Both the position numbers and the translations under genes were made by a program. A stretch of 64,000 nucleotides of DNA from Commensalibacter melissae (lineage in GTDB: Bacteria > Pseudomonadota > Alphaproteobacteria > Acetobacterales > Acetobacteraceae). The notes under the pieces were generated by a model. It had not been told where the DNA came from, did not search any database, and saw nothing but the letters and a program-made list of their open reading frames with translations. This document shows positions 1-64,000 of the stretch, piece by piece. Location of the stretch: positions 1,666,501 through 1,730,500 of the forward strand of contig NZ_CP046393.1 of NCBI RefSeq assembly GCF_009734185.1, written 5' to 3'. The stretch's first letter is position 1. The number at the start of each line of letters is the position of its first letter.

Positions 1-112
1 AAAATGGATAGCTGTAAGGGTTAATTCCTGTTGATAAATCCAGCCATGATCCCGTAACCTCCGGAAAAAGCTTTTTCGCTTGGTCAAGGTTCCCCCCATG
101 TTGAATATTCAT
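1..112 (-). CDS. cobC: CobC, threonine-phosphate decarboxylase-like aminotransferase (N-terminal 37 codons only)
   Basis: The gene runs off the left edge of the window, so only the first 37 codons are visible. They read MNIQHGGNLDQAKKLFP, then a WLDLSTGINPYSYP segment. HGG near the start followed by DLSTGINP is the usual N-terminus of the PLP-dependent enzymes that make the aminopropanol arm of cobalamin (CobC in Pseudomonas naming, CobD in Salmonella naming). The start is the ATG whose complement is at 110-112. It is divergent from cbiB with 95 nt between them, and the two proteins act together: one makes the aminopropanol phosphate, the other attaches it. The PLP lysine lies outside the window. 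Confidence 0.85.
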   Translation of the reverse strand, partial: MNIQHGGNLDQAKKLFPEVTGSWLDLSTGINPYSYPF

Positions 113-207
113 ATATTTATCTATATCCACTTTATTTAATTTATAGTTAAAACCATCTAAATTATGAAAATATCAATAAATCCACATGGCAGATTATGAC
201 AATTTAA

Positions 208-1206
208 ATGATAAAGATTTTAAACATATTTTACAGAAAACGTAATATTGAAATCATGATTATTGCGCTCATGATTGACATGATATGGGGCGATCCAGAG
301 AAAATTTATAAAAAAATTCCGCATCCGATATGTTATGTTGGAAAATTAATTTACTTTCTGGAACTTAAGCTCAATAAAAAAAATAAAAATGCAAATATTC
401 AGAAAAGAAATGGTTTCATCACTTTATTTTTTAACTTTCTAGTCCCGGGATTAATAGCCCATCTTTTCCAAAAATTTGTATTTGCCTTTTTTCGTCCGTC
501 TTTAGCAACTTTTTTATCAGGGATTTTAGGCAGTATTTTCATTGCACATCGCTCACTTTACGAACATGTTCACGCAGTTAGGGAAAAAATTGATCAAAAT
601 GATCTGGCAGGTGCTCGTATTGCGTTGAGTCACATTGTTGGAAGAAAAACAGATAATCTCAATATGTCGGAAATCTGTTGTGCAACCATTGAAAGTTTGG
701 CTGAAAATTTTTCGGATGGTGTAATATCTCCTGTTTTTTGGGGATATATTGGAGGATTACCCGGACTACTTGTTTTTAAATCAATTAATACTGCAGATAG
801 CATGATCGGGCATTTAACAGAGCAATATCGGAATTTCGGCTACGCTTCAGCCAAAATGGATGATTACATGAACCTTGTTCCAGCACGACTATCCGCCCTT
901 CTGATTTTACTTACAAATCCTAAAAAATTATTCCATAATCTAAAACCCGTTTGTAAAGATGCGCGAAAACACAATTCACCCAACGCTGGATGGCCAGAAG
1001 CAGCCATGGCTTACACTCTTAATATTCAGTTATTATGTCCACGCCACTATAAAGACCATATTGTTGAATCCCCACGAATAGGCCGAGAACGTAGTCAATT
1101 ATATTCCGAGGATATTTGTAAAGCCTGTAAAATTTATTATTATGCAAGTTTTATAAAATTAGTTGTTTTAATAGCATTATACAAAATAATGACGTATTTT
1201 AAATAA
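208..1206 (+). CDS. cbiB: Adenosylcobinamide-phosphate synthase CbiB (CobD in Pseudomonas naming)
   Basis: This integral membrane protein joins adenosylcobyric acid to the aminopropanol (phosphate) arm to give adenosylcobinamide (phosphate). Visible signatures are WGDP at residues 27-30, HP at 39-40, the IESLAEN..DG motif at 161-171 followed by FWG, and NTADSMIGH at 194-202. Hydrophobic stretches near residues 70-113 and 315-330 fit its membrane location. Length (332 residues) is normal. The start is uncertain: Met17 (position 256) would give the more typical short N-terminus and neither site has a strong ribosome binding site. It is divergent from cobC. Confidence 0.93.
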   Translation: MIKILNIFYRKRNIEIMIIALMIDMIWGDPEKIYKKIPHPICYVGKLIYFLELKLNKKNKNANIQKRNGFITLFFNFLVPGLIAHLFQKFVFAFFRPSLATFLSGILGSIFIAHRSLYEHVHAVREKIDQNDLAGARIALSHIVGRKTDNLNMSEICCATIESLAENFSDGVISPVFWGYIGGLPGLLVFKSINTADSMIGHLTEQYRNFGYASAKMDDYMNLVPARLSALLILLTNPKKLFHNLKPVCKDARKHNSPNAGWPEAAMAYTLNIQLLCPRHYKDHIVESPRIGRERSQLYSEDICKACKIYYYASFIKLVVLIALYKIMTYFK

Positions 1207-1224
1207 ATAATAAAGGATTTTATA

Positions 1225-1406
1225 TTGCTAAATTATAATTACATATGATATAAATGTTCAGGTTTTTTAGAAAAAATAATTATATTAATATTTTATATTT
1301 ATTAAATCGATAAAACCCTACTTGCAGAGATTATTATAATCTCTCAAACCACCTAGCTACTTAACTTTATACTTAACCTTCTCAAATATTTGAGGAGGTT
1401 CTTTTT
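1225..1406 (+). ncRNA. Possible small RNA or long cbiB 3' UTR
   Basis: A promoter-like pair, TTGCTA at 1225-1230 and TATAAA at 1249-1254 (18-nt spacing), is followed by an AT-rich stretch. Next comes a perfect hairpin with an 8-bp stem (AGAGATTA/TAATCTCT, 1326-1344) and then a terminator ending at 1406. No reading frame of note lies inside. It could be a transcript of about 150 nt, or simply the tail of the cbiB mRNA. In DNA this AT-rich the promoter match is weak evidence. Confidence 0.25.
1375..1406 (+). terminator. Rho-independent terminator downstream of cbiB
   Basis: AACCTTCTCAAA and TTTGAGGAGGTT form a 12-bp stem with one G-U pair and a two-base loop, followed directly by CTTTTT. The T-run is on the plus-strand side only, so it terminates plus-strand transcription (cbiB or the candidate small RNA), not cobQ. 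Confidence 0.7.
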
Positions 1407-1424
1407 ATACGATAATAATAATTA

Positions 1425-2882
1425 TTACAACGAAATTAAATTGTCAACTAAAATATTATCATTTATGAAATTCGCCCAATTATTCATCACCGAATCAAGC
1501 TGTTGTTCATACAATATTCCATCTCCTGATGAACCGAAATATGACAATAAATAATCCCTTACTTCATCACAATGAAAAATTCCGTGAAGATAGGTTCCAA
1601 TCACTTGCCCATTGTCAGAAATGGCTCCCTCAACCCGAGAATCATCCAAATAGGCAAAAGGCTTGTAGGTGCCATGATGTTTTGTCTGCCCTACATGCAT
1701 TTCATAGCCTTCGCAGTCAATATCTTTTAAAGCCAAATGACCTTTAACCGCCTCTAATTTTTTTTCTGAGGACAGAATCGTGTCACTTTTAAAAAAACCC
1801 AGCCCCTTTATCCGACCATTACTCGATTCTTCAATGCCTAAAGGATCAAGAATCTGTTGTCCCAACATTTGATAGCCGCCACAAATTCCAAAAACATATC
1901 CCCCTCTCCTGACATGCGCCTTTATATCGATATCCCAACCAGTTTGATATAGAGTATTCAAATCTGAAATAGTATTTTTCGATCCGGGAATAATTATCAC
2001 TTTGGTAAAAGCCGGGACAACTGATCCCGGAGAAATAAATTCAAGCAGAATATGCGGCTCATTTTTCAGAGGATCAAAATCATCAAAATTTGCAATATTT
2101 GGCAACAATAAAACAGAAATATGCAACTTGCCATATTGATATGATGATTTATCTGCTTTTAAGTCTGCGGCATCCTCAGCAGGCAATTTTCTCAATTCAT
2201 CAAAAAAAGGCAACAAACCGCAATTTTTCCATCCTGTCTTATGGCTTATCCACTCCATTGTTTCCGTAAATAGGGAGGGATCCCCACGCATTTTGTTTAC
2301 GATAAACCCTTTAACCAATTTTAAATCATTTGGCGGTAAAATTTTATGCGTTCCAATCAAACTGGCAATAACACCACCACGATCAATATCACCAATTAAT
2401 ATAATAGGTGCTTTCACAGCCTGCGCAAACCCCATATTGGCAATATCGTTTTTCCGTAAATTTATTTCAGAGGCGGATCCAGCCCCCTCGATTAATATGA
2501 TATCTGCTTTCCGTTTTAATAAATTAAAGCTTTCCGTAACATAGTCCAATAATTGCGGCTTAATTTCCTGATATTCCCTTGCCGATGCCTGCCCCCATAT
2601 TTTGCCCTGAACAACTATCTGTGACCCTTGAACATTATGCGGCTTAAGCAAAACCGGATTCATATGAACAACAGGATCAACCCTACAAGCAAAAGCTTGC
2701 AAAGCCTGTGCCCGTCCAATCTCACCCCCGTCTACCGTTACCGCCGCATTGTTCGACATATTCTGTGGTTTAAAAGGTAAAACATTATATCCTTTATTTG
2801 TCAGGGCCCTTGCAATTCCAGCAACCAGAACCGATTTTCCCACGCTTGAACCTGTTCCCTGAAACATCAGGATTTTAGCCAT
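1425..2882 (-). CDS. cobQ: Cobyric acid synthase CobQ
   Basis: This ATP- and glutamine-dependent enzyme amidates side chains b, d, e and g of adenosylcobyrinic acid a,c-diamide. The N-terminal dethiobiotin-synthetase-like domain starts with a P-loop (GTGSSVGKS, residues 9-17) and carries IEGAGS near 131-136 and GDIDRGG at 164-170. The C-terminal class I glutaminase has its nucleophile in GICGGYQ (Cys334) and a late GTYLHGIFH histidine. At 485 residues it is full length. Its ATG overlaps the cobO stop in a TAATG junction, so the two are translationally coupled; cobU lies just upstream on the same strand. Confidence 0.97.
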   Translation of the reverse strand: MAKILMFQGTGSSVGKSVLVAGIARALTNKGYNVLPFKPQNMSNNAAVTVDGGEIGRAQALQAFACRVDPVVHMNPVLLKPHNVQGSQIVVQGKIWGQASAREYQEIKPQLLDYVTESFNLLKRKADIILIEGAGSASEINLRKNDIANMGFAQAVKAPIILIGDIDRGGVIASLIGTHKILPPNDLKLVKGFIVNKMRGDPSLFTETMEWISHKTGWKNCGLLPFFDELRKLPAEDAADLKADKSSYQYGKLHISVLLLPNIANFDDFDPLKNEPHILLEFISPGSVVPAFTKVIIIPGSKNTISDLNTLYQTGWDIDIKAHVRRGGYVFGICGGYQMLGQQILDPLGIEESSNGRIKGLGFFKSDTILSSEKKLEAVKGHLALKDIDCEGYEMHVGQTKHHGTYKPFAYLDDSRVEGAISDNGQVIGTYLHGIFHCDEVRDYLLSYFGSSGDGILYEQQLDSVMNNWANFINDNILVDNLISL

Positions 2883-3487
2883 TAGTACTCTATCCCTTTT
2901 TGTGCCTTGATACCAGCATTGAATGGATGTTTGATTAATTTCATTTCTGTGACCATATCTGCTGCATCAATAAGCTTTTGGGAAGCATTGCGACCTGTTA
3001 TAACAACATGCTGCATTTTGGGGCGCTGTTGTAAATCCCTTATAATCTGGTCAGGGTCAAGATAATTGTAACGTAGAGCTATATTCAATTCATCCAAGAC
3101 AATCAGCGATATATCTTCACGGTTCAAATAGTCCAACGCCAACGACCAGGCCGCCTGACAGGATTCAATATCCTTTTGTTTATCTTGGGTGTTCCAGGTA
3201 AAACCTTTACCTAAAGTATGCCATTCAAGCAAATCAGGAAAAAATTCAACCATTCTTTGCTCACCCGTTTTCCACTCAGGTGCTTTGATAAATTGAATAA
3301 CAACACTTTTAAATCCGTAACTCAAATGACGAAACAAAAGACCGAAAGCAGCCGTTGACTTGCCTTTTCCCGTTCCGGTATGCACCATCAACAGCCCTTT
3401 TTCTTCTGTCTTGGAGGCAACAATGGTTTTTTGCAATTGTTGCCTTTTTTGCATTTTTCGTTTGTGATGAAGCGCATCATCATTCAT
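2882..3487 (-). CDS. cobO: Cob(I)yrinic acid a,c-diamide adenosyltransferase CobO
   Basis: CobO transfers the 5'-deoxyadenosyl group of ATP to the reduced cobalt of the corrinoid, before the amidations by CobQ. The CobA/CobO/BtuR family is recognised from VHTGTGKGKST (P-loop around residues 38-45) and the LDELNIALRYNYLD segment. A lysine- and glutamine-rich N-terminal tail of about 30 residues precedes the core, as is common in this family. An AGGA ribosome binding site lies upstream of the ATG. It is 19 nt downstream of cobU and overlaps cobQ. Confidence 0.96.
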   Translation of the reverse strand: MNDDALHHKRKMQKRQQLQKTIVASKTEEKGLLMVHTGTGKGKSTAAFGLLFRHLSYGFKSVVIQFIKAPEWKTGEQRMVEFFPDLLEWHTLGKGFTWNTQDKQKDIESCQAAWSLALDYLNREDISLIVLDELNIALRYNYLDPDQIIRDLQQRPKMQHVVITGRNASQKLIDAADMVTEMKLIKHPFNAGIKAQKGIEY

Positions 3488-3506
3488 ATCAATTTTCCTG
3501 TTTCAA

Positions 3507-4007
3507 CTAAATTTTAATATTCAGGGGACATCCGGCAACAACCATCGTAAATTTATGAGCAATGGCTGCCATTTTCTGATGTAAAATTCCCGCTTCGTTA
3601 ATAAATTTTCTCGCTAACGCATTATCTGGAACAATACCCTGTCCAACCTCATTACTGACAATAATAATATTTCCATGAAATGTCGTTAATGCGGAAAGAA
3701 ATTTATCAGTCTCCTCTTTTATATTTCGGTTATCCATTAATAAATTGGTCAACCATAAAGTTAGGCAATCGACCAGAATTGAATGAACATTATTCGTATT
3801 TATAATATCTGCAAGATTGATGGATTCCTCTATGGTTTGCCATCCCTGTCCTCTTCTTTTCTGATGAACGGCAATTTTTTCCTGCATTTCATGATCCATG
3901 CAACGCGCCGTTGCAAGATAAATCCACGGTGCCGGATAAAGCATAACCTGATTTTCGGCAAATCTGCTTTTCCCCGATTTCGCCCCACCCAATACAAAAT
4001 GAATCAT
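3507..4007 (-). CDS. cobU: Adenosylcobinamide kinase / adenosylcobinamide-phosphate guanylyltransferase (CobU/CobP)
   Basis: This bifunctional enzyme phosphorylates adenosylcobinamide and converts it to GDP-cobinamide for the nucleotide loop. The P-loop GGAKSGKS is at residues 7-14. WIYLATARCMDHEMQEKIAVH and the NEVGQGIVP segment near residue 118 are family hallmarks; the histidine in the H-Q-K-R-R region is where the family carries its guanylylated residue. At 166 residues it is normal length. It is the first gene of the leftward run cobU-cobO-cobQ and is divergent from the dehydrogenase across 98 nt. Confidence 0.96.
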   Translation of the reverse strand: MIHFVLGGAKSGKSRFAENQVMLYPAPWIYLATARCMDHEMQEKIAVHQKRRGQGWQTIEESINLADIINTNNVHSILVDCLTLWLTNLLMDNRNIKEETDKFLSALTTFHGNIIIVSNEVGQGIVPDNALARKFINEAGILHQKMAAIAHKFTMVVAGCPLNIKI

Positions 4008-4105
4008 GATTCCATTACTTTTTGTAAATATACCTTTCTTCTAAAAAGATATACCATATTCGTACACGTATCACCTGCTTAAACCCCTTGTAAAAAGGAA
4101 AAACT

Positions 4106-5041
4106 ATGAAACCTCAAATTCTCCAATTAGTACCTGTCTGCAAAAAATTCCAGGAACAAATCAATACTCGATTCACCAATCATATTAGCCTTAATAAATT
4201 GCCTGATTCTCCTGAAATTCTCAAAAAAATCGAGGCTGTAATTACAAATGGTGTTATTGGTGCTCCATCAGATATGCTGGATCAACTTCCTAATCTAAAA
4301 CTCGTGACAGTGCATGGGGTGGGATATGACAATGTTGACTTGCAGAAATTAAAAGAACGTCAAATCAAACTAAGTATTGCTACAAATGCACCAACTCAGG
4401 ACGTGGCAGACATGGCAATCGCATTATTATTGGATGTATCCCGTCAAATAACCCTGCGTGACCAATATGTACGCAAAAATGAATGGGAAAAAGGAAACTA
4501 TCCTTATCAAGGAAGTTCCATTTCCAATAAGAAAATAGGAATCATGGGAATGGGTCATATTGGTCAGGCCATTGCCCAACGTTTACATGCATTTGATAAT
4601 GAAATTGCCTACACAGCAAGACATCAGCGTCCTGAAGTAAAATGGAAATTTATTCCCTCCTTGATCGAATTGGCCAAAATATCAGATATCCTAATAATTG
4701 CCGCCAGCGGTGGTCCCTCATCAAAACACGCTGTTAATCGCGAAATACTTGAAGCACTTGGTGAAAGAGGGTTCGTCATTAATATCGGGCGCGGCAGTAT
4801 CATTGATGAAAATGCATTGATAGACTGTCTGAAAAACAAAAAAATAGCTGGAGTCGGACTGGATGTTTTTGAACATGAACCTCATGTTCCAGAAACCTTA
4901 CGTTTGTTAAAAAATGTTATCATGACCCCTCATTCAGCAGGCGCGACTTATGAAACCTCAAAACGTATCGGCGCAAAAATCCTAAATTCCCTGGAATGTT
5001 TTTTTAAAGGTGAAAACCTCCCTGATGAAGTGCATTTTTAA
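4106..5041 (+). CDS. D-isomer-specific 2-hydroxyacid dehydrogenase (NAD(P)-dependent)
   Basis: It is predicted to reduce a 2-ketoacid such as hydroxypyruvate or glyoxylate; the exact substrate cannot be read from sequence. The Rossmann motif is GMGHIGQ near residues 148-154. The catalytic triad is intact: Arg229 in NIGRGS, Glu258 in VFEHEP and His276 in TPHSAG. VHGVGYDNVD around residues 69-78 is the usual substrate-loop signature. Length (311) is typical. An AAGGA-like site precedes the ATG. It lies inside the cobalamin block but has no evident role in it, and converges with the kinase gene downstream. Confidence 0.9.
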   Translation: MKPQILQLVPVCKKFQEQINTRFTNHISLNKLPDSPEILKKIEAVITNGVIGAPSDMLDQLPNLKLVTVHGVGYDNVDLQKLKERQIKLSIATNAPTQDVADMAIALLLDVSRQITLRDQYVRKNEWEKGNYPYQGSSISNKKIGIMGMGHIGQAIAQRLHAFDNEIAYTARHQRPEVKWKFIPSLIELAKISDILIIAASGGPSSKHAVNREILEALGERGFVINIGRGSIIDENALIDCLKNKKIAGVGLDVFEHEPHVPETLRLLKNVIMTPHSAGATYETSKRIGAKILNSLECFFKGENLPDEVHF

Positions 5042-5105
5042 AAATCAATTTTTCAAAAATTGAAGAAATACAAAAACATGTAACTCAACTCTATCTAATG
5101 TTCAC

Positions 5106-5142
5106 TCTTTCCTGACCCTGTTCTTTAATGGATCAGGAAAGA
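5106..5142. terminator. Inverted repeat between convergent genes, possible terminator
   Basis: TCTTTCCTGA and TCAGGAAAGA form a perfect 10-bp stem around a 17-nt loop, between the convergent dehydrogenase and kinase genes. Neither side has a clean T-run, so termination is inferred mainly from placement. Confidence 0.45.
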
Positions 5143-5198
5143 TATCCCTCTTCCCATAATTATTTTCAAGTTAGCATTTAGGTTTGGCTAGGCATTTT

Positions 5199-5912
5199 CT
5201 ACAAATAAATATTTTTTTCAACACCTCCATACCTTTTCACCCAACTTCTCTTGGACACATCCATCCACTCAATCACCAATTCCACCTCTGTTCGATTATT
5301 TTCGATTAACCGGGCATTCGGTTCATCCGTTTGTTCAACCCAGGTCTTTGCCTCTTTAGGCGTACGACCGAAATAGCAATGCCGATTGATTAAACGTTGC
5401 TGCCGTTCCTGTTGAGGTGCCATAACAAACCATTTCTCATCAAACAATTCAACCAGATTTTGCCAGTCCCCTTGTGTCAAACATAAATAATTACCCTCGG
5501 TAATGATCAACTCTGTTTCAGGAAAAACGGGAATGGAACCGGCAATTGCCTCTTCAATGGTTCGATCAAATTCCGGGGCATAAATGACTTCATCATGCTT
5601 TTGATTTCTCAGTCTCTGAAGTAAGGCAAAATAGCCTTTCACATCAAATGTATCCGGTGCCCCTTTACGTTCTTTACGACCCAATCTTTCCAATTCTTTA
5701 TTTGCCAAATGAAAACCGTCCATCGGAACAAGAACCGAGCAGTCTGGTAAGGCTTGCTGCAAAAGACGGGCAACCGTTGACTTTCCCGATCCTGGAGCAC
5801 CTGCGATGGCCAAAATTTTACGCATTCCCTCTGCACAAAGCGCCTTTGCCCTTTCTACATAAGAAACAGGCAAAATTAAGTCTTCCAATGGTGTCTCACT
5901 TTTATACTGCAT
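5199..5912 (-). CDS. P-loop nucleoside/sugar kinase (uridine-kinase-like, FrcK/YggC type)
   Basis: This is a P-loop kinase of the uridine kinase / pantothenate kinase superfamily. The Walker A motif GAPGSGKS is at residues 38-45, MDGFHLAN is the substrate-binding segment, and ITEGNYL near residue 163 is the strand preceding the catalytic region. NRHCYFGRTPKEA followed by a W.....DEPNA.L.....R segment is typical of the FrcK/YggC subgroup, which lies near sugar-transport genes in some alphaproteobacteria. The substrate is not determined by sequence. An AGGTTG site precedes the ATG. It is divergent from cobW, and nothing links it to cobalamin. Confidence 0.85.
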   Translation of the reverse strand: MQYKSETPLEDLILPVSYVERAKALCAEGMRKILAIAGAPGSGKSTVARLLQQALPDCSVLVPMDGFHLANKELERLGRKERKGAPDTFDVKGYFALLQRLRNQKHDEVIYAPEFDRTIEEAIAGSIPVFPETELIITEGNYLCLTQGDWQNLVELFDEKWFVMAPQQERQQRLINRHCYFGRTPKEAKTWVEQTDEPNARLIENNRTEVELVIEWMDVSKRSWVKRYGGVEKNIYL

Positions 5913-6064
5913 TTCAACCTATTCTATCAAAACAAGGAATCTCATAATATTTAATAATATATCGTGACGTTGTATTTCAACAAACGTCTCTTGCCTTGGT
6001 TTTGTAAAAATCGTAAATTCAATCTTTCACAACAATTTATGTAATTTCCGATTAAAGGTTTTTT

Positions 6065-7105
6065 ATGCAACCCTCTCGCATCCCGGCAACCATTATTACA
6101 GGTTTTCTTGGTTCAGGAAAAACAACCCTATTGCGTTCAATCATGAAAAAAAACGTCAATAAGCGAATAGCCATTATAGTTAACGAATTCGGCTCTCTGG
6201 GTATTGATGGTGAGATCCTAAAAAAATGTGCTGTTCCAGGATGTGAGGAGGAAAATATTGTTGAACTGGCAAATGGATGTATCTGCTGCACAGTTGCGGA
6301 TGAATTTCTACCAACAATGGAGTCATTATTAAACCGTCCGTCTCCACCTCAACACATCATTATAGAGACATCCGGACTGGCATTACCAAAACCTTTAATC
6401 AAGGCGTTTAACTGGCCTGATATCAAAACCAAAATGACTGTTGATGGTGTGGTTACTGTTGTGGATTCCCCCGCTGTTATTGCTGGACGTTTCGCGGATG
6501 ACCCAGAAAAAATCGCTCAACAACGTCAGGCTGATCCATCACTCGATCATGACAATCCCCTGCAGGAAGTTTTTGAAGATCAGCTTAACTCCGCAGATCT
6601 TGTCCTTCTCAATAAGGTGGATCTCATTACCTCAGAACAGCTTGAGTATCTAACTGATGAAATTAAAAAACAAATTCCAAAAGCCGTGAAAATTCTGCCT
6701 CTTTCACACGGAAAAATCGAGCCAGAAGTGATCCTGGGTATTCACGCCGAGGCTGAAAATGATTTACAGACACGTCCCTCTCATCATGATAGTGTGGATG
6801 AAGATCATGAACATGATGACTTTACAAGTTTTGTTGTCGATATTCCTCCAGTATCGAGTCCAAAAGCCTTGGAAAACAAACTCCTTCAACTCACAAACCT
6901 GCACGATATACTACGCATTAAGGGTTATATCCAAATTATCGATAAACCGATGCGCCTTGAAATACACGGGGTTGGGGAACGCTTTAGTTATCATTTTGAC
7001 CGTCCATGGTATCAAGATGAACATCCTCAAGGAAAATTAATCATCATTGGACAGAAAAGCATCAATCAAAAGGCCATTCAGGCAGCCTTGGAAACACAAA
7101 TTTAA
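6065..7105 (+). CDS. cobW: CobW, zinc/cobalt-metallochaperone GTPase of cobalamin synthesis
   Basis: This COG0523-family GTPase is thought to deliver cobalt to the CobN chelatase. It has the P-loop GFLGSGKT (residues 13-20), the family CxCC metal site (CICC, residues 72-75), NKVDL as the G4 element, and a histidine- and aspartate-rich stretch near residues 237-250 (HHDS...DEDHEHDD) before the C-terminal CobW domain. Length (346) is standard. AAAGG lies ahead of the ATG. It starts the six-gene plus-strand run cobW-cobN-cobG-cobH-cobI-cobJ, with cobN beginning 2 nt after its stop. I saw no B12-box riboswitch in its leader. Confidence 0.95.
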   Translation: MQPSRIPATIITGFLGSGKTTLLRSIMKKNVNKRIAIIVNEFGSLGIDGEILKKCAVPGCEEENIVELANGCICCTVADEFLPTMESLLNRPSPPQHIIIETSGLALPKPLIKAFNWPDIKTKMTVDGVVTVVDSPAVIAGRFADDPEKIAQQRQADPSLDHDNPLQEVFEDQLNSADLVLLNKVDLITSEQLEYLTDEIKKQIPKAVKILPLSHGKIEPEVILGIHAEAENDLQTRPSHHDSVDEDHEHDDFTSFVVDIPPVSSPKALENKLLQLTNLHDILRIKGYIQIIDKPMRLEIHGVGERFSYHFDRPWYQDEHPQGKLIIIGQKSINQKAIQAALETQI

Positions 7106-7107
7106 TA

Positions 7108-10100
7108 ATGCATATCCTGGTTCGAGAAATTACAAGTCTGGATGAACAGGCACCGGCTGAAGATTTGCAACATGAACCAGCCGATATTGTCTTTCTGTCC
7201 TTTTCCGATAATGACCTGAATGTGATGGCGAATTGCATAGCGCAGCAACCTGAAAATTCTCCATCAATACAGCTAGTTTCTCTTAACCGTCTTCGTCATC
7301 CAATGTCTGTCGACCTCTATCTGGATCAGACAATCAGCAAGTCCAAATTCATAATTTTAAGATTATTAGGAGGAATTGAGGCATGGCGCTATGGTACGGA
7401 AGAAATCCACAACTTATGTCAGTCCTATCACATTCCCCTAGCCATTATTTCTGGTGAAAATTATGAAAATCCCCATCTTGATAATCTTTCCACTATTCCC
7501 AGAAACCTGTTAAATCAATTCAAGGAGCTGTTCCTAGCTGGTGGAAAAGAAAATTACAGTCACATCCTAAATCTTGCCGCCCATCATCTTGACCATAAAA
7601 TAGGGCAATCAATTACCCCACACATTTTACCGATGGTTGGGGAATATCCCTTACCTTATCCATTTCATGCCCATCAAAATCTAGCGGTAATATTGTTTTA
7701 CCGCTCTCATTTGCTGGCCAACAATATCAAACCTATTCTTTCCCTCGCACAATCCTTATTCAGAAAAAGCATAAATATCAAGGCTGTTTATCTAACCTCT
7801 CTAAAAGACCCAGAAATTTCCCATTGGATTGGACAATATCTCTACCAAAATCACCCAACAATAATTTTAAACGCCACATATTTTTCTATACAGCAAGATT
7901 ATAATCATTCCCTTTTTAGAACATTTAATGTGCCAGTCCTGCAAATTCTTCAGCCTAGTAACAGTAAACATTTATGGAAAAAAAGTTTTCGTGGCCTATC
8001 CCAAACCGATCTTGCCATCCAGGTTGTTTTACCTGAACTTGACGGTAAAATCTCGACAACTGCCATAGGATTTAAAAAAGAGAAAAATAACCAAACACGG
8101 TATGAACCTTATCAAAAAGGAATAGATCTCGTTACAAACCGTGTTAACGGATGGGTTAATTTAAGAAAAAAAAACAATCATGACAAGAAAATTGCTATTA
8201 TCCTTTCAAATTACCCGGGTGTCAGCGGACAAGAAGGGCATGCCGTCGGTTTGGACAGCTTTGCCAGTCTTGAACATATTTTACAATGGTTGAAAAAGAA
8301 TGGATATCAAACAGGATCCGTAATTCCCGACTGTAAAAATTTAATCCAGATTTTATGTCAGTCAGGTACCAGGGCCACTTTATCCCTGACTGATTATAAA
8401 CAATATTTTTCCACACTTTCGACGACATTCAGAGAAAGAGTTTTGGCATACTGGCCAGAATTTGAAAAAGATGAAACGCTGCAAAAAGAAAATTTTACCA
8501 TACGATATATTCAATTAGGCCATATCATCTGCGCGATCCAGCCTGAAAGAGCTGATTCAAAAAATCATAAAAACACTTATCATGATCCAGATATTCCACC
8601 ATGCCATGGTTATATCGCTTTCTATTTATGGTTACGCCATCATGAATCCATTGATGCCATCATTCATCTGGGAACACATGGTACACTGGAATGGCTACCA
8701 AGCAAGGCAACCGCAATTTCCGATCATTGTTCCCCTGCTGTGTTGCTAGGGGGCTTACCCGTCATCTATCCCTTTATTGTTAACAATCCAGGTGAGGCAG
8801 CCTGCGCAAAAAGACGTCTCGGTGCTGTTACCATCGGACACTTAACGCCTCCTGTCAATAAGACAATCCTTAGCGGCGATGCCGCAGAACTAGAACGGTT
8901 AATCGATGATTATGCTGAAGCTGATGGTTTGGACCATCGACGCAGCAAACTTCTTCTCGGGACTATTCTGGATAAAGCAGAATCCTGCGGTTTATTGGCT
9001 GAAACAGGCATCAACCGCAAGGAAAGCGGAGATGAGGTCGCCCTGAACCATCTGGATGCCTATTTATGTGATGTCAAGGATTTGCAAATACGGGAAGGGT
9101 TACATATTTTTGGTAAACCTCCAATTCAATTCCAGCATCTTCTAGAAACAATAAAACATTATGCCCCCGATAAAATATCAGAGATTGAATCAAATCTTTA
9201 CCAATGTGCCGAGCATGAAAAACAATCTCTCCTAAACGCTTTGAATGGAGAGTTTATTCAGCCTGGCCCTGCTGGGGCACCCACAAGAGGAAAACTGGAT
9301 GTTCTCCCAACCGGACGTAATCTGTATACGGTTGATCCACGTGGTATTCCCACTCGTACTGCCTATCTTCTGGCAGAAAAGATGGCAGGACAGCTTTTGC
9401 TGAAATTTATACAGGAAAATGGTGATCACCTGCGACATATTGTTATTGATTTATGGGGAAGCACCAATCTTAGAACAGGCGGTGAGGACTTGGCTCTGGC
9501 TTATATTCTCATGGGGGTCAAACCCATCTGGGATACAAGTTCAAATCGTGTTACTTCAATTGAAATCATCCCATTGGCAAAGTTGAACCGACCGCGCGTC
9601 GACGTAACACTCCGCATTTCAGGATTTTTCCGTGATGCGTTTGAAGATCAGATCACATTGTTTGATCAAACGGTTAAAACCCTTGCCCAACGTGCCGAAG
9701 ATAAAGATTGGAATTACTTGGCATATCTCTTTCAGAATACCCCCCCCGGAAGCCATCATTCCCGGCTTAACCGCATTTATGGTACAGCCCAACGTACATA
9801 TGGAACGGGCATAGAATATGCCTTGAATACTGGAAATTGGCGTGAACAAGCGGAACTGGGCGAAAAATGGCTGGAAAATTCAGCATATAGTTATGGAAAC
9901 GGGCAAGATGGCATTTACGATAAACAAGGGCTTTCAGAACGTTTAAAAACAACACAGGCTTTTTTTCACAGTCAAGACCATGCCGAAATTGACCTTCTGG
10001 ATAGCGCTGATTACGCTGCCCATGAAGGTGGTTTTGCGGCAGCTGCAAAACTCTTTGACAATACACCCAACTTATATCACGGTGACACTTCAAAAGCAGA

Positions 10101-10458
10101 AAATCCAAAAATCCGTTTATTGGTTGAGGAAGTCAACCGTATAGTGCGTGGACGTGTTGCCAATCCCATGTGGATAAAGGCAATGATGAATCACTCCTAT
10201 CGTGGAGCCGCGGAAATAGCCCGTTCTGTCGATGCACTTTTCAGTTTTTCAGCAACGCTTTCCCATTGTTTTGATCAACAGTTTGAACTCATCTTTGCAG
10301 CAACGCTTGGAAATGATACTGTTAACCGATTTTTACAAAATTCCAATCCAGCGGCAAAAAAATCCATTCAAAATCGCTTCAATGAATCCCTTAAACGTGG
10401 CTTGTGGCATCCAAAATCAAACAGCGTTTTCATGAAACTGGAAGAAAACGATGAATAA
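7108..10458 (+). CDS. cobN: Cobaltochelatase subunit CobN
   Basis: CobN is the large subunit of the aerobic, ATP-dependent chelatase that inserts cobalt into hydrogenobyrinic acid a,c-diamide. It is a ChlH/CobN family member; clear signatures include HLGTHGTLEWLPSK near residue 525, LPVIYPFIVNNPGEA, the GPAGAPTRGKLDVLPTGRN block and RIYGTAQRTYGTGIEYAL in the C-terminal third. At 1116 residues it is shorter than the roughly 1270 of the Pseudomonas denitrificans protein, but it reads as complete. A run of eight C at 9740-9747 stays in frame. The partner AAA+ subunits CobS and CobT are not in the window. It overlaps cobG by 8 nt. Confidence 0.97.
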   Translation: MHILVREITSLDEQAPAEDLQHEPADIVFLSFSDNDLNVMANCIAQQPENSPSIQLVSLNRLRHPMSVDLYLDQTISKSKFIILRLLGGIEAWRYGTEEIHNLCQSYHIPLAIISGENYENPHLDNLSTIPRNLLNQFKELFLAGGKENYSHILNLAAHHLDHKIGQSITPHILPMVGEYPLPYPFHAHQNLAVILFYRSHLLANNIKPILSLAQSLFRKSINIKAVYLTSLKDPEISHWIGQYLYQNHPTIILNATYFSIQQDYNHSLFRTFNVPVLQILQPSNSKHLWKKSFRGLSQTDLAIQVVLPELDGKISTTAIGFKKEKNNQTRYEPYQKGIDLVTNRVNGWVNLRKKNNHDKKIAIILSNYPGVSGQEGHAVGLDSFASLEHILQWLKKNGYQTGSVIPDCKNLIQILCQSGTRATLSLTDYKQYFSTLSTTFRERVLAYWPEFEKDETLQKENFTIRYIQLGHIICAIQPERADSKNHKNTYHDPDIPPCHGYIAFYLWLRHHESIDAIIHLGTHGTLEWLPSKATAISDHCSPAVLLGGLPVIYPFIVNNPGEAACAKRRLGAVTIGHLTPPVNKTILSGDAAELERLIDDYAEADGLDHRRSKLLLGTILDKAESCGLLAETGINRKESGDEVALNHLDAYLCDVKDLQIREGLHIFGKPPIQFQHLLETIKHYAPDKISEIESNLYQCAEHEKQSLLNALNGEFIQPGPAGAPTRGKLDVLPTGRNLYTVDPRGIPTRTAYLLAEKMAGQLLLKFIQENGDHLRHIVIDLWGSTNLRTGGEDLALAYILMGVKPIWDTSSNRVTSIEIIPLAKLNRPRVDVTLRISGFFRDAFEDQITLFDQTVKTLAQRAEDKDWNYLAYLFQNTPPGSHHSRLNRIYGTAQRTYGTGIEYALNTGNWREQAELGEKWLENSAYSYGNGQDGIYDKQGLSERLKTTQAFFHSQDHAEIDLLDSADYAAHEGGFAAAAKLFDNTPNLYHGDTSKAENPKIRLLVEEVNRIVRGRVANPMWIKAMMNHSYRGAAEIARSVDALFSFSATLSHCFDQQFELIFAATLGNDTVNRFLQNSNPAAKKSIQNRFNESLKRGLWHPKSNSVFMKLEENDE

Positions 10459-11641
10459 TATACGTCGGGGATGGTGTCCATCGCTTTATCATCCTATGAA
10501 GACAGGAGATGGATGGTTATGTCGAGTTAAGCCTCCTTTTGCAAAATTAACCAGTCGACAGGCACGTTTTATTGCAAGATCAGCATCTGATTTGGGAAAT
10601 GGCTTTATTAATTTATCACAAAAGGCCAATCTGCAACTACGGGGATTTACCCGGGAACATATCCAACAATTCATACCTTTAGTCAAAAATGAGAATCTAT
10701 GCAGTCCCGATGCATTGGAAGAAGGTAAACGCAATATTCTTATTTCACCCTTGGCCGGTATCGACCCTTCTTGCCACCAAGATACCATGCGCTATGCCCA
10801 GTGTATACAACATGAAATCATTGAAAATGAGACTGTAAAATTTCTGACTGGCAAATTTAGTTTCGTTATTGACGGGGGCGGGTTATTCCCCTTAATCCGT
10901 CATCATGCCGATATTAATCTACGTATCCATCATGACCAATGGATTTTGCAATTAGGTCATGCGAAACAGGTAATACCCTGTAACTTGGATAATTGTGTCA
11001 AACTGCTTAAACAGATTTTGCAATTTTGCAATAAACACAATTATTTCCGCCTGCTTCATCAAGACTATGCTGATCAATTTATAAGGGAAAATTCATGTTC
11101 CAAACAATCCTATACCTATCCAACTTCAATTGAAAAACTTTCGATTGGTCAATTTCCACATGGTTATCATCTCGGCATTCCCTTTGGATTGCTTCATAAT
11201 CAAGATTTAAGTCTACTGGCAGACATCTCTGATCAATATGGAAATTCCACCCTGCAGCTCACCCCCGATCGGACAATTATACTGCCCTATTGTTCAAACG
11301 CAGCTCATACCCATTTGAAATCATTTATTACCGATAAACAGGATCCTCGTTTAAATATCATCTTATGTCCGGGTAAACCCTATTGTCTTCAGGGAATGCA
11401 ACCCGTGATGAAAGATGTTAAAAAACTTATACGCTTCTGGCATTCCAAACTACAGACACTGCATATATCTGGCTGTGCGAAAGGATGCGCATCTCCCCTG
11501 AAAAATCCTTTAACCCTGTGTGCAACCCCCAAGGGATATAATTTTATTTTACACGGCAGGGCAAATGATGAAAGCCTTTACAAAAATCTAGACTTGGAAG
11601 AAATCAGCGCTAAACTCATTACATATTCTGAAATGAAATAG
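10451..11641 (+). CDS. cobG: Precorrin-3B synthase CobG
   Basis: CobG is the oxygen-dependent enzyme that converts precorrin-3A to precorrin-3B and so marks the aerobic pathway. It belongs to the siroheme [4Fe-4S] nitrite/sulfite reductase family. The cluster cysteines are visible as CPGKPYC (Cys306, Cys312) and CAKGC (Cys342, Cys346), and the N-terminus GWCPSLYHPMKTGDGWLCRV is typical of CobG. At 396 residues it is somewhat shorter than the classical protein. Its start lies inside the end of cobN, implying coupled translation, and cobH follows after 11 nt. Confidence 0.94.
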   Translation: MNNIRRGWCPSLYHPMKTGDGWLCRVKPPFAKLTSRQARFIARSASDLGNGFINLSQKANLQLRGFTREHIQQFIPLVKNENLCSPDALEEGKRNILISPLAGIDPSCHQDTMRYAQCIQHEIIENETVKFLTGKFSFVIDGGGLFPLIRHHADINLRIHHDQWILQLGHAKQVIPCNLDNCVKLLKQILQFCNKHNYFRLLHQDYADQFIRENSCSKQSYTYPTSIEKLSIGQFPHGYHLGIPFGLLHNQDLSLLADISDQYGNSTLQLTPDRTIILPYCSNAAHTHLKSFITDKQDPRLNIILCPGKPYCLQGMQPVMKDVKKLIRFWHSKLQTLHISGCAKGCASPLKNPLTLCATPKGYNFILHGRANDESLYKNLDLEEISAKLITYSEMK

Positions 11642-11652
11642 GAAAAACATTC

Positions 11653-12288
11653 ATGCCTCTTTATGACTATATCCATGATGGCAAGATTATTTATCAAAAT
11701 TCCTTCGCAACCATTCGCAAAGAAGCTGACCTATCTAATTTTACAGAAGATGAAGCCAGAATTGCTGTCAGGGTTATCCATGCATGTGGACGGATCGAGA
11801 TAACAAAAAATATCGTATTCAGTCCCGATTTTATTGAAAAAAGTGAACAGGCCCTGTTCATGGGTTCCATGATTTTTTGTGATTCAGAAATGGTTGCGCA
11901 TGGAATTACTCGACGTAGACTGCCCGCCAATAATAAAATTATTTGCACCCTGAACCATCCCGATACAGTCAAGATTGCCCAAGATATAAAAAACACACGT
12001 TCAGCTGCTGCCATCCATTTATGGGGGGACACCCTGAAACAGGCGGTTGTGGTCATTGGTAATGCACCAACAGCCTTGTTTCATTTGATCAATTTATTAG
12101 ACCAGAAGAAAATCCCCCAGCCTGCAGCAATTATCGGCGTCCCTGTAGGTTTTGTGGGTGCGGCTGAATCAAAACTGGCATTGCAAGAATGGGGAAAAAT
12201 TCCATATATGATCATAACGGGCAGACAGGGTGGAAGCGCCATGGGTGTTGCCGCATTGAACGCTTTGGCCCAAAAACAGGAAATATAA
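11653..12288 (+). CDS. cobH: Precorrin-8X methylmutase CobH
   Basis: CobH moves the C11 methyl group to C12, turning precorrin-8X into hydrogenobyrinic acid. The catalytic histidine is His43 in RVIHACGR. Other family segments are FCDSEMVAHGITRRRLP and the VIGNAPTALFHL and GVPVGFVGAAESK blocks. Length (211) is normal. AGGAAA lies about 8 nt before the ATG. It sits in the middle of the cobW-cobJ run, with cobI starting 1 nt after its stop. Confidence 0.97.
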   Translation: MPLYDYIHDGKIIYQNSFATIRKEADLSNFTEDEARIAVRVIHACGRIEITKNIVFSPDFIEKSEQALFMGSMIFCDSEMVAHGITRRRLPANNKIICTLNHPDTVKIAQDIKNTRSAAAIHLWGDTLKQAVVVIGNAPTALFHLINLLDQKKIPQPAAIIGVPVGFVGAAESKLALQEWGKIPYMIITGRQGGSAMGVAALNALAQKQEI

Positions 12289-12289
12289 A

Positions 12290-13009
12290 ATGAAAGGCAC
12301 ATTATTTATATTGGGTATGGGACCGGGCGATCCTGAATTGGTGACAAAAAAAGCCGGACGCATTCTAAATTCCCTTTCTTTTATCGCTTATTTTTGTAAA
12401 AAAGGTGAAATGGGTCATGCACGTCAAATTGCCACACCATTCCTTATCCATGAATTAACAGAATTACGTTTTGAATACCCCTTGACTACAGAAATCCCTC
12501 ATTATGCTCCTGAATATAAAGAAACGTTAGAAACATTTTATGATCACTGTGCCTATAAGATTCAAAAAAAACTCGATGAAGGACAAGATATAGGATTGTT
12601 ATGTGAAGGCGATCCATTATTGTATGGATCTGCAATTTATATATTGGAAAGATTACAAGAACAATATACCATAGAGACCATTCCAGGCGTTATGGCAATG
12701 AATGGTTGCTGGAGCCGATTACATTTACCGATTGTTCGCAATGATCAAACCTTAACCATTTTGTCCGCGACTTTACCCCTCGACAAACTTTTGGTAAAAT
12801 TGAACCAGTGTGAATCCATCGTCATCATGAAAATTGGCCGCAATCTTGCAAAGGTTAAAACCGCTTTAAAGCAGACCCATTTGCTTGAACAAGCAACCTA
12901 TATTGAACGTGGCACCCAAAACCAGGAACGTATCTTGCCATTATCACAAATGCAGGATGAAAAAGCGCCCTATTTTTCACTGATCCTTATCGCCGGTAAG
13001 GAGAATTGA
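12290..13009 (+). CDS. cobI: Precorrin-2 C20-methyltransferase CobI
   Basis: This SAM-dependent methylase of the tetrapyrrole (uroporphyrin-III C/tetrapyrrole) family produces precorrin-3A. The glycine-rich N-terminus LGMGPGDPELVT (residues 6-17), the CEGDPLLYGS loop and TIPGVMAMNGCWS are diagnostic. At 239 residues it is full length. The ribosome binding site AGGAAA lies within the end of cobH, and cobJ starts 1 nt after its stop, so translation is probably coupled along cobH-cobI-cobJ. Confidence 0.95.
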   Translation: MKGTLFILGMGPGDPELVTKKAGRILNSLSFIAYFCKKGEMGHARQIATPFLIHELTELRFEYPLTTEIPHYAPEYKETLETFYDHCAYKIQKKLDEGQDIGLLCEGDPLLYGSAIYILERLQEQYTIETIPGVMAMNGCWSRLHLPIVRNDQTLTILSATLPLDKLLVKLNQCESIVIMKIGRNLAKVKTALKQTHLLEQATYIERGTQNQERILPLSQMQDEKAPYFSLILIAGKEN

Positions 13010-13010
13010 G

Positions 13011-13820
13011 ATGACGGGACATCTATACATCATAGGCCTTGGTCCTGGAGATCCTGATTTACTGACGATTGAAGCATCAAAAATTTTGCCAACCTTAACA
13101 GACCTGATTGGCTATGGTCCTTACCTTGATCGCATCCCTGATAGACCATCTTTACGAAAACATAAATCAGATAATCGCGAAGAACTCGATCGTGCCGAAC
13201 ATGCGTTAACACTTGCCGGAAAAGGCTATAAGGTTGGGGTTGTCTCTTCAGGAGATGCCGGCGTTTTTGCCATGGCCAGTGCTATTTTTGAAACCATTGA
13301 TCATGGAAAACCAATATGGAAAGAGATTGAAATAACTGTCTTACCAGGAATTTCCGCCATGTTTGCGGCTGCTGCAAGACTAGGGGCGCCTTTAGGTCAT
13401 GATTTTTGCGCCATTTCCCTTTCCGATAACCTGAAACCTTGGAAACTTATTCTGCACCGTTTAAAGCTTGCGGCTCAGGCTGATTTTGTCATAGCCCTTT
13501 ATAATGCCGTTTCCAAAGCGAGACCATGGCAACTTGATAAAGCTTTTGAATTATTGAAGGAAATTTTACCTCCCTATATTCCAGTGGCTTTTTGTCAGGC
13601 AATTTCCCGAAAAAACGAACATATTCACCTAACCACCCTGGGCGATGCCAAAGGTTCCATGGGAAATATGCAAACCCTGGTCTTGATTGGCAACCGTTAT
13701 AGTCAATTAATTCCCCAGTCACGGGAAAATATACGTCCCTGGTTCTACACACCTCGTTCGATTATAACCGAATTTATCCCTGAAGATGACTCATCAACCA
13801 TTGATAAGCCTTATCCGTAG
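13011..13820 (+). CDS. cobJ: Precorrin-3B C17-methyltransferase CobJ
   Basis: CobJ methylates C17 and drives the ring contraction that gives precorrin-4. The family is seen from the N-terminal LGPGDPDLLT loop, the TDLIGYGPYLDRIP segment, VVSSGDAGVFAMAS and VLPGISAMFAAAARLGAPLGHDFC. At 269 residues it is slightly longer than the core fold. A clear AAGGAG site precedes the ATG. Its last 47 nt overlap the end of cobK on the opposite strand, a tail-to-tail overlap with no terminator between them. Confidence 0.96.
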   Translation: MTGHLYIIGLGPGDPDLLTIEASKILPTLTDLIGYGPYLDRIPDRPSLRKHKSDNREELDRAEHALTLAGKGYKVGVVSSGDAGVFAMASAIFETIDHGKPIWKEIEITVLPGISAMFAAAARLGAPLGHDFCAISLSDNLKPWKLILHRLKLAAQADFVIALYNAVSKARPWQLDKAFELLKEILPPYIPVAFCQAISRKNEHIHLTTLGDAKGSMGNMQTLVLIGNRYSQLIPQSRENIRPWFYTPRSIITEFIPEDDSSTIDKPYP

Positions 13821-14538
13821 TTGAAACAGAAGGAAGTTGAGGCATAACAGGTCTTTGAATCATGATCACAGGAATTGACAATTTTCTTGCCGCATCAATT
13901 TTCGCATAAACAGTCTGACCACCGGAGTTTTTCGTAACAATACATTCAATATGGTATTGTTTTAAAAAATCATATTCGCTTTGCACATCAAAAGGCCCTC
14001 TAGCAGTAATGACCTCGGCATGACTTGGCAAAACCGTATCATCAGGCTTATCAACACTTCTTATCCAATAATGATGCTGGATAATATTCTCTTTAAATAA
14101 TAATATATCTTTACGACCGATAGTTAAAAATACCCTTAACGTTCTATGACCCAAAATTTTTACAGCTTCAGGAATTGAATTTACCTCATACCAATGATCA
14201 CCATCCCGCTTCTGCCATGCCGGACGTTGCAAATTCAAAAAGGGAATTCCGCAAATCTTCGCTGCCTTCCAGGCATTATTAGTCATCTGTAGGGCAAAAG
14301 GATGTGTTGCATCAATTAGGAAATCTATTTGATTATTCTTTAACCACATTATCAATCCGGTGACACCACCAAACCCACCCACACGTGATATCACATTTCT
14401 GGGTAATACAGGATTTTTTGTCACACCTGCTAGAGAAAAAATAACTTCTATGGAATCATTATTTTGCAGACAGTGTACTAATTGGGAAGCCTCACTTGTG
14501 CCACCTAAAAGCAAAATCTTTTTTCTTTTTTGTCCCAC
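13774..14538 (-). CDS. cobK: Precorrin-6A reductase CobK
   Basis: CobK uses NADPH to reduce precorrin-6A to precorrin-6B. The N-terminal LLLGGTSEASQL (residues 9-20), the DATHPFA motif and the late VTKNSGG segment are family signatures. It starts at a GTG; no in-frame ATG would keep the nucleotide-binding strand, so GTG is the best choice. At 254 residues it is full length. It converges on cobJ with overlapping ends and is divergent from cobL across about 118 nt. Confidence 0.95.
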   Translation of the reverse strand: MGQKRKKILLLGGTSEASQLVHCLQNNDSIEVIFSLAGVTKNPVLPRNVISRVGGFGGVTGLIMWLKNNQIDFLIDATHPFALQMTNNAWKAAKICGIPFLNLQRPAWQKRDGDHWYEVNSIPEAVKILGHRTLRVFLTIGRKDILLFKENIIQHHYWIRSVDKPDDTVLPSHAEVITARGPFDVQSEYDFLKQYHIECIVTKNSGGQTVYAKIDAARKLSIPVIMIQRPVMPQLPSVSTTDKAYQWLMSHLQG

Positions 14539-14656
14539 TAAAGATACCTATAAAAATTTGTCATTACATAAATAGATTACATGATTTTTTCAATTACCCC
14601 AGCTATAATTCATTTCCGTTACCTGATAGAATTAATAAGTGATTTTTGTAAATAAT

Positions 14657-15862
14657 ATGACTTACCCTTTTCTTAGCATTATTGGTATTGGCGAAGATGG
14701 TATCAACTCCCTTTCCGATCAGGCTCGTAGATGTCTAAAAAACGCATCTTACGTTTTCGGTGGTAAGCGTCATTTGAGACTGGCAAACACCCTTATTCAA
14801 GGTCAAACAGAAATATGGTCGTCGCCCATTCAAGAATCCATAAACAAAATCAATAACCTTAAACCTGAATCAGTTGCAATTCTTGCGTCAGGTGACCCGT
14901 TCTGGTATGGGATTGGTCCTTTAGCCGTACAATCCTTGGCTATCAATGATTGGCAAAGTTTTCCTACCCTTTCATCCTATAGCCTTGCCTGCAACCGGTT
15001 AGGTTGGTCAGGACAAACCATTGAGACAATCTCCTTATGTGGTCGCTCATTGGAAACCTTGCGCCCAGCCTTAATACCAGGTCGTAGAACACTTATTTTA
15101 TCCGAAAATGAATCAACACCTCATAACGTCAAGGCATATCTGGAAAAATGGCAAATCCCATATAAATTATTTTATATTCTTGAAGCACTTGGTGGACCGC
15201 GGGAACGGATACGTTCTTTTTTATTAAAAGAATCCCTGCCCGGAACAATTGACCCTTTAAACATGATTGCCCTTGAATTAGACCGGTTTGAAGGGCTTCC
15301 CTATTGCCATGGACGAAAAGATTCCTATTTTCGACATGATGGTCAATTAACAAAGCAATATATCCGCACGGCAACTTTATCAGCATTGCAACCTTTTCCT
15401 GGCGCTTTGTTATGGGATATTGGCACGGGATCCGGTTCCATTGCCATCGAATGGATGTTAACCCATCCCGGCTGTAAAGCCATTGCCATTGAATCACGTC
15501 ATGATCGGGCTGTAAGAGCAAGGGAAAACGCATATAGTCTGGGTGTCCCATCCCTGAAAATCATTGAAGGCAAGGCCCCTGAAGTTTTAGATAAACTGCC
15601 ACGTCCTGATGCCGTTTTTATCGGAGGTGGATTAACAGCACCTGATCTTTTAAAAACTGTATGGAGAAACCTTCATCCTTATGGACGGCTGGTTATTAAT
15701 TCCGTAACGACCGAAAGCGATCAAATCCTTTTTCAGACTCAACAACAATTGGGCGGAACAATCAGCCGCCTTCAAATCCAGCATTATGAATCTTTAGGGA
15801 ATTACCATGGTTTCAGACCCGACCGCACCATTACCCAATATTGCGTCATGCGCCTCCCCTGA
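14657..15862 (+). CDS. cobL: Precorrin-6Y C5,15-methyltransferase (decarboxylating) CobL
   Basis: This is a two-domain enzyme: an N-terminal CbiE-like methylase (SIIGIGEDG near residue 7, LASGDPFWYGIG) and a C-terminal CbiT-like Rossmann methylase/decarboxylase (LLWDIGTGSGSIAIEW near residue 255, PDAVFIGGG). Together they methylate C5 and C15 and decarboxylate the C12 acetate. I chose the ATG at 14657 because it matches the family N-terminus; an in-frame GTG at 14639 would add six residues. Neither has a strong ribosome binding site. It overlaps cobE by 56 nt. Confidence 0.94.
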   Translation: MTYPFLSIIGIGEDGINSLSDQARRCLKNASYVFGGKRHLRLANTLIQGQTEIWSSPIQESINKINNLKPESVAILASGDPFWYGIGPLAVQSLAINDWQSFPTLSSYSLACNRLGWSGQTIETISLCGRSLETLRPALIPGRRTLILSENESTPHNVKAYLEKWQIPYKLFYILEALGGPRERIRSFLLKESLPGTIDPLNMIALELDRFEGLPYCHGRKDSYFRHDGQLTKQYIRTATLSALQPFPGALLWDIGTGSGSIAIEWMLTHPGCKAIAIESRHDRAVRARENAYSLGVPSLKIIEGKAPEVLDKLPRPDAVFIGGGLTAPDLLKTVWRNLHPYGRLVINSVTTESDQILFQTQQQLGGTISRLQIQHYESLGNYHGFRPDRTITQYCVMRLP

Positions 15863-16244
15863 CACTTTATTAATTGGTCTAGGCAGTCAAAAAAAAACAA
15901 ATGCCAAACATATATATTGTACACTGCAAGAAATTAAACGAAACTATCGGGCTTCTATTTATTTAATTGCTGCGCCTGCTTTTAAACAAAAAGATAGCAC
16001 TTATCTAATCCTGCAACATCATTATAAACTACCCATTCAATTCATTGCATTGGACACGCTCAAAAATCTTCAGTCCCAATGTCAATCTTATTCAAACAGA
16101 ATTTATGAACTAACCGGTTTTGGTGCTGTTTCAGAAGCCTGTCTTTTAGCCATTATGCACAAAAAAGATCATTTACTGATACGAAAGATGATTTATAAAG
16201 GAATTACCTTATCTTTAGCCTATAAAGGATCCTCAACACCATGA
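15807..16244 (+). CDS. cobE: CobE, cobalamin biosynthesis protein (CbiG C-terminal-domain family)
   Basis: CobE is a small protein of the aerobic pathway, homologous to the C-terminal domain of CbiG. Its exact role is less clear than that of its neighbours, though it is needed for efficient synthesis. The hallmark is GFGAVSEACLLA near residues 112-123, matching the family G..(S)V.EAAAL motif, with LLIGLGSQ at the start. The start lies 56 nt inside cobL; an AGGGA sequence about 7 nt upstream supports it. Its stop overlaps the cobM start in an ATGA junction. Confidence 0.88.
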   Translation: MVSDPTAPLPNIASCASPDTLLIGLGSQKKTNAKHIYCTLQEIKRNYRASIYLIAAPAFKQKDSTYLILQHHYKLPIQFIALDTLKNLQSQCQSYSNRIYELTGFGAVSEACLLAIMHKKDHLLIRKMIYKGITLSLAYKGSSTP

Positions 16245-16996
16245 CCGTCCATTTTATCGGGGCAGGCCCAGGGGCTGCTGACCTTATAACATTACGTGGG
16301 AAAAAGCTTTTGGAACAATGTCCAGTATGTCTTTACGCCGGATCTATTATTCCTAAAGATATTCTGAAATTTTGCTCTTTTGATACACAATTAATTGATT
16401 CGGCCCCACTAAATTTGGATCAGATTGAAGCTGAATTTGTAAAGGCAAATCAAGCGGGAAAAGATGTTGCCCGTTTACATTCAGGGGATCTCTCTGTTTA
16501 TAGTGCTGTTGCCGAACAAATCCGCCGACTTGAAAAACACGTCATTCCCTATACACTTACACCCGGTGTACCCGCTTTTGCAGCCGCTGCTGCAATCATA
16601 AAAAAAGAATTGACTATTCCAACAATAGCACAATCCATTGTTTTAACACGCATTTCTGGACGTGCATCAGTAATGCCAGAAAAAGAAAAATTAGAAACCT
16701 ATGCACAAACTGGCACTACACTGATTATTCATCTCGCCATTCATCGCATTGAAAAAATTGTTCAGCGTTTGGTTCCTTTTTATGGAAAAAATTGTCCAAT
16801 CGTCATCGCTGCGCATGTAAGCTGGCCAAATGAAAAAATTATACAGGGAACATTGGCCACTATTTTAAAAAAAATAAACGCCAATCCAATCCAGCGTACT
16901 GCGTTAATTATGGTTGGTCCTGCTATGGATAGTAAAAACCATATGGAAAGTGCCCTATATAATGTTAACTATCAACGTCGTTTTAAAAATCAATAA
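16241..16996 (+). CDS. cobM: Precorrin-4 C11-methyltransferase CobM
   Basis: CobM is a SAM-dependent tetrapyrrole methylase that converts precorrin-4 to precorrin-5. The N-terminus VHFIGAGPGAADLITLRGKKLL, LYAGSIIPKDIL, LHSGDLSVYSA and TPGVPAFAAAAA are diagnostic. Length (251) is standard. Translation is coupled to cobE by the ATGA overlap. It is the last gene of the left cobalamin block before the polysaccharide island. Confidence 0.96.
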   Translation: MTVHFIGAGPGAADLITLRGKKLLEQCPVCLYAGSIIPKDILKFCSFDTQLIDSAPLNLDQIEAEFVKANQAGKDVARLHSGDLSVYSAVAEQIRRLEKHVIPYTLTPGVPAFAAAAAIIKKELTIPTIAQSIVLTRISGRASVMPEKEKLETYAQTGTTLIIHLAIHRIEKIVQRLVPFYGKNCPIVIAAHVSWPNEKIIQGTLATILKKINANPIQRTALIMVGPAMDSKNHMESALYNVNYQRRFKNQ

Positions 16997-17025
16997 TATT
17001 TATTCTATTCAATAAATATTAAAAC
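16995..17025 (+). terminator. Weak terminator-like hairpin after cobM
   Basis: AATATTTATT and AATAAATATT form an all-A/T 10-bp stem overlapping the cobM stop codon, followed by AAAACCTTTTT. The stem is weak and the T-run is displaced, so termination is only plausible. Confidence 0.3.
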
Positions 17026-17543
17026 CTTTTTCGATCATTTTTCAGTCCTTTGATTTTTATCACGTGTAATTATAAAAAAACAATTCATTCAGAATGAAAC
17101 CATTTTTTAAAACATATCACTTACCATTACCAACATTAATTCCAGTTATTGTGAACAGTAAATGCATTAAAAAAAATTTTAACAAACCTATTTTCATACA
17201 AAAATAATTTGTGACAAGAAATTGCAAGATTTAACCCAGCAATCTGGATTCATATTACCCCTGAAATCGTATTCAGGAACTAAAAAAAATCATAATAATA
17301 TATTATCTCAAACTAACAACATATTTCGTTGAATCACATTCCCATACAATACTTTATGAAAAATTGAGTTAAACACCTTCGATCCTAAAACACTTAATCA
17401 AAATGCATAACATAAAAAAGGCACGACTAATAACCTTAACACATGTCAAAATTATTTTAATTAATTATTAAGAATTAGGTAAAACAAATATATAAAATTT
17501 ATCTTTACCTATTCTTGAAATTAACTTGATATAAAATTTAGTT
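17026..17543. other. AT-rich intergenic region at the left edge of the polysaccharide island
   Basis: Nothing recognisable lies here: no reading frame with a plausible start and ribosome binding site, no tRNA, no transposase remnant and no repeat matching the other island edge at 27018-27143. A short inverted repeat, CTGAA/TTCAG near 17263-17278, lacks a T-run. It separates cobM from the convergent glycosyltransferase gene. Confidence 0.5.
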
Positions 17544-19280
17544 CTAAATTTTTACCTTTCTTTTCAATAAAGTATTCCAATATTCTTTAGTGGTTGTTTT
17601 TTTTCTAAATTGCAGCATTTGTTCCCTAAACTTACTTTGTTGCAAAAAGATATATAAATAATTTTTAATAAAAAACATAATATAAAAAATTAAATGTTTT
17701 CTCTCAAAAAAATGTTTCTCACCACATTGTTTATGAAAATCATATACAATTACTTCACGTTTTCTTATAAAATCAGAAGGTCTACGATTAAATCCTTTTT
17801 GTGAAACACCTTGTTCAGAAGGTGAAAGAATAAAATTCAATAAAAATAACAAAATCTTTTTTCTTAACCTGATATGCGTATATTGATTTTCATAATAAAC
17901 AAACCCTTCTACACTACTTTTCTTTTTAACAGAATTATAAACATTGACAATTCTTTGATGATTTTCATATGGATTTGCTTCATATCTACCTGAAATAAAA
18001 TCCTCAACAGCCATCATATTCATTTTTAAGGCTACATAATTCCAAGTCGTAATATTTCTAATGAATTTATTACGAAAAAAACGCATGCCAAATTCGATTA
18101 AATTTTGAGGCGTAGAAAATGAAAAAATCAATACATTACGCAGGAGATAGTAATCTTCCATAATTTCAGAGTATTTTTTGTAAAAAGGCTCATGCCAAAC
18201 ACAAATTCCAGGCAATGACAATATTTTAGCATTACAACGTCGAGAAAATTCGATATCATCACCACGGATAAAAATTGGCAACGGCATTCCATAATCTTTT
18301 AAATGCTGGGTTGAAAATGCACAAAACCACCAACCAGCAACACCATTAACCAATCCACAAGTCGCATTTTGTAAAATTTCCCCATACAAACGCAGGTCTT
18401 GACAATGACCCTGATGATGCATGCCATAATTGTCAATGATTGTATTTCTTTCATATTGCAACCATTTTTCATCTAAAGAAAACATGGAGCCAGAAAGAAA
18501 AATATTCTTATATTTACTGGCTATAAAACTATAAAAAGCATAAGTTCTAAATACGGACTCAAAATTTAACTCGATATCATCATCCATGAATATAATATGA
18601 GTACAGCCCATCTCAGAGGCCATTAATGCAGCTCTTGTAAAACCGCCCGCCCCACCATAATTATCGCTATTTTCCAAATGAATTATATCATTATTTTTTA
18701 TATTTATTTTTTTTCCATTATTAGAAATAAAAATTAAACTATTTATTTGTGAATTAACAATACCTTCATGAATTTTCTTAACATTTTTTGTTATATAATT
18801 TTCTCTATTATATGTACAAAAACAACATCCTAATTTTACATCCTGTGTCGGTTCATCTTTGGTATAAAAAAATATTTTTTTCAAAACAACAACATCTTCA
18901 CATGAAGCCAATCGACAATAAACAGCGTCATATTTTGACCAGTTTTCAATTGTTAAATTCACTTCATTAGTAAAATAATGCGATAGTAAGTTAACTTCAT
19001 AGGAATGTGCCAATTCTTGTTTAATCCCATATACTTCTATCTTTGCTTTACCTTTTACAACCACCCCAACATTTAAATCTTTAATATTCGTATACTTAAC
19101 ATATTGTTTGGAAGGAAAGATATTATAATAAGTGTTAAAAGACACATGTGAAAAAGCATCAATATAAATATTACCATCCTGTATAACAACATCTTTTGGG
19201 CATCTGAAAAAAATTTCATTTTCTGCAACATATGGAGTTTCTACGCCCCAAGAAAAATTATGTAATATGTGCTTTTCCAT
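17544..19280 (-). CDS. GlfT2-like galactofuranosyltransferase family glycosyltransferase (first copy)
   Basis: This protein resembles bacterial and mycobacterial GlfT2, which adds galactofuranose from UDP-Galf. Residues 1-145 look like the beta-sandwich N-terminal domain. The GT-A core has the acceptor segment CTYNRE (155-160), YGGAGGFTR (208-216), the DDD metal motif FMDDD (231-235), GWWFCAF (316-322), GDD (340-342) and the conserved metal-binding histidine in VWHEPF (His363). A basic, aromatic-rich tail follows. AAGGAA precedes the ATG. No glf (UDP-galactopyranose mutase) lies in the window, so the sugar is inferred only from the family. Its base composition is clearly more AT-rich than the cob genes. 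Confidence 0.85.
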   Translation of the reverse strand: MEKHILHNFSWGVETPYVAENEIFFRCPKDVVIQDGNIYIDAFSHVSFNTYYNIFPSKQYVKYTNIKDLNVGVVVKGKAKIEVYGIKQELAHSYEVNLLSHYFTNEVNLTIENWSKYDAVYCRLASCEDVVVLKKIFFYTKDEPTQDVKLGCCFCTYNRENYITKNVKKIHEGIVNSQINSLIFISNNGKKINIKNNDIIHLENSDNYGGAGGFTRAALMASEMGCTHIIFMDDDIELNFESVFRTYAFYSFIASKYKNIFLSGSMFSLDEKWLQYERNTIIDNYGMHHQGHCQDLRLYGEILQNATCGLVNGVAGWWFCAFSTQHLKDYGMPLPIFIRGDDIEFSRRCNAKILSLPGICVWHEPFYKKYSEIMEDYYLLRNVLIFSFSTPQNLIEFGMRFFRNKFIRNITTWNYVALKMNMMAVEDFISGRYEANPYENHQRIVNVYNSVKKKSSVEGFVYYENQYTHIRLRKKILLFLLNFILSPSEQGVSQKGFNRRPSDFIRKREVIVYDFHKQCGEKHFFERKHLIFYIMFFIKNYLYIFLQQSKFREQMLQFRKKTTTKEYWNTLLKRKVKI

Positions 19281-19424
19281 TAAAATTGTTCCTTTCTTTT
19301 TAAATCATAATTATTTAAAAAAATATCAAAAATCAATTTACTTTCTTATAAGAATAATTTTAAGCTCAATATAAAAATTTATTGTTTTTATATTTTTAAA
19401 CACATTATTAGGGTTAATATAGTA

Positions 19425-20375
19425 ATGATTTATGTTTCTTTGCTCGTTCATGAAAATATTGATGTAATCATTAATCAAATTGATAATTTAAACAAATTTT
19501 ATTCTAACTGCATCATAATCATACATATTTCCAAAATTTCAAAAATAACAACAAATAATTTAAATGAAAAAATAAAAAATTTAAAAATCAAAAATGTTAT
19601 TATCAATAATAACCAAACTGACACATCATGGGGAAATGTAATAGCAGGGCATATTGCCAATATTGAATATATTAAAAATATGAAAGAGAGAGGCATTATC
19701 GTATTTCATGCATCAAATGATATGCTTATTTCCAATAAAGTTGAAAATTACGTTTCTACCACAAAATCTGCCTATAATTTAAGATTGGTTTTACCCGGAT
19801 CTTATTGGTGGCCTGCACATATGGTTTTACAGGATAAGATTTTCACTAACTTTGTTAACTCTTTTAATTCAGGCGCTATCTTTGCATCACAAATAGAAGG
19901 ATCCTTTTATGAAACAGATGTTTTATTCGAAATTATAACCCTTATTAACAAACACAATTTGCTGGATACTAACTATCACTATACTAAAGAAGAAATATTT
20001 TTTTCAACGCTAGCTCATTGCATAGGATATCAACCCAATGGATTACCCTATATTTTTTCAGAAGTTCATGATTTTGATAGGATACTATGGAGTAAATTTA
20101 CAAAAATAGACAATAACAAATTTCTTAATCCATTCATTAAGAATAAATTAAAAAAAATCTTAAATAATAAACTGTTTAAAAAAGGTGATTACAAAATTAA
20201 TATTAAAACGGTTCTATCTCTCCTAAATAAAGATACAGATTTCCTTCAAAAAAAAGAATACCTTAATGATGGCAATTATATTTGGCAAATTTATGATAAA
20301 AACCATTTATATGGGGTTAAAAGAATTAATAGAAATATTTGTGATCCTGTCAGGAAGTTTATTTCTAATTTGTAA
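19425..20375 (+). CDS. Uncharacterised protein, possible GT14-like (core-2 branching type) glycosyltransferase
   Basis: I do not recognise a named family. The protein shares ordered motifs with the middle domain of the next gene: SWGN...GH...IEY.KN (residues 68-84), HASND (95-99), SQIEG (155-159) and an EEIFFSTL segment (189-196). The pattern of a small-residue/tryptophan motif, then S-x-D, then a late acidic pair before F.TL, recalls core-2/I-branching GT14 enzymes. No signal peptide or membrane helix is evident. It is divergent from the first GlfT2-like gene and strongly AT-rich. A glycosyltransferase role is inference from these motifs and the neighbours. Confidence 0.7.
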   Translation: MIYVSLLVHENIDVIINQIDNLNKFYSNCIIIIHISKISKITTNNLNEKIKNLKIKNVIINNNQTDTSWGNVIAGHIANIEYIKNMKERGIIVFHASNDMLISNKVENYVSTTKSAYNLRLVLPGSYWWPAHMVLQDKIFTNFVNSFNSGAIFASQIEGSFYETDVLFEIITLINKHNLLDTNYHYTKEEIFFSTLAHCIGYQPNGLPYIFSEVHDFDRILWSKFTKIDNNKFLNPFIKNKLKKILNNKLFKKGDYKINIKTVLSLLNKDTDFLQKKEYLNDGNYIWQIYDKNHLYGVKRINRNICDPVRKFISNL

Positions 20376-20563
20376 TTAGATTACAATCTATCATTAAATC
20401 AACAGTGAATTTGATTATGATCATTAATTATTTTTTTTGATATAACTTTTATTTAACATCAATTAAGGTTAATGTATCGAAATATAAATCTTCATATATG
20501 TTCAAAATATTAAATTTTCATAAGATTTCTACATCAGTTTAACAATTAAAGACATTAAAAATA

Positions 20564-22444
20564 ATGATGCAAAAAATATGGTTTCCTTCTAAAGTTTTTG
20601 ACTTAGGAAAAGAAAATACAATTGATACGCTTCATATCAATAACTTTAATAACAATGATATCAGTATTCCTTTATTTTCAATATTCTTATCTAACAATAA
20701 CCAGGATTGGGTATGTTATTATACACAACCCAGTCATCATTGGGATAATCCAACCGAATTTGATATTCATTTAAGTAAAAAGGTTCAAGCACAGTATATT
20801 AAATTTCAATTAAATTCTAAAGGCAATTTAGATAAATTGGAAATAACACTGGACAATAACCACATCGACAATAATGAAGAAATAATAAATATCTCCTCTT
20901 TTATAGAAAAAACAAAAAAAGAGGCAGCTAATAGCAGGGTGGTTATTAGTACATTATTCAATGAATCTGATGATTATTTAATGTTATATATTAATAACTT
21001 TCTTTTTTTTACACCAGAAAATGTTATTTTAATATTAAATTTTCCACATAATAGACCCATTCCTAAGGCTGCTTTAACAATTAGTGACCGTATTATCATC
21101 ATTAATGGAGGATTTAAAAGACACAAATGGGGAAATACTCTATTATTAGGACATCTTGAAACGTTGGAATACGCAAAAAATAATCTTGTTTTTGACTACT
21201 TTTGTACAATGGCTTCAAATAGTCTTTTTGTAAGACACCTTACAATATCCTCCATACTAAATCAATTGAATCAAAAAACTTTAACTCCAATTGCCTCACA
21301 AAGATCTTACGATTATGATGTTGATCTTGACGCTGAAATCACTACTAATCATGGCACTTGGATGTGGCATCACTATAAATCTCTTCCCCAATTAAAAGAA
21401 CATATCATTAATGAAATCGGACTTACCCGTATTTCAGCAACCCAAATCGAGGGATTATTTGCCCATAAAAAGGATTGGTTTTTAATTCTTGAAAAAGTTG
21501 AAGAGATAAAAAACTTGGCACCTTTTTTATCCTCTCATTTTTTCGTTGCACTTGAAGAAGTCATTCCTATTTCCATTTTCAACCAGTTCGGCTCTGGATA
21601 TTATACTCATATCTGTTTTATGTTATGGACAAAACCTAACTATTTAATAGAAATCAAGGAAATTTTATCTATAGGATCACAATTACCAGATCATATTTCA
21701 TCCATTAAATGGTTTCCGAGAGATTGTTATGCATCAACAACCTTGGCTGTTTGTACATCATGGGGAAGACAATTAATTGGACTAGAAAAAAAAGAAAGAT
21801 TGCCTAACAAATTACAAGCTTCAATCATCCTTAATGATTTTTTGCAAGCCATTAAATCCAGAATACAGACATTGCCACTGACTGAAAAATGGAAACCGGA
21901 TAAAAAAAAATTGGCTTTAGATTTTCACTGGAATTATAATAATTATCCAGTGGAACGACAAAGATTTTATTTAGATATAGGTCAGCCCTTCACAGATTCA
22001 GAAGATCCAGAAACAGGACCTGCACACTTATTTTTTGAAAATACAAATCACCTTGTTGATTTATCCCTTTTTCTCATCGAGAAAAAAAATACCTGTAATA
22101 TTTTACGCTATTTTTGTCTCTCCTTTGATGCCCAGAAAAAAACTTTGGTTTCTAATATTTCCGAATTGGAGGGATATTTGTATTTATCATCACAGCAAAA
22201 GAATAAATCAATAAAAATCTCAATCGATAAAAATAAGATGAATAACTATCATCATTATCAAAAATTATTTGAACGTTTTGTAGAACATACAAATATTGAA
22301 GGGCCTCATAATTATTTTGTAAGAAATTGGGATTTAAAGGAAGAAAATGAAAATAAAATAGATTACTATTTTCTTAATTGCCAATGTATTGGTACCCCAA
22401 TTATTTCAAACAATTTAATTGAAGTTGAAATGTCAATTTTTTAA
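20564..22444 (+). CDS. Uncharacterised three-domain protein: discoidin-like N-terminus plus possible GT14-like domain
   Basis: Residues 1-100 resemble an F5/8 type C (discoidin) carbohydrate-binding fold: FDLGKENTIDTLHI, SNNNQDWVCY, then QAQYIKFQL. Residues 125-420 share motifs with the preceding gene: KWGN...GH...LEYAKN (188-206), MASNSLF (216-222), ATQIEG (292-297) and an ALEE pair (329-332). Residues 430-626 form a further domain I cannot place, with IEGPHNYFVRNWD near its end. There is no signal peptide, so it is probably cytoplasmic, acting on a glycan before export. Calling it a glycosyltransferase is inference. It has two in-frame ATGs (20564, 20567). Confidence 0.7.
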   Translation: MMQKIWFPSKVFDLGKENTIDTLHINNFNNNDISIPLFSIFLSNNNQDWVCYYTQPSHHWDNPTEFDIHLSKKVQAQYIKFQLNSKGNLDKLEITLDNNHIDNNEEIINISSFIEKTKKEAANSRVVISTLFNESDDYLMLYINNFLFFTPENVILILNFPHNRPIPKAALTISDRIIIINGGFKRHKWGNTLLLGHLETLEYAKNNLVFDYFCTMASNSLFVRHLTISSILNQLNQKTLTPIASQRSYDYDVDLDAEITTNHGTWMWHHYKSLPQLKEHIINEIGLTRISATQIEGLFAHKKDWFLILEKVEEIKNLAPFLSSHFFVALEEVIPISIFNQFGSGYYTHICFMLWTKPNYLIEIKEILSIGSQLPDHISSIKWFPRDCYASTTLAVCTSWGRQLIGLEKKERLPNKLQASIILNDFLQAIKSRIQTLPLTEKWKPDKKKLALDFHWNYNNYPVERQRFYLDIGQPFTDSEDPETGPAHLFFENTNHLVDLSLFLIEKKNTCNILRYFCLSFDAQKKTLVSNISELEGYLYLSSQQKNKSIKISIDKNKMNNYHHYQKLFERFVEHTNIEGPHNYFVRNWDLKEENENKIDYYFLNCQCIGTPIISNNLIEVEMSIF

Positions 22445-22491
22445 CATTTATATATAATTTTATACATATTAATAATGAATTGAATATTTAT

Positions 22492-22866
22492 ATGAAACGT
22501 TTGGTTTTCGACCTTGATGATACCTTAACTATTAATACTTCGGGTGTTTCTTATGCTGACAAACTCCCGAATCTACCAGTTGTTCAAAAATTAAGGGAAT
22601 ACAAGAAACAAGGATTTGAAATTATTATTCAAACAGCCAGAAATATGTATACTTATAACTGTGATATTGGAAAGATTAATGCCAATACTTTACCAATTAT
22701 CATTGAATGGTTAAAAAAACATGAAATTCCATATGATGAAATTTATGTAGGAAAACCATGGTGTGGAAAAGAGGGATTTTATATTGATGATCGTGCCATA
22801 CGACCGTCTGAATTCATTTCAATGTCTTTTGATGAAATTACAAAATTAATTGAAACAAAAAAATGA
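22492..22866 (+). CDS. HAD-superfamily phosphatase of capsule-biosynthesis type
   Basis: This small HAD-fold hydrolase has motif I in FDLDDT (residues 6-11, nucleophile Asp7, acid/base Asp9), a QTARNM segment as motif II, and a late YIDDRA acidic motif IV. At about 124 residues it lacks a cap domain. Such proteins occur next to nucleotidyltransferases in capsule loci, where they may dephosphorylate a sugar- or polyol-phosphate. I chose the ATG at 22492, giving MKRLVFDLDDT; an upstream in-frame TTG at 22480 would add four residues. Its stop overlaps the next start in an ATGA junction, so the two are coupled. Confidence 0.85.
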   Translation: MKRLVFDLDDTLTINTSGVSYADKLPNLPVVQKLREYKKQGFEIIIQTARNMYTYNCDIGKINANTLPIIIEWLKKHEIPYDEIYVGKPWCGKEGFYIDDRAIRPSEFISMSFDEITKLIETKK

Positions 22867-24485
22867 CTTCATCTTGCGTAAATATTATCACTTCTGCTGC
22901 ATATGTGAATCAAGAACTGGCAGCCGAATTTGGTTTAATTCCCCCTTCCTTTCTACCTTTGGGAACGGGAAGATTATTTGAAATACAGGTTAAAAATTTT
23001 AGAAAAAACTTAATTGAAAATTCACTAATCTATCTGACTTTGCCTGATAGCTTTATTGTTACTCCCTATGATCAACATGCTTTAAAAGAAAAAGGTGTAG
23101 TAATCGTTTCTGTCCCGGATGACATGTCTCTAGGAAATTCCCTAGTATATACGATTAATGTCATCAATGCATACAATTCGAACATACGTATTTTACACGG
23201 TGATACAATTCTTGATGATATTCCTCAAGAAATGGATATTATTGCAAGTTATCCTGATGGTGACGATTATTCTTGGGCAGTTATCAATCAAGCTGATGAT
23301 AAATATATTAAAAATCTTGAAACCATCAAATCAACCAAAGATGAAAATAATTACCGTCCAGTAGCTTGTGGCTATTTTTCTTTCTCAAAGGGGAATGAAC
23401 TGATCAAGTCCTTATGTCAAGCACGTGGAAATTTTATTGAGGGAATAAACTTATATAACAAACATCAGCCCTTAAAAATAAAAGCTATTAAAAACTGGTA
23501 TGACTTTGGACATATTCAGACTTATTTTCAATCAAGACGTTTGGTTACAACTGCAAGGGCCTTTAATTCACTCCAAATTACCTCAAATACAGTTAAAAAA
23601 ATTTCTTTTGATTCTTTTAAGATGCTTGCTGAAGCAGAGTGGTTGGAATCAACTCCACCAAATCTAAAACCCTTCACCGCTCGTCTTTTCGAATACGGAC
23701 AAGATAATGACAAAACATTCTATTCCACTGAATATCAATACACACCAACGCTAGCTGAATTATTCGTATTTTCAGATATTGGAAAAGCTACATGGAACAA
23801 AATTCTGGCCTCTTGTACTGATTTCCTGAATTTATGCGCAAAACAAAAAGGTAAAAAAAAGCGGGACGATTACACTGCACATTTAGTAGGTAACAAAACC
23901 TTTGAACGTTTGAAACTCTTTTCAAATCAAACAGGTTTTAATATCATGCATGACCTCGTTTTCAATGGTAATAAATATCCATCATTATTAACTATTGCAA
24001 ATAATTTGTCAGATTTTATTACAAAAAATCCTGAAGAATTATGTACAATCATGCATGGCGATTTTTGTTTCAGTAACATTTTATATAATTCACGCAATCG
24101 TCGTATTACAGTGATTGATCCAAGAGGATATGTATTTCCCCATATAAAGGAAAAATATGGTGATTTACGTTATGATATGGCCAAGCTATCCCATTCAATT
24201 AACGGGTTATATGACTTTATCATAACAGGACGCTATAATCTTATTAACAATAATCAATATGATTTCGAACTAAAATTTGATTTATCATCTTCCCATAAAT
24301 GGCTACAGACATATTTTAATAAAATAAATATTGCAAATATTACGGTTTCAAGCAAAGAAATCCAAGCTATGACCATAGCATTATTTTTGTCGATGTTACC
24401 TTTACATGCTGATCGCCCTGATCGACAAAAAGCATTTATTGCAAATGCCTTACGTTTATATTCGATATTTGAAAGAAAAGATTAA
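22863..24485 (+). CDS. Nucleotidyltransferase-kinase fusion (sugar NTase domain plus APH/choline-kinase-like domain)
   Basis: There are two domains. Residues 1-235 form a nucleotidyltransferase-like fold with LPLGTGRLFE (31-40) as a modified glycine-rich loop, HGDT (112-115) as the metal-binding aspartate, and WYDFGHIQTY (212-221), a typical sugar-NTase ending. Residues 250-540 form a phosphotransferase of the aminoglycoside/choline kinase fold with catalytic HGDFCFSN (398-405), metal-binding IDPRG (Asp419) and GDLRYDMAKLSHS (433-445). The glycine-rich loop is degenerate, so NTase activity may be altered. It is coupled at both ends to the phosphatase and to the second nucleotidyltransferase. 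The substrate is unknown; a phosphorylated polyol, sugar or amino alcohol is inferred. Confidence 0.85.
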   Translation: MTSSCVNIITSAAYVNQELAAEFGLIPPSFLPLGTGRLFEIQVKNFRKNLIENSLIYLTLPDSFIVTPYDQHALKEKGVVIVSVPDDMSLGNSLVYTINVINAYNSNIRILHGDTILDDIPQEMDIIASYPDGDDYSWAVINQADDKYIKNLETIKSTKDENNYRPVACGYFSFSKGNELIKSLCQARGNFIEGINLYNKHQPLKIKAIKNWYDFGHIQTYFQSRRLVTTARAFNSLQITSNTVKKISFDSFKMLAEAEWLESTPPNLKPFTARLFEYGQDNDKTFYSTEYQYTPTLAELFVFSDIGKATWNKILASCTDFLNLCAKQKGKKKRDDYTAHLVGNKTFERLKLFSNQTGFNIMHDLVFNGNKYPSLLTIANNLSDFITKNPEELCTIMHGDFCFSNILYNSRNRRITVIDPRGYVFPHIKEKYGDLRYDMAKLSHSINGLYDFIITGRYNLINNNQYDFELKFDLSSSHKWLQTYFNKINIANITVSSKEIQAMTIALFLSMLPLHADRPDRQKAFIANALRLYSIFERKD

Positions 24486-25210
24486 TGATAGTTATTCCAA
24501 TGGCGGGACTGTCCAGCCGTTTTTCAAAAGCAGGATATACGCAACCTAAATACATGTTGCCTTTAAATGGAAAAACAGTTTTTGCCCATTCAGTTGAAAG
24601 TTTCAAAGCATATTTCCAAGATACTCCATTTCTGTTCATTGCCCGTTCAACTATGAATACGGAAAATTTTATACAAACTGAAATTGACAAGCTTGGTATC
24701 AAAAAAGCAAATATAGTCATTCTAGATCATCCAACCGCTGGACAGGCAGAAACTGTAGAATATGGAATTCACAAAGCCGGACTTGAAAATAACATGGCAC
24801 TGACAATATTCAATATTGATACCTTTAGAAGGGATTTTCATTTTCCCCAACAAGAATGGTTTAAACATTCTGACGGATATCTAGAAGTATTTAAGGGTAA
24901 TGGTGAAAACTGGTCTTACGTGGAACCAGATTCTGAAAGTCAAGAGCCTATCGCGCTAAGAACCGCAGAAAAAAAACCAATATCCGATTTATGTTGTAAC
25001 GGTCTTTATCACTTCAAGAAATCCGAAGATTTCCTATATGCTCTTCAACAAGAAAGAAAAACGCCTTCTACATCCGAATTATATATAGCGCCTTTATATA
25101 ATTATTTAATTCAAAATAATAAAAAAATTCACTATAAACTTGTTAATAAAGATTGCATAACATTCTGTGGAATTCCCGCGGAATATGAAGCTTTATGCAA
25201 AAACTCTTAG
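24485..25210 (+). CDS. NTP-transferase-family nucleotidyltransferase
   Basis: It is predicted to activate a phosphorylated small molecule or sugar to a nucleoside diphosphate form. The N-terminal motif MAGLSSRFSKAGYTQPKYMLPL (residues 6-27) is the glycine/arginine loop plus substrate lysine of the NTP_transferase family. AGQAETV (about 86-92) and a FNIDTF metal-binding aspartate follow, then a short core without the left-handed beta-helix of acyl- or multimerising NTases. The start overlaps the previous stop (TAATG). It ends the plus-strand island operon and converges on the second GlfT2-like gene. Confidence 0.85.
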   Translation: MIVIPMAGLSSRFSKAGYTQPKYMLPLNGKTVFAHSVESFKAYFQDTPFLFIARSTMNTENFIQTEIDKLGIKKANIVILDHPTAGQAETVEYGIHKAGLENNMALTIFNIDTFRRDFHFPQQEWFKHSDGYLEVFKGNGENWSYVEPDSESQEPIALRTAEKKPISDLCCNGLYHFKKSEDFLYALQQERKTPSTSELYIAPLYNYLIQNNKKIHYKLVNKDCITFCGIPAEYEALCKNS

Positions 25211-25221
25211 CTTTGATATAA

Positions 25222-25241
25222 AACTGGACTAATGTCCAGTT
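25222..25241. terminator. Hairpin between convergent island genes, probable bidirectional terminator
   Basis: AACTGGAC and GTCCAGTT form a perfect 8-bp stem with the loop TAAT, placed between the nucleotidyltransferase stop and the end of the second GlfT2-like gene. There is no strong T-run on either side. The same ACTGGAC/GTCCAGT stem core occurs in the speD-speE terminator at 33257-33281. Confidence 0.5.
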
Positions 25242-25247
25242 AACCAA

Positions 25248-27017
25248 TCATCTCTTGAATTGATAAACCTTTCTCCAAAATTTTTCTGTCATGATTTTTG
25301 GAACCACTTGTCTATATTCTCTTTTTAATTTTTTGAATCTAACAGCAAATTGAATCATCAATTTCAAACCTAAAAACAATTCGGAAAAAAATTTTTTTTT
25401 ATTATATATCGCTACATAACCTTTATTATATTCACTTGAATAATATAATATATTCCTCTCTAGAAATATTTCATATGGAAAATGTTTTATTTCCTTTTTA
25501 CTCAGAATAAGTCTGTCTCTAATAAAAAAATCAGGAAGAAAAAAACCATTGAAGGTCATAATAATAATGATTTTTTTCAATATAGGAAAACGAACTTGCC
25601 TGATACTTGGTTTTAGTTGATCTATATCAACATCATCCATTTTCTCTGCCGACAATACATTCGAAATGACAGGATATATATCCGTTAAGGATAAATAGCG
25701 TGTCCAGAATTCTGGACCTCGCATAACATGTTGCAAAGCAATGCTAGTAGCTCGGGCAGAAGCATAACGATAGGTTAAAATGGAAATAAATATCCAACGT
25801 ATATAACGCCAGACATAAATCCATAAAGAACAATCTGAATATATCAAAGCCAAAGCAAAATTGGCCCTTACGCTTAAATATCGGGGTAAGGGGCCATCCT
25901 TGTAACGGAAATCCTCTCCAAAAACACATATGCCATTCACAGTAATAATATTGAAATGATTCATTAATCCGAAAAGCATATCATCTCCCTTAACAAAAAA
26001 AGGAAATGGAAAATAATTTACATCTTCAATCTTAAAGGCAAAATGCCACCAAGCACCATATTCAATTTTCTTTTTATCTAAATCAGTCGCTATAATTGTT
26101 TCAAATTTCGATATATCAAGACCACAATATAGCTGTATCAAGCTTAAGGGCTTATACTGGGCACCCTTCTCATGAATGATTGTCGATTCTTTTTCATATA
26201 ACATGGTTCCAGCTATTGCCAATCGCTCCACGACTGAATATTGCAATAATCTGAAAGTCTTGATTATAGATTCAATTTCACAACTGGCATCATCATCCAT
26301 AAAAAGACAATGTGTATAATGATGATCTTTCAAATACAGTAATCCGCGTGTAAATCCCCCGGATCCTCCATAATTGAGATTAGAAATAACAATCGCCTCC
26401 CCTGCCTCTTCTGAAGAAACATCTCGAGAATTATCTACAATAATAAGATCAATGTTGTTTTTAAAAGATTCATTAGATAAAAGCTGCGTTTCTATCCGCC
26501 GAATGGCAGGGATCAGATATTTTTTACGATTATAGTGCGTAATAACTATTCCTAATTTTACATAGTTAACAGGATCTGTTTTGGTGCAAAAAGAACCACC
26601 CTGTATGAAACATTCGCCCTTTGTATCTATTGTAAAATGAAGAATGCCTTGTTTTTTCAATAAAAATGAGCAATCAATGCAAAAACAATTTTGATCTTTA
26701 TTTAAATAAACTTGTTTTTCAATAACACGCTTTGATGAAGAAGGCTGGTAATTTTTGTCTGTCAACCAGAACCTCAATACAAATTCACCTTTTCCCTGTA
26801 ACTGAAAATGAAGATCTTTGAGTTGGCAATATTTACGCCATGTATTTAAGGAAAAATAATTGAAATATGTTCCAAAAGAAATTCTGCAATTTTTTTCAAG
26901 AATAATTCCATCATTTTCCGATAACGGTTGTATACCGCCTTTTTGAATATCAAAATATAATTTTTCTGAAATATCTGATAAATGATTATTAAAAAGCAGA
27001 TTTTGAAGAACATACAT
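25248..27017 (-). CDS. GlfT2-like glycosyltransferase (second copy, lacking the metal-binding histidine)
   Basis: It has the same layout as the first copy: a beta-sandwich-like N-terminus (residues 1-150), then a GT-A core with THYNRK (160-165), YGGSGGFTR (216-224), FMDDD (239-243), WWHFAF (323-328) and GDD (344-346). Where the first copy has VWHEPF, this one has VFGEDF, so Gly367 replaces the histidine that binds the metal in GlfT2. It may use another ligand, transfer a different sugar or be weakly active. The pair is diverged, not a recent duplication. It lies 126 nt downstream of cbiD on the same strand. Confidence 0.85.
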   Translation of the reverse strand: MYVLQNLLFNNHLSDISEKLYFDIQKGGIQPLSENDGIILEKNCRISFGTYFNYFSLNTWRKYCQLKDLHFQLQGKGEFVLRFWLTDKNYQPSSSKRVIEKQVYLNKDQNCFCIDCSFLLKKQGILHFTIDTKGECFIQGGSFCTKTDPVNYVKLGIVITHYNRKKYLIPAIRRIETQLLSNESFKNNIDLIIVDNSRDVSSEEAGEAIVISNLNYGGSGGFTRGLLYLKDHHYTHCLFMDDDASCEIESIIKTFRLLQYSVVERLAIAGTMLYEKESTIIHEKGAQYKPLSLIQLYCGLDISKFETIIATDLDKKKIEYGAWWHFAFKIEDVNYFPFPFFVKGDDMLFGLMNHFNIITVNGICVFGEDFRYKDGPLPRYLSVRANFALALIYSDCSLWIYVWRYIRWIFISILTYRYASARATSIALQHVMRGPEFWTRYLSLTDIYPVISNVLSAEKMDDVDIDQLKPSIRQVRFPILKKIIIIMTFNGFFLPDFFIRDRLILSKKEIKHFPYEIFLERNILYYSSEYNKGYVAIYNKKKFFSELFLGLKLMIQFAVRFKKLKREYRQVVPKIMTEKFWRKVYQFKR

Positions 27018-27143
27018 ATAATATCGGACCCGCTTTCATCTAATGATTGATCTAAACACTTACCTTATTTTAGCAATATTTTCTAATAAAATATGATAAT
27101 CTAATAATTAATCAGAAATCCAATATTTGATATTATTAATACA

Positions 27144-28217
27144 TTATGCAAACGCCCTCCCAAGACAATTACCCTTACGATCAACCATCAGAATTTCGAT
27201 TTTAAAAATCACGGGATCAAGCGTTTCTTTTACAACTGCCAGTGCCTTTTCTGCAATAAAATCAGCCAGTGGCAACCGTTTTACATGACAGTTCCTGAAA
27301 ACCCCCAGGGCAGTATTAGCCAGCCTGACCTTCTCAACAAAACTATCCTCCGCCCCCAATTCCGCAACCCATTCTGCCAATTGTGCAAAATCTACCTGTG
27401 AACGGCCAGAATGAAGATCCAGATGACCTTGTGCCAATTTTGTAAATTTGGCAACGCCTCCTGCCAAGGTTAGCCATTGAACTGGATGTGTTTTTAGATA
27501 TTTCAGAACTCCCCCGACAAAATCACCCATTTCAATAAAGGCGGATTCGGGCAGTGTATAAATTTTTTTAGCCGTTTCTTCAGATACATTCCCGACAGAG
27601 GCAATCAGATGCGTCAAATTTGCAGCCCGTGCCACATCTATCCCGCGATGAATGCTCGCGATCCATGCTGCGCAAGAAAACGGTACAACAATGCCTGTTG
27701 TTCCTAAAATCGATAATCCACCCATAATACCCAGTCTTGGATTCATCGTTTTTTTTGCAAGCTCCTCTCCATTCACAACGCTTATTTCCACCTCTACATC
27801 AGGGGAAGGAAATACCTCGTTCAATGCATACCGGATCATTTGACGAGGTACTGGATTGATTGCAGGCTGACCAACAGGCAATTGTAATCCCGGTTTAGTA
27901 ATTGTCCCCACACCTTTTCCTGCCTTGAAAACAATTCCACGATCAATGGACAAGATTGTTATTCTTACACGGATTTCCGCTCCGTGGGTAACATCAGGAT
28001 CATCCCCCGCATCTTTGATAACCGAGGCAATGGCACAGTGCCGATCCAGAATTTTGTGATTAAAAATCCTAAATGAAACCTTTTTCCCCTGTGGAAGAGT
28101 AATTGTAACACGATCCGAAAAAAAACCACGTTTTAAAGCCAAATAAGCCGCTTTTGCAGCTGCTGTCGCACAAGCCCCCGTTGTCCAACCATATTTTAAT
28201 TTTTTGACATGTTCCAA
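27144..28217 (-). CDS. cbiD: CbiD, (cobalt-)precorrin-5B C1-methyltransferase
   Basis: CbiD methylates C1 of the corrin precursor. In the aerobic pathway this step is normally done by CobF, which I do not see here; CbiD is known to stand in for CobF in some aerobic producers. The signature is YGWTTGACATAAAKAA near residue 9, followed by KDAGDDPDVTHGAEI and GGLSILGTTGIV. The start is TTG: AGGAGG sits four bases upstream and no in-frame ATG fits, so the ribosome binding site decides it. Length (357) is standard. It is divergent from cobB and begins the right cobalamin block. Confidence 0.95.
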   Translation of the reverse strand: MEHVKKLKYGWTTGACATAAAKAAYLALKRGFFSDRVTITLPQGKKVSFRIFNHKILDRHCAIASVIKDAGDDPDVTHGAEIRVRITILSIDRGIVFKAGKGVGTITKPGLQLPVGQPAINPVPRQMIRYALNEVFPSPDVEVEISVVNGEELAKKTMNPRLGIMGGLSILGTTGIVVPFSCAAWIASIHRGIDVARAANLTHLIASVGNVSEETAKKIYTLPESAFIEMGDFVGGVLKYLKTHPVQWLTLAGGVAKFTKLAQGHLDLHSGRSQVDFAQLAEWVAELGAEDSFVEKVRLANTALGVFRNCHVKRLPLADFIAEKALAVVKETLDPVIFKIEILMVDRKGNCLGRAFA

Positions 28218-28220
28218 TAT

Positions 28221-28229
28221 TCCTCCTTT
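28221..28229 (-). promoter_or_regulatory. Strong Shine-Dalgarno that sets the TTG start of cbiD
   Basis: On the minus strand AAGGAGGAA lies directly upstream of the TTG start, with the GGAGG core about 4-5 bases from it. It is one of the best matches to the 16S rRNA tail in the window and supports a non-ATG start. Confidence 0.75.
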
Positions 28230-28367
28230 TCACGAAATAGTAATTTTTTTAATTTAATTCTAAATCAGGGAAAATTGATCTATGATTGCTATTCTTCAAA
28301 TGGCTTGTATTTTACAGGTTATTTCAATCATCAATAAACTTTTTTTCATTCAAGTTCAAATATTTAT

Positions 28368-29687
28368 ATGAACAATCAACCGCATTCTATCAAAGCATTT
28401 ATGATCGCCGCTCCCAAATCGGCAAGTGGAAAAACAACCATTACCCTAGGATTATTAAATGCTTTACGCCGTAAAAACATACATGTTCGTGCGGCAAAAT
28501 CAGGACCAGATTATATCGATCCCGCCTTTCACGCCATCGCAACGCAAAACACATCCTTTAATTTAGATAGCTGGGCCATGCCTTTTCCTTTACTTGACCA
28601 TTTATTTAATGCCTCAACAAAAAGCGCAGAATTATTCATCATTGAATCCTCAATGGGGTTTTTGGACGGCATCGAAAATGAAGAAGGCAAAAGAGGATGT
28701 GGAGCCGATCTGGCAATACGCTACAAGATTCCAATCATATTGGTTCTGGATATTACTGGTCAGGCGCAATCGGCCGCTGCTATTGCCTATGGTTTCGCCA
28801 ATATAAACCCGAAATTCAAGATTCTCGGTGTAATTTTAAATAATGTGGCATCCCCCCGTCATTATCAAAATACCAAAGCTGCCTTTGACCGGATTAATAT
28901 TCCGATATTGGGCAGTGTTCCCCGTAATTCAAAACTTCATTTACCGACAAGGCATCTGGGATTAATTCAAGCCGAAGAACATGAGGATCTGGATAATCAC
29001 CTTGATTTTCTGGCTGATTTTATTGAAGAAAATATAGATCTAAATAAATTATTGTCATATATTCCTCAGCTTTCCATCCCATCAGACAATTCAATTATTG
29101 CCCTACCACCCCTTGGTCAAAGAATAGCAATTGCAAGAGATCTCGCTTTCAGTTTCATTTATCCCCATATTCTTGATGGATGGCATCGGCAGGGAGCTTC
29201 CATCCATTTTTTTTCTCCACTGCAAGATGAGGCACCATCAGAAAAATGTGATAGTTGCTGGCTACCAGGAGGATATCCAGAGCTATATGCGGAAAAAATT
29301 GCCAATGCCAATCAGTTTTTACAGGGTTTACAAAACTTTGCCCAAACTAAAACTGTGCATGGTGAATGCGGGGGATATATGGTTATGGGGAAAAGCCTCA
29401 TTGACAAAAACGGGCAAGCACATAGAATGAGTGGGCTACTCAGCCATAGCTGCAGTTATGCAAAACCTAAAATTCATTTAGGATATCGTATAGCGAGGTT
29501 ACCTAACCAAAACGGGGATCTTACAATATATGGTCATGAATTTCATTACGCAACCCTTTCAGATCCAGGATCTGACCAGCCATATGCTTTACTGAGCGAT
29601 GGAACAGACAATTATCTTGGCCCGGAAGGTGGAAGACGTAATAAAGTTACAGGCTGTTTTTTCCATAGTATTGCATTAAAATCATGA
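28368..29687 (+). CDS. cobB: Cobyrinate (hydrogenobyrinate) a,c-diamide synthase CobB
   Basis: CobB amidates the a and c carboxylates using glutamine and ATP. The N-terminal P-loop is APKSASGKTT near residues 15-24, with KSGPDYIDPAFH following (the family K.GPDYIDP motif) and ESSMGFLDG at about 92-100. The C-terminal class I glutaminase has the nucleophile in GECGGYMVMG and the late HEFHYA histidine. At 439 residues it is complete. It starts the right-hand operon; cobT begins within its stop codon (ATGA). Confidence 0.96.
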   Translation: MNNQPHSIKAFMIAAPKSASGKTTITLGLLNALRRKNIHVRAAKSGPDYIDPAFHAIATQNTSFNLDSWAMPFPLLDHLFNASTKSAELFIIESSMGFLDGIENEEGKRGCGADLAIRYKIPIILVLDITGQAQSAAAIAYGFANINPKFKILGVILNNVASPRHYQNTKAAFDRINIPILGSVPRNSKLHLPTRHLGLIQAEEHEDLDNHLDFLADFIEENIDLNKLLSYIPQLSIPSDNSIIALPPLGQRIAIARDLAFSFIYPHILDGWHRQGASIHFFSPLQDEAPSEKCDSCWLPGGYPELYAEKIANANQFLQGLQNFAQTKTVHGECGGYMVMGKSLIDKNGQAHRMSGLLSHSCSYAKPKIHLGYRIARLPNQNGDLTIYGHEFHYATLSDPGSDQPYALLSDGTDNYLGPEGGRRNKVTGCFFHSIALKS

Positions 29688-30700
29688 AACACTTTAAGTC
29701 TATTACCGAATTAAGAAAATTGTGCCTTGTACTGCCCGAAAAGGATAAAAAAGCTGAACAGGCCACTTTTATCCGCCAGAATAACCTTTTAAAACCTCCT
29801 GGCAGTTTAGGAGAACTTGAAAATCTGGTTGCATGGCTAGCATCCTGGCAAAAAAAAGAAATGCCCAGCCTCGATAAGGTATGTATCATGATTTTTGCTG
29901 GAAACCACGGCATTACCGACGAAAGTGTCACACCCTACAGTGCTGTCGTTACGGAATTGATGGTCACCCAGATCGAACAGGGACATGCAGCCATTAATCA
30001 GCTGGCAAAAACTGCGGGAGCAGAACTGCGAATTATCCCTCTAAATCATTTTGAGAAAACCAAAAACTTCTGTCATGAAGCGGCCATGTCAGAACATGAT
30101 TTCATTAAGGCAGTCGAGACGGGATATAATGCCGTAACACCCAATATCAATCTGCTTTGTTTAGGGGAAGTTGGAATTGGCAATACAACAATAGCTGCCG
30201 CTTTGAGTGCCGCCCTGTTTGGTGGAAATGGCGCCCAATGGGTCAGCAAAGGCACAAGTCAATCGCCTGAATATATCCAGAACAAACAACGTGTTGTTGA
30301 TAAGGCTCTAGCCAAACATCAGGATATTCTCGATGACCCACTTGAAATTTGCCGACACTTTGGTGGATATGAAGAAGCGGCTTTGTTGGGGGCCACTTTG
30401 GCTGCTCGTTATCTCAATATTCCGGTATTATTAGATGGTTTTGTTTGCACCAGCGCTGTTGCTGCATTGCAAAAGCTAAACCCGTCAGGTCTTGATCATG
30501 CAAAAATCAGCCATCTTTCTGCAGAAAAAGGGCATTTGTTATTGGCCGGAAACCTGAACCAATATCCTTTGATAGCCTTTAATATGCGATTGGGAGAAGG
30601 CAGCGGATGCGCAATAACCATTCCAATTCTTCAAGGTGCCCTAGCCTGTTATAAAGGTATGTCCACCTATGATGAGGCCGGATTACCTTCTCCTAAATGA
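29684..30700 (+). CDS. cobT: Nicotinate-nucleotide--dimethylbenzimidazole phosphoribosyltransferase CobT (CobU in Pseudomonas naming)
   Basis: CobT makes alpha-ribazole 5'-phosphate for the lower loop of cobalamin. Signatures are PPGSLGELE near residue 38, FAGNHGITDESV, LGEVGIGNTTIAAAL, and the C-terminal MRLGEGSGCAI, whose glutamate corresponds to the catalytic base. At 338 residues it is normal length. It is coupled to cobB upstream and cobS downstream by 4-nt overlaps. BluB, which would make dimethylbenzimidazole, is not in the window. Confidence 0.96.
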   Translation: MKHFKSITELRKLCLVLPEKDKKAEQATFIRQNNLLKPPGSLGELENLVAWLASWQKKEMPSLDKVCIMIFAGNHGITDESVTPYSAVVTELMVTQIEQGHAAINQLAKTAGAELRIIPLNHFEKTKNFCHEAAMSEHDFIKAVETGYNAVTPNINLLCLGEVGIGNTTIAAALSAALFGGNGAQWVSKGTSQSPEYIQNKQRVVDKALAKHQDILDDPLEICRHFGGYEEAALLGATLAARYLNIPVLLDGFVCTSAVAALQKLNPSGLDHAKISHLSAEKGHLLLAGNLNQYPLIAFNMRLGEGSGCAITIPILQGALACYKGMSTYDEAGLPSPK

Positions 30701-31473
30701 TTTTTCTTTTCGTAAGGAAAGTCATAACTGATTTTTTCAGTAGTCTTTCCTTTTTTTCACGATTGCCAATTCATTATATTTATAATGATTTTCATTTCTT
30801 TTCATTTGCCAGATCCATATGGATTTGGCCATTTATTTCCGCTTTTATCGGTGGACTTGAAGGATGTTTTATTTATACCCTTTCTTTCACCACTCTATCT
30901 TCGTCAATTATCGCCTTTTCAGCATTAGGATTTCATCTATTGCTAACCGGCTGTTTACACGAGGATGGATTGGCAGATTGTGCAGATGGATTTGGTGGCG
31001 GACATAATATTGATCAAAAATTGACCATTATGAAAGATAGCCGTTTAGGCACATACGGGGTTCTAACATTATTAATTGTACTCGGAATACAAATCACCTC
31101 CGTGATCTCTCTAATGACACTTCATCAGAAAATTATTCCGCTTTTAACAGCCATTGCGGTTTTATCCAGATCATCCATGTTGATCCCCGTTTTTATCCTT
31201 TCCCCTGTTCAATCAAAAAGTATGGCCAGTCAGCTTGATCATATTCCATTTATTCCCAGTTTCATTCATTTCACCGTAACGATAAGCATATGTCTCTATC
31301 TCTTAAACTGGAAATTTACAATCTTGTATCTTTTGGTTTCCTTTATAACCGGTTTTTTATTCAGCTTGATTATCAACAACCATATTAAAAGATATAACGG
31401 GGATTGCCTGGGCGCTGTTCAGGTATTATCCACAACCGCTTTACTCGTTACAAGCAATTTGTTGTTTATCTAA
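30697..31473 (+). CDS. cobS: Cobalamin synthase CobS (CobV in Pseudomonas naming)
   Basis: This multi-pass inner-membrane enzyme joins GDP-cobinamide to alpha-ribazole (phosphate). The diagnostic motif HEDGLADCADGFGGG is near residues 90-104, followed by KDSRLGTYG. The rest is hydrophobic with several predicted helices, ending in a helix-rich C-terminus. Length (258) is typical. It overlaps cobT by 4 nt, and its last 33 nt overlap the 3' end of the phosphatase gene on the opposite strand. Confidence 0.95.
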   Translation: MIFLFVRKVITDFFSSLSFFSRLPIHYIYNDFHFFSFARSIWIWPFISAFIGGLEGCFIYTLSFTTLSSSIIAFSALGFHLLLTGCLHEDGLADCADGFGGGHNIDQKLTIMKDSRLGTYGVLTLLIVLGIQITSVISLMTLHQKIIPLLTAIAVLSRSSMLIPVFILSPVQSKSMASQLDHIPFIPSFIHFTVTISICLYLLNWKFTILYLLVSFITGFLFSLIINNHIKRYNGDCLGAVQVLSTTALLVTSNLLFI

Positions 31474-32019
31474 AGCATGTTTTGAAAAAGTAAATAATTC
31501 AATTCGACCAAAATCTGGTAATGGACCTAACAGTTCAATTGATTTTTCTAACGCAATCTGCCTTAAAAGCCGTAAAGGGCCACCATGTGAGACAATCAAA
31601 ATATTTTGACCCTTTTTTTTAATTTCATGCCAAATTTCAATAACCCTAGCAAGAAGTAACCGACCTGTTTCCCCTTCCGGAATCTGCCAATCCCAAGGAT
31701 TTTCTGCCCAGGCATCAATGAATTCCTTGGGGATTTCATCCCATTTTTTTCCTTCCCATAAACCGAAATTCAATTCAATCAAGCGCCTATCTTCCTGATA
31801 TGGAATCTGATATTGCAATGCAATGGCACGGGCCAACTTGAGACAACGTGACAAAGGGGAAGTATAAATCTGATCAATTGCAAACCCTTCTGGAATCGAA
31901 ACATATTGTTCCCATCCATTTCGTAAAGGTATATCTGAATGCCCGTAACATATGCCAGCAGGAATCTGAACAGGTGGATGACGCATTAAACCAATCTGGA
32001 AATGATCATTTATGCTCAT
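31441..32019 (-). CDS. Histidine phosphatase family protein, probable alpha-ribazole phosphatase (CobC type)
   Basis: This phosphoglycerate-mutase-like phosphatase has its phospho-histidine in LMRHPP (Arg13, His14), YTSPLSRC near residue 53, and the second histidine in VSHGG. RHP instead of RHG is usual for CobC-type members of cobalamin clusters. It probably removes the phosphate from alpha-ribazole-phosphate or adenosylcobalamin-phosphate. The name CobC is also used for a different enzyme, so I leave the symbol empty. It lies 22 nt downstream of the small membrane-protein gene on the same strand and overlaps cobS tail to tail. Confidence 0.88.
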   Translation of the reverse strand: MSINDHFQIGLMRHPPVQIPAGICYGHSDIPLRNGWEQYVSIPEGFAIDQIYTSPLSRCLKLARAIALQYQIPYQEDRRLIELNFGLWEGKKWDEIPKEFIDAWAENPWDWQIPEGETGRLLLARVIEIWHEIKKKGQNILIVSHGGPLRLLRQIALEKSIELLGPLPDFGRIELFTFSKHALDKQQIACNE

Positions 32020-32041
32020 AATAATGAATCAACCTGTCCTT

Positions 32042-32194
32042 TCATTCATCAAAATCATTAAGATCCTGTTGAAAATTTTTTTTCTGTTCTTCTCTGCTCC
32101 AACGCCCCAATATCACATCCCATAACGCACAGATTATGGAATACATTACCAGTAAAACAATACAGGTTGATAAGAAAATAATTGCTGCCGCCAT
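32042..32194 (-). CDS. Small single-pass membrane protein, 50 residues, function unknown
   Basis: MAAAIIFLSTCIVLLVMYS begins a hydrophobic segment of about 25 residues, followed by WDVILGRWSREE and an acidic, glutamine-rich tail ending in LNDFDE. An AAGGAAAAG ribosome binding site lies about 6 nt before the ATG, which argues for a real gene. It reads in the same direction as the downstream phosphatase (22-nt gap) and may share its transcript. I do not recognise the family; a small subunit of a membrane complex is possible but unsupported. Confidence 0.65.
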   Translation of the reverse strand: MAAAIIFLSTCIVLLVMYSIICALWDVILGRWSREEQKKNFQQDLNDFDE

Positions 32195-32358
32195 ATTCTT
32201 TTCCTTTCTTACCAACCTGCCATCAGAAAATTTAATAAAAAAATTAATGTATTCTATTCTTTAAACTATAATCCAGATTGTCATAAAATCCGACCGTTTG
32301 TAAACTATACGTTTTTTTTACATGAAATAGAATTCTTAATTTTCAAACCACATTGTTA

Positions 32359-33219
32359 TTATGGTAAATTTTCCTTAATATATGGCGGGAGACAAAAAGA
32401 TGCCATATGAACATCTGGAGACCAGTACCGTGTCAATCCTTCAAGTTTTGCCACCTTTGCTCGTTGCTTAATTATATCAACTGTTTGATTGGTTGGATTT
32501 TCTTTTTTTCCTGCAATCCCTAGCGTCATAAATCCACCCACATAGGTTGGAACCGCAGCGACATAAGCCGATACATATGAAAAGAATTTTTTACGACGCA
32601 AACTAGTTTCCCGCAATTCCTCGGCTTGCATAAACGGAACACCACATTGATTCACAATCAGGCCGTCTCCAGTTAAAATTCTGGCTGCATTTCGATAAAA
32701 ATCATCCGTAAATAAAACTTCACCAACACCAATTGGATCAGTGCTATCCACAATTATAACATCAAAACTTTCCTTTGGCGCATCGGCAACATACTGGATA
32801 CCATCCCCAATAATCACTTCCGCACGTGGATCATTCCAGCAATCTTTTGAAATTTCAGGCAGAAATTCCTTGGACAGAGCGATAACATCCCCATCAATCT
32901 CCACCATAACCGCCTTTTCAACTGTTTGATGCTGTAAAACCCGACGTAAAACCCCACCATCTCCAGCACCAATAATCAGAACACGCTTTGCATTGCCATG
33001 TATCAACAAGGGAACATGAACAAGCATTTCCTGATATACAAATTCATCTTTTTCAGTAATCTGGGTCACGCCATCTAGGAATAAAACCTTGCCATATTCT
33101 TCATTTTCAATAATACGTATATCCTGAAATAAAGATTTTTTATGCACGATTTCCCTATCAGCACGGAAGCTCTGTTTCCAGGCCGGATACAACGTTTCAT
33201 CAACCCATTTAAAAGACAT
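32359..33219 (-). CDS. speE: Spermidine synthase (polyamine aminopropyltransferase) SpeE
   Basis: SpeE transfers the aminopropyl group from decarboxylated SAM to putrescine. The nucleotide-binding loop is GAGDGG (residues 84-89). Asp158 and Asp161 in VDSTDPIG are the catalytic/binding acids, and the N-terminal FQDIRIIENEEYGKVLFLDG is a family signature, as is EMLVHVPLL. At 286 residues it is full length. It is downstream of speD on the same strand, but a strong terminator-like hairpin lies between them, so part of speE expression may be attenuated or separately promoted. Confidence 0.97.
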   Translation of the reverse strand: MSFKWVDETLYPAWKQSFRADREIVHKKSLFQDIRIIENEEYGKVLFLDGVTQITEKDEFVYQEMLVHVPLLIHGNAKRVLIIGAGDGGVLRRVLQHQTVEKAVMVEIDGDVIALSKEFLPEISKDCWNDPRAEVIIGDGIQYVADAPKESFDVIIVDSTDPIGVGEVLFTDDFYRNAARILTGDGLIVNQCGVPFMQAEELRETSLRRKKFFSYVSAYVAAVPTYVGGFMTLGIAGKKENPTNQTVDIIKQRAKVAKLEGLTRYWSPDVHMASFCLPPYIKENLP

Positions 33220-33249
33220 TAAATTCTGCTTTCACCTTTATTGAATGAC

Positions 33250-33281
33250 AAAAAAAACTGGACAATATTCTTTTGTCCAGT
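33250..33281 (-). terminator. Intrinsic terminator or attenuator between speD and speE
   Basis: On the minus strand ACTGGACA and TGTCCAGT form a perfect 8-bp stem around a 9-nt loop and are followed at once by a run of at least seven T. It sits in the 92-nt gap between speD and speE, so transcripts from speD should partly end here. Confidence 0.75.
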
Positions 33282-33311
33282 GTTTGTTACTGCTATAGAA
33301 ATATCGTTTTT

Positions 33312-33776
33312 CTATAAATTTTCTTTCCCACGCCTCTGTTCGTCCAGTACAATTCTTTCAGGTTTAAAGAAATGTTGTAAAACAGGAATGGCAAGATACG
33401 GATCACAAGAACCACACATGAAAATGTCCAGAGCAGCAAAATTCCGTTCTGGCCAGGTATGAATGGAAATATGGCTTTCCGCCAAAACAACAACACCAGA
33501 AACCCCACCATTCGGTGAAAAATGATGAAAATGACTGTGTAATATCGTGGCCCCAGCTACAACAGCAGCTTCACACAAGATGCGATCAATCTCTTCTGGA
33601 TTATCCAGATTGGTTGCATCCCACAAATCAACAAGAAGATGCGTTCCTGCAAAACGCATACCATCTTTAACAATAAAATAATCTTTACGATCTTCCATAT
33701 TTTCTGAAAAATCAATTGAAACCTGGTTATTTCTCGGAGTTTCCGAGACCATCCCCAGTTGAGCAAGTCCGTTCAT
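33312..33776 (-). CDS. speD: S-adenosylmethionine decarboxylase proenzyme SpeD
   Basis: SpeD supplies decarboxylated SAM for SpeE. The self-cleaving pyruvoyl enzyme is recognised from ESHISIHTWPE: cleavage is expected between Glu100 and Ser101, which becomes the pyruvoyl group. His106 and Cys121 (FMCG) are the other conserved active-site residues. HLLVDLWDA and HHFSPNGGVSG are further signatures. I chose the ATG at 33776 because AGGGG is six bases upstream; the GTG immediately before it would be too close. The N-terminal 30 residues are longer than in minimal bacterial SpeD. The leader is structured and overlaps a possible upstream reading frame. Confidence 0.95.
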   Translation of the reverse strand: MNGLAQLGMVSETPRNNQVSIDFSENMEDRKDYFIVKDGMRFAGTHLLVDLWDATNLDNPEEIDRILCEAAVVAGATILHSHFHHFSPNGGVSGVVVLAESHISIHTWPERNFAALDIFMCGSCDPYLAIPVLQHFFKPERIVLDEQRRGKENL

Positions 33777-33858
33777 CACGTACCCCTAAACCAGTAGACG
33801 GCCTGTTGGGCAATATGCCCCCTTGGGCCAAAGAATAAAGTGAAACTAGAACATACAT
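33727..33858 (-). CDS. Possible upstream reading frame (43 codons) overlapping the start of speD
   Basis: An ATG in the speD leader opens a 43-codon frame beginning MYVLVSLYSLAQGG and ending in a TAA inside speD, out of frame with it. A frame of this length can arise by chance, and only a weak GAAG lies upstream of its ATG. It spans the leader hairpin, so translation of one would affect the other. A regulatory leader peptide is a hypothesis only. Confidence 0.25.
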   Translation of the reverse strand: MYVLVSLYSLAQGGILPNRPSTGLGVRDERTCSTGDGLGNSEK

Positions 33859-33890
33859 AAACTTCAATCAGAAACGAACCCTGTTCTAGT
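33800..33890 (-). promoter_or_regulatory. Structured 5' leader of speD, candidate cis-regulatory RNA
   Basis: There are two elements. The upstream one is a perfect 9-bp inverted repeat, ACTAGAACA/TGTTCTAGT, at 33845-33853 and 33882-33890 with 28 nt between. The second is a nested hairpin: GGCC/GGCC at 33800-33803 and 33826-33829 enclosing GGGCA/TGCCC at 33808-33812 and 33816-33820. The second ends about 24 nt before the speD start. I do not recognise a named riboswitch class. Confidence 0.45.
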
Positions 33891-34101
33891 AATCAAACAG
33901 AATTTGTCCTAATCAATAATATATCATATATTCCGCGAAATAACGACCACCGTTATATTTAGGTTAGTATATGACCCCTTCACTGACGAATCTCAAGTTT
34001 TTTTTTATATTTTTTCAAAAAAATATATTTTTTACATTTTTAGACTCAAAATCTTGTTTTTATTAATTTACCCACTATTTTTTAAAATTTATTTTTTTTA
34101 C

Positions 34102-34130
34102 TTGGCGAAATAGTTACTCGCTATTATAAA
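34102..34130 (+). promoter_or_regulatory. Sigma-70-like promoter for dksA
   Basis: TTGGCG at 34102-34107 and TATAAA at 34125-34130 are separated by 17 bases, the optimal spacing, about 58 nt upstream of the dksA ATG. The rest of 33891-34101 is AT-rich with a small ATAACG/CGTTAT hairpin near 33941-33957 and no gene. Confidence 0.45.
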
Positions 34131-34187
34131 GCTCTAATAAAAGTAATTTAGGCTACTTTATTATTCCATATCTATAGCAGGTGCATA

Positions 34188-34619
34188 ATGAATACGTTAC
34201 CGCTTGATAAAAACTATCGCCCTTCTGAAGATGAGGAATTCATGAATCCTCGTCAGCTTGCATATTTTAAAAAGAAATTGGAAGATTGGCGGGATTCTCT
34301 TTTGCAAAATTCAACTGAGGCCCTTAATCATCTCTCAGAAGACAAAAATGTTGATATTGATCTCAATGACCGGGCCAGTTCTGAAACAGACCGCGCAATT
34401 GAGCTGCGTACTCATGACCGGGCCAGAAAACTGCTTGCAAAAATCAATAACGCACTTCAGAAAATTGAAGATGGTTCTTATGGCTATTGTGAGGTAACAG
34501 GAGAACCCATCAGTTTGAAGCGGCTAGAGGCCCGCCCCATCGCCACTCTTTCCATTGAAGCTCAAGAACAACATGAGAGAAAGGAACGCGTTTATCGAGA
34601 TGACCAACCAATTGACTAA
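34188..34619 (+). CDS. dksA: RNA polymerase-binding transcription factor DksA (zinc-ligand-free form)
   Basis: DksA binds the RNA polymerase secondary channel and works with ppGpp in the stringent response. The coiled-coil tip aspartates are in DLNDRA (Asp58, Asp61), matching the E. coli DPVDRA tip. The globular domain is present (GYCEVTGEPISLKRLEARP), but the four zinc cysteines of E. coli are C-T-S-A here (Cys101, Thr104, Ser122, Ala125), so zinc binding is not expected. This form is common in alphaproteobacteria. Length (143) is typical. Confidence 0.95.
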   Translation: MNTLPLDKNYRPSEDEEFMNPRQLAYFKKKLEDWRDSLLQNSTEALNHLSEDKNVDIDLNDRASSETDRAIELRTHDRARKLLAKINNALQKIEDGSYGYCEVTGEPISLKRLEARPIATLSIEAQEQHERKERVYRDDQPID

Positions 34620-34627
34620 ACCATGAC

Positions 34628-34662
34628 TTATTTTCCATTTCAATTAAATAAATGGAAAATAA
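34628..34662. terminator. Inverted repeat between convergent dksA and panC, probable bidirectional terminator
   Basis: TTATTTTCCATTT and AAATGGAAAATAA form a perfect 13-bp stem with a 9-nt loop, nine bases after the dksA stop and just before the panC end. The stem flanks are A/T-rich and double as short T-runs on both strands. Confidence 0.6.
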
Positions 34663-34665
34663 ATT

Positions 34666-35487
34666 TCATATATTATCCAATAATCGTACACTTCCCAGTT
34701 TTACCGCTGCAATAAGACGTGCATTATCATTCCACTTGGTTATTTTCTGTAGAGAATTTCCATCAACCGCACAAAAATAATCCACTTTAAACTCTTTTTT
34801 TTCCAATGCCTCTATTGCGTTTGATAAAATAAGTGAAATATTACCTCCACTTTTTAACTTTAGATAAGCCTCTTGTAATATTTTATACAAAAACGGTGCT
34901 CGCGAACGCTCTTCACTCGTAAGAAAACGATTCCTGGATGATTTTGCAAGACCATCTTTTTCACGCACGATTGGCACATTCACCAAAGTAACAGGTAAAA
35001 GCAAATCCTTTACCATTCTGTGAATCACCTGAATTTGTTGCCAATCCTTTTCCCCAAAGCAGGCAAATTTAGGTTTGACTAAAGAAAACAATCGATAAAC
35101 AACGGTTGCAACGCCTGAAAAATGACCTTTACGCAATGCACCTTCCCATTGTAAAGCTGGTCCACCTATCTCAATACGCGTGTCAAAACCTCTTGGATAG
35201 ATATCCTCGACTTTTGGAAACCACACTATATCGACCTGATTTTGTTCAAGCAAATGAACATCCTCTTTTTCAAGTTTAGGATATCGAAGAAAATCCTCTT
35301 TCTGATCAAATTGTAAAGGATTGACAAAAACACTTACAATGCAATGTTTGGCTATTTTCTTGGCTTTCTTTACCAAAGCAAGATGACCCTCATGTAAAGC
35401 TCCCATCGTTGGAACAAAGGATACATCAATCATGTCCAAATGCCCTCTCTCCCTTAAAAACTCGTTCAAATCATGGGTAATAATCAT
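34666..35487 (-). CDS. panC: Pantothenate synthetase PanC
   Basis: PanC condenses pantoate with beta-alanine using ATP, a step to coenzyme A. The adenylylating nucleotidyltransferase motif is PTMGALHEGH (residues 26-35, with His32 and His35 as the HxGH-type pair). FVNPLQFDQKEDFLRYP, the GHFSGVATVV loop and FGEKDWQQIQVI are family signatures, and a KMSKS-like KSSRN loop is in DGLAKSSRNRFL. At 273 residues it is full length. panB is not adjacent. It converges on dksA. Confidence 0.96.
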   Translation of the reverse strand: MIITHDLNEFLRERGHLDMIDVSFVPTMGALHEGHLALVKKAKKIAKHCIVSVFVNPLQFDQKEDFLRYPKLEKEDVHLLEQNQVDIVWFPKVEDIYPRGFDTRIEIGGPALQWEGALRKGHFSGVATVVYRLFSLVKPKFACFGEKDWQQIQVIHRMVKDLLLPVTLVNVPIVREKDGLAKSSRNRFLTSEERSRAPFLYKILQEAYLKLKSGGNISLILSNAIEALEKKEFKVDYFCAVDGNSLQKITKWNDNARLIAAVKLGSVRLLDNI

Positions 35488-35729
35488 ATCTTCCCCTATT
35501 TCCCTGGTATATTTATGTAATACGTTTTTTAATAATAATTTTAAAATTCATGACAGTTTAGTCAGGATAACAACGATTCCTTTCCTTATCGTAAAATGAA
35601 GATGTTTTAAAGCCACAGTTTGTTTTGAATAACATTATTTACGAAAGAAAAATCATTTCAAAAAGACTAATTATCAGAGATAATATATTCATTTCTTAAT
35701 CTTTTTAACATTCAAGATGATTTATTAAA

Positions 35730-36626
35730 ATGATCCGTAAAATTATCTCGGTTTTTTTCCTTACGTTTCTTGTCGCCTGTGGTGGACCACCAAATAACCC
35801 CCGTATAACACCAACTCAACAAACAGCATCATCGCAAAAACCGGTCGGATATTATTATAATGACCGTGTTCCAGATTTTGCAGTTAGAAATTATGAACCT
35901 TTTTCCCGCCAGGAAGTAGTAGCGTTAACTTTACGCGAATGGCGCGTATTTAACCAACCCATTGCCGATGAAGATCCCCTTCAGCGTCCTGAACCAACAA
36001 GTCCGGATGTAAAGGCTGAACGTTCATCTGGTTTATGGCAACGGGTGGGTGAATATTGGTGGATCGGTATGGATCCCGGCATGAAAGAAGGAAGTTATAC
36101 TGGAAAACATAATAGTAATGGAACCGTTTTCAACTTTATCAACGATGGAAATTATGCCTGGTCCGCGGCTTTTATCTCTTATATCATGAGAATTGCAGGT
36201 GCAAATGACCGTTTCCCCTATTCACCCAATCATTCAACCTATATTAATGCAGCCGCTTCTGGAACATCTCCTGTCTTAAGGGGGCATGATCCAGCCACTT
36301 ATGCACCAAAACTGGGTGACATGATTTGTACCGCCAGAGGTAAAAGCCGGAACACTATCCGTTTTAATACACTTCCCACAACATACGGATTTCCTGCACA
36401 TTGCGGTATTGTCGTTATGACAAACCAGAACATGCAACCTTTTGGCAAGGAAATCAGTATTATTGGCGGCAACGTAAATGATTCCGTTGCATTGACCCAT
36501 GTACCTGTTGACACTCAGGGCATGATATCCAATGCAAATGGTGAAAGCTATGACTATCGTTATCCCTGGTGTATTGTCATTGAAATCGTATATGATGCAG
36601 AGGCAAGCCCTTCTACAAATATGTGA
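35730..36626 (+). CDS. DUF2272-domain lipoprotein
   Basis: The N-terminus is a lipoprotein signal: a hydrophobic run ending in LVAC (lipidation at Cys17), then GGPP. The mature part carries a DUF2272-type domain with WQRVGEYWWIGMDPG, NYAWSAAFISYIMRIAGA and the FPYSPNHSTYINAA segment, a layout suggestive of a CHAP/NlpC-like hydrolase fold. The function is unknown; a cell-wall role is inference. Length is 298 residues. It converges on the rhodanese gene with 7 nt between stops, and the 242-nt region upstream shows no other gene. Confidence 0.85.
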   Translation: MIRKIISVFFLTFLVACGGPPNNPRITPTQQTASSQKPVGYYYNDRVPDFAVRNYEPFSRQEVVALTLREWRVFNQPIADEDPLQRPEPTSPDVKAERSSGLWQRVGEYWWIGMDPGMKEGSYTGKHNSNGTVFNFINDGNYAWSAAFISYIMRIAGANDRFPYSPNHSTYINAAASGTSPVLRGHDPATYAPKLGDMICTARGKSRNTIRFNTLPTTYGFPAHCGIVVMTNQNMQPFGKEISIIGGNVNDSVALTHVPVDTQGMISNANGESYDYRYPWCIVIEIVYDAEASPSTNM

Positions 36627-36633
36627 AAATTAT

Positions 36634-37044
36634 TTAAGATTTTTTCGTGAAAGGTAAATTATCTGCTAGCCAACCAGCAATTGTCCCCCTTACTCCATTG
36701 ACATTTGCTGGCCCTTCAAAACCTTCTTTTATATTATAAACATTTTTATAGCCTTCATCTTTTGCCAAGATTGCAGCGATTCGACTTCGTCCTCCCATAA
36801 GACATAAGAATAATAAAGGCCGATCTAATTGCGTTACGGTTTTTTTCAACTTCCGTATGAAATTCACATTTCTATTTCCCATCCTGTCTTGTAGGCTAAT
36901 CTTAATAACTTCCTTGCCTAGAGATGATAACTCTGGATAGCCGACCTGTTCCCACTCCTCCGGCGTTCTTACATCAATTAACAGAGCCTGCCCATCCTTT
37001 TTTAACAAATCCCAAGCCTCTTTAGGCTTTATTTCTGGTATCAT
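36634..37044 (-). CDS. Rhodanese-like sulfurtransferase domain protein
   Basis: This single-domain rhodanese has LIDVRTPEEW near residues 22-31 and the active-site loop CLMGGRSR (Cys81), the usual six-residue loop of sulfurtransferases rather than of Cdc25-type phosphatases. It ends with EGFEGPANVNGVRGTIAGW, a motif frequent in this alphaproteobacterial subgroup. The physiological sulfur donor and acceptor are unknown. At 136 residues it is one complete domain with no signal peptide. Confidence 0.9.
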   Translation of the reverse strand: MIPEIKPKEAWDLLKKDGQALLIDVRTPEEWEQVGYPELSSLGKEVIKISLQDRMGNRNVNFIRKLKKTVTQLDRPLLFLCLMGGRSRIAAILAKDEGYKNVYNIKEGFEGPANVNGVRGTIAGWLADNLPFTKKS

Positions 37045-37203
37045 GATAATCTATCCTCTACTTTAATTTAATTGATTTTCACTATAAAATGGTTTCCAAA
37101 AGAAAAAACATCATTACTCAAAGTTTTGTTAATAAATAATATTTGCCTTTAATCACGTTATCTATTCTGACCAGATTTTAACTTTTCTTGTTTTTGATAT
37201 CTT

Positions 37204-37929
37204 ATGGAACAAACTATACATCTTTTAATAATTGATGATGATCACGAAATTGTAGATCTGCTCTCTCAATTTTTGCAAAAACATCATTTCAAGGTTTCCT
37301 ATGCATATAATGGGGAGCAAGTGCGCCAAATTTGGAAAAACAATCATTTTGACCTTGTGATTCTCGACCTTATGCTACCTCAGGAAAGTGGTTTCGAGAT
37401 AGCCCATTGGTTAAGAAAAAAAGCTGATATTCCTATCATTATGTTAACCGCTATGGGAGACGAAGCAGATCGGATTATCGGGCTAGAACTAGGTGCCGAC
37501 GATTATATGGCAAAACCTTTCAACCCAAGAGAATTACTGGCCCGTATCCATGCCGTTTTGCATCGTTCACAACGTAAACAATTCGCTCACAACCCCTACA
37601 TACAGAAAATCATCCAGTTTGGAGACTGGAAGGTCAATTTACTTCACAGACAGCTCTTGAATCCTCAAAATGTTGAGGTTTCCCTGACAAGCAAGGAATA
37701 TGACCTGTTAATTGCTTTAATCGAACATGCTCCAGAAATTGTTACCCGGGAAACTTTATCCGAAATTCTATATGGGCATCAGCTTCCTTCCACCGATCGT
37801 ACAATTGACGTTACACTAAGCCGATTGCGTCGAAAACTGCAAGATGACAGCCGCCAGCCAAAAATAATTAAAACCGTTCACCGAGGGGGCTATTTGTTGG
37901 CCCTACCCATTCACTATGTCACAACATAA
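37204..37929 (+). CDS. OmpR-family response regulator
   Basis: The receiver domain (residues 1-125) has the acidic pocket DDD (11-13), phosphoacceptor Asp55 in LVILDLMLP, the switch threonine in IIMLTAMG and the lysine of AKPFNPREL. The C-terminal winged helix (about 140-238) contains SLTSKEYDLL and RTIDVTLSRLRRKL typical of OmpR/PhoB DNA-binding domains. It overlaps the downstream sensor kinase by 14 nt, so the pair is translationally coupled. The residues fit the OmpR subgroup, but the target genes are unknown. Confidence 0.95.
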   Translation: MEQTIHLLIIDDDHEIVDLLSQFLQKHHFKVSYAYNGEQVRQIWKNNHFDLVILDLMLPQESGFEIAHWLRKKADIPIIMLTAMGDEADRIIGLELGADDYMAKPFNPRELLARIHAVLHRSQRKQFAHNPYIQKIIQFGDWKVNLLHRQLLNPQNVEVSLTSKEYDLLIALIEHAPEIVTRETLSEILYGHQLPSTDRTIDVTLSRLRRKLQDDSRQPKIIKTVHRGGYLLALPIHYVTT

Positions 37930-39304
37930 ACCAAGAAAGTGGCATTTATGGCCCTATTCTCTAGCAGCTCGTACAGCCTTGATCTTAATCATTGGGATGG
38001 GTTTGATCGAGGCATGTGGCTTGTTAATCAATACTTTGGATCGACTAGATTTCAATCGCCTCACCCAAGAGCAGGAAGCTGTAAATCGCGCAACAGCTAT
38101 TTATCGTGATATTTCGGAAGTCGATAGCAAGGATCGGTCCGATGAGATTAATGATCTAGATCCAATACATGGATTTACCATTTTTCTTTCAAACGAACCC
38201 AATCTTAAAAATGTCAATCTCCCTTCCCCTAAATTGGAACAAACTGTTTCCCACCTTCTTACAACAATCTTGTTCCCACCCGAATTACGTCCAACCAAAA
38301 TTATTGCCACCTCTGATCCAGACAAACATAAAAATGCAATCGCATTTCAGTTACCAGATGATAAACAATGGTTAAACATCATATATGAATTAACCACACC
38401 AAACCCTTTCAAATCAGCAACGTTTCCGATCAGCTTTTTTATCATGGCAACAGCAACAAGCCTGCTTACTTTGTGGAGTGTTCGACGATTAATTGCCCCT
38501 GTCAGTACATTAGCCGCAGCAGCGGGAAGGCTGGGACAAGATGTCAATGCCACTCCTCTTGTTGAATCTGGACCAGAAGAAGTTGCCCAAGCCGCACGGG
38601 CATTTAACGATATGGCACGGCGTATAAATCGTTTTGTAAATGATCGTACACAACTTCTTTTGGCAATTGGTCATGATCTGCGCACACCGATTACACGATT
38701 GAAATTAAGATCTGAATTTATCAATGATAAACATTTACAAAAAAAATTTATCTCAGATCTTGATGAACTTGAAAAAATGATTGATGCGACCCTGGCATTC
38801 GGACGTGACAATACACATCATGAACCTGTTATCAATCTTGATTTAACAAGCCTGATTGAAACCCTTATCCATGAATTACAGGAAACCCATCCGGATAAAA
38901 TTGATCAAATCCGTCTTCACCATCCCTTACCCAATTATACAATCAAGGCTCGTCCGATCAACCTAAAAAGAGCCCTACAAAACCTAATGAATAATGCGCT
39001 TAATTATGGAGGGAATGTTACTGTATCGCTAACCTCAAAACCTCCCTTCCCATCACTTTATAACCAGAAAGACAAACATATCTTCATATTGATCGAAGAT
39101 GATGGACCCGGATTAAAACAGGAAAATCTTGAATATGTTTTTGAACCCTTTGTCCGTATGGAAACAAGCCGCAACCGTTCTACAGGAGGGACTGGACTGG
39201 GACTTTCAATCGCAAGAAATATTATTCGCGGACAAGGTGGAGATATTACTTTACATAATCGTATTCCTCATGGATTATGTGCAGTCGTTATGCTTATAGA
39301 ATAA
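37916..39304 (+). CDS. EnvZ-like sensor histidine kinase
   Basis: This is the partner of the response regulator upstream. It has an N-terminal membrane helix (about residues 20-40), a periplasmic stretch to about 168, a second helix (about 170-188), a HAMP linker and the H-box AIGHDLRTPITRLKL with His253. The ATPase part shows NLMNNALNYGG, EDDGPGL and TGGTGLGLSIA. At 462 residues it matches EnvZ-type kinases. The periplasmic region gives no clue to the signal. A DedA-type membrane protein follows 66 nt downstream. Confidence 0.94.
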   Translation: MSQHKPRKWHLWPYSLAARTALILIIGMGLIEACGLLINTLDRLDFNRLTQEQEAVNRATAIYRDISEVDSKDRSDEINDLDPIHGFTIFLSNEPNLKNVNLPSPKLEQTVSHLLTTILFPPELRPTKIIATSDPDKHKNAIAFQLPDDKQWLNIIYELTTPNPFKSATFPISFFIMATATSLLTLWSVRRLIAPVSTLAAAAGRLGQDVNATPLVESGPEEVAQAARAFNDMARRINRFVNDRTQLLLAIGHDLRTPITRLKLRSEFINDKHLQKKFISDLDELEKMIDATLAFGRDNTHHEPVINLDLTSLIETLIHELQETHPDKIDQIRLHHPLPNYTIKARPINLKRALQNLMNNALNYGGNVTVSLTSKPPFPSLYNQKDKHIFILIEDDGPGLKQENLEYVFEPFVRMETSRNRSTGGTGLGLSIARNIIRGQGGDITLHNRIPHGLCAVVMLIE

Positions 39305-39370
39305 CTTTCCCGAAACGAATTTCGTTACATTAACCTCAATCTATACAAATATAAAACATTTATTTATTTT

Positions 39371-39949
39371 ATGCTCAAACATCTTTATGCACGCGCCTTA
39401 CAACTCGCCGCAAGTCAGTATGCGATATTCTGGCTTATGCTTACCGCGTTTTCCGAGGCAAGCTTTTTCCCAATACCGCCGGATATTCTCCTTTGTCCAA
39501 TGATTCTCGCTAAACGATGCAAAGCATGGCTATATGCAACAGTTACAACTTTAAGTAGTGTTGTCGGAGGGTTATTGGGATGGATAATAGGTGCTTTTTT
39601 ACTTCATTATCTTGCAATGCCCATCATTCATTTCTATCACGCAGAACAGCAACTCATCAATTTGCAGGATAAATTCAATACATATGGCGTATGGATTATT
39701 CTAATCAAAGGATTAACACCGATCCCCTATAAATTCATCACCATTACTGCCGGTGCGGCACATTTTGCCCTGATACCCTTCCTGCTCGCAAGTTTAATTA
39801 CCCGAGGCTCCCGTTTTTTCCTGGAAGCTGTTCTACTTTATTTTTTTGGATCATCTATTCAGGATTTTATTGAAAAGCGATTAATATGGGTAACCAGTTT
39901 TATCTGCTTATTGCTTATATCGGGTATCATCGCTTTTAAATATATCTAA
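39371..39949 (+). CDS. YqaA/DedA-family inner-membrane protein
   Basis: This polytopic membrane protein of the VTT/DedA superfamily has SEASFFPIPPDILLCPMILA near residues 28-47, GGLLGWIIG, KGLTPIPYKFITITAGA (about 115-131) and a late TRGSRFFLEA segment containing the conserved arginine. Relatives act in lipid-carrier or membrane homeostasis; the exact substrate here is unknown. At 192 residues it is normal for the YqaA subgroup. It may be co-transcribed with the two-component pair. Confidence 0.88.
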   Translation: MLKHLYARALQLAASQYAIFWLMLTAFSEASFFPIPPDILLCPMILAKRCKAWLYATVTTLSSVVGGLLGWIIGAFLLHYLAMPIIHFYHAEQQLINLQDKFNTYGVWIILIKGLTPIPYKFITITAGAAHFALIPFLLASLITRGSRFFLEAVLLYFFGSSIQDFIEKRLIWVTSFICLLLISGIIAFKYI

Positions 39950-39958
39950 CTATAACAT

Positions 39959-40321
39959 TTATTTCTTAATTTTCAGACCTTTTTGTAATGCCTTGACATA
40001 TTCCTTAACTTGTTGGTCAGATAAAACAAACCCAAGTGGACCAAACCCTGGATGTTGAAAAGCAAGCAAAGTTTCTGCTTTTTCAATATTCTTCTGAATT
40101 GCCCATTTGGTTTGATATGCAGGTTTGATCTGCGCCCCGGTTATTTCAGCTATTTTTTGACCTTCTGCCATCATCCATCGAACAGATCCCAAAGCTTGAA
40201 TAAGATTGTCCAGTTCCAGCTGATTTAATTCTAATTGACCGGTTACGCCACTATCAGGTGAAAAAGTTAAAATTGTTTTTTTACGGTCTTCCGTAATCCG
40301 TATATTCACATCAATAGCCAT
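39959..40321 (-). CDS. Conserved-looking hypothetical protein, 120 residues
   Basis: I do not recognise a family. The protein is soluble with no signal peptide and looks like an alpha/beta fold: a beta-rich N-terminus (VNIRITEDRKKTILTFSP) followed by an amphipathic helix (NQLELDNLIQALGSVRWMM) and FQHPGFGPLGFVLSDQQ, then a basic C-terminus. Coding quality looks good, with balanced codon use and a convincing ATG. It converges on the DedA gene and lies upstream of nothing obvious on its own strand. Confidence 0.75.
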   Translation of the reverse strand: MAIDVNIRITEDRKKTILTFSPDSGVTGQLELNQLELDNLIQALGSVRWMMAEGQKIAEITGAQIKPAYQTKWAIQKNIEKAETLLAFQHPGFGPLGFVLSDQQVKEYVKALQKGLKIKK

Positions 40322-40371
40322 TTGTAACCCTCTTTATCCCTCTAAAATATTTTATATCTATAAAATTTAAA

Positions 40372-41247
40372 TTAATGAATAGCTTTCCCCCCCCATATCC
40401 ACCAAGAATATTTTGAGGATAAAATCTCCGCCGCTTTTTGTGCTTGCTCAACCGTTTCAAATAATCCAAAACAAGTTGCACCCGATCCACTCATTCGTGC
40501 CAAGCGACAGTGGGGTAACATCCTAATTTCTTCCAAAACTTTTTCAATTTTAGAATTTAGTAAAATAGCAGGCTCCTGTAAATTATTATCATAGGTCGTT
40601 ATATCATGAATAAATGAATTAACATTATCGAAACTATTTTTCAAATTAACTTTGTCAAAAATAGAAGATTGACGCTTCTTAAACACTTCCGCCGTTGACA
40701 CCCCTTCTCCATGATTCACTAAAATCATGCCAAAAGAGGGAATTTCTATATCCCTTGAAATGACTTCACCAATTCCCTGCATGCGTTGTGTGACCGGATT
40801 AAGACAAACGGGAACATCTGCCCCCAATTGTAATGCAATCTTCTGTAATAAATCATTGTCAATTACAAGATTCCAATAACGCATCAATAACCGTAAAGTA
40901 GCCGCTGCATCTGAAGATCCACCACCAATTCCTGAGGCGACAGGAAGATTTTTAATCAGTTGGATTTTAACAGGCTTTAAAGGTTGTTTTGTACATGCTG
41001 CAAGTTTATAGGCTGCTTTAACAATCAGGTTATCGTCCTGATTTTCCTGAGATAACTGCGATACAAATTGCCCCGTTATTTCAAGCTCGACAAGTCTGTC
41101 CTCTTTACCTGAAACTGGAAACAGGATCAATTCATCCCCTACATCAGGAAAAACAACCAGACTATCCAGAATATGATATCCATCAGGACGTTTGTCCGTC
41201 ACATGCAAAAAAAGGTTTATTTTGGCGTACGCTTTTTCTATAAACAT
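40372..41247 (-). CDS. ispE: 4-diphosphocytidyl-2-C-methyl-D-erythritol kinase IspE
   Basis: IspE is the GHMP kinase of the MEP isoprenoid pathway and so upstream of hopanoid synthesis. The N-terminal AYAKINLFLHVT, the KRPDGYHILDS segment and the ATP loop LPVASGIGGGSSDAAA (GIGGGSSDA at about 106-114), plus RMSGSGATCFG near the C-terminus, are diagnostic. I chose the ATG at 41247; an in-frame TTG at 41262 would add five residues, but the ATG matches the family. It is 28 nt downstream of the TPR gene on the same strand. Confidence 0.96.
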   Translation of the reverse strand: MFIEKAYAKINLFLHVTDKRPDGYHILDSLVVFPDVGDELILFPVSGKEDRLVELEITGQFVSQLSQENQDDNLIVKAAYKLAACTKQPLKPVKIQLIKNLPVASGIGGGSSDAAATLRLLMRYWNLVIDNDLLQKIALQLGADVPVCLNPVTQRMQGIGEVISRDIEIPSFGMILVNHGEGVSTAEVFKKRQSSIFDKVNLKNSFDNVNSFIHDITTYDNNLQEPAILLNSKIEKVLEEIRMLPHCRLARMSGSGATCFGLFETVEQAQKAAEILSSKYSWWIWGGKAIH

Positions 41248-41275
41248 TGAATCTTTTTTCAAATAGTGAAATTAC

Positions 41276-43036
41276 CTAGTGGTGAGAGGACAAGAATTTA
41301 TTTTTTTTGGCTTTTTGTAATGCATTCAATATTAAATTTCTATTTTCAGGATTTGGATTGCAAGTCAAGGCTACATTCCATTGATTAATCGCCTCTTGAT
41401 AGCGTCCAACCTTCCAATAGGCAACCCCTAGATGGTAATTTAATTCAGGATCCTGTGGAATGGTCTCGGCAGCCAGCTCCAACTGTTGTATGGCTAAAGC
41501 TGTTTGATTATTCAAAACCATAATCCAGCCTAAACTATCACGGATTGCCCCTTCATCCGGTGCAATATCAATGGCTTTCTGTAGCATTATCTGGGCTTTC
41601 TGCAAGTTTTTATGTCTTAGTGCCCATGAATAACCCAGATAATTCAATAAAATTGGCTCATTTGGTGCCAATTTTAATGCCATTTGTAGATCCTGTTCAG
41701 CTTTTAACCATTGTTTTTGTTTTTCATAAGCAACCCCTCTTATGAAAAACATTGTCCAATCATATTTAGTTTTGTTTTTCTTTAACTGAATGACTTTACT
41801 GTAGATTTGAATGGTTTTTGGATAATTTTTCTGATCAAAATAAATATCACCCAACGTTTGCCATAAACTAATTTCTTGTGGGTAATCCTTTAACAATTCT
41901 TCCAAGGATTTTTCCGCCCGAGAATAATGTTTTAATAATGCATCATAACGGGCAAGTTGTAATTGTATATTGGTCTTTAACGGATCATCCGGATTAACGG
42001 GAAATAAGATTTTACGGGCCTGTTCAGGGTGTTTTTGTTCCGCAAGAATGCCCGATAACATAATTTTGGCTTCAGAAAGATTTGGATTGAGCTGTAAAGC
42101 AAACCGTAAAAATATCTGTTCAGTATGAAGGGCAACCTTATACGAAATTTTAGCCTCCCTGTCATTTTCATCAACAGTCTGATTGGCCAAATCCTGCTGA
42201 ATCAGGGAGGCCATTGCCAAGTAAACCTGAGCAACCGCCCCTTGAGCATCATGCACTGGAAATTGAGAAAGATTGCGACGTAAATTATTTTTTGAAATGG
42301 ATAAAAAAGGCAAAATATCAGTCAAATTATCGACCATTGCCTCCGCTTTTCCAGCCCGATGATGCTGATAAAGCCAATTTCCATAAGCCCGCATTAACAG
42401 CAAATCCGCCCCGGGAAAAACCCGGTAGGCTTTTTCAAATAAAATGCCAGCTTTTTTATCATGATGTGATAAAGTTTCCGCAACGCCATAATGAATTAGA
42501 AAAACTCCACTAATAGGCGTATTAATTCCTTTTTCAAACAGAGCATTTGCCTGATCAATCTGACCAGCACCATATAGGCACCATGCTTGCAACAATAAAA
42601 ACGTCATCTGACCCAATGGATCACCAGGAGGAGAAGTAAAATATTTTAATGCCTCTTTCCAGTTTCCCTTAACAATTGCATCATTTCTTAATACCAGAGC
42701 GGAAATTGGATCTTTATCTTCTTGTTTTGCCAAATTTACTGCGGCTGGATTGCCGGCGATCACACTATAGTAAAATGCCCTTTCACGTGCATCCGTGTTT
42801 TTTAGATCATGATTAAACACATTATTATAAAATTTTGCAGCGGTCACATTATCATCGGTCTGCGCCGCATAATAGGCAGACAGATAATCCCCATACCCGC
42901 CCCTTTGATGCACCAAGGGAATAACAAGCTCTGGATCCTTTACAATTACGGACGCTTTAGATGTCGAGCTCATCCCAGCAATTAGAGAAAAAGATAAAAG
43001 CATGGTGCGTAGAAAGCGTGGGCATTGCATAATCAC
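41276..43036 (-). CDS. Exported tetratricopeptide-repeat protein
   Basis: A signal-peptide-like N-terminus (basic FLR, hydrophobic run, cleavage near SKAS at about residue 29) is followed by a helical protein with many TPR units: LWQTLGDIYFDQKNYPKTIQIY, WLKAEQDLQMALKLAPNEP, LNYLGYSWALRHKN, and LNYHLGVAYWKVGRYQEAINQW near the C-terminus. It probably acts as a periplasmic scaffold; the partner is unknown. At 586 residues it resembles TPR proteins found beside ispE in other alphaproteobacteria. Two close in-frame ATGs (43036, 43030) are possible starts. Confidence 0.88.
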   Translation of the reverse strand: MIMQCPRFLRTMLLSFSLIAGMSSTSKASVIVKDPELVIPLVHQRGGYGDYLSAYYAAQTDDNVTAAKFYNNVFNHDLKNTDARERAFYYSVIAGNPAAVNLAKQEDKDPISALVLRNDAIVKGNWKEALKYFTSPPGDPLGQMTFLLLQAWCLYGAGQIDQANALFEKGINTPISGVFLIHYGVAETLSHHDKKAGILFEKAYRVFPGADLLLMRAYGNWLYQHHRAGKAEAMVDNLTDILPFLSISKNNLRRNLSQFPVHDAQGAVAQVYLAMASLIQQDLANQTVDENDREAKISYKVALHTEQIFLRFALQLNPNLSEAKIMLSGILAEQKHPEQARKILFPVNPDDPLKTNIQLQLARYDALLKHYSRAEKSLEELLKDYPQEISLWQTLGDIYFDQKNYPKTIQIYSKVIQLKKNKTKYDWTMFFIRGVAYEKQKQWLKAEQDLQMALKLAPNEPILLNYLGYSWALRHKNLQKAQIMLQKAIDIAPDEGAIRDSLGWIMVLNNQTALAIQQLELAAETIPQDPELNYHLGVAYWKVGRYQEAINQWNVALTCNPNPENRNLILNALQKAKKNKFLSSHH

Positions 43037-43108
43037 TATCTTCTCAATAAACTGAAATCTTAGTATATAAGGTTTCGTTAACCATCATTATATTCATCGT
43101 AATCTAAA

Positions 43109-43861
43109 ATGTATGACCATTTATCATTGTTACAGCTATATTCTGAATGGGGTATAGATGAAAATTTAACTTCAGTAAGTATCAACCATTTAGAAAATAG
43201 AAAACCTATTCCTACTCTTCCTTTACCTAAAAAACAATCTGTTTCAACGAAAATTATAACAAAAACAAATCGACACTCCGCTTTTCAAACCAATAATTTA
43301 CAAGAAATAAACCAGGCTATCTTGGAATTCAAAGACTGTTCGCTTAAAAACACAGCCATGAATACAATACTTTCTGTTGGAGATCCAAAATCCCATATTT
43401 ACATTATCGGGGATGTTCCCGATGCCGATGAAGATCGTAGCGGAAGGGTTTTCGCAGATACGGGAAATTTCTGGCTTGAACAGATGCTTGATAACATCGA
43501 TATTTCTCTTGATGCTTGTTTTCGTATTCCGCTTGTTCCATGGCGCCCCCCAGGTGGACGACAAATATCAACGAATGAATTAGAACTTTGCCTACCTTTT
43601 TTATATAAATTACTAATCCTGTATCAACCTAGATATATCCTGACAATTGGACAATTACCTGCTAAGACCTTACTAAAAACCCCAGTCAATTTTAACCAGC
43701 TAAAAAATCAATGGCATTCATTCACATACTCTGGAATTCCTAACCCCATCCAACTTTTTCCATTACACCATCTTTCCCAAATTAACATTAATGCCAAGAT
43801 CCGCCAGGTAACCTGGAAAAATCTCCTTTACATTCGTGCCACCATAGATAAAAACACTTGA
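43109..43861 (+). CDS. Divergent uracil-DNA glycosylase superfamily protein (family 4-like, cluster cysteines partly lost)
   Basis: The UDG fold is recognised from YIIGDVPDADEDRSGRVF (motif A region, residues 98-115), the VPWRPPGGRQ segment (143-152), YILTIGQLPAKTLL and the late PLHHLSQI in place of HPS. Family 4 enzymes bind a 4Fe-4S cluster through four cysteines. Here only Cys77 and Cys161 remain, with Phe74 and Trp145 at the other sites, so a cluster is unlikely. A 70-residue low-complexity N-terminus precedes the core. Activity is uncertain. It is divergent from the TPR gene. Confidence 0.85.
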   Translation: MYDHLSLLQLYSEWGIDENLTSVSINHLENRKPIPTLPLPKKQSVSTKIITKTNRHSAFQTNNLQEINQAILEFKDCSLKNTAMNTILSVGDPKSHIYIIGDVPDADEDRSGRVFADTGNFWLEQMLDNIDISLDACFRIPLVPWRPPGGRQISTNELELCLPFLYKLLILYQPRYILTIGQLPAKTLLKTPVNFNQLKNQWHSFTYSGIPNPIQLFPLHHLSQININAKIRQVTWKNLLYIRATIDKNT

Positions 43862-43955
43862 TTGAAACATTATATATATTTCAGCGATAATATTTAATTA
43901 CCTAAAATAAATAACTCTTGAATTACATGACACTCTTTCCTAATTAATATGTATT

Positions 43956-45875
43956 ATGCAAGGGACAAACATTCTTTCCCCTTTGGCTGTCCGGGCTTTA
44001 TTGGCAAGCGCAGCCTTGTTTGCAGGCGTATCAACTGTATCCATACGGGCAACTACGCCGAAACAGTTAGATCAGCGTGAAGAAACAATCATTACACAAG
44101 CTAGAAATATTATTCAAAATGGTAATGGTCGTGTCAGCTTTCCTCGTCCGTTAAATTCAATGGATGAACAGCGTATTCGCTATATATTTGATCTACAACG
44201 CAAAGGGGATTTCACAACGGCTCAATCTGAAACAATTCAGATTTCAGACAATTTGTTGCTCGGCGATATTCTTGCCGAGCGTTACCTAAACCCACATTTT
44301 TTACCAAATACAGGGCAATTAAAGTTATGGCTAAAAAATTTTGCATCTTATCCTGATTCACCTGATATTCAAAAGCGTCTGAACAATCTTGGCGCTATTA
44401 AAGTATCAATTCCCCTCAATCAGAATCTACCTATTGATAACAACAATAATGTCATGGCTTATTTGCAAAGCCTTGATCATCTTAATTTCGAAACCAATTC
44501 CTTTAAAAGAAATCCTTTGTTGGATCAAACTGTTCGTGAACGCAGCGCATCAGGTTGGCAAGGAGCGAAAAGTGCCTTACAGCTTATTCAACAGACACGC
44601 GGAATGAATAATCTATATGCCGCACAATTACAGGCAGAAATAGCTCAACAGCTCTTTGCAATGAATTATTCAGATCATGCCTATCAACTGGCTAAAAATG
44701 CGTTTAAATCATCCAATTACCGCATTGGTTTGGCTGGATATGTCGCTGGATTAATTGCCTGGAAAAATAATGATCTTGATCAATCCTTGAAATTTTTTGC
44801 ACAGGCTTCAAAGGCAGATATTATCACTACCAATATTAGAGCAGGTACTTATTTCTGGGCTGCACGTTCATGTCTAAGAAAGGAAAATAAACAGGAATAT
44901 ATTATCTGGTTGCGCAGATCGGCTTCGTTTGTGCATACCTTTTATGGTATTTTGGCCAACCAGATTCTAAAAGAAAACGATCATGATACTTCAACAGAGA
45001 AGACTGATTTTCATCCTTTACTAAATTTCCTTAAATTTTCTTCTACAACACTTTCTCAAGTGGATATCAACACTATTGAAGCCACTGCTGAGGGAAAAAG
45101 GTTTTTTGCCTTACTACAAGTGGACGAAAAAAAACGGGCTGAGATTATTTTAAAACAGATATGGATGAAAAATAGAAAGAATCTTGCCCTTTTGCATTCC
45201 ATTCAATTGATTGCAAAAACCATAGGCGCAAACGATTTATCTAAACAGCTTGTTGAGATAATTGCACAAAATGAAAATCTTCTCGATCACAATAAAAGCT
45301 TACCCTTACCCAATTTACATCCAAGGAATGGCTACAGAATCAATCCGGCACTTATCTATGCGTTGATTCGTTTAGAATCAAATTTCAATAGCAAGGCTGT
45401 TTCAAATACAGGGGCACGTGGCCTAATGCAAATCATGCCTATGACAGCAAAATATATTGCAAAACAAAAAAATAACGTATCGATTCATCGTTTGGATGAA
45501 CTGCAAAATTCCGCTTTAAATTTGGAAATCGGTCAATTATACCTTATCCATTTATCAGGACTTTATAATAAGAAAAGCTATGATATGCTTCCAAAAGGGG
45601 GAAGCCTTATTCATATGCTGGCCAGTTATAATGCCGGACCTGTAATAACCTCAAAATGGTTGAATTCAGCTGAGAATAACCAAGATCCATTACTGTTCAT
45701 GGAAACAATTCCCATCAAGGAAACAAAAAACTATTTGCATAAAGCACTGACTTTTCTTTGGATTTATTCTGATAAGCTTGATTTACCCTCTCCTTCCTTA
45801 AAGGCTCTGGCTCAAAACAAATGGCCTAAATTTACAAATGAAGTAAAATTGGCCCAAGCCATTACATTACATTAA
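43956..45875 (+). CDS. Soluble lytic murein transglycosylase (Slt70-like)
   Basis: A signal-peptide-like N-terminus is followed by a long alpha-helical superhelix region (about residues 40-450) and a C-terminal SLT domain. The catalytic glutamate is Glu474 in LIRLESNFN, with the family segments TGARGLMQIMPMTAKYI, NLEIGQLYL and the ASYNAGP motif (HMLASYNAGPVITSKW). It cleaves peptidoglycan glycan strands with formation of 1,6-anhydro ends. At 639 residues it matches Slt70-type enzymes. It ends at a bidirectional terminator. Confidence 0.94.
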   Translation: MQGTNILSPLAVRALLASAALFAGVSTVSIRATTPKQLDQREETIITQARNIIQNGNGRVSFPRPLNSMDEQRIRYIFDLQRKGDFTTAQSETIQISDNLLLGDILAERYLNPHFLPNTGQLKLWLKNFASYPDSPDIQKRLNNLGAIKVSIPLNQNLPIDNNNNVMAYLQSLDHLNFETNSFKRNPLLDQTVRERSASGWQGAKSALQLIQQTRGMNNLYAAQLQAEIAQQLFAMNYSDHAYQLAKNAFKSSNYRIGLAGYVAGLIAWKNNDLDQSLKFFAQASKADIITTNIRAGTYFWAARSCLRKENKQEYIIWLRRSASFVHTFYGILANQILKENDHDTSTEKTDFHPLLNFLKFSSTTLSQVDINTIEATAEGKRFFALLQVDEKKRAEIILKQIWMKNRKNLALLHSIQLIAKTIGANDLSKQLVEIIAQNENLLDHNKSLPLPNLHPRNGYRINPALIYALIRLESNFNSKAVSNTGARGLMQIMPMTAKYIAKQKNNVSIHRLDELQNSALNLEIGQLYLIHLSGLYNKKSYDMLPKGGSLIHMLASYNAGPVITSKWLNSAENNQDPLLFMETIPIKETKNYLHKALTFLWIYSDKLDLPSPSLKALAQNKWPKFTNEVKLAQAITLH

Positions 45876-45915
45876 AAAAAAAACCTTTTCTTTTTTTTAA
45901 GAAAAGGGATTTTTA
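45874..45915. terminator. Bidirectional rho-independent terminator
   Basis: CCTTTTCTT (45884-45892) and AAGAAAAGG (45899-45907) form a perfect 9-bp stem with a T6 loop. The plus side has TTTTT at 45910-45914 and the minus side has a run of about nine T (from A at 45875-45883), so it serves both convergent genes. Confidence 0.8.
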
Positions 45916-45923
45916 AATACCTA

Positions 45924-47213
45924 CTAGTTTTTTGCCACAGGTTGTCGGCTTGCCTTTACACGAGTAACCCGACGATTTTCCATCTCCAAAACCTCAAAAA
46001 GCCAACCGGAAAAAACAACCTTGTCACCTGTAACCGGGACTCTTCGTAAAAGTGCCAAAATCAATCCGGCGACTGTGTGATAACTTCCTTCCGCAGGTAA
46101 ATTCCCTAAATCCAGCTGATCCCTTACTTCATCGACCTGAGTCGTCCCTTCCAGTAAATATTCATTACTTATCCCTGACTCAAGACGGGGGGCATCCAGA
46201 GACTGATTGATTTCACCTACAATTATTTTAAAAATATCCGAAACTGTTACAATTCCCTCAAACGAGCCATATTCATCAAGAACCAGTAATATTCCTAATA
46301 AATCACCCCGTAATCGTTCCAGAGCGTCCAATGCAGACATACTATCCGGAACAACAAGAGGACGCTGTAAACAGGCATTAATTGACAAGCTGTTTTTATG
46401 TAAAAGCTGGCTGAACAAATCATTAACCAAAACCACACCAACAGGATTATCAATTCCATTCTCACAAACAACCAATCGTGTATGTGAAATATTGTACAAA
46501 GCCTGTTTCAATTTGTCCCCTGAAATAGAACGATCAATCCATATAATTTCATTCCTTGGACGCATAACAGCCCTGACAGGTCGGTCAGCCAGTCGTAACA
46601 AACGTTCAATCATATCCCGTTCTTCAACTTCCAGCACACCAACCTTGGCCCCCTCGGCAATGTAGGCCCTTAATTCCTCTTCTGTTACAGAAACAGAAAT
46701 TTTATTATGTTTTCTTAATAATTTCAAAACGCCTTCAGAGGATTTACTAAGGACCCAAACTGCAGGAGAGGCAATTTTTGAAATTATTATAAATAGCCAG
46801 GACAGGCGGACAGCAATGACCTCAGGCTCTAGTAACGCTAACTGCTTTGGAACCAGTTCCCCAAAAATTAGCATAAAAAAAGTAATAACCAAAACAACGA
46901 TAAGAATCGACAAGTCATCTGCCCAGATTTTGATTAACGAAAATTGTTCAAGCCAATGCCTTAGAAAATTTTCAATACGGGATCCGCCAAAGGCTCCCTC
47001 AAATATTGAAACCAGCGTAATACCAACCTGAATAGTGGGTAAAAAACTTTGTGGTTTATCGATTAATCGTAAAGCCCCTTCAACACTCTTCATCCCTTGA
47101 TGTTGCATCGCAACCAACCGGGCTTTTCGGCTTGATATTAAAGCAAGCTCGCCCATAGCGAAAATACCATTCAAAAAAATCAAGCATAAAATAACAATAA
47201 TTGAAACAAGCAT
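45924..47213 (-). CDS. CNNM/CorC-type membrane protein with CBS domains (hemolysin family)
   Basis: The layout is: DUF21/CNNM transmembrane domain (about residues 1-190, including GIFAMGELALISSRKARL and VITFFMLIFGELVPKQLAL), two CBS domains (about 205-340, with VMRPRNEIIWID and DEYGSFEGIVTVSDI), and a CorC_HlyC C-terminal domain (about 350-425). These proteins are linked to magnesium/cobalt efflux or magnesium homeostasis; the old name hemolysin is historical. At 429 residues it is standard. The C-terminal tail ends RVKASRQPVAKN. Confidence 0.93.
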   Translation of the reverse strand: MLVSIIVILCLIFLNGIFAMGELALISSRKARLVAMQHQGMKSVEGALRLIDKPQSFLPTIQVGITLVSIFEGAFGGSRIENFLRHWLEQFSLIKIWADDLSILIVVLVITFFMLIFGELVPKQLALLEPEVIAVRLSWLFIIISKIASPAVWVLSKSSEGVLKLLRKHNKISVSVTEEELRAYIAEGAKVGVLEVEERDMIERLLRLADRPVRAVMRPRNEIIWIDRSISGDKLKQALYNISHTRLVVCENGIDNPVGVVLVNDLFSQLLHKNSLSINACLQRPLVVPDSMSALDALERLRGDLLGILLVLDEYGSFEGIVTVSDIFKIIVGEINQSLDAPRLESGISNEYLLEGTTQVDEVRDQLDLGNLPAEGSYHTVAGLILALLRRVPVTGDKVVFSGWLFEVLEMENRRVTRVKASRQPVAKN

Positions 47214-47388
47214 TTACTTAAATCCAATAAATGTAATCATAATAAAAAACAGAAATTACAAAAATAATCTAACAAAATTGTTACTAATAAAAAATAATAA
47301 ATCTGTTATACTTATTTTTACTTTGAGTATGATTTAACATTTTTATTTTTATTTCTGTAATAAATTTGTTCCTTACACAACTATTAAA

Positions 47389-47420
47389 AAAGGCAAGCTT
47401 GAAAAACTAAGCTTGCCTTT
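47389..47420. terminator. Bidirectional terminator downstream of hpnH
   Basis: AAAGGCAAGCTT and AAGCTTGCCTTT form a perfect 12-bp stem around an 8-nt loop. On the minus strand the stem runs straight into TTTTTT, so it terminates hpnH. The plus side has CCTTTT. Nothing else is recognisable in 47214-47452. Confidence 0.8.
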
Positions 47421-47452
47421 CCTTTTATTCCACAAAAGATACCAATGTATAA

Positions 47453-48622
47453 TCAGGCTTCCTGAACAGCCACCTTTTTAACACGACGAACTGCTGTCCG
47501 TTTTTTAACTGAATCTTTAGGCAGTTTCTTCATTAATTCCGCCACCTGTTCATTATAATCATATTTTGCCTGTCTCTGTTGTGACAAATCTATTTCGGGT
47601 GCCATCACACCTTCAACCTTGGGCCCTGTTAAAGCAACCTGAGCAATATGCCATGGACGTTTGATCGCATCCTTAACAGCGGTAGCTTCATATCCGGAAT
47701 GAACCATGCAATTGGCGCATTTTTCATAATTACCCGTACCGTACTGATCCCATTGAGTTTCATTCATCAATGCTTCAAACGTCGGTGCATAGCCTTCTCC
47801 CAACAGATAGCATGGACGTTGCCATCCAAAAACTGTTCTTAAAGGCTTACCCCAAGGAGTACAGTGATATTGCTCATTTCCAGCCAGAAAATTCAGGAAT
47901 AATGGTGATTGCGTGAAACGCCATTTATGTCCCTTTCCCAATCTGAAAATTTCACGAAATAATTTTTTGGTATTTTGACGGTTCAGGAAATGTTCTTGAT
48001 CTGGCGCCCTTTCATAGGCATAGCCAGGAGCAGTCATAATACCATCAACCCCCAACTCCATAACACTGTCAAAAAATGCCGCTACACGATATGGATCGGC
48101 ATTATCAAACAGGGTGCAGTTGATTGAAACCCTGAACCCTTTAGACTTGGCAAGTTTTATTGCTGCAACGGCACGATCGTAAACACCCTGCTGACAGACA
48201 GAAGCGTCATGCATGGACTTGTCACCATCCAAATGAATATCCCATGAAAAGAATGGAGATGGTTTATAATCGTCAATCTTTTTTTCAAGCAACAATCCAT
48301 TAGTACACAGATATACATACCGTTTACGAGCGATCAATCCCTCAATAATCTGTGGCATTTCCTTATGCAACAAGGGTTCACCCCCTGCAACTGCCACGAC
48401 AGGGGCGCCACATTCAGCATCAGCATCCAAACATTCCTGCACACTCAATCGCTGATTCAATATCTCAGCAGGATAATCAATCTTTCCGCAACCAGAACAG
48501 GCCAAGTTACAACGTAATAAAGGCTCCAACATCAAAACGAGTGGATATTTTTCACGTCTTTTTAGATGTTGTTTAACAACGTAGCTACCGACTCGTACTG
48601 CCTGCATCAGAGGAACAGCCAT
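47453..48622 (-). CDS. hpnH: Adenosyl-hopene transferase HpnH (radical SAM)
   Basis: HpnH adds the 5'-deoxyadenosyl group to diploptene, the first step of the C35 hopanoid side chain. The radical SAM cluster cysteines are CNLACSGC (Cys38, Cys42, Cys45), with VAGGEPLLH and LCTNGLLLEKK behind them. A DUF3463-type C-terminus with CTPWGKPLRTVFGWQRPCYLL and the YGTGNYEKCANCMVHSGYE cysteine cluster is present. A basic tail (KKRTAVRRVKKVA) extends the end. At 389 residues it is complete. It is divergent from the dxs-hpnMIJK run and ends at a strong terminator. Confidence 0.97.
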   Translation of the reverse strand: MAVPLMQAVRVGSYVVKQHLKRREKYPLVLMLEPLLRCNLACSGCGKIDYPAEILNQRLSVQECLDADAECGAPVVAVAGGEPLLHKEMPQIIEGLIARKRYVYLCTNGLLLEKKIDDYKPSPFFSWDIHLDGDKSMHDASVCQQGVYDRAVAAIKLAKSKGFRVSINCTLFDNADPYRVAAFFDSVMELGVDGIMTAPGYAYERAPDQEHFLNRQNTKKLFREIFRLGKGHKWRFTQSPLFLNFLAGNEQYHCTPWGKPLRTVFGWQRPCYLLGEGYAPTFEALMNETQWDQYGTGNYEKCANCMVHSGYEATAVKDAIKRPWHIAQVALTGPKVEGVMAPEIDLSQQRQAKYDYNEQVAELMKKLPKDSVKKRTAVRRVKKVAVQEA

Positions 48623-48965
48623 TTATCTAAGCTCCCAAACCGGTTTAACCGATATTAACATATAATAAATGCGTCATTCATAAGATAAATGACCCTTAAC
48701 AACAAGAAAAAAATATTATTAGTAAAAAACGTACTTTACGACAAAAACGTTTTATTTTAAATTTCAAAAGCCTTGCCGTCTCTCTTTTTCCTTCTTTAAA
48801 GTAACAATTTACTTTATAGATGTGTTCCTCAAGCAACAAATTTAATATCTCGTTTGAAAAAAAAGATAAAATCAGCCATAAAAGCTTAATAAAAAAGTGT
48901 AATATATTGTTCGCTTTTTATCCTTTTTTATTCATGAAAGGTGATAGATTTTACATAACGTGTAT
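48623..48965. other. Divergent intergenic region between hpnH and dxs
   Basis: No gene is seen. It holds the palindrome AAACCGGTTT (48637-48646) and a GTCATT/AATGAC inverted repeat near 48673-48691 just upstream of hpnH, both possible operators by position only. The remainder is AT-rich with no RNA gene that I recognise. Confidence 0.4.
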
Positions 48966-48993
48966 TTGAATATCATCTAAACTCGAGTATAAG
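48966..48993 (+). promoter_or_regulatory. Sigma-70-like promoter for the dxs-hpn operon
   Basis: TTGAAT at 48966-48971 and TATAAG at 48988-48993 are 16 bases apart, about 58 nt upstream of the dxs ATG. It is the best match in this intergenic stretch, but AT-rich DNA makes such matches common. Confidence 0.4.
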
Positions 48994-49051
48994 CTAAAAA
49001 ACTTAACATTTATATTAAGCTATTATGTAACAGTTACGGACGAAATATAAC

Positions 49052-51082
49052 ATGGATGAACAAACCGAAACGCCTAAGAACAAAGAAAATCTTATGGAAA
49101 ATGAATCGGCCAATCATTTAAAATCCATTCCTACTTATGGACGTTTCCCTTTATTAGACCGCGTTCATACCCCAACAGATCTCAAAAACCTTTCCATTGA
49201 ACAGCTAGAACAGTTAGCCAAGGAATTACGTGCCGAAACAATTGATGTCGTTTCCACAACAGGTGGACATTTAGGAGCCTCTTTAGGTGTGGTTGAACTT
49301 ACTGTTGCATTACATGCCGTTTTTGATACACCAAATGATTCACTAATATGGGATGTTGGTCATCAGGCTTATCCCCACAAAATATTAACTGGTCGTCGTG
49401 AATTTATTCGTACATTACGTCAACCTGGAGGATTATCAGGCTTTACAAAACGTTCAGAAAGTATATACGACCCTTTCGGAGCCGCCCATTCCTCAACCTC
49501 GATCTCGGCAGGATTGGGTATAGCTGTTGCAAACCATTTTAAGGCCAAAAAAGATCCAACATATGATGAACGCAGTGTTATAGCAGTAATCGGTGACGGA
49601 TCCATTTCAGCTGGTATGGCCTATGAGGCCATGAATAATGCTGCCGTTGCTGGGCCAGGTGCAGAACGATTAATTGTTATCCTGAACGATAATGAAATGT
49701 CCATTGCCCCACCTGTCGGTTCAATGTCCGTTTATCTATCGCAGCTTCTCTCATCACGTCATTTCTTGGGGCTAAGAGATCTTGCCGCCAGAGTCGCCAG
49801 CAAATTACCCGAGAGTCTTGAAAAAAAAGCAAAACGGGCCGAAGAATATGCCCGCGCTTTAATGACGGGCGGGACATTGTTTGAGGAACTAGGTTTCTAT
49901 TATGTGGGACCAATTGATGGACATAATTTACAACAACTGGTTCCTGTCTTAAGAAATCTGCGCGATGCCGAACATATCGGTCCAGTGCTTTTACATGTCG
50001 TAACCCAAAAGGGACATGGATATAAACCAGCTGAATCTTCAGGCGATAAATATCATGCTGTCTCCAAATTCAATGTCATAACAGGAAAACAGAATAAAGG
50101 ACCGCCCGGACCACCATCGTATACCTCGGTTTTCAGTAATGAACTACTGAAATGCGCTGAAAAAGATGACAAAATTATTGCCATAACCGCTGCGATGCCA
50201 TCTGGTACAGGATTAGACAAATTTGAACAGAAATTTCCCGAACGCTATTTTGACGTCGGCATTGCTGAACAACATGCGGTTACATTTGCTGCAGGTCTGG
50301 CAACCGAGGGGTTAAGACCTTTCTGTGCTATATATTCCTCTTTTCTGCAACGTGCCTATGATCAAGTCATGCATGACGTTGTCCTGCAGAATTTACCTGT
50401 TCGTTTCGCCATTGATCGCGCTGGACTGGTTGGGGCTGATGGGGCAACCCACGCTGGTACCTTCGATATTGCATATTTGGGGTGTCTACCAAATATTGTT
50501 ATCATGGCTCCCAGCAATGAAGTTGAATTAGTTCATATGACAGCAACCGCCGCAGCTTTTGATGAAGGTCCAATCGCCTTCAGATATCCGCGTGGCCCTG
50601 GTATTGGTCTTTCTTTACCGGCAGAAAGCCAAATTCTTCCAATTGGTAAAGGAAAAATCATTCAGGAAATGGGAGAGCAGACTGGTGATGAAAAGGGGGG
50701 AATTGCCATCTTGTCTTTCGGAGCCCGTTTGGCAGAATGTTTAAAAGCTGCCGAAACCCTTAAACAATATGGATTGCCCCCTACAATTGTCGACGCTCGT
50801 TTTGCTAAGCCTCTCGACAAAGGATTAATTGATCAGCTGGCTAGAAACCATAAGGTTCTTATCACTATTGAGGAGGGATCAACAGGCGGATTTGGGGCAT
50901 TTGTCATGCAACATCTTGCCCAGAACGGTCTTTTAGATCATGTAAGGTTCAGGCCCATGGTTCTACCTGATTATTTCATTAACCATAATACCCAAACCGC
51001 GCAATATATTGAGGCAGGTTTAGATGCTCCATCTATTGTCAAAATCGCTTTAAAAGCTTTAGATGTACCTTTGGAAATTTAA
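49052..51082 (+). CDS. dxs: 1-deoxy-D-xylulose-5-phosphate synthase Dxs
   Basis: This TPP-dependent enzyme condenses pyruvate and glyceraldehyde-3-phosphate as the first step of the MEP pathway. The N-terminal TPP domain shows [36 protein letters not shown] and [17 protein letters not shown] (the GDG...N motif). The central domain has [18 protein letters not shown] with the catalytic glutamate. At 676 residues it has an extra N-terminal stretch of about 30 residues compared with typical Dxs, so Met15 is a second possible start. It leads the run with hpnM, hpnI, hpnJ and hpnK, linking isoprenoid supply to hopanoids. Confidence 0.96.
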
Positions 51083-51109
51083 ATATAAAAAGTTTAGGTA
51101 GATTCAACT

Positions 51110-51787
51110 ATGAAATTTCATCGTTATATCCTGTTATGCAGTGTTACAGCCTTTATAGGCTTTAATTCTCCAATCGCAATTCATGCAAATGATACTGCCG
51201 TCCGTCCTGTTTCTGTAACCGGATCTGATACAGAAAATTCCATTAAAACACCTGTTGTCAATCTGTATCGCATCCTAAGCCAACTTCAACAGTCCAAGCA
51301 AGCCCCTGCTGAAAAAGGTATGACCGCTCTTAGAAAAGTTTTAAATGATTCCTATGATTTCTCTTCAATTTTAAGCAGTACAGTTGGTTATCGCTACGAT
51401 TCATATTCCGAAGCTGAAAAAGAGCAGCTTTTGCAAGCTTTCACTAATTATACAGTTGCACGGTATTATTCCAGTTTTGCCAAAGAAAAAGGTACGGGAT
51501 TTAAAATTTTACCAAATGTTAAAAATGCAACGACAAACGATGATAAAATTATTAAAACCAGGGTTGGAGACGCAAATGATATGGGATCAGCAACAGAAAT
51601 CAACTATCTGTTGCGTAAAACCCCACAAGGATGGAAAATTGTCGATGTGTTGCTGAATGGTCATATCAGTCAAATAGCCATTCAACATGGTGACTTTAGT
51701 TCGACCTTGGCAAAAGGTGGCAGTCAAGGATTGATTGAAATGTTAAACAAGAAAACACAATCCTTCATGTCAAAAAACAACTCCTAA
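51110..51787 (+). CDS. hpnM: HpnM, MlaC/Ttg2-family periplasmic protein of hopanoid clusters
   Basis: This is a periplasmic lipid-binding protein of the MlaC (toluene-tolerance Ttg2) family. A signal peptide is predicted (MKFHRYILLCSVTAFIGF, cleavage near IHAN at about residue 27). The core has DFSSILSSTVGYRYDSYSEAEKEQLLQAF and a WKIVDVLLNGHISQIAIQ segment typical of the family. In hopanoid clusters this protein is named HpnM and is thought to help hopanoid transport with HpnN, which is not in this window. AGGTAG precedes the ATG, 27 nt after dxs. Confidence 0.9.
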   Translation: MKFHRYILLCSVTAFIGFNSPIAIHANDTAVRPVSVTGSDTENSIKTPVVNLYRILSQLQQSKQAPAEKGMTALRKVLNDSYDFSSILSSTVGYRYDSYSEAEKEQLLQAFTNYTVARYYSSFAKEKGTGFKILPNVKNATTNDDKIIKTRVGDANDMGSATEINYLLRKTPQGWKIVDVLLNGHISQIAIQHGDFSSTLAKGGSQGLIEMLNKKTQSFMSKNNS

Positions 51788-51800
51788 TCTAACAGTCTAT

Positions 51801-52967
51801 ATGTTTTGGTCCTTACAAACGAAAATTAAATTAACACGAATTTTATCCATTTGTACATTACTGGGGTGCATTCAATCTGGAATCAGCTGTCTGCTTATCT
51901 ATTTCTTTAAAAAAAAAATCAAAAACCAAAAAAAATATACAGCCCCCTCTTCCCTTCCCCCAGTAACAATCTTAAAGCCTTTGGCTAATACAGAACCCCT
52001 CCTTTATGAGGCTTTACAAAGTTTCTGCGAACAGGATTATCCAGATTTTCAATTAATTTTTGGCGTTCAAGATAAAAAAGACCCTGCAATTGAAATTGTT
52101 CATCATCTACAGAATCAATATCCCAATCGCAATATTAAACTGGTTATCAATCCAAAAATTCATGGGGTAAACCGCAAAGTATCAAATTTAATAAACATGT
52201 TTGCCTACGCAATCCATGACTGTCTACTTATTTCAGATTCCGATATTCACACACCGCATCAGAATTATTTAAGAGAAACCATTCCCTTATTGGATAATGA
52301 CAATGTTGGACTGATAACCTCTTTATATAGTGGATTACCTTATGAATCCTCTATTGTCCAAATGCTGGCCAGTGCTCATATCAATTATAACTTTATGCCG
52401 GGCGTGATACTTTCACGCTATCTGGGCCGTCAGGATTGTTTTGGTGCCTGTGTTGCAATCAAACGGTCCATACTTATGAAAATTGGCGGATTAAAAGCTC
52501 TGTTACCCTATATTGCAGATGATGCAAAACTTGGAGAGCTTATCAGAAAACAAAATTTAGAGGTTGTTCTTTCACCTTCCATCGTTAAGACAACTGTTTC
52601 TGAAAATACTTTTCAAGCTTTATATAAACATGAGTTGCGCTGGAATCGTACCGTTTTTACAGTGGAACCCCTTGGTTTTACATGCTCTTTCATCCAGCTT
52701 CCCCTATTCTGGATTTCTCTTGCTGTTTTACTAAACCCTTTGAAAAAAAAATCATGGATTAATTTTTTAAGCTGCTGGATTTTTCAATCTATTTGTTGTT
52801 TAGTGATCAATAAAAAGATTAAACTTGACCTTAAGTTAATTCCTTTCCTGTTACCCCTAAGGGACTGGATCTCGGCTTCTATTATGATGAGAAGTATTTT
52901 CAAAGAAGATATTGAATGGCGTGGACAAAAAATGACTTTTAAAAAAAACCAAGGTTCCAATAGTTAA
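51801..52967 (+). CDS. hpnI: HpnI, hopanoid glycosyltransferase
   Basis: HpnI is a membrane glycosyltransferase (GT2/GT21, ceramide glucosyltransferase-like) that adds an N-acetylglucosamine-type sugar to bacteriohopanetetrol. An N-terminal helix is followed by PPVTILKPL, the DSDIH metal motif, FGACVAIKRS, ADDAKLGE and the KHELRWNRT segment that corresponds to Q/R-x-x-RW. C-terminal hydrophobic segments anchor it. At 388 residues it is normal. It lies 13 nt after hpnM and upstream of hpnJ and hpnK, the other genes for the cyclitol-ether head group. Confidence 0.92.
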   Translation: MFWSLQTKIKLTRILSICTLLGCIQSGISCLLIYFFKKKIKNQKKYTAPSSLPPVTILKPLANTEPLLYEALQSFCEQDYPDFQLIFGVQDKKDPAIEIVHHLQNQYPNRNIKLVINPKIHGVNRKVSNLINMFAYAIHDCLLISDSDIHTPHQNYLRETIPLLDNDNVGLITSLYSGLPYESSIVQMLASAHINYNFMPGVILSRYLGRQDCFGACVAIKRSILMKIGGLKALLPYIADDAKLGELIRKQNLEVVLSPSIVKTTVSENTFQALYKHELRWNRTVFTVEPLGFTCSFIQLPLFWISLAVLLNPLKKKSWINFLSCWIFQSICCLVINKKIKLDLKLIPFLLPLRDWISASIMMRSIFKEDIEWRGQKMTFKKNQGSNS

Positions 52968-53050
52968 ACGATAGTGATAGATAATTGAACCAATTAAGTA
53001 TTTTTAAACAACCATAATAAAATAGAAAAAATCAAAGGATTAGTTCCATC

Positions 53051-54475
53051 ATGATGAAGACTCTGTTTCTACAACCCCCCTCCTTTGAAGGTTTTGATGG
53101 AGGTGCAGGTTCCCGCTACCAAGCCAAGCGCGAAATTAAATCATTCTGGTATCCAACTTGGTTGGCCCAACCGGCAGCCCTTATCCCGAACAGTCGCCTG
53201 ATTGATGCGCCCCCTGCAAGAATGACGATGGAACCCATTCTTGCTGATGTTAAAAACCGTGATCTGGTAATCATGCATACTTCTACCCCATCCTTTTCAT
53301 CGGATGTCAAGGTTGCAAAAATGCTCAAGGATGCAAATCCTTCCCTCAAAATTGGCATGGTCGGTGCGAAGGTTGCTGTTCAACCCCAGGAAAGTCTCGA
53401 AAAGAGCGATGTTATTGATTTTGTAGCCCGGAATGAATTTGACTTTACATTGAAAGAAGTCGCAGAAGGTCGCGATTTCAAAGATATTGACGGCATATCC
53501 TGGCGGGATGCAAATGGCAAAATTGTTCATAATAAAAACAGGGCAATAATTGAAAATATGGATTCCTTGCCTTTTGTTACCGAAGTTTACAAAAGGGATC
53601 TTCATATTGAAGATTATTTCATTGGATATTTAAAACATCCATATCTTTCCCTATATACTGGCCGTGGATGTAAATCACGCTGCACGTTCTGCCTGTGGCC
53701 ACAAACAGTAGGTGGACATCGTTATCGTACACGAAGTCCAGAACATGTCGCGGCAGAAATTCGTTTGGCTCAACAATATTTTCCACAAGTTAAAGAATTT
53801 TTCTTTGATGATGATACATTTACAGATGATCTTCCTCGTGCGGAGGCAATCGCTCGTGAATTGGGAAAATTAGGGGTGACCTGGTCCTGTAACGCCAAGG
53901 CGAATGTTCCCCGTAGCACCTTGAAAGTGTTAAAGGATAATGGGTTGCGCCTATTGCTGGTTGGTTATGAAAGCGGAAATCAGCAAATCCTGCATAACAT
54001 TAAAAAGGGAATGCGAATCGAGGTTGCACGTGAATTCACAAAAAACTGTCATGAACTTGGAATTAAAATCCACGGCACCTTTATTCTCGGTTTACCAGGA
54101 GAGACCAAGGAAACAATCCAGGAAACAATCAAATTCGCCACTGAAATCAACCCTCATACTTTACAGGTTTCCCTAGCCGCTCCATATCCAGGAACATTTC
54201 TGCATCAACAGGCACTTGAAAATGGATGGCTAGATGAAAATAATGCGGAATTGATTGATGAACATGGCGTTCAGATCGCCCCTTTGCATTATCCTCATTT
54301 ATCTCATACGGAAATTTTTGATAGCGTTGAAACATTTTACAAGAAATTTTACTTTCGCGCTCCCAAAATAGCATCTATTGTAGGAGAGATGATCACCAGC
54401 CCACAAATGATGAAACGTCGCTTACGCGAAGGCGTCGAATTTTTCCAATTTCTCCGAGATCGCCATACATCATAA
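53051..54475 (+). CDS. hpnJ: HpnJ, radical SAM enzyme of hopanoid cyclitol-ether synthesis
   Basis: HpnJ is thought to contract the sugar ring to the cyclitol ether of bacteriohopanetetrol. The radical SAM cysteines are CKSRCTFC (Cys207, Cys211, Cys214). The N-terminal 150 residues resemble the B12-binding-like domain of class B radical SAM proteins (LFLQPPSFEG, VIMHTSTPSFSSDV, LKIGMVGAKV), but I do not see the classical DxHxxG motif. FFDDDTFTDD and the HGTFILGLPGET segment are further signatures. At 474 residues it is full length; AAAGGA precedes the ATG. Confidence 0.94.
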   Translation: MMKTLFLQPPSFEGFDGGAGSRYQAKREIKSFWYPTWLAQPAALIPNSRLIDAPPARMTMEPILADVKNRDLVIMHTSTPSFSSDVKVAKMLKDANPSLKIGMVGAKVAVQPQESLEKSDVIDFVARNEFDFTLKEVAEGRDFKDIDGISWRDANGKIVHNKNRAIIENMDSLPFVTEVYKRDLHIEDYFIGYLKHPYLSLYTGRGCKSRCTFCLWPQTVGGHRYRTRSPEHVAAEIRLAQQYFPQVKEFFFDDDTFTDDLPRAEAIARELGKLGVTWSCNAKANVPRSTLKVLKDNGLRLLLVGYESGNQQILHNIKKGMRIEVAREFTKNCHELGIKIHGTFILGLPGETKETIQETIKFATEINPHTLQVSLAAPYPGTFLHQQALENGWLDENNAELIDEHGVQIAPLHYPHLSHTEIFDSVETFYKKFYFRAPKIASIVGEMITSPQMMKRRLREGVEFFQFLRDRHTS

Positions 54476-54494
54476 TAAACAATAAAGAAATTTT

Positions 54495-55346
54495 GTGACA
54501 AGAAAAATTCTTATTTCAGCAGATGATTTCGGTTTATCTGTCGAGGTCAATGAGGCAATTGAAATTGCACATCGGCAAGGGGTTCTGAGTACCGCGAATC
54601 TTATGATTGCAGGCGATGCAGCTGAGGATGCAATCATAAGAGCCAAAAGAATGCCAAATTTGCAGGTTGGATTGCATGTTGTTGTCATTGAGGGAAAATC
54701 AATTTTGCCAAAAAGTGAAATTCCACTTCTTGTCGATGAAAATCGTCTTTTCCCCTCACAACAACTTAAAATGGGAATCAACTACTTTTTCAATCAACAC
54801 ATCCGTAGACAACTGGAAAAGGAAATCAGGGCTCAATTCGAAACCTTTAGAAAAACAGGACTGGCTCTTGATCATATCGATGTGCATAAACATATGCATC
54901 TTCACCCAACCATTGCTCAGCTTATTATAAAAATCAGTCATGATTATCGGTTGCAACGAATAAGACTTCCCAAAGAACCCGTTAAGACTCTCAGATCCAT
55001 TGATCAGACAACCAATCTAGATAATACAAATAACTTGCTGGTTTATTATTGGTGCAAACTTCTTGAAGAACAGATCAAAAAAGCCGGGATGAAATCTTTT
55101 GATTGGTGCTTTGGCTTATCCTGGTGTGGGCATATGACATTTGACCGTATCCAGAAATTAATCCCGTCCCTACCACAAGGTAATTCTGAATTGTTTTTCC
55201 ATCCTGCAACCACAAAAACGGGATTATATAATCAACTTATGCCTCAATATGAACCTGAAAAGGAGCTGGAGACCCTCTGTCACCCAGACTTCCCCAAGCT
55301 GCTTCAGGAACATGGCATTCATCCAATTACTTGGAAAAACATTTAA
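54495..55346 (+). CDS. hpnK: HpnK, YdjC-like deacetylase of hopanoid synthesis
   Basis: HpnK belongs to the YdjC/ChbG carbohydrate deacetylase family and deacetylates the N-acetylglucosaminyl hopanoid. The metal site is recognised from SADDFGLSVEVNEAI (Asp10, Asp11), GLHVVVIEG and the HIDVHKHMHLHP cluster near residue 125. The start is a GTG, with only an AAAGAAA run ahead of it; no better ATG fits the conserved N-terminus MTRKILISADDFG. At 283 residues it is complete. It ends six bases before the 3' end of trxA, which runs in the opposite direction. Confidence 0.93.
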   Translation: MTRKILISADDFGLSVEVNEAIEIAHRQGVLSTANLMIAGDAAEDAIIRAKRMPNLQVGLHVVVIEGKSILPKSEIPLLVDENRLFPSQQLKMGINYFFNQHIRRQLEKEIRAQFETFRKTGLALDHIDVHKHMHLHPTIAQLIIKISHDYRLQRIRLPKEPVKTLRSIDQTTNLDNTNNLLVYYWCKLLEEQIKKAGMKSFDWCFGLSWCGHMTFDRIQKLIPSLPQGNSELFFHPATTKTGLYNQLMPQYEPEKELETLCHPDFPKLLQEHGIHPITWKNI

Positions 55347-55352
55347 AATATC

Positions 55353-55682
55353 TCAACGGATAGCTGTTTCAATCCAGCCTTTCAATTTTTCCTTTGGTAA
55401 GGCTCCTACCTTGGTTGATAAAGGCTGTCCATCTTTGAACAAGATAAGGGTTGGAATTCCCCTAACTCCATAATTTGTTGGCACCTCAGGGTTTTCCTCG
55501 ACATTAACCTTGGCAACAACTAATTTACCTTGCATTTCTTTTGCTAATTCTTCCAAAACTGGAGCAATCATTTTGCAAGGTCCGCACCATTCCGCCCAAA
55601 AATCAACCAGGACGATTTGATCGGATTTCAATACATCCTGTTCAAAACTTTGATCTGTTACTTTTTTAGTAAATTCGCTCAT
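55353..55682 (-). CDS. trxA: Thioredoxin TrxA
   Basis: This is a classical thioredoxin with the redox motif WCGPC (Cys33, Cys36), [11 protein letters not shown] before it, [18 protein letters not shown] with the cis-proline, and the G-ALPKEKL C-terminus. Length (109 residues) is standard. I chose the ATG at 55682 because GAGG is five bases upstream; an in-frame GTG at 55688 would add two residues. In acetic acid bacteria trxA commonly follows addA, as here (81-nt gap). Convergent with hpnK. Confidence 0.96.
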
Positions 55683-55763
55683 TTCCACCTCATAACTTTT
55701 AAAATAATCTTCATATCTACTAAATAGATGACTGTCCTTGATGTCAAATATTATTAAGATTGT

Positions 55764-58700
55764 CTATATCTGTGCCGGCAAATATTTTTCAAGTAAAGCA
55801 ATGGGCAATTTCATTATTTTTAGAGCATCTGTCCAAATCAGTAACGGCTCAATTTGATGATATGGATAAATTTCCTTTAATAAGATCCAATAAGATGCCA
55901 TCTGCCTTAAATAAATTTTGGATACCATCTCAACAGTATCCGGCACTTTTTGACCGGATTTAAAATCACATAGTAAAATTTTATCCGATAAAATACGCAT
56001 ACGATCAATCTGACCCGTAATGACAAGATCATTGACAATACCTGTTACAGGTTGTTCAACCAAACTATCAGAATCAAACAATTTTTGTAATTCTGGATTA
56101 TTAATCAACTGGATAACTTGATGAACAATTTTATCCAATTCCTGACCGGATAGTTTAACATTTTCTCGCTTGAACCATTGATATGCCAAGTCATAACGCT
56201 TTTCACAAGGGTAATTTGGCAAATATTGTAATAAGGCATGAATGACTCGACCACGATAAAAAGGATCTTTTTTCTTTCTTGTTTTAACCGGTGATATTTT
56301 AGAAGGAACCTCACCAAATATTATCCCGTCTGGTCGACTTGGAATATAATGGGGTAATATGACATTTTCATCAGGTAACGCAACAGCCTTTCCTTTTTGT
56401 TGCAACCATTTGGGCAAAATTATTGATTTGCTGGATTGATTTCCAAAATCATCCGGTGAACAATTCATATTGTATGAAAGGGAATTACTTTTATTTTCTA
56501 TAAAATGATGTGTTCCTTCCCAAATTTCTTGGAAAAAACAGGCCTGCAAATCAGGCAACTGCTTCATCGCCTTTTCACAATAATCATACCAAGTGTTTTC
56601 AGTTTTTTTATTTTTGGATTTTTGCCAGCCACAAACCAATAACCATTCACTTGCACGCGTTAAAGCAACATAAAGCAGACGATTGCTTTCTTCGGTATCC
56701 AATTGCAATTTAAATGACCTATATTCTTTACTTTCCCTAATATCGCAATTTTTATTTGGAACATATAAAGGGATTTTGATATTCTTTTCCGCATCCTCTT
56801 TCCAAACCAGAACCTGATCAGATTGAAATCCGCCCTGTTTAGATACGGGATTCACGGTATCAGGTAAAATGACTAAACGCCCCTGCAGTCCTTTCGCACC
56901 ATGTACCGTCATAATCCTAACCATATCAAGGTCTGCTTCCGCCTCGTTTTTTATGGTACGTTCGGATTGTTTCAACCAATATAAAAAACCCTGTAAAGAT
57001 GGGATATGATTATCTTCATATTGCATTGCCTGGAAAAGTAATTCATCAATCGCCTCAAGTGCCTCTTCCCCCAAACGGGCGAGAAATCTTTCCCGTCCAC
57101 GATGTTCCCCCAAAATCTCAACCAACAAGGCATAGGGCGTAACATAATCCACTCTGACAAACAATTTTGAGAGCATTAACCATGCCTCCTGCCAGTCTTT
57201 CCTTTCCAAATGCCGAATAAACAAGGCATTCCACAAAGTCTGGCCTTTTATTCTTGATCCGGCAAGCTCCATAAGACTTTCTTCATCCAATCCCCCCAAA
57301 GGTGATTTTAAGACACATGCCAAGGTCAAATCATCCTGCGGCAATAAAAGCACCTCACAAAGTACCAATAGATCCTGTACGGCTATTTGATCAAGCAATT
57401 GTGTTTTAACCAGATTGACCAATGGAATATTTTTCATTTTCAGAGCCCGGATCAAGGCCCGTGAAAAATCAGATCGTTTCCGGATTAAAATAAGAATATC
57501 ACCTGCCCTGATGGGACGCCCACCATAAGGTGGTACCCTGCCGATCTGTCCCTTAATCCAATCGGCAAGACATTCAGCCAAAATCATGTCAGGTGTTGAA
57601 TGATACTGATTTTTCCTCAATGGTTTCCATAAGGTTTCCAAATCCTCCTTTTCCATATCATCCATCATCGCTAATGGCCATATATCAACCCGCCCGGGAG
57701 CAGATATCTTCGCCGAACGATGCTGGCGAAACTGATCCATTGATAAATTATCCCAGACGCCTGTTAATCCATTTTCAGGCAAAAAAACCTGATCTACGAA
57801 ATCAAGAATAATCTGACTGGAACGAAAGGAAACCCGTAATTGGGGATCCGCCCATAATTCACCTGCCTCTTTTACCTTTTTTGATATTTTTTCACGAAAA
57901 TTAAAAAATTCCTGTGGCTTTGCCCCCTGAAAAGAATAGATGGATTGTTTGTAATCTCCAACGGCAAAAATCGTTCTGGAATGATACGAAACAGGATCCT
58001 TACCCATTCCCGCAAAAAATTCAGACAAAATATTATCTGCAATCCGCCATTGTTCAGCCGAATTATCCTGTACTTCATCCAACAAAATATGTTCCAAACC
58101 GCCATCGAGCTTGAACAAAACCCAAGCGGCACCAGGATTATCAAGCAAATCCAAAGTGTAATTAATCAAATCACTGTAATGCAAAACCCCTTGGGCACGT
58201 TTAATATCTTGATAATGTTGCCAAATTAATGAAAAGACATTCAAAAGAGCCCCTGTATATTCATAAATGTCATAGCGATTGATTGTTTCAGCAATCTGAT
58301 ACATATAGTCAGCCTGTTCATTCAACAAAACTGCAATCGCGTTATTTTCCCCCTTATTGACAGTAAAATTTTTAACTTGACCATTTTTTTTAAGCAAGGT
58401 CTCCTGCATTATATTCCATTGGACAATTCGTTGATCGCTCGAAAGATCAAACCATCGAATACAGGATTCTATTGCCGCTCTAGATTTTTTATTTTTAATA
58501 TCCCGATTCAGTTCCAGACATTTTCTAATGTCCTTTTCTGCTGGCCAGATTTCACATACACGAGCTAAATAATCCTGTTTATTGGAAAAATCCAGCTTTA
58601 AACATGAACGTAAATAAGCGGAAAATTGTCGCTGTTGAATCAAACGTAAAACTGGCTGTAAATATTGCTGATTTTGTTGTAGTTCCTGTAAAAGCTCCAA

Positions 58701-59303
58701 AAAATGATTATTATTGATTAATGGGCTTAAGACCTGAATATCATGATCAGAAATTTCATCAATTTTTTCGTTAAAAGCCCTTTTGAAAGTTAATAAATTA
58801 TCACCCTCCTCAATAACCTTGAACTGAGGAATAATTCTGGCCTCCAAAGGGAAACGCTGCAGGATAGATTGACAAAATGCATGATTGGTTTCAATCCGCA
58901 TACCCCCTGGTAAATCCAAAATTTCTGCAAACAATGCCCGAGCCGCTTTGCGCATCTTATCGCACGGATTGATTTGTAAATCGAGCAAAGCCCTATCCAG
59001 TTCTTGATTCGTATAGCCAACCCATTCACTTAATTTTTTTTGCAACCGAATTGCCATTTCGGCAGCCGCGGATTTGGAATAGGTTAAACATTGGATCCGC
59101 TGCGGTTGTATACCGGGATGAATTTTACCCTTTTTATCAGTCCATGGCATCATTAACCGTAATAAACGATCAACAAGAAGTTTTGTTTTACCGCTTCCTG
59201 CCGATGCGGATACAAAAACTGAATAATGCGGATTAGAGGCATCTCTTTGTTGCCTGTTCGCTTCTTCAACAGGATCTGAAAAAGAAAACTGCCGCTGCAT
59301 CAT
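55764..59303 (-). CDS. addA: AddA, helicase-nuclease subunit of the AddAB recombination complex
   Basis: AddA is a UvrD-like helicase with a C-terminal RecB-type nuclease that processes double-strand breaks for RecA. The Walker A is SASAGSGKTKLL near residues 31-42. Further helicase motifs are LLDEVQDNSAEQW, FAVGDYKQSIYSFQGA, the VMTVHGAKGLQG-like motif IMTVHGAKGLQG and LLYVALTRASEW. The nuclease carries YRGRVIHALLQYLP and LLCDFKSGQ near the C-terminus. I chose the ATG at 59303, which overlaps the addB stop as ATGA with GGGGG just upstream. At 1179 residues it is full length. Confidence 0.95.
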   Translation of the reverse strand: MMQRQFSFSDPVEEANRQQRDASNPHYSVFVSASAGSGKTKLLVDRLLRLMMPWTDKKGKIHPGIQPQRIQCLTYSKSAAAEMAIRLQKKLSEWVGYTNQELDRALLDLQINPCDKMRKAARALFAEILDLPGGMRIETNHAFCQSILQRFPLEARIIPQFKVIEEGDNLLTFKRAFNEKIDEISDHDIQVLSPLINNNHFLELLQELQQNQQYLQPVLRLIQQRQFSAYLRSCLKLDFSNKQDYLARVCEIWPAEKDIRKCLELNRDIKNKKSRAAIESCIRWFDLSSDQRIVQWNIMQETLLKKNGQVKNFTVNKGENNAIAVLLNEQADYMYQIAETINRYDIYEYTGALLNVFSLIWQHYQDIKRAQGVLHYSDLINYTLDLLDNPGAAWVLFKLDGGLEHILLDEVQDNSAEQWRIADNILSEFFAGMGKDPVSYHSRTIFAVGDYKQSIYSFQGAKPQEFFNFREKISKKVKEAGELWADPQLRVSFRSSQIILDFVDQVFLPENGLTGVWDNLSMDQFRQHRSAKISAPGRVDIWPLAMMDDMEKEDLETLWKPLRKNQYHSTPDMILAECLADWIKGQIGRVPPYGGRPIRAGDILILIRKRSDFSRALIRALKMKNIPLVNLVKTQLLDQIAVQDLLVLCEVLLLPQDDLTLACVLKSPLGGLDEESLMELAGSRIKGQTLWNALFIRHLERKDWQEAWLMLSKLFVRVDYVTPYALLVEILGEHRGRERFLARLGEEALEAIDELLFQAMQYEDNHIPSLQGFLYWLKQSERTIKNEAEADLDMVRIMTVHGAKGLQGRLVILPDTVNPVSKQGGFQSDQVLVWKEDAEKNIKIPLYVPNKNCDIRESKEYRSFKLQLDTEESNRLLYVALTRASEWLLVCGWQKSKNKKTENTWYDYCEKAMKQLPDLQACFFQEIWEGTHHFIENKSNSLSYNMNCSPDDFGNQSSKSIILPKWLQQKGKAVALPDENVILPHYIPSRPDGIIFGEVPSKISPVKTRKKKDPFYRGRVIHALLQYLPNYPCEKRYDLAYQWFKRENVKLSGQELDKIVHQVIQLINNPELQKLFDSDSLVEQPVTGIVNDLVITGQIDRMRILSDKILLCDFKSGQKVPDTVEMVSKIYLRQMASYWILLKEIYPYHQIEPLLIWTDALKIMKLPIALLEKYLPAQI

Positions 59304-62300
59304 GATCCCCCAGTTCCCAATCCCCATTCAAGAAAACGAGCCAAATGCTTATAATCTCCAAAAACAGGCAGGGTTTGTACATATTCTTTTATTAAATGAG
59401 GACGTGGACGGGATAAATAAGGCTGTTCCTGGTCACAATAGGCAATAATCAGCTTTTGAAGAACTTGCCAGTATCTTTCGCTTAAATTTGTGGCATCCCC
59501 TTCTTTTTGAATATTATCTATATGGATTTCCTTACCTTCCTCTATTCCCCCCTTTAACTCCCAATATGTAAATTTTGAAATTTCATGTTCAGCCAGACTT
59601 TTATCAAACCCGCCATAATAAGCCATTGCCGCTTCCAAGGGTAACTGTGGAAACAATCCGTTCTTCACATTTATACACGCAGGGGTAACACCTGTTTTGT
59701 AATCATATATTTCTACAGTTCCATCCGTGTTTAGCTGTATTCGATCCGCAATACCCCGTAAGGTGAAGTCAATTCCTGCGGTCAACTGAAAATAATGATG
59801 GCCTTCTTTTTCAAGATAAAACTGAGGAAGCATTCGACTATTACGACGTGACTTTTCCTGCTGGTAAACCCAATGGGCAATTTTTAATAACCGTGCATGC
59901 CACCATTTTTTATAAGAAATTAAGATATCCTGACGTTTATCCAGTACATCCAAAAGAGTCTGCTCTATTCCGCTTAGCGTCCATTGTTTGCTATAATTTT
60001 CATAAACATTCTTTAACCCTTCATGAACTATCAACCCAAAAATACTGGTTGATCGATCTTCCTCCAAACCAACAATTTTTCTTAAATTAAGTATTTTTTT
60101 CGCATAAATCTCATAAGGATCCTTTATCCATCGCTCAACATCAGTTATGGAAATGGATTTTGGACGCAACGCCGGCAAAGGTTTCGGAGAAGGACATTCC
60201 ATTGGGGTTGGAGATCCATCTGGTTGATCAAGATATTTTGTCCACAACAAAGCCGGATGCTGCTGAATCACACTCTTACGCCCCTTCAACCACGCCTTAA
60301 GACGGACAATCCAACGTGATTGCACAACTGGCGCATTTTCCTGTCTTAACGGTGAAGACAAAATCACTTCTGGTATCGAACAACACAAAGCCATAAAAGC
60401 ATAGGCTGTACGACCTATTTCAATATCCGGCAGTCCCATCCCCATTTTTTCACGCATCGGGCGGCTTAGCCAAGAACCAGAATCAATGGAGGGTGGCCAT
60501 ACCCCTTCGGATAATCCCCCTAAAATTACCATATCAACATTCTGCAACCGTGCTTCAAGCAATCCCCAGATATATACCCTTGGATGAAGCTGTCTAACTT
60601 CTCTCCCTTGTAGGGCACGGCGCGTGTGAACAATTAATCCTTGAAACGATGCCCTGAAAATGCTGGCAAATTCAGATAAAGTAACCACCTTTATATATTC
60701 AGTTTCAACAATAAGATCTCTCAAATGCTCGGCAAGTGCATTTCCCTCTTCAGCCTTCCATAGAATATCCTCTCCATTCTGTTCTTGATTAGAGGCAAGC
60801 TGTTCCGCAGCTCTTGCCAAATACGTCACCCATTCGCCAACCGTATATTTTGTAGTTTTTCCCAACAGAGTTTGCACATTCTGTTTCAATCGATCCAGCA
60901 AGCTGACCAATTCAGATGAGTTGGAAAAAAAATATGCGATATCGGTTCTTAGGGTATCCTTATCTAACAGCTTAATTTCTTCGATTTTCCGCTTCAATGC
61001 TGCTTGAATGACTGATAAACCAGAGGCTGCAAATTGTCTTAGAATAAAGATCTCCAGCAAACGGCTATAATCACGGCATAAACTGGCAGGCAATCCACAA
61101 CAAGCAAATGGATGTTTAAGTAAGGATAATAAAGATAAAGGGGTAAAATCCTCGACACAAGCTTGCAAAATCAAATTTAAAAAGACTGTGCCGGCCGTTT
61201 TATAAAGTGGTTCACCAGCACTATCATCCGCGATAACCCCCCACCGTCCCAGTTCCAGAGAAACACGCATTGCCAAATTACGATCAGGTGTAACAAGTGC
61301 AATTCTTTTCTGTGGAATTTCCAGGGCATCTCGAATCATTAACGCAATGGCTATTGCCTCTTGCTGCTGATTGAGCGGTTCAATTAAAAAACATTGATCC
61401 AAATGTACAGGACGCCGGTTTATTAACCAGCTTTCCAAACGGTCAGCAGGTAATAAAATTTGCTGAAATGCTGATATACGCTCTTTACAAATTGGTTGAA
61501 CACATATATGATCCCAGTATTGAAAATCAGAACGCTTAATACCTAATGCCGAAAACATTTTGACAAGTTCGGCGTAGGGATGCGTGATAGGCAAAGCATT
61601 CCAGCTTTCCTCTGACAAATCCTCCTGTAACCCGGAAACAATCAAACGTCCGCGTGGCAATTGAACAACCGTGGACAGAAATTCAACAATAACGGGCCTT
61701 GCATCTGCAAATCCGACCACCCAAACTGGATCCTGGCATCCAGAATTCCGCCAACTTTTAGCCTGGGCTTTTAAAAGAGCTATTACCCTTTCTACGGGAT
61801 TCATCAATTGATTATCCTGTAACCATTGAGGCCATATCTCGGTTATAATTGATAGAAATTTTAGAATATTTTGCCAGTGCTGTGCATATTCATCCTCAAC
61901 CGCTTTTGATAAAGCCGTCTTTAAATCACATCCAATCCATTCCGCCTCATCCATTAAATCAGCCAGGGATTTAGCCAAGTTCCAAGCTTCACCAGCCTGA
62001 ATTTGATTACCAAGCTCATGATTCATTTGTATAATTAACGATGTCAGAATTGATAATCTTTTTACAGGATGAACTGCGGGAAAAAGTATCAGTTCCTCTT
62101 TGCTATTAAAAGATAATCCTGCCTCATCTATAGTGCCAATGGAAATAATTTTGGGTAAAAGCAGCGGTTTCCCTTTATTAACTTTAATAAAACTATTAAT
62201 TAACGCTTTTACGGTTCTCTGATTGGGAACAATAACCATTCCACACGGGTAACCCCCTTGAGAATGCATTTCCTCCATCCATTTTTGAGCAATCGTATCC

Positions 62301-62341
62301 AAAAATACTGCATTAAAGGGGATCGTGATATATTTAGACAT
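59300..62341 (-). CDS. addB: AddB, second subunit of the AddAB complex (alphaproteobacterial type)
   Basis: AddB partners AddA; it has an inactivated-helicase architecture and its own C-terminal PD-(D/E)XK nuclease. VPNQRTVKALINSF (a remnant P-loop region) lies near the N-terminus, LGGLSEGVWPPSIDSGSWLSRPMREKMGMGLPDIEIGRTAY in the middle is a strong hallmark of the alphaproteobacterial form, and EIYDYKTG holds the nuclease lysine. At 1013 residues it is complete. I chose the ATG at 62341; an in-frame TTG at 62347 would add two residues. It overlaps addA by 4 nt and lies 27 nt after tsaE. Confidence 0.93.
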   Translation of the reverse strand: MSKYITIPFNAVFLDTIAQKWMEEMHSQGGYPCGMVIVPNQRTVKALINSFIKVNKGKPLLLPKIISIGTIDEAGLSFNSKEELILFPAVHPVKRLSILTSLIIQMNHELGNQIQAGEAWNLAKSLADLMDEAEWIGCDLKTALSKAVEDEYAQHWQNILKFLSIITEIWPQWLQDNQLMNPVERVIALLKAQAKSWRNSGCQDPVWVVGFADARPVIVEFLSTVVQLPRGRLIVSGLQEDLSEESWNALPITHPYAELVKMFSALGIKRSDFQYWDHICVQPICKERISAFQQILLPADRLESWLINRRPVHLDQCFLIEPLNQQQEAIAIALMIRDALEIPQKRIALVTPDRNLAMRVSLELGRWGVIADDSAGEPLYKTAGTVFLNLILQACVEDFTPLSLLSLLKHPFACCGLPASLCRDYSRLLEIFILRQFAASGLSVIQAALKRKIEEIKLLDKDTLRTDIAYFFSNSSELVSLLDRLKQNVQTLLGKTTKYTVGEWVTYLARAAEQLASNQEQNGEDILWKAEEGNALAEHLRDLIVETEYIKVVTLSEFASIFRASFQGLIVHTRRALQGREVRQLHPRVYIWGLLEARLQNVDMVILGGLSEGVWPPSIDSGSWLSRPMREKMGMGLPDIEIGRTAYAFMALCCSIPEVILSSPLRQENAPVVQSRWIVRLKAWLKGRKSVIQQHPALLWTKYLDQPDGSPTPMECPSPKPLPALRPKSISITDVERWIKDPYEIYAKKILNLRKIVGLEEDRSTSIFGLIVHEGLKNVYENYSKQWTLSGIEQTLLDVLDKRQDILISYKKWWHARLLKIAHWVYQQEKSRRNSRMLPQFYLEKEGHHYFQLTAGIDFTLRGIADRIQLNTDGTVEIYDYKTGVTPACINVKNGLFPQLPLEAAMAYYGGFDKSLAEHEISKFTYWELKGGIEEGKEIHIDNIQKEGDATNLSERYWQVLQKLIIAYCDQEQPYLSRPRPHLIKEYVQTLPVFGDYKHLARFLEWGLGTGGS

Positions 62342-62368
62342 TTTCAAATAATCATGAAGGTCATTTTA

Positions 62369-62818
62369 TTATTCAAGCAAGTTTAGCCGTTCATCCCAGC
62401 CTGAAAGGACAACACGACGCCCGGAATCAGAATGTAGGGAAAAATCAATATGCAAAGCCCCGTCAGGAACAAAATCCTGCAAACGCTCTGGCCATTCGAC
62501 CAAGACAACACCCTCCATCGCATCATCCCAATCCAATTCGATTAAATCCTGTTCATTTTCCAACCGCCACAAATCATAGTGATATAAAGAAAATTTTGGG
62601 CTTTCATAATGTTGTACCAAGGTAAAAGAGGGACTGGGAACTTCCATTTCAGAATCTTCACAAATAAATCGCAAGAATGACCGAACAAAAGCAGTTTTAC
62701 CAATACCCAAAGGACCTGATAATAAAATGGCGTCACCTATCTTTATTAAACGGGAAATTTTTACAGCCAAATCATTTGTTGCTTGCAAATTTGGTAAATC
62801 ATACATTTTTATAATCAT
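62369..62818 (-). CDS. tsaE: tRNA threonylcarbamoyladenosine synthesis ATPase TsaE
   Basis: TsaE is the P-loop ATPase of the TsaBDE complex that makes t6A37 on ANN-decoding tRNAs. The P-loop is GPLGIGKT (residues 35-42), followed by VPSPSFTLVQHYE, YHYDLWRLE and VLVEWPERL, all family hallmarks. At 149 residues it is normal. It is first in the leftward run tsaE-addB-addA-trxA, an arrangement typical of acetic acid bacteria. Two in-frame ATGs lie at codons 1 and 5. Confidence 0.95.
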   Translation of the reverse strand: MIIKMYDLPNLQATNDLAVKISRLIKIGDAILLSGPLGIGKTAFVRSFLRFICEDSEMEVPSPSFTLVQHYESPKFSLYHYDLWRLENEQDLIELDWDDAMEGVVLVEWPERLQDFVPDGALHIDFSLHSDSGRRVVLSGWDERLNLLE

Positions 62819-63037
62819 GATTACATAAAACTTAACTGGTAATAAAACGATTTAATAATAACTTACAGAAAGTTAACATTTCTAGATTACAGATATGTCT
62901 TGATAATAAATATATTCAATAAAATTCATTTTATAACAATTTTTTTTCAAACTATTATTTTATGCTTATTTTAATATGTAAACTCTTTGCAATCATCCTT
63001 ATAATTCTATTTTTTTCTTATATTAAAGGTCAATATA

Positions 63038-64000
63038 ATGATTGGAACCTCTATCACGACTGATATTGCCATAATTGGTACGGGTCCGGCCGGCTTATTT
63101 GCCGCTTTTGAATGCAGTATGCTAAAAATGAAGTCTATCTTGATTGACACACTGGATACAGTGGGAGGACAATGTTCAGCCCTATATCCAGAAAAACCAA
63201 TTTATGATATTCCCGCTCATCCAAGTATTACCGCACAATCTCTTATTGATTCTCTAGAAAAACAAATTGAACCTTTTGATATTCCACGCCTTTTATCAAA
63301 CAAGGTTGTAGAAATGGAAGGTCAGAAAGGAAATTTCACTTTAAAAACCGATAAAAACAATATCATTCATGCCAAAGGCATAATCATTGCCATTGGTGCA
63401 GGGTCTTTCGGTCCGAATCGTCCACCGTTGGAAAATATAGAAGCTTATGAACAGGCCAAAACCGTTCATTATTACATCCGAAAAAGTGATTCATTTATAG
63501 ACAAAAATATTGTCATTGCCGGTGGAGGGGATTCAGCGGTTGACTGGGCACTGACCTTAAAAGATAAGGCCAAATCCATCACTTTGATTCATAGAAGAGA
63601 CCGTTTCCGGGCTTCACCGGAAAGTCTTGCACGTCTTGAAACGGCGATTTCAGAAAAAAAAATCAATAAACTTGTCCCCTACCAGCTTCATAAGCTGCAT
63701 GGAAAACAAGGCGTTCTAGAATCAGTTGATATTATTTCACTAGACAAACAAATTAGATCTCTTCCAGCCGATCATTTACTGGCCTTTTTTGGCCTGACCA
63801 CTGATCTTGGCCCTTTACAATCCTGGGATATTGACATTATTCAAGGGAGAATTCCGGTAACTCCATCGACCTGTGAAACAAGTCTGGAAGGAACATTTGC
63901 CATCGGAGATATCGCTTTTTATCCAGGAAAATTAAAACTTATATTACAAGGATTCAGCGAGGCCTCTATGGCTGCTTATGCGTTATATAATATTGTTAAT
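63038..64000 (+). CDS. Ferredoxin--NADP reductase, thioredoxin-reductase-like (C-terminus cut by the window edge)
   Basis: The reading frame is open from its ATG to the last base of the window (321 codons), so only the C-terminal end is missing. The FAD-binding motif is IIGTGPAGLFAAFE near residue 11, followed by TVGGQCSALYPEKPIYDIPA, the NADP-binding IAGGGDSAVDWAL segment, HRRDRFRASPES, and a late AIGDIAFYPGKLKLILQGF FAD loop. It lacks the CxxC of true thioredoxin reductases, which fits the YumC-type ferredoxin reductase family. AAAGG lies ahead of the ATG. It probably supplies reduced ferredoxin or flavodoxin to iron-sulfur enzymes. Confidence 0.93.
   Translation, partial: MIGTSITTDIAIIGTGPAGLFAAFECSMLKMKSILIDTLDTVGGQCSALYPEKPIYDIPAHPSITAQSLIDSLEKQIEPFDIPRLLSNKVVEMEGQKGNFTLKTDKNNIIHAKGIIIAIGAGSFGPNRPPLENIEAYEQAKTVHYYIRKSDSFIDKNIVIAGGGDSAVDWALTLKDKAKSITLIHRRDRFRASPESLARLETAISEKKINKLVPYQLHKLHGKQGVLESVDIISLDKQIRSLPADHLLAFFGLTTDLGPLQSWDIDIIQGRIPVTPSTCETSLEGTFAIGDIAFYPGKLKLILQGFSEASMAAYALYNIVN

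What the first reader, a model, noticed from the sequence alone, without database searches (positions are those of the whole stretch)
17544..27017. Uncharacterised surface-glycan island between two halves of the cobalamin gene cluster
Seven genes with AT-richer composition separate cobM from cbiD: two GlfT2-like glycosyltransferases pointing left at the edges and five tightly spaced genes pointing right. Gene content suggests synthesis and transfer of an activated phospho-substituent onto a furanose-containing polysaccharide. I recognise no described locus with this exact set, and no transposase or attachment repeat explains its arrival.
Basis: partly seen in the sequence, partly recalled or inferred. 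Interest (0 to 1): 0.75.

Follow-up and report, generated by a model that had tools for sequence, protein, structure and literature searches.

The report
Probable fructose-decoration glycan gene island
A seven-gene island that builds part of the cell-surface sugar coat sits between two blocks of vitamin B12 genes; three of its genes form a set found in many bacteria which, because the same set lies in a capsule locus known to attach fructose, probably activates fructose so that it can be attached to the coat, a step whose chemistry appears not to have been worked out.

Summary
The seven AT-rich genes are real and lie where described. A second genome of the species has them all; none of seven other species of the genus has the set. 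The nearest has only G7, so G1-G6 were probably added beside it (or lost there); the interval varies in the others.

The core is not unknown. HAD phosphatase (G4, EcbF-BcbF), kinase-plus-nucleotidyltransferase-fold protein (G5) and nucleotidyltransferase (G6) occur together in 79 of 87 loci examined (capsule, O-antigen, LPS core; several phyla). Published kfoE-deletion primers match exactly both edges of the G5 homologue in the E. coli K4 fructosyl-chondroitin locus; that deletion is reported to stop fructosylation. The K11 capsule plasmid has the unit too, and EcbF-BcbF bears gene names of Pasteurella serogroups whose capsules carry fructofuranose. G5 matches no glycosyltransferase family, so I read the trio as making nucleotide-activated fructofuranose, G2/G3 (one unnamed family) as its likely transferases, and G1/G7 as GlfT2-like furanosyltransferases, probably acting on LPS. 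New variant of a known kind.

The parts
16997..17543 (.). AT-rich intergenic stretch (GC 0.23) after cobM; weakly homologous to the cobM-G7 spacer of the nearest other species, so it seems to predate G1-G6
   Evidence: alignment score 313 against 232 +/- 11 for 200 mononucleotide shuffles, best 262.5 (best of 200 local scores 272); GC
17544..19280 (-). G1: GlfT2-like furanosyltransferase, 578 aa, with DDD, DD and WH residues of GlfT2 retained
   Evidence: Pfam Glft2_N 32.6 bits, over the cut-off; 4fix E 3.4e-25 with alignment
19425..20375 (+). G2: 316 aa, unnamed family, related to the core of G3; homologues in four of 87 other trio loci; candidate transferase
   Evidence: no Pfam family; hhalign with G3 95.5 percent, E 1.4e-8; tblastn hits in L029, L063, L062, L059
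20564..22444 (+). G3: 626 aa, N-terminal F5/8 type C (carbohydrate-binding-like) domain plus G2-like core; candidate transferase directly upstream of the trio
   Evidence: Pfam F5_F8_type_C 30.7 over 28.2; homologues in three of 87 trio loci, all Acetobacteraceae: L030, L035, L036
22480..22866 (+). G4: HAD phosphatase of the EcbF-BcbF family (probable start 22492)
   Evidence: TIGR01689 189.4 bits, cut-off 162; PDB 1xpj E 8e-49; DxDxT and DD residues in 97 percent or more of 61 sequences
22863..24485 (+). G5: KfoE homologue; N-terminal nucleotidyltransferase fold without the catalytic signature, C-terminal APH-type kinase domain
24485..25210 (+). G6: nucleotidyltransferase, BcbE-like by size and fold class, with intact GxSxR...K signature
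   Evidence: PDB 4evw (Vibrio cholerae RC9) E 9.4e-76; signature in 97 percent or more of 59 sequences
25222..25241 (.). perfect hairpin AACTGGAC-TAAT-GTCCAGTT between convergent G6 and G7, followed by a short T-run when read on the - strand: possible terminator
   Evidence: read directly from the sequence printed
25248..27017 (-). G7: GlfT2-like protein, 589 aa, older resident of the site (76 percent identical in the nearest species); lacks the His of the GlfT2 WH motif

Best explanation
The island adds fructofuranose, and probably galactofuranose, to a surface glycan, most likely the LPS O-polysaccharide or core. G4-G5-G6 make the donor: the kinase half of G5 phosphorylates the anomeric hydroxyl of fructose 6-phosphate (or of fructose), the HAD phosphatase G4 removes the other phosphate, and G6 couples the resulting fructose 2-phosphate to a nucleotide, giving NDP-2-fructofuranose. 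This is the order of steps of the heptose pathway (kinase, HAD phosphatase, nucleotidyltransferase; recalled). G3 and G2, which share a core domain and stand beside the trio where WavE or the family of the K4 and K11 genes stands in many other loci, transfer it. G1 (and perhaps G7) transfer galactofuranose from UDP-Galf made by the genome's single Glf. SHOWN HERE: gene content, families, co-occurrence of the trio, membership of G5 in the KfoE family, presence of the trio in the K4 and K11 loci. TAKEN FROM PAPERS: K4 and P. multocida B and E capsules carry Fruf; kfoE deletion stops K4 fructosylation. INFERRED: the reaction order, the anomeric phosphate, the nucleotide, that the sugar is fructose in this bacterium, the roles of G2/G3, and the LPS target.
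For: Published kfoE-deletion primers match 50 of 50 bases at both edges of the G5 homologue of L142, whose neighbour matches K4 chondroitin synthase 2z86 over 625 residues; PMC7429809 states that kfoE was deleted to prevent fructosylation and that K4 has a beta-fructofuranose branch (passages). The K11 kps plasmid CP103510.1 named in PMC10433991 (passages), whose legend lists fructose among group 3 capsule sugars, is the trio-bearing hit H1/L028; that K11 is the fructose-bearing one is recalled. EcbF-BcbF appears to be named after genes of P. multocida serogroups E and B (bcb and ecb genes are their markers: passages), and both capsules have beta-D-Fruf side chains. All three genes were detected in 79 of 87 loci (order). 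Within 4 kb of the kinase in 84 loci: WavE 35, the K4/K11 gene family 16, G3 family 3, G2 family 2, none 30; WavE and the K4/K11 family overlap in 1 against 6.7 expected, p = 9e-4, as for alternative partners. Three of 39 G5-family members match fructosamine kinase. Glf is in 9 of 9 genus genomes. Own genome: no Poly_export match, one Wzy_C match, one ABC2_membrane match beside an ABC ATPase that I read by eye as Wzt-like.
Against: No enzyme of the trio has a biochemically shown substrate in anything I read. C. jejuni HS1 has Fruf branches, yet no trio-sized genes appear in its 11-gene table; its transferase HS1.08 differs in name and size (no sequence compared). Vibrio sp. KMM 8419 has a BcbE-like gene in a cluster whose capsule is Rha-Glc without fructose, though that cluster also holds O-antigen genes. 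E. coli O78 and O20/O137 O-antigen clusters carry the trio, and the O78 structure as I recall it has no fructose (acid-labile Fruf could have been lost). The literature calls KfoE itself a fructosyltransferase. Window G5 is only 39 percent identical to KfoE. Gene order differs in two of the five E. coli chromosomal loci read. 30 of 84 loci have none of the four candidate transferase families within 4 kb. The profiles were built partly from these same loci, and the exclusivity p-value ignores their relatedness.
Confidence: 0.55

Rival explanations
1. KfoE/G5 is itself the fructosyltransferase, as the literature names it, and the HAD and G6 genes play an accessory or unrelated part.
For: PMC7429809 and PMC7925653 call KfoE the fructosyltransferase (passages); the basis, Liu et al. 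2014, was seen only as a citation. The N-domain has a nucleotide-sugar-binding fold that lacks the pyrophosphorylase signature and could in principle have been re-used.
Against: The C-terminal half has invariant HGDxCFxN and DPRG residues and matches APH in 26 of 39 family members. The trio keeps varying, transferase-like partners, which would then be superfluous. In a Legionella plasmid a 322-aa gene has only the kinase half, beside HAD, nucleotidyltransferase and two WavE genes; but a Tn3 transposase gene lies 0.6 kb upstream, so it may be a truncated copy and counts for little.
Confidence: 0.12
2. One reading: a phospho-substituent such as phosphocholine, phosphoethanolamine or glycerol phosphate is activated as a CDP-alcohol (LicA-LicC logic) and transferred.
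Against: A CDP-alcohol route needs no phosphatase (recalled), yet the HAD was detected in 80 of 87 loci. No LicD-type transferase among the seven at E up to 1. The K4 and serogroup B/E structures as given in the passages name fructofuranose and no phospho-substituent.
Confidence: 0.15
3. The trio activates another furanose or sugar in this lineage, such as ribofuranose, and only some branches of the family serve fructose.
For: Wide family: Pseudomonadota, Bacteroidota, Bacillota. APH-type kinases acting on ribofuranose C1 are known (methylthioribose kinase, recalled). No glycan structure was found for a locus near the window's branch. The O20 antigen is recalled as containing ribofuranose, and an O20/O137 cluster carries the trio.
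Against: The loci that could be tied to a sugar at all point to fructose: K4 by paper, K11 partly by recall, Pasteurella B/E through the family name only. Their places in the tree were not computed, so this says little about the window's branch.
Confidence: 0.15
4. Ordinary accessory glycosylation cassette without a defined product: partly decayed or silent, of no special chemistry.
For: Patchy distribution (G5 in 16 of 150 family genomes, own two included); AT-rich; G7 lacks a residue aligned with the GlfT2 His.
Against: All seven frames intact in two genomes of the species at 97.9-99.7 percent protein identity, like the flanking cobalamin genes (97.8-100); motif residues of G4, the kinase half of G5, G6 and G1 intact.
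Confidence: 0.03

Closest known systems
E. coli K4 capsule kfo locus (fructosyl-chondroitin), HAD-KfoE-nucleotidyltransferase segment
   Same: Same three families in the same order and packing (L142 11899-14566); G4 56, G5 39, G6 47 percent identical
   Different: K4 polymer genes (chondroitin synthase, epimerase, dehydrogenase) and the 477-aa partner are not in the window; capsule exported by Kps genes, for which the window genome gave no match
E. coli K11 capsule plasmid cluster (CP103510.1)
   Same: Trio in the same order
   Different: Partner of the K4/K11 family and a CDP-glycerol transferase-like gene; plasmid-borne with export genes
Pasteurella multocida serogroup B/E capsule genes (BcbE, BcbF, EcbF)
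   Same: G4 is over the EcbF-BcbF cut-off; a 241-aa BcbE-family protein in PMC11641403 corresponds to G6 in size and fold class
   Different: The Pasteurella loci themselves were not read here
Trio loci of acetic acid bacteria (Gluconobacter L030, Asaia L031, Gluconacetobacter L032, Bombella L034, Ameyamaea L036)
   Same: G5 49-60 percent identical; window G5 in a clade with the first four, 100/99 support; G3 homologues in L030 and L036
   Different: No G1, G2 or G7 match in those stretches; L032 and L034 have ABC export genes nearby
GlfT2 galactofuranosyltransferase (4fix)
   Same: N-terminal domain and GT core with DDD; G1 keeps DD and WH
   Different: Acceptor unknown; no arabinogalactan pathway looked for; G7 lacks the His

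Membership tests
EcbF-BcbF capsule biosynthesis phosphatase (TIGR01689) | score over the curated cut-off | tested here: met
   G4 189.4 bits against 162
KfoE-type fructosylation module | HAD, KfoE homologue and nucleotidyltransferase adjacent, in that order | tested here: met
   window order G4-G5-G6; same as L142
KfoE-type fructosylation module | needed for fructofuranose on a surface glycan | not testable with these tools
   reported for K4 kfoE only; needs deletion and NMR
KfoE-type fructosylation module | K4/K11-type partner gene beside the trio | tested here: not met
   no hit of the C16b profile to the window ORFs at E up to 1e-4; G2 and G3 stand beside the trio instead
APH-type kinase (C-terminal half of G5) | Pfam APH match | tested here: inconclusive
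   G5 itself 13.3 bits, under the 23.2 cut-off; 26 of 39 alignment members match at E up to 0.01
Sugar nucleotidyltransferase (N-terminal half of G5) | fold | tested here: met
Sugar nucleotidyltransferase (N-terminal half of G5) | GxSxR...K signature | tested here: not met
   in the profile alignment with G6 the SSR and K positions are other residues
GlfT2 family (G1) | Glft2_N over cut-off and DDD, DD, WH residues | tested here: met
   G1: 32.6 bits, residues retained
GlfT2 family (G7) | Glft2_N over cut-off and DDD, DD, WH residues | tested here: not met
   25.0 bits under 26.1; DDD and DD present, no His
LicA-LicC-LicD phosphocholine system | LicD-type transferase present | tested here: not met
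   no LicD match for any of the seven proteins at E up to 1
Known glycosyltransferase family for G2/G3 | match to a named family | tested here: inconclusive
   no Pfam match for G2 or for the G3 core; the G3 structure job could not be placed

The most novel reading that the evidence does not exclude
HAD (EcbF/BcbF), KfoE and BcbE-like proteins are a general bacterial pathway to a nucleotide-activated ketofuranose, NDP-2-fructofuranose, made through fructose 2,6-bisphosphate and fructose 2-phosphate. It would be the missing donor for fructosylated capsules, O-antigens and LPS cores; KfoE is then a misnamed donor enzyme, the transferases are the exchangeable partners (WavE, the K4/K11 family, G2/G3), and some published acid-degraded LPS structures, such as O78, may have lost an acid-labile fructose.
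Probability: 0.45. Interest if true: 0.82.

Novelty: new variant of a known kind. Interest (0 to 1): 0.6.

Why it matters
How bacteria activate fructose for surface glycans seems open: in my searches of an open-licence library no listing, and no passage that I read, describes such a donor pathway for a capsule or LPS; most listed papers were not opened, and subscription papers are mostly not held. The trio makes the question directly testable with three proteins. If right, it renames a gene used in industrial chondroitin production (kfoE), gives a genome marker for fructosylated surfaces in several phyla, and predicts overlooked fructose in known LPS structures. For this acetic acid bacterium it suggests a species-specific surface sugar.

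Tried and rejected
Acquisition from a distant donor: not favoured, because window G5 falls in a clade with Gluconobacter, Asaia, Gluconacetobacter and Bombella (100/99) and its codon use is not foreign. Capsule export by a Kps system in the own genome: a KpsM query found nothing in 9 genomes, without a positive control, and Poly_export nothing in G000 although it rings in 4 of 14 control genomes. GT14-like fold for G2/G3: a by-eye idea, no database support; the G3 structure job was never accepted. A common superfamily of WavE, the K4/K11 family and G2/G3: hhalign gave 86 percent for G2-WavE over 110 columns and nothing for the other pairs, so not claimed. PDB search with the G5 profile gave only matches that I take as chance (designed repeat proteins, spike proteins). 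The APH half of the G5 model did not appear in the fold list because the N-domain filled it, which is no evidence on its fold. Library searches for EcbF/BcbF, wavE and Vibrio core fructose gave little. PMC10149009, a comparative study of Commensalibacter, has no occurrence of capsul-, O-antigen, glycosyl- or lipopolysaccharide in its main text. Recalled and not read: fructose in the V. cholerae core and in K11, the O78 and O20 structures, the heptose pathway order, the role of the GlfT2 residues.
Full report
Observation. The seven genes are present as described. They are AT-rich (gene GC 0.257-0.346 against 0.399, sd 0.026, for 40 other ORFs of the window, of which the lowest has 0.338), but their synonymous codon choice is not foreign: they use A/T-ending codons even more strongly than the background does. 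G3-G6 are tightly packed; G2 stands 188 bp ahead of G3.

Distribution in the genus. Nine genomes of the genus are held; all carry cbiD. The second genome of the same species carries all seven genes at the same place, 97.9-99.7 percent identical at protein level, like its cobalamin genes (DNA). None of the seven other species carries G5 or G3; the only other G1 matches outside the species are distant relatives, in G003 and G006 (23 and 25 percent). G2, G4 and G6 were not searched genus-wide, only in the fetched stretches. The nearest species by its cobalamin proteins, G003, has G7 alone between cobM and cbiD (76 percent identical); G006 has a G7 relative (49 percent) at another place, beside a gene that I read by eye as a polyprenyl-phosphate glycosyltransferase. 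The other intervals hold genes that I read by eye as ethanolamine ammonia-lyase and a permease (G002, G004), one 915-aa ORF (G006), a long ORF that runs into a contig end before cobM is seen (G005), or only 340-623 bp (G001, G007). The interval is thus a variable site. DNA similarity to G003 stops 12 bp after cobM and resumes at 25260, inside the end of G7; the spacer after cobM is still recognisably homologous (score 313 against 232 +/- 11 in 200 mononucleotide shuffles). So G1-G6 lie as a block between an older spacer and an older G7: inserted in this species' line, or lost in G003; the absence elsewhere favours insertion.

The trio. In 87 loci examined (these 80, four plasmid loci and three viral contigs), all three genes were detected in 79; no HAD in 7 and no G6 in 1, some of them at contig ends. 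That call scored presence in the locus; the order HAD-kinase-nucleotidyltransferase is seen for most loci, and two of five E. coli chromosomal loci read have the nucleotidyltransferase gene first. The loci are ABC-transporter capsule loci of acetic acid bacteria, LPS-core loci with kdkA and wavE of Vibrio, Photobacterium, Marinobacter and others, and Bacteroidota and Paenibacillus loci. The sample is chosen by similarity to G5 and is not random. In the family of the window species 16 of 150 genomes, 13 of 91 genera, have G5, the species' own two included. Window G5 groups with Gluconobacter, Asaia, Gluconacetobacter and Bombella (100/99).

Link to fructose. A tblastn search of plasmids gave 7 records, among them the E. 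coli plasmid NZ_CP103510.1. PMC10433991 states that CP103510.1 carries the K11 kps cluster, and a figure legend lists fructose among the sugars of group 3 capsules (passages; the figure was not seen; that K11 is the fructose-bearing one is recalled). A DNA search of E. coli genomes gave matches in 120 of 5426 genomes, mostly to the HAD part only; I read five of the chromosomal loci, and all five have the trio. One, L142 of strain SCU-115, has a protein matching the K4 chondroitin synthase structure 2z86 over 625 residues. PMC7429809 prints the primers with which kfoE was deleted in K4 to prevent fructosylation, and states that K4 has a beta-fructofuranose branch (passages). Their first 50 bases match L142 without mismatch at 12220-12269 and 13839-13888, exactly flanking the G5 homologue at 12270-13838; in the five other loci compared the best matches are 28-36 of 50. 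G5 is therefore a KfoE homologue (39 percent), and loss of this protein is reported to abolish fructosylation in K4. The HAD next to KfoE scores 193 bits for EcbF-BcbF. That family appears to be named after genes of Pasteurella multocida serogroups E and B (bcbD and ecbJ are their markers in PMC10336434, passages), and both capsules carry beta-D-fructofuranose side chains (PMC10627249, abstract and passages). The Pasteurella loci themselves were not read.

Partners. The gene directly upstream of the trio in K4 (477 aa) and in K11 (562 aa) belongs to one family, also found near the trio in other loci. Within 4 kb of the kinase, in 84 loci, that family occurs in 16, WavE in 35, the G3 family in 3, the G2 family in 2 (4 in 87 loci by tblastn), none in 30. 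Only two loci hold two of these families; WavE and the K4/K11 family overlap once where 6.7 is expected by chance, p = 9e-4, without correction for relatedness and with profiles built partly from these loci. I take these as alternative transferases for the trio's product; in the window G3 and G2 hold that position.

Mechanism and confidence. A kinase, a phosphatase and a nucleotidyltransferase in one unit suggest the heptose-type order: phosphorylate the anomeric position of a sugar phosphate, remove the other phosphate, couple to a nucleotide. For fructose that means fructose 6-phosphate, fructose 2,6-bisphosphate, fructose 2-phosphate, NDP-fructofuranose. The literature's name of KfoE, fructosyltransferase, goes back to a paper that I saw only as a citation; loss of fructose in the mutant would be explained as well by a donor enzyme. 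I hold the trio-fructose link at about 0.65 for the family and 0.55 for the window.

Target. The own genome has a Glf (as do all 9 genus genomes), one Wzy_C-type protein, one ABC2_membrane protein beside an ABC ATPase and no Poly_export match. This points to LPS rather than to a Kps capsule; it is an inference.

Against. C. jejuni HS1 makes Fruf branches without trio-sized genes in its locus table (strain IA3902 of the same complex has unknown genes of 240, 507 and 132 aa, the sizes of the trio, but their sequences were not seen). A Vibrio capsule without fructose comes from a locus with a BcbE-like gene. E. coli O78 and O20/O137 clusters carry the trio although the O78 structure, as recalled, lacks fructose. 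A kinase-half gene without the N-domain in a Legionella plasmid lies 0.6 kb from a Tn3 transposase gene and may be truncated, so it is not used as evidence. No substrate has been shown for any of the three enzymes in what I read.

Verdict. The full seven-gene set was found only in this species among what was searched; its core is a widespread, named but, as far as I saw, biochemically unassigned unit for which the evidence points to fructofuranose activation.

Noticed in passing
window 16997-27143; L018, L019, L020, L021, L022, L023, L024: The cobM-cbiD interval is a variable site in the genus: G7 only, eutBC-like genes with a permease, a 915-aa ORF, a long ORF running into a contig end, or only 340-623 bp.
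   Followed up: partly
L142 12270-13838: KfoE of E. coli K4, called a fructosyltransferase in the literature, is the homologue of G5, which has nucleotidyltransferase-like and kinase-like halves; the 477-aa neighbour may be the real transferase.
   Followed up: partly
L141 8798-14728 (E. coli O78 O-antigen cluster) and L144 11854-14566 (O20/O137): The trio, with a WavE-like gene in O78, lies in O-antigen clusters; the O78 structure as recalled does not account for it; possible acid-labile fructose.
   Followed up: no
L130 3942-8097 (Legionella sainthelensi plasmid): A 322-aa gene matches only the kinase half of G5, beside HAD, nucleotidyltransferase and two WavE genes; a Tn3 transposase gene 0.6 kb upstream may have cut off its N-domain.
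   Followed up: no
L128 7813-12727 (G006): A G7 relative (49 percent) sits beside a 716-aa membrane protein and a polyprenyl-phosphate glycosyltransferase-like gene (by eye), a possible other home of the G7 family.
   Followed up: no
L014, L015, L016 (IMG/VR contigs): Three contigs classed as viral carry relatives of G5; whether they are true phage genes or host DNA was not checked.
   Followed up: no
window 25222-25241: Perfect 8-bp hairpin between the convergent ends of G6 and G7, with a short T-run on the - strand side.
   Followed up: no
   Followed up: no
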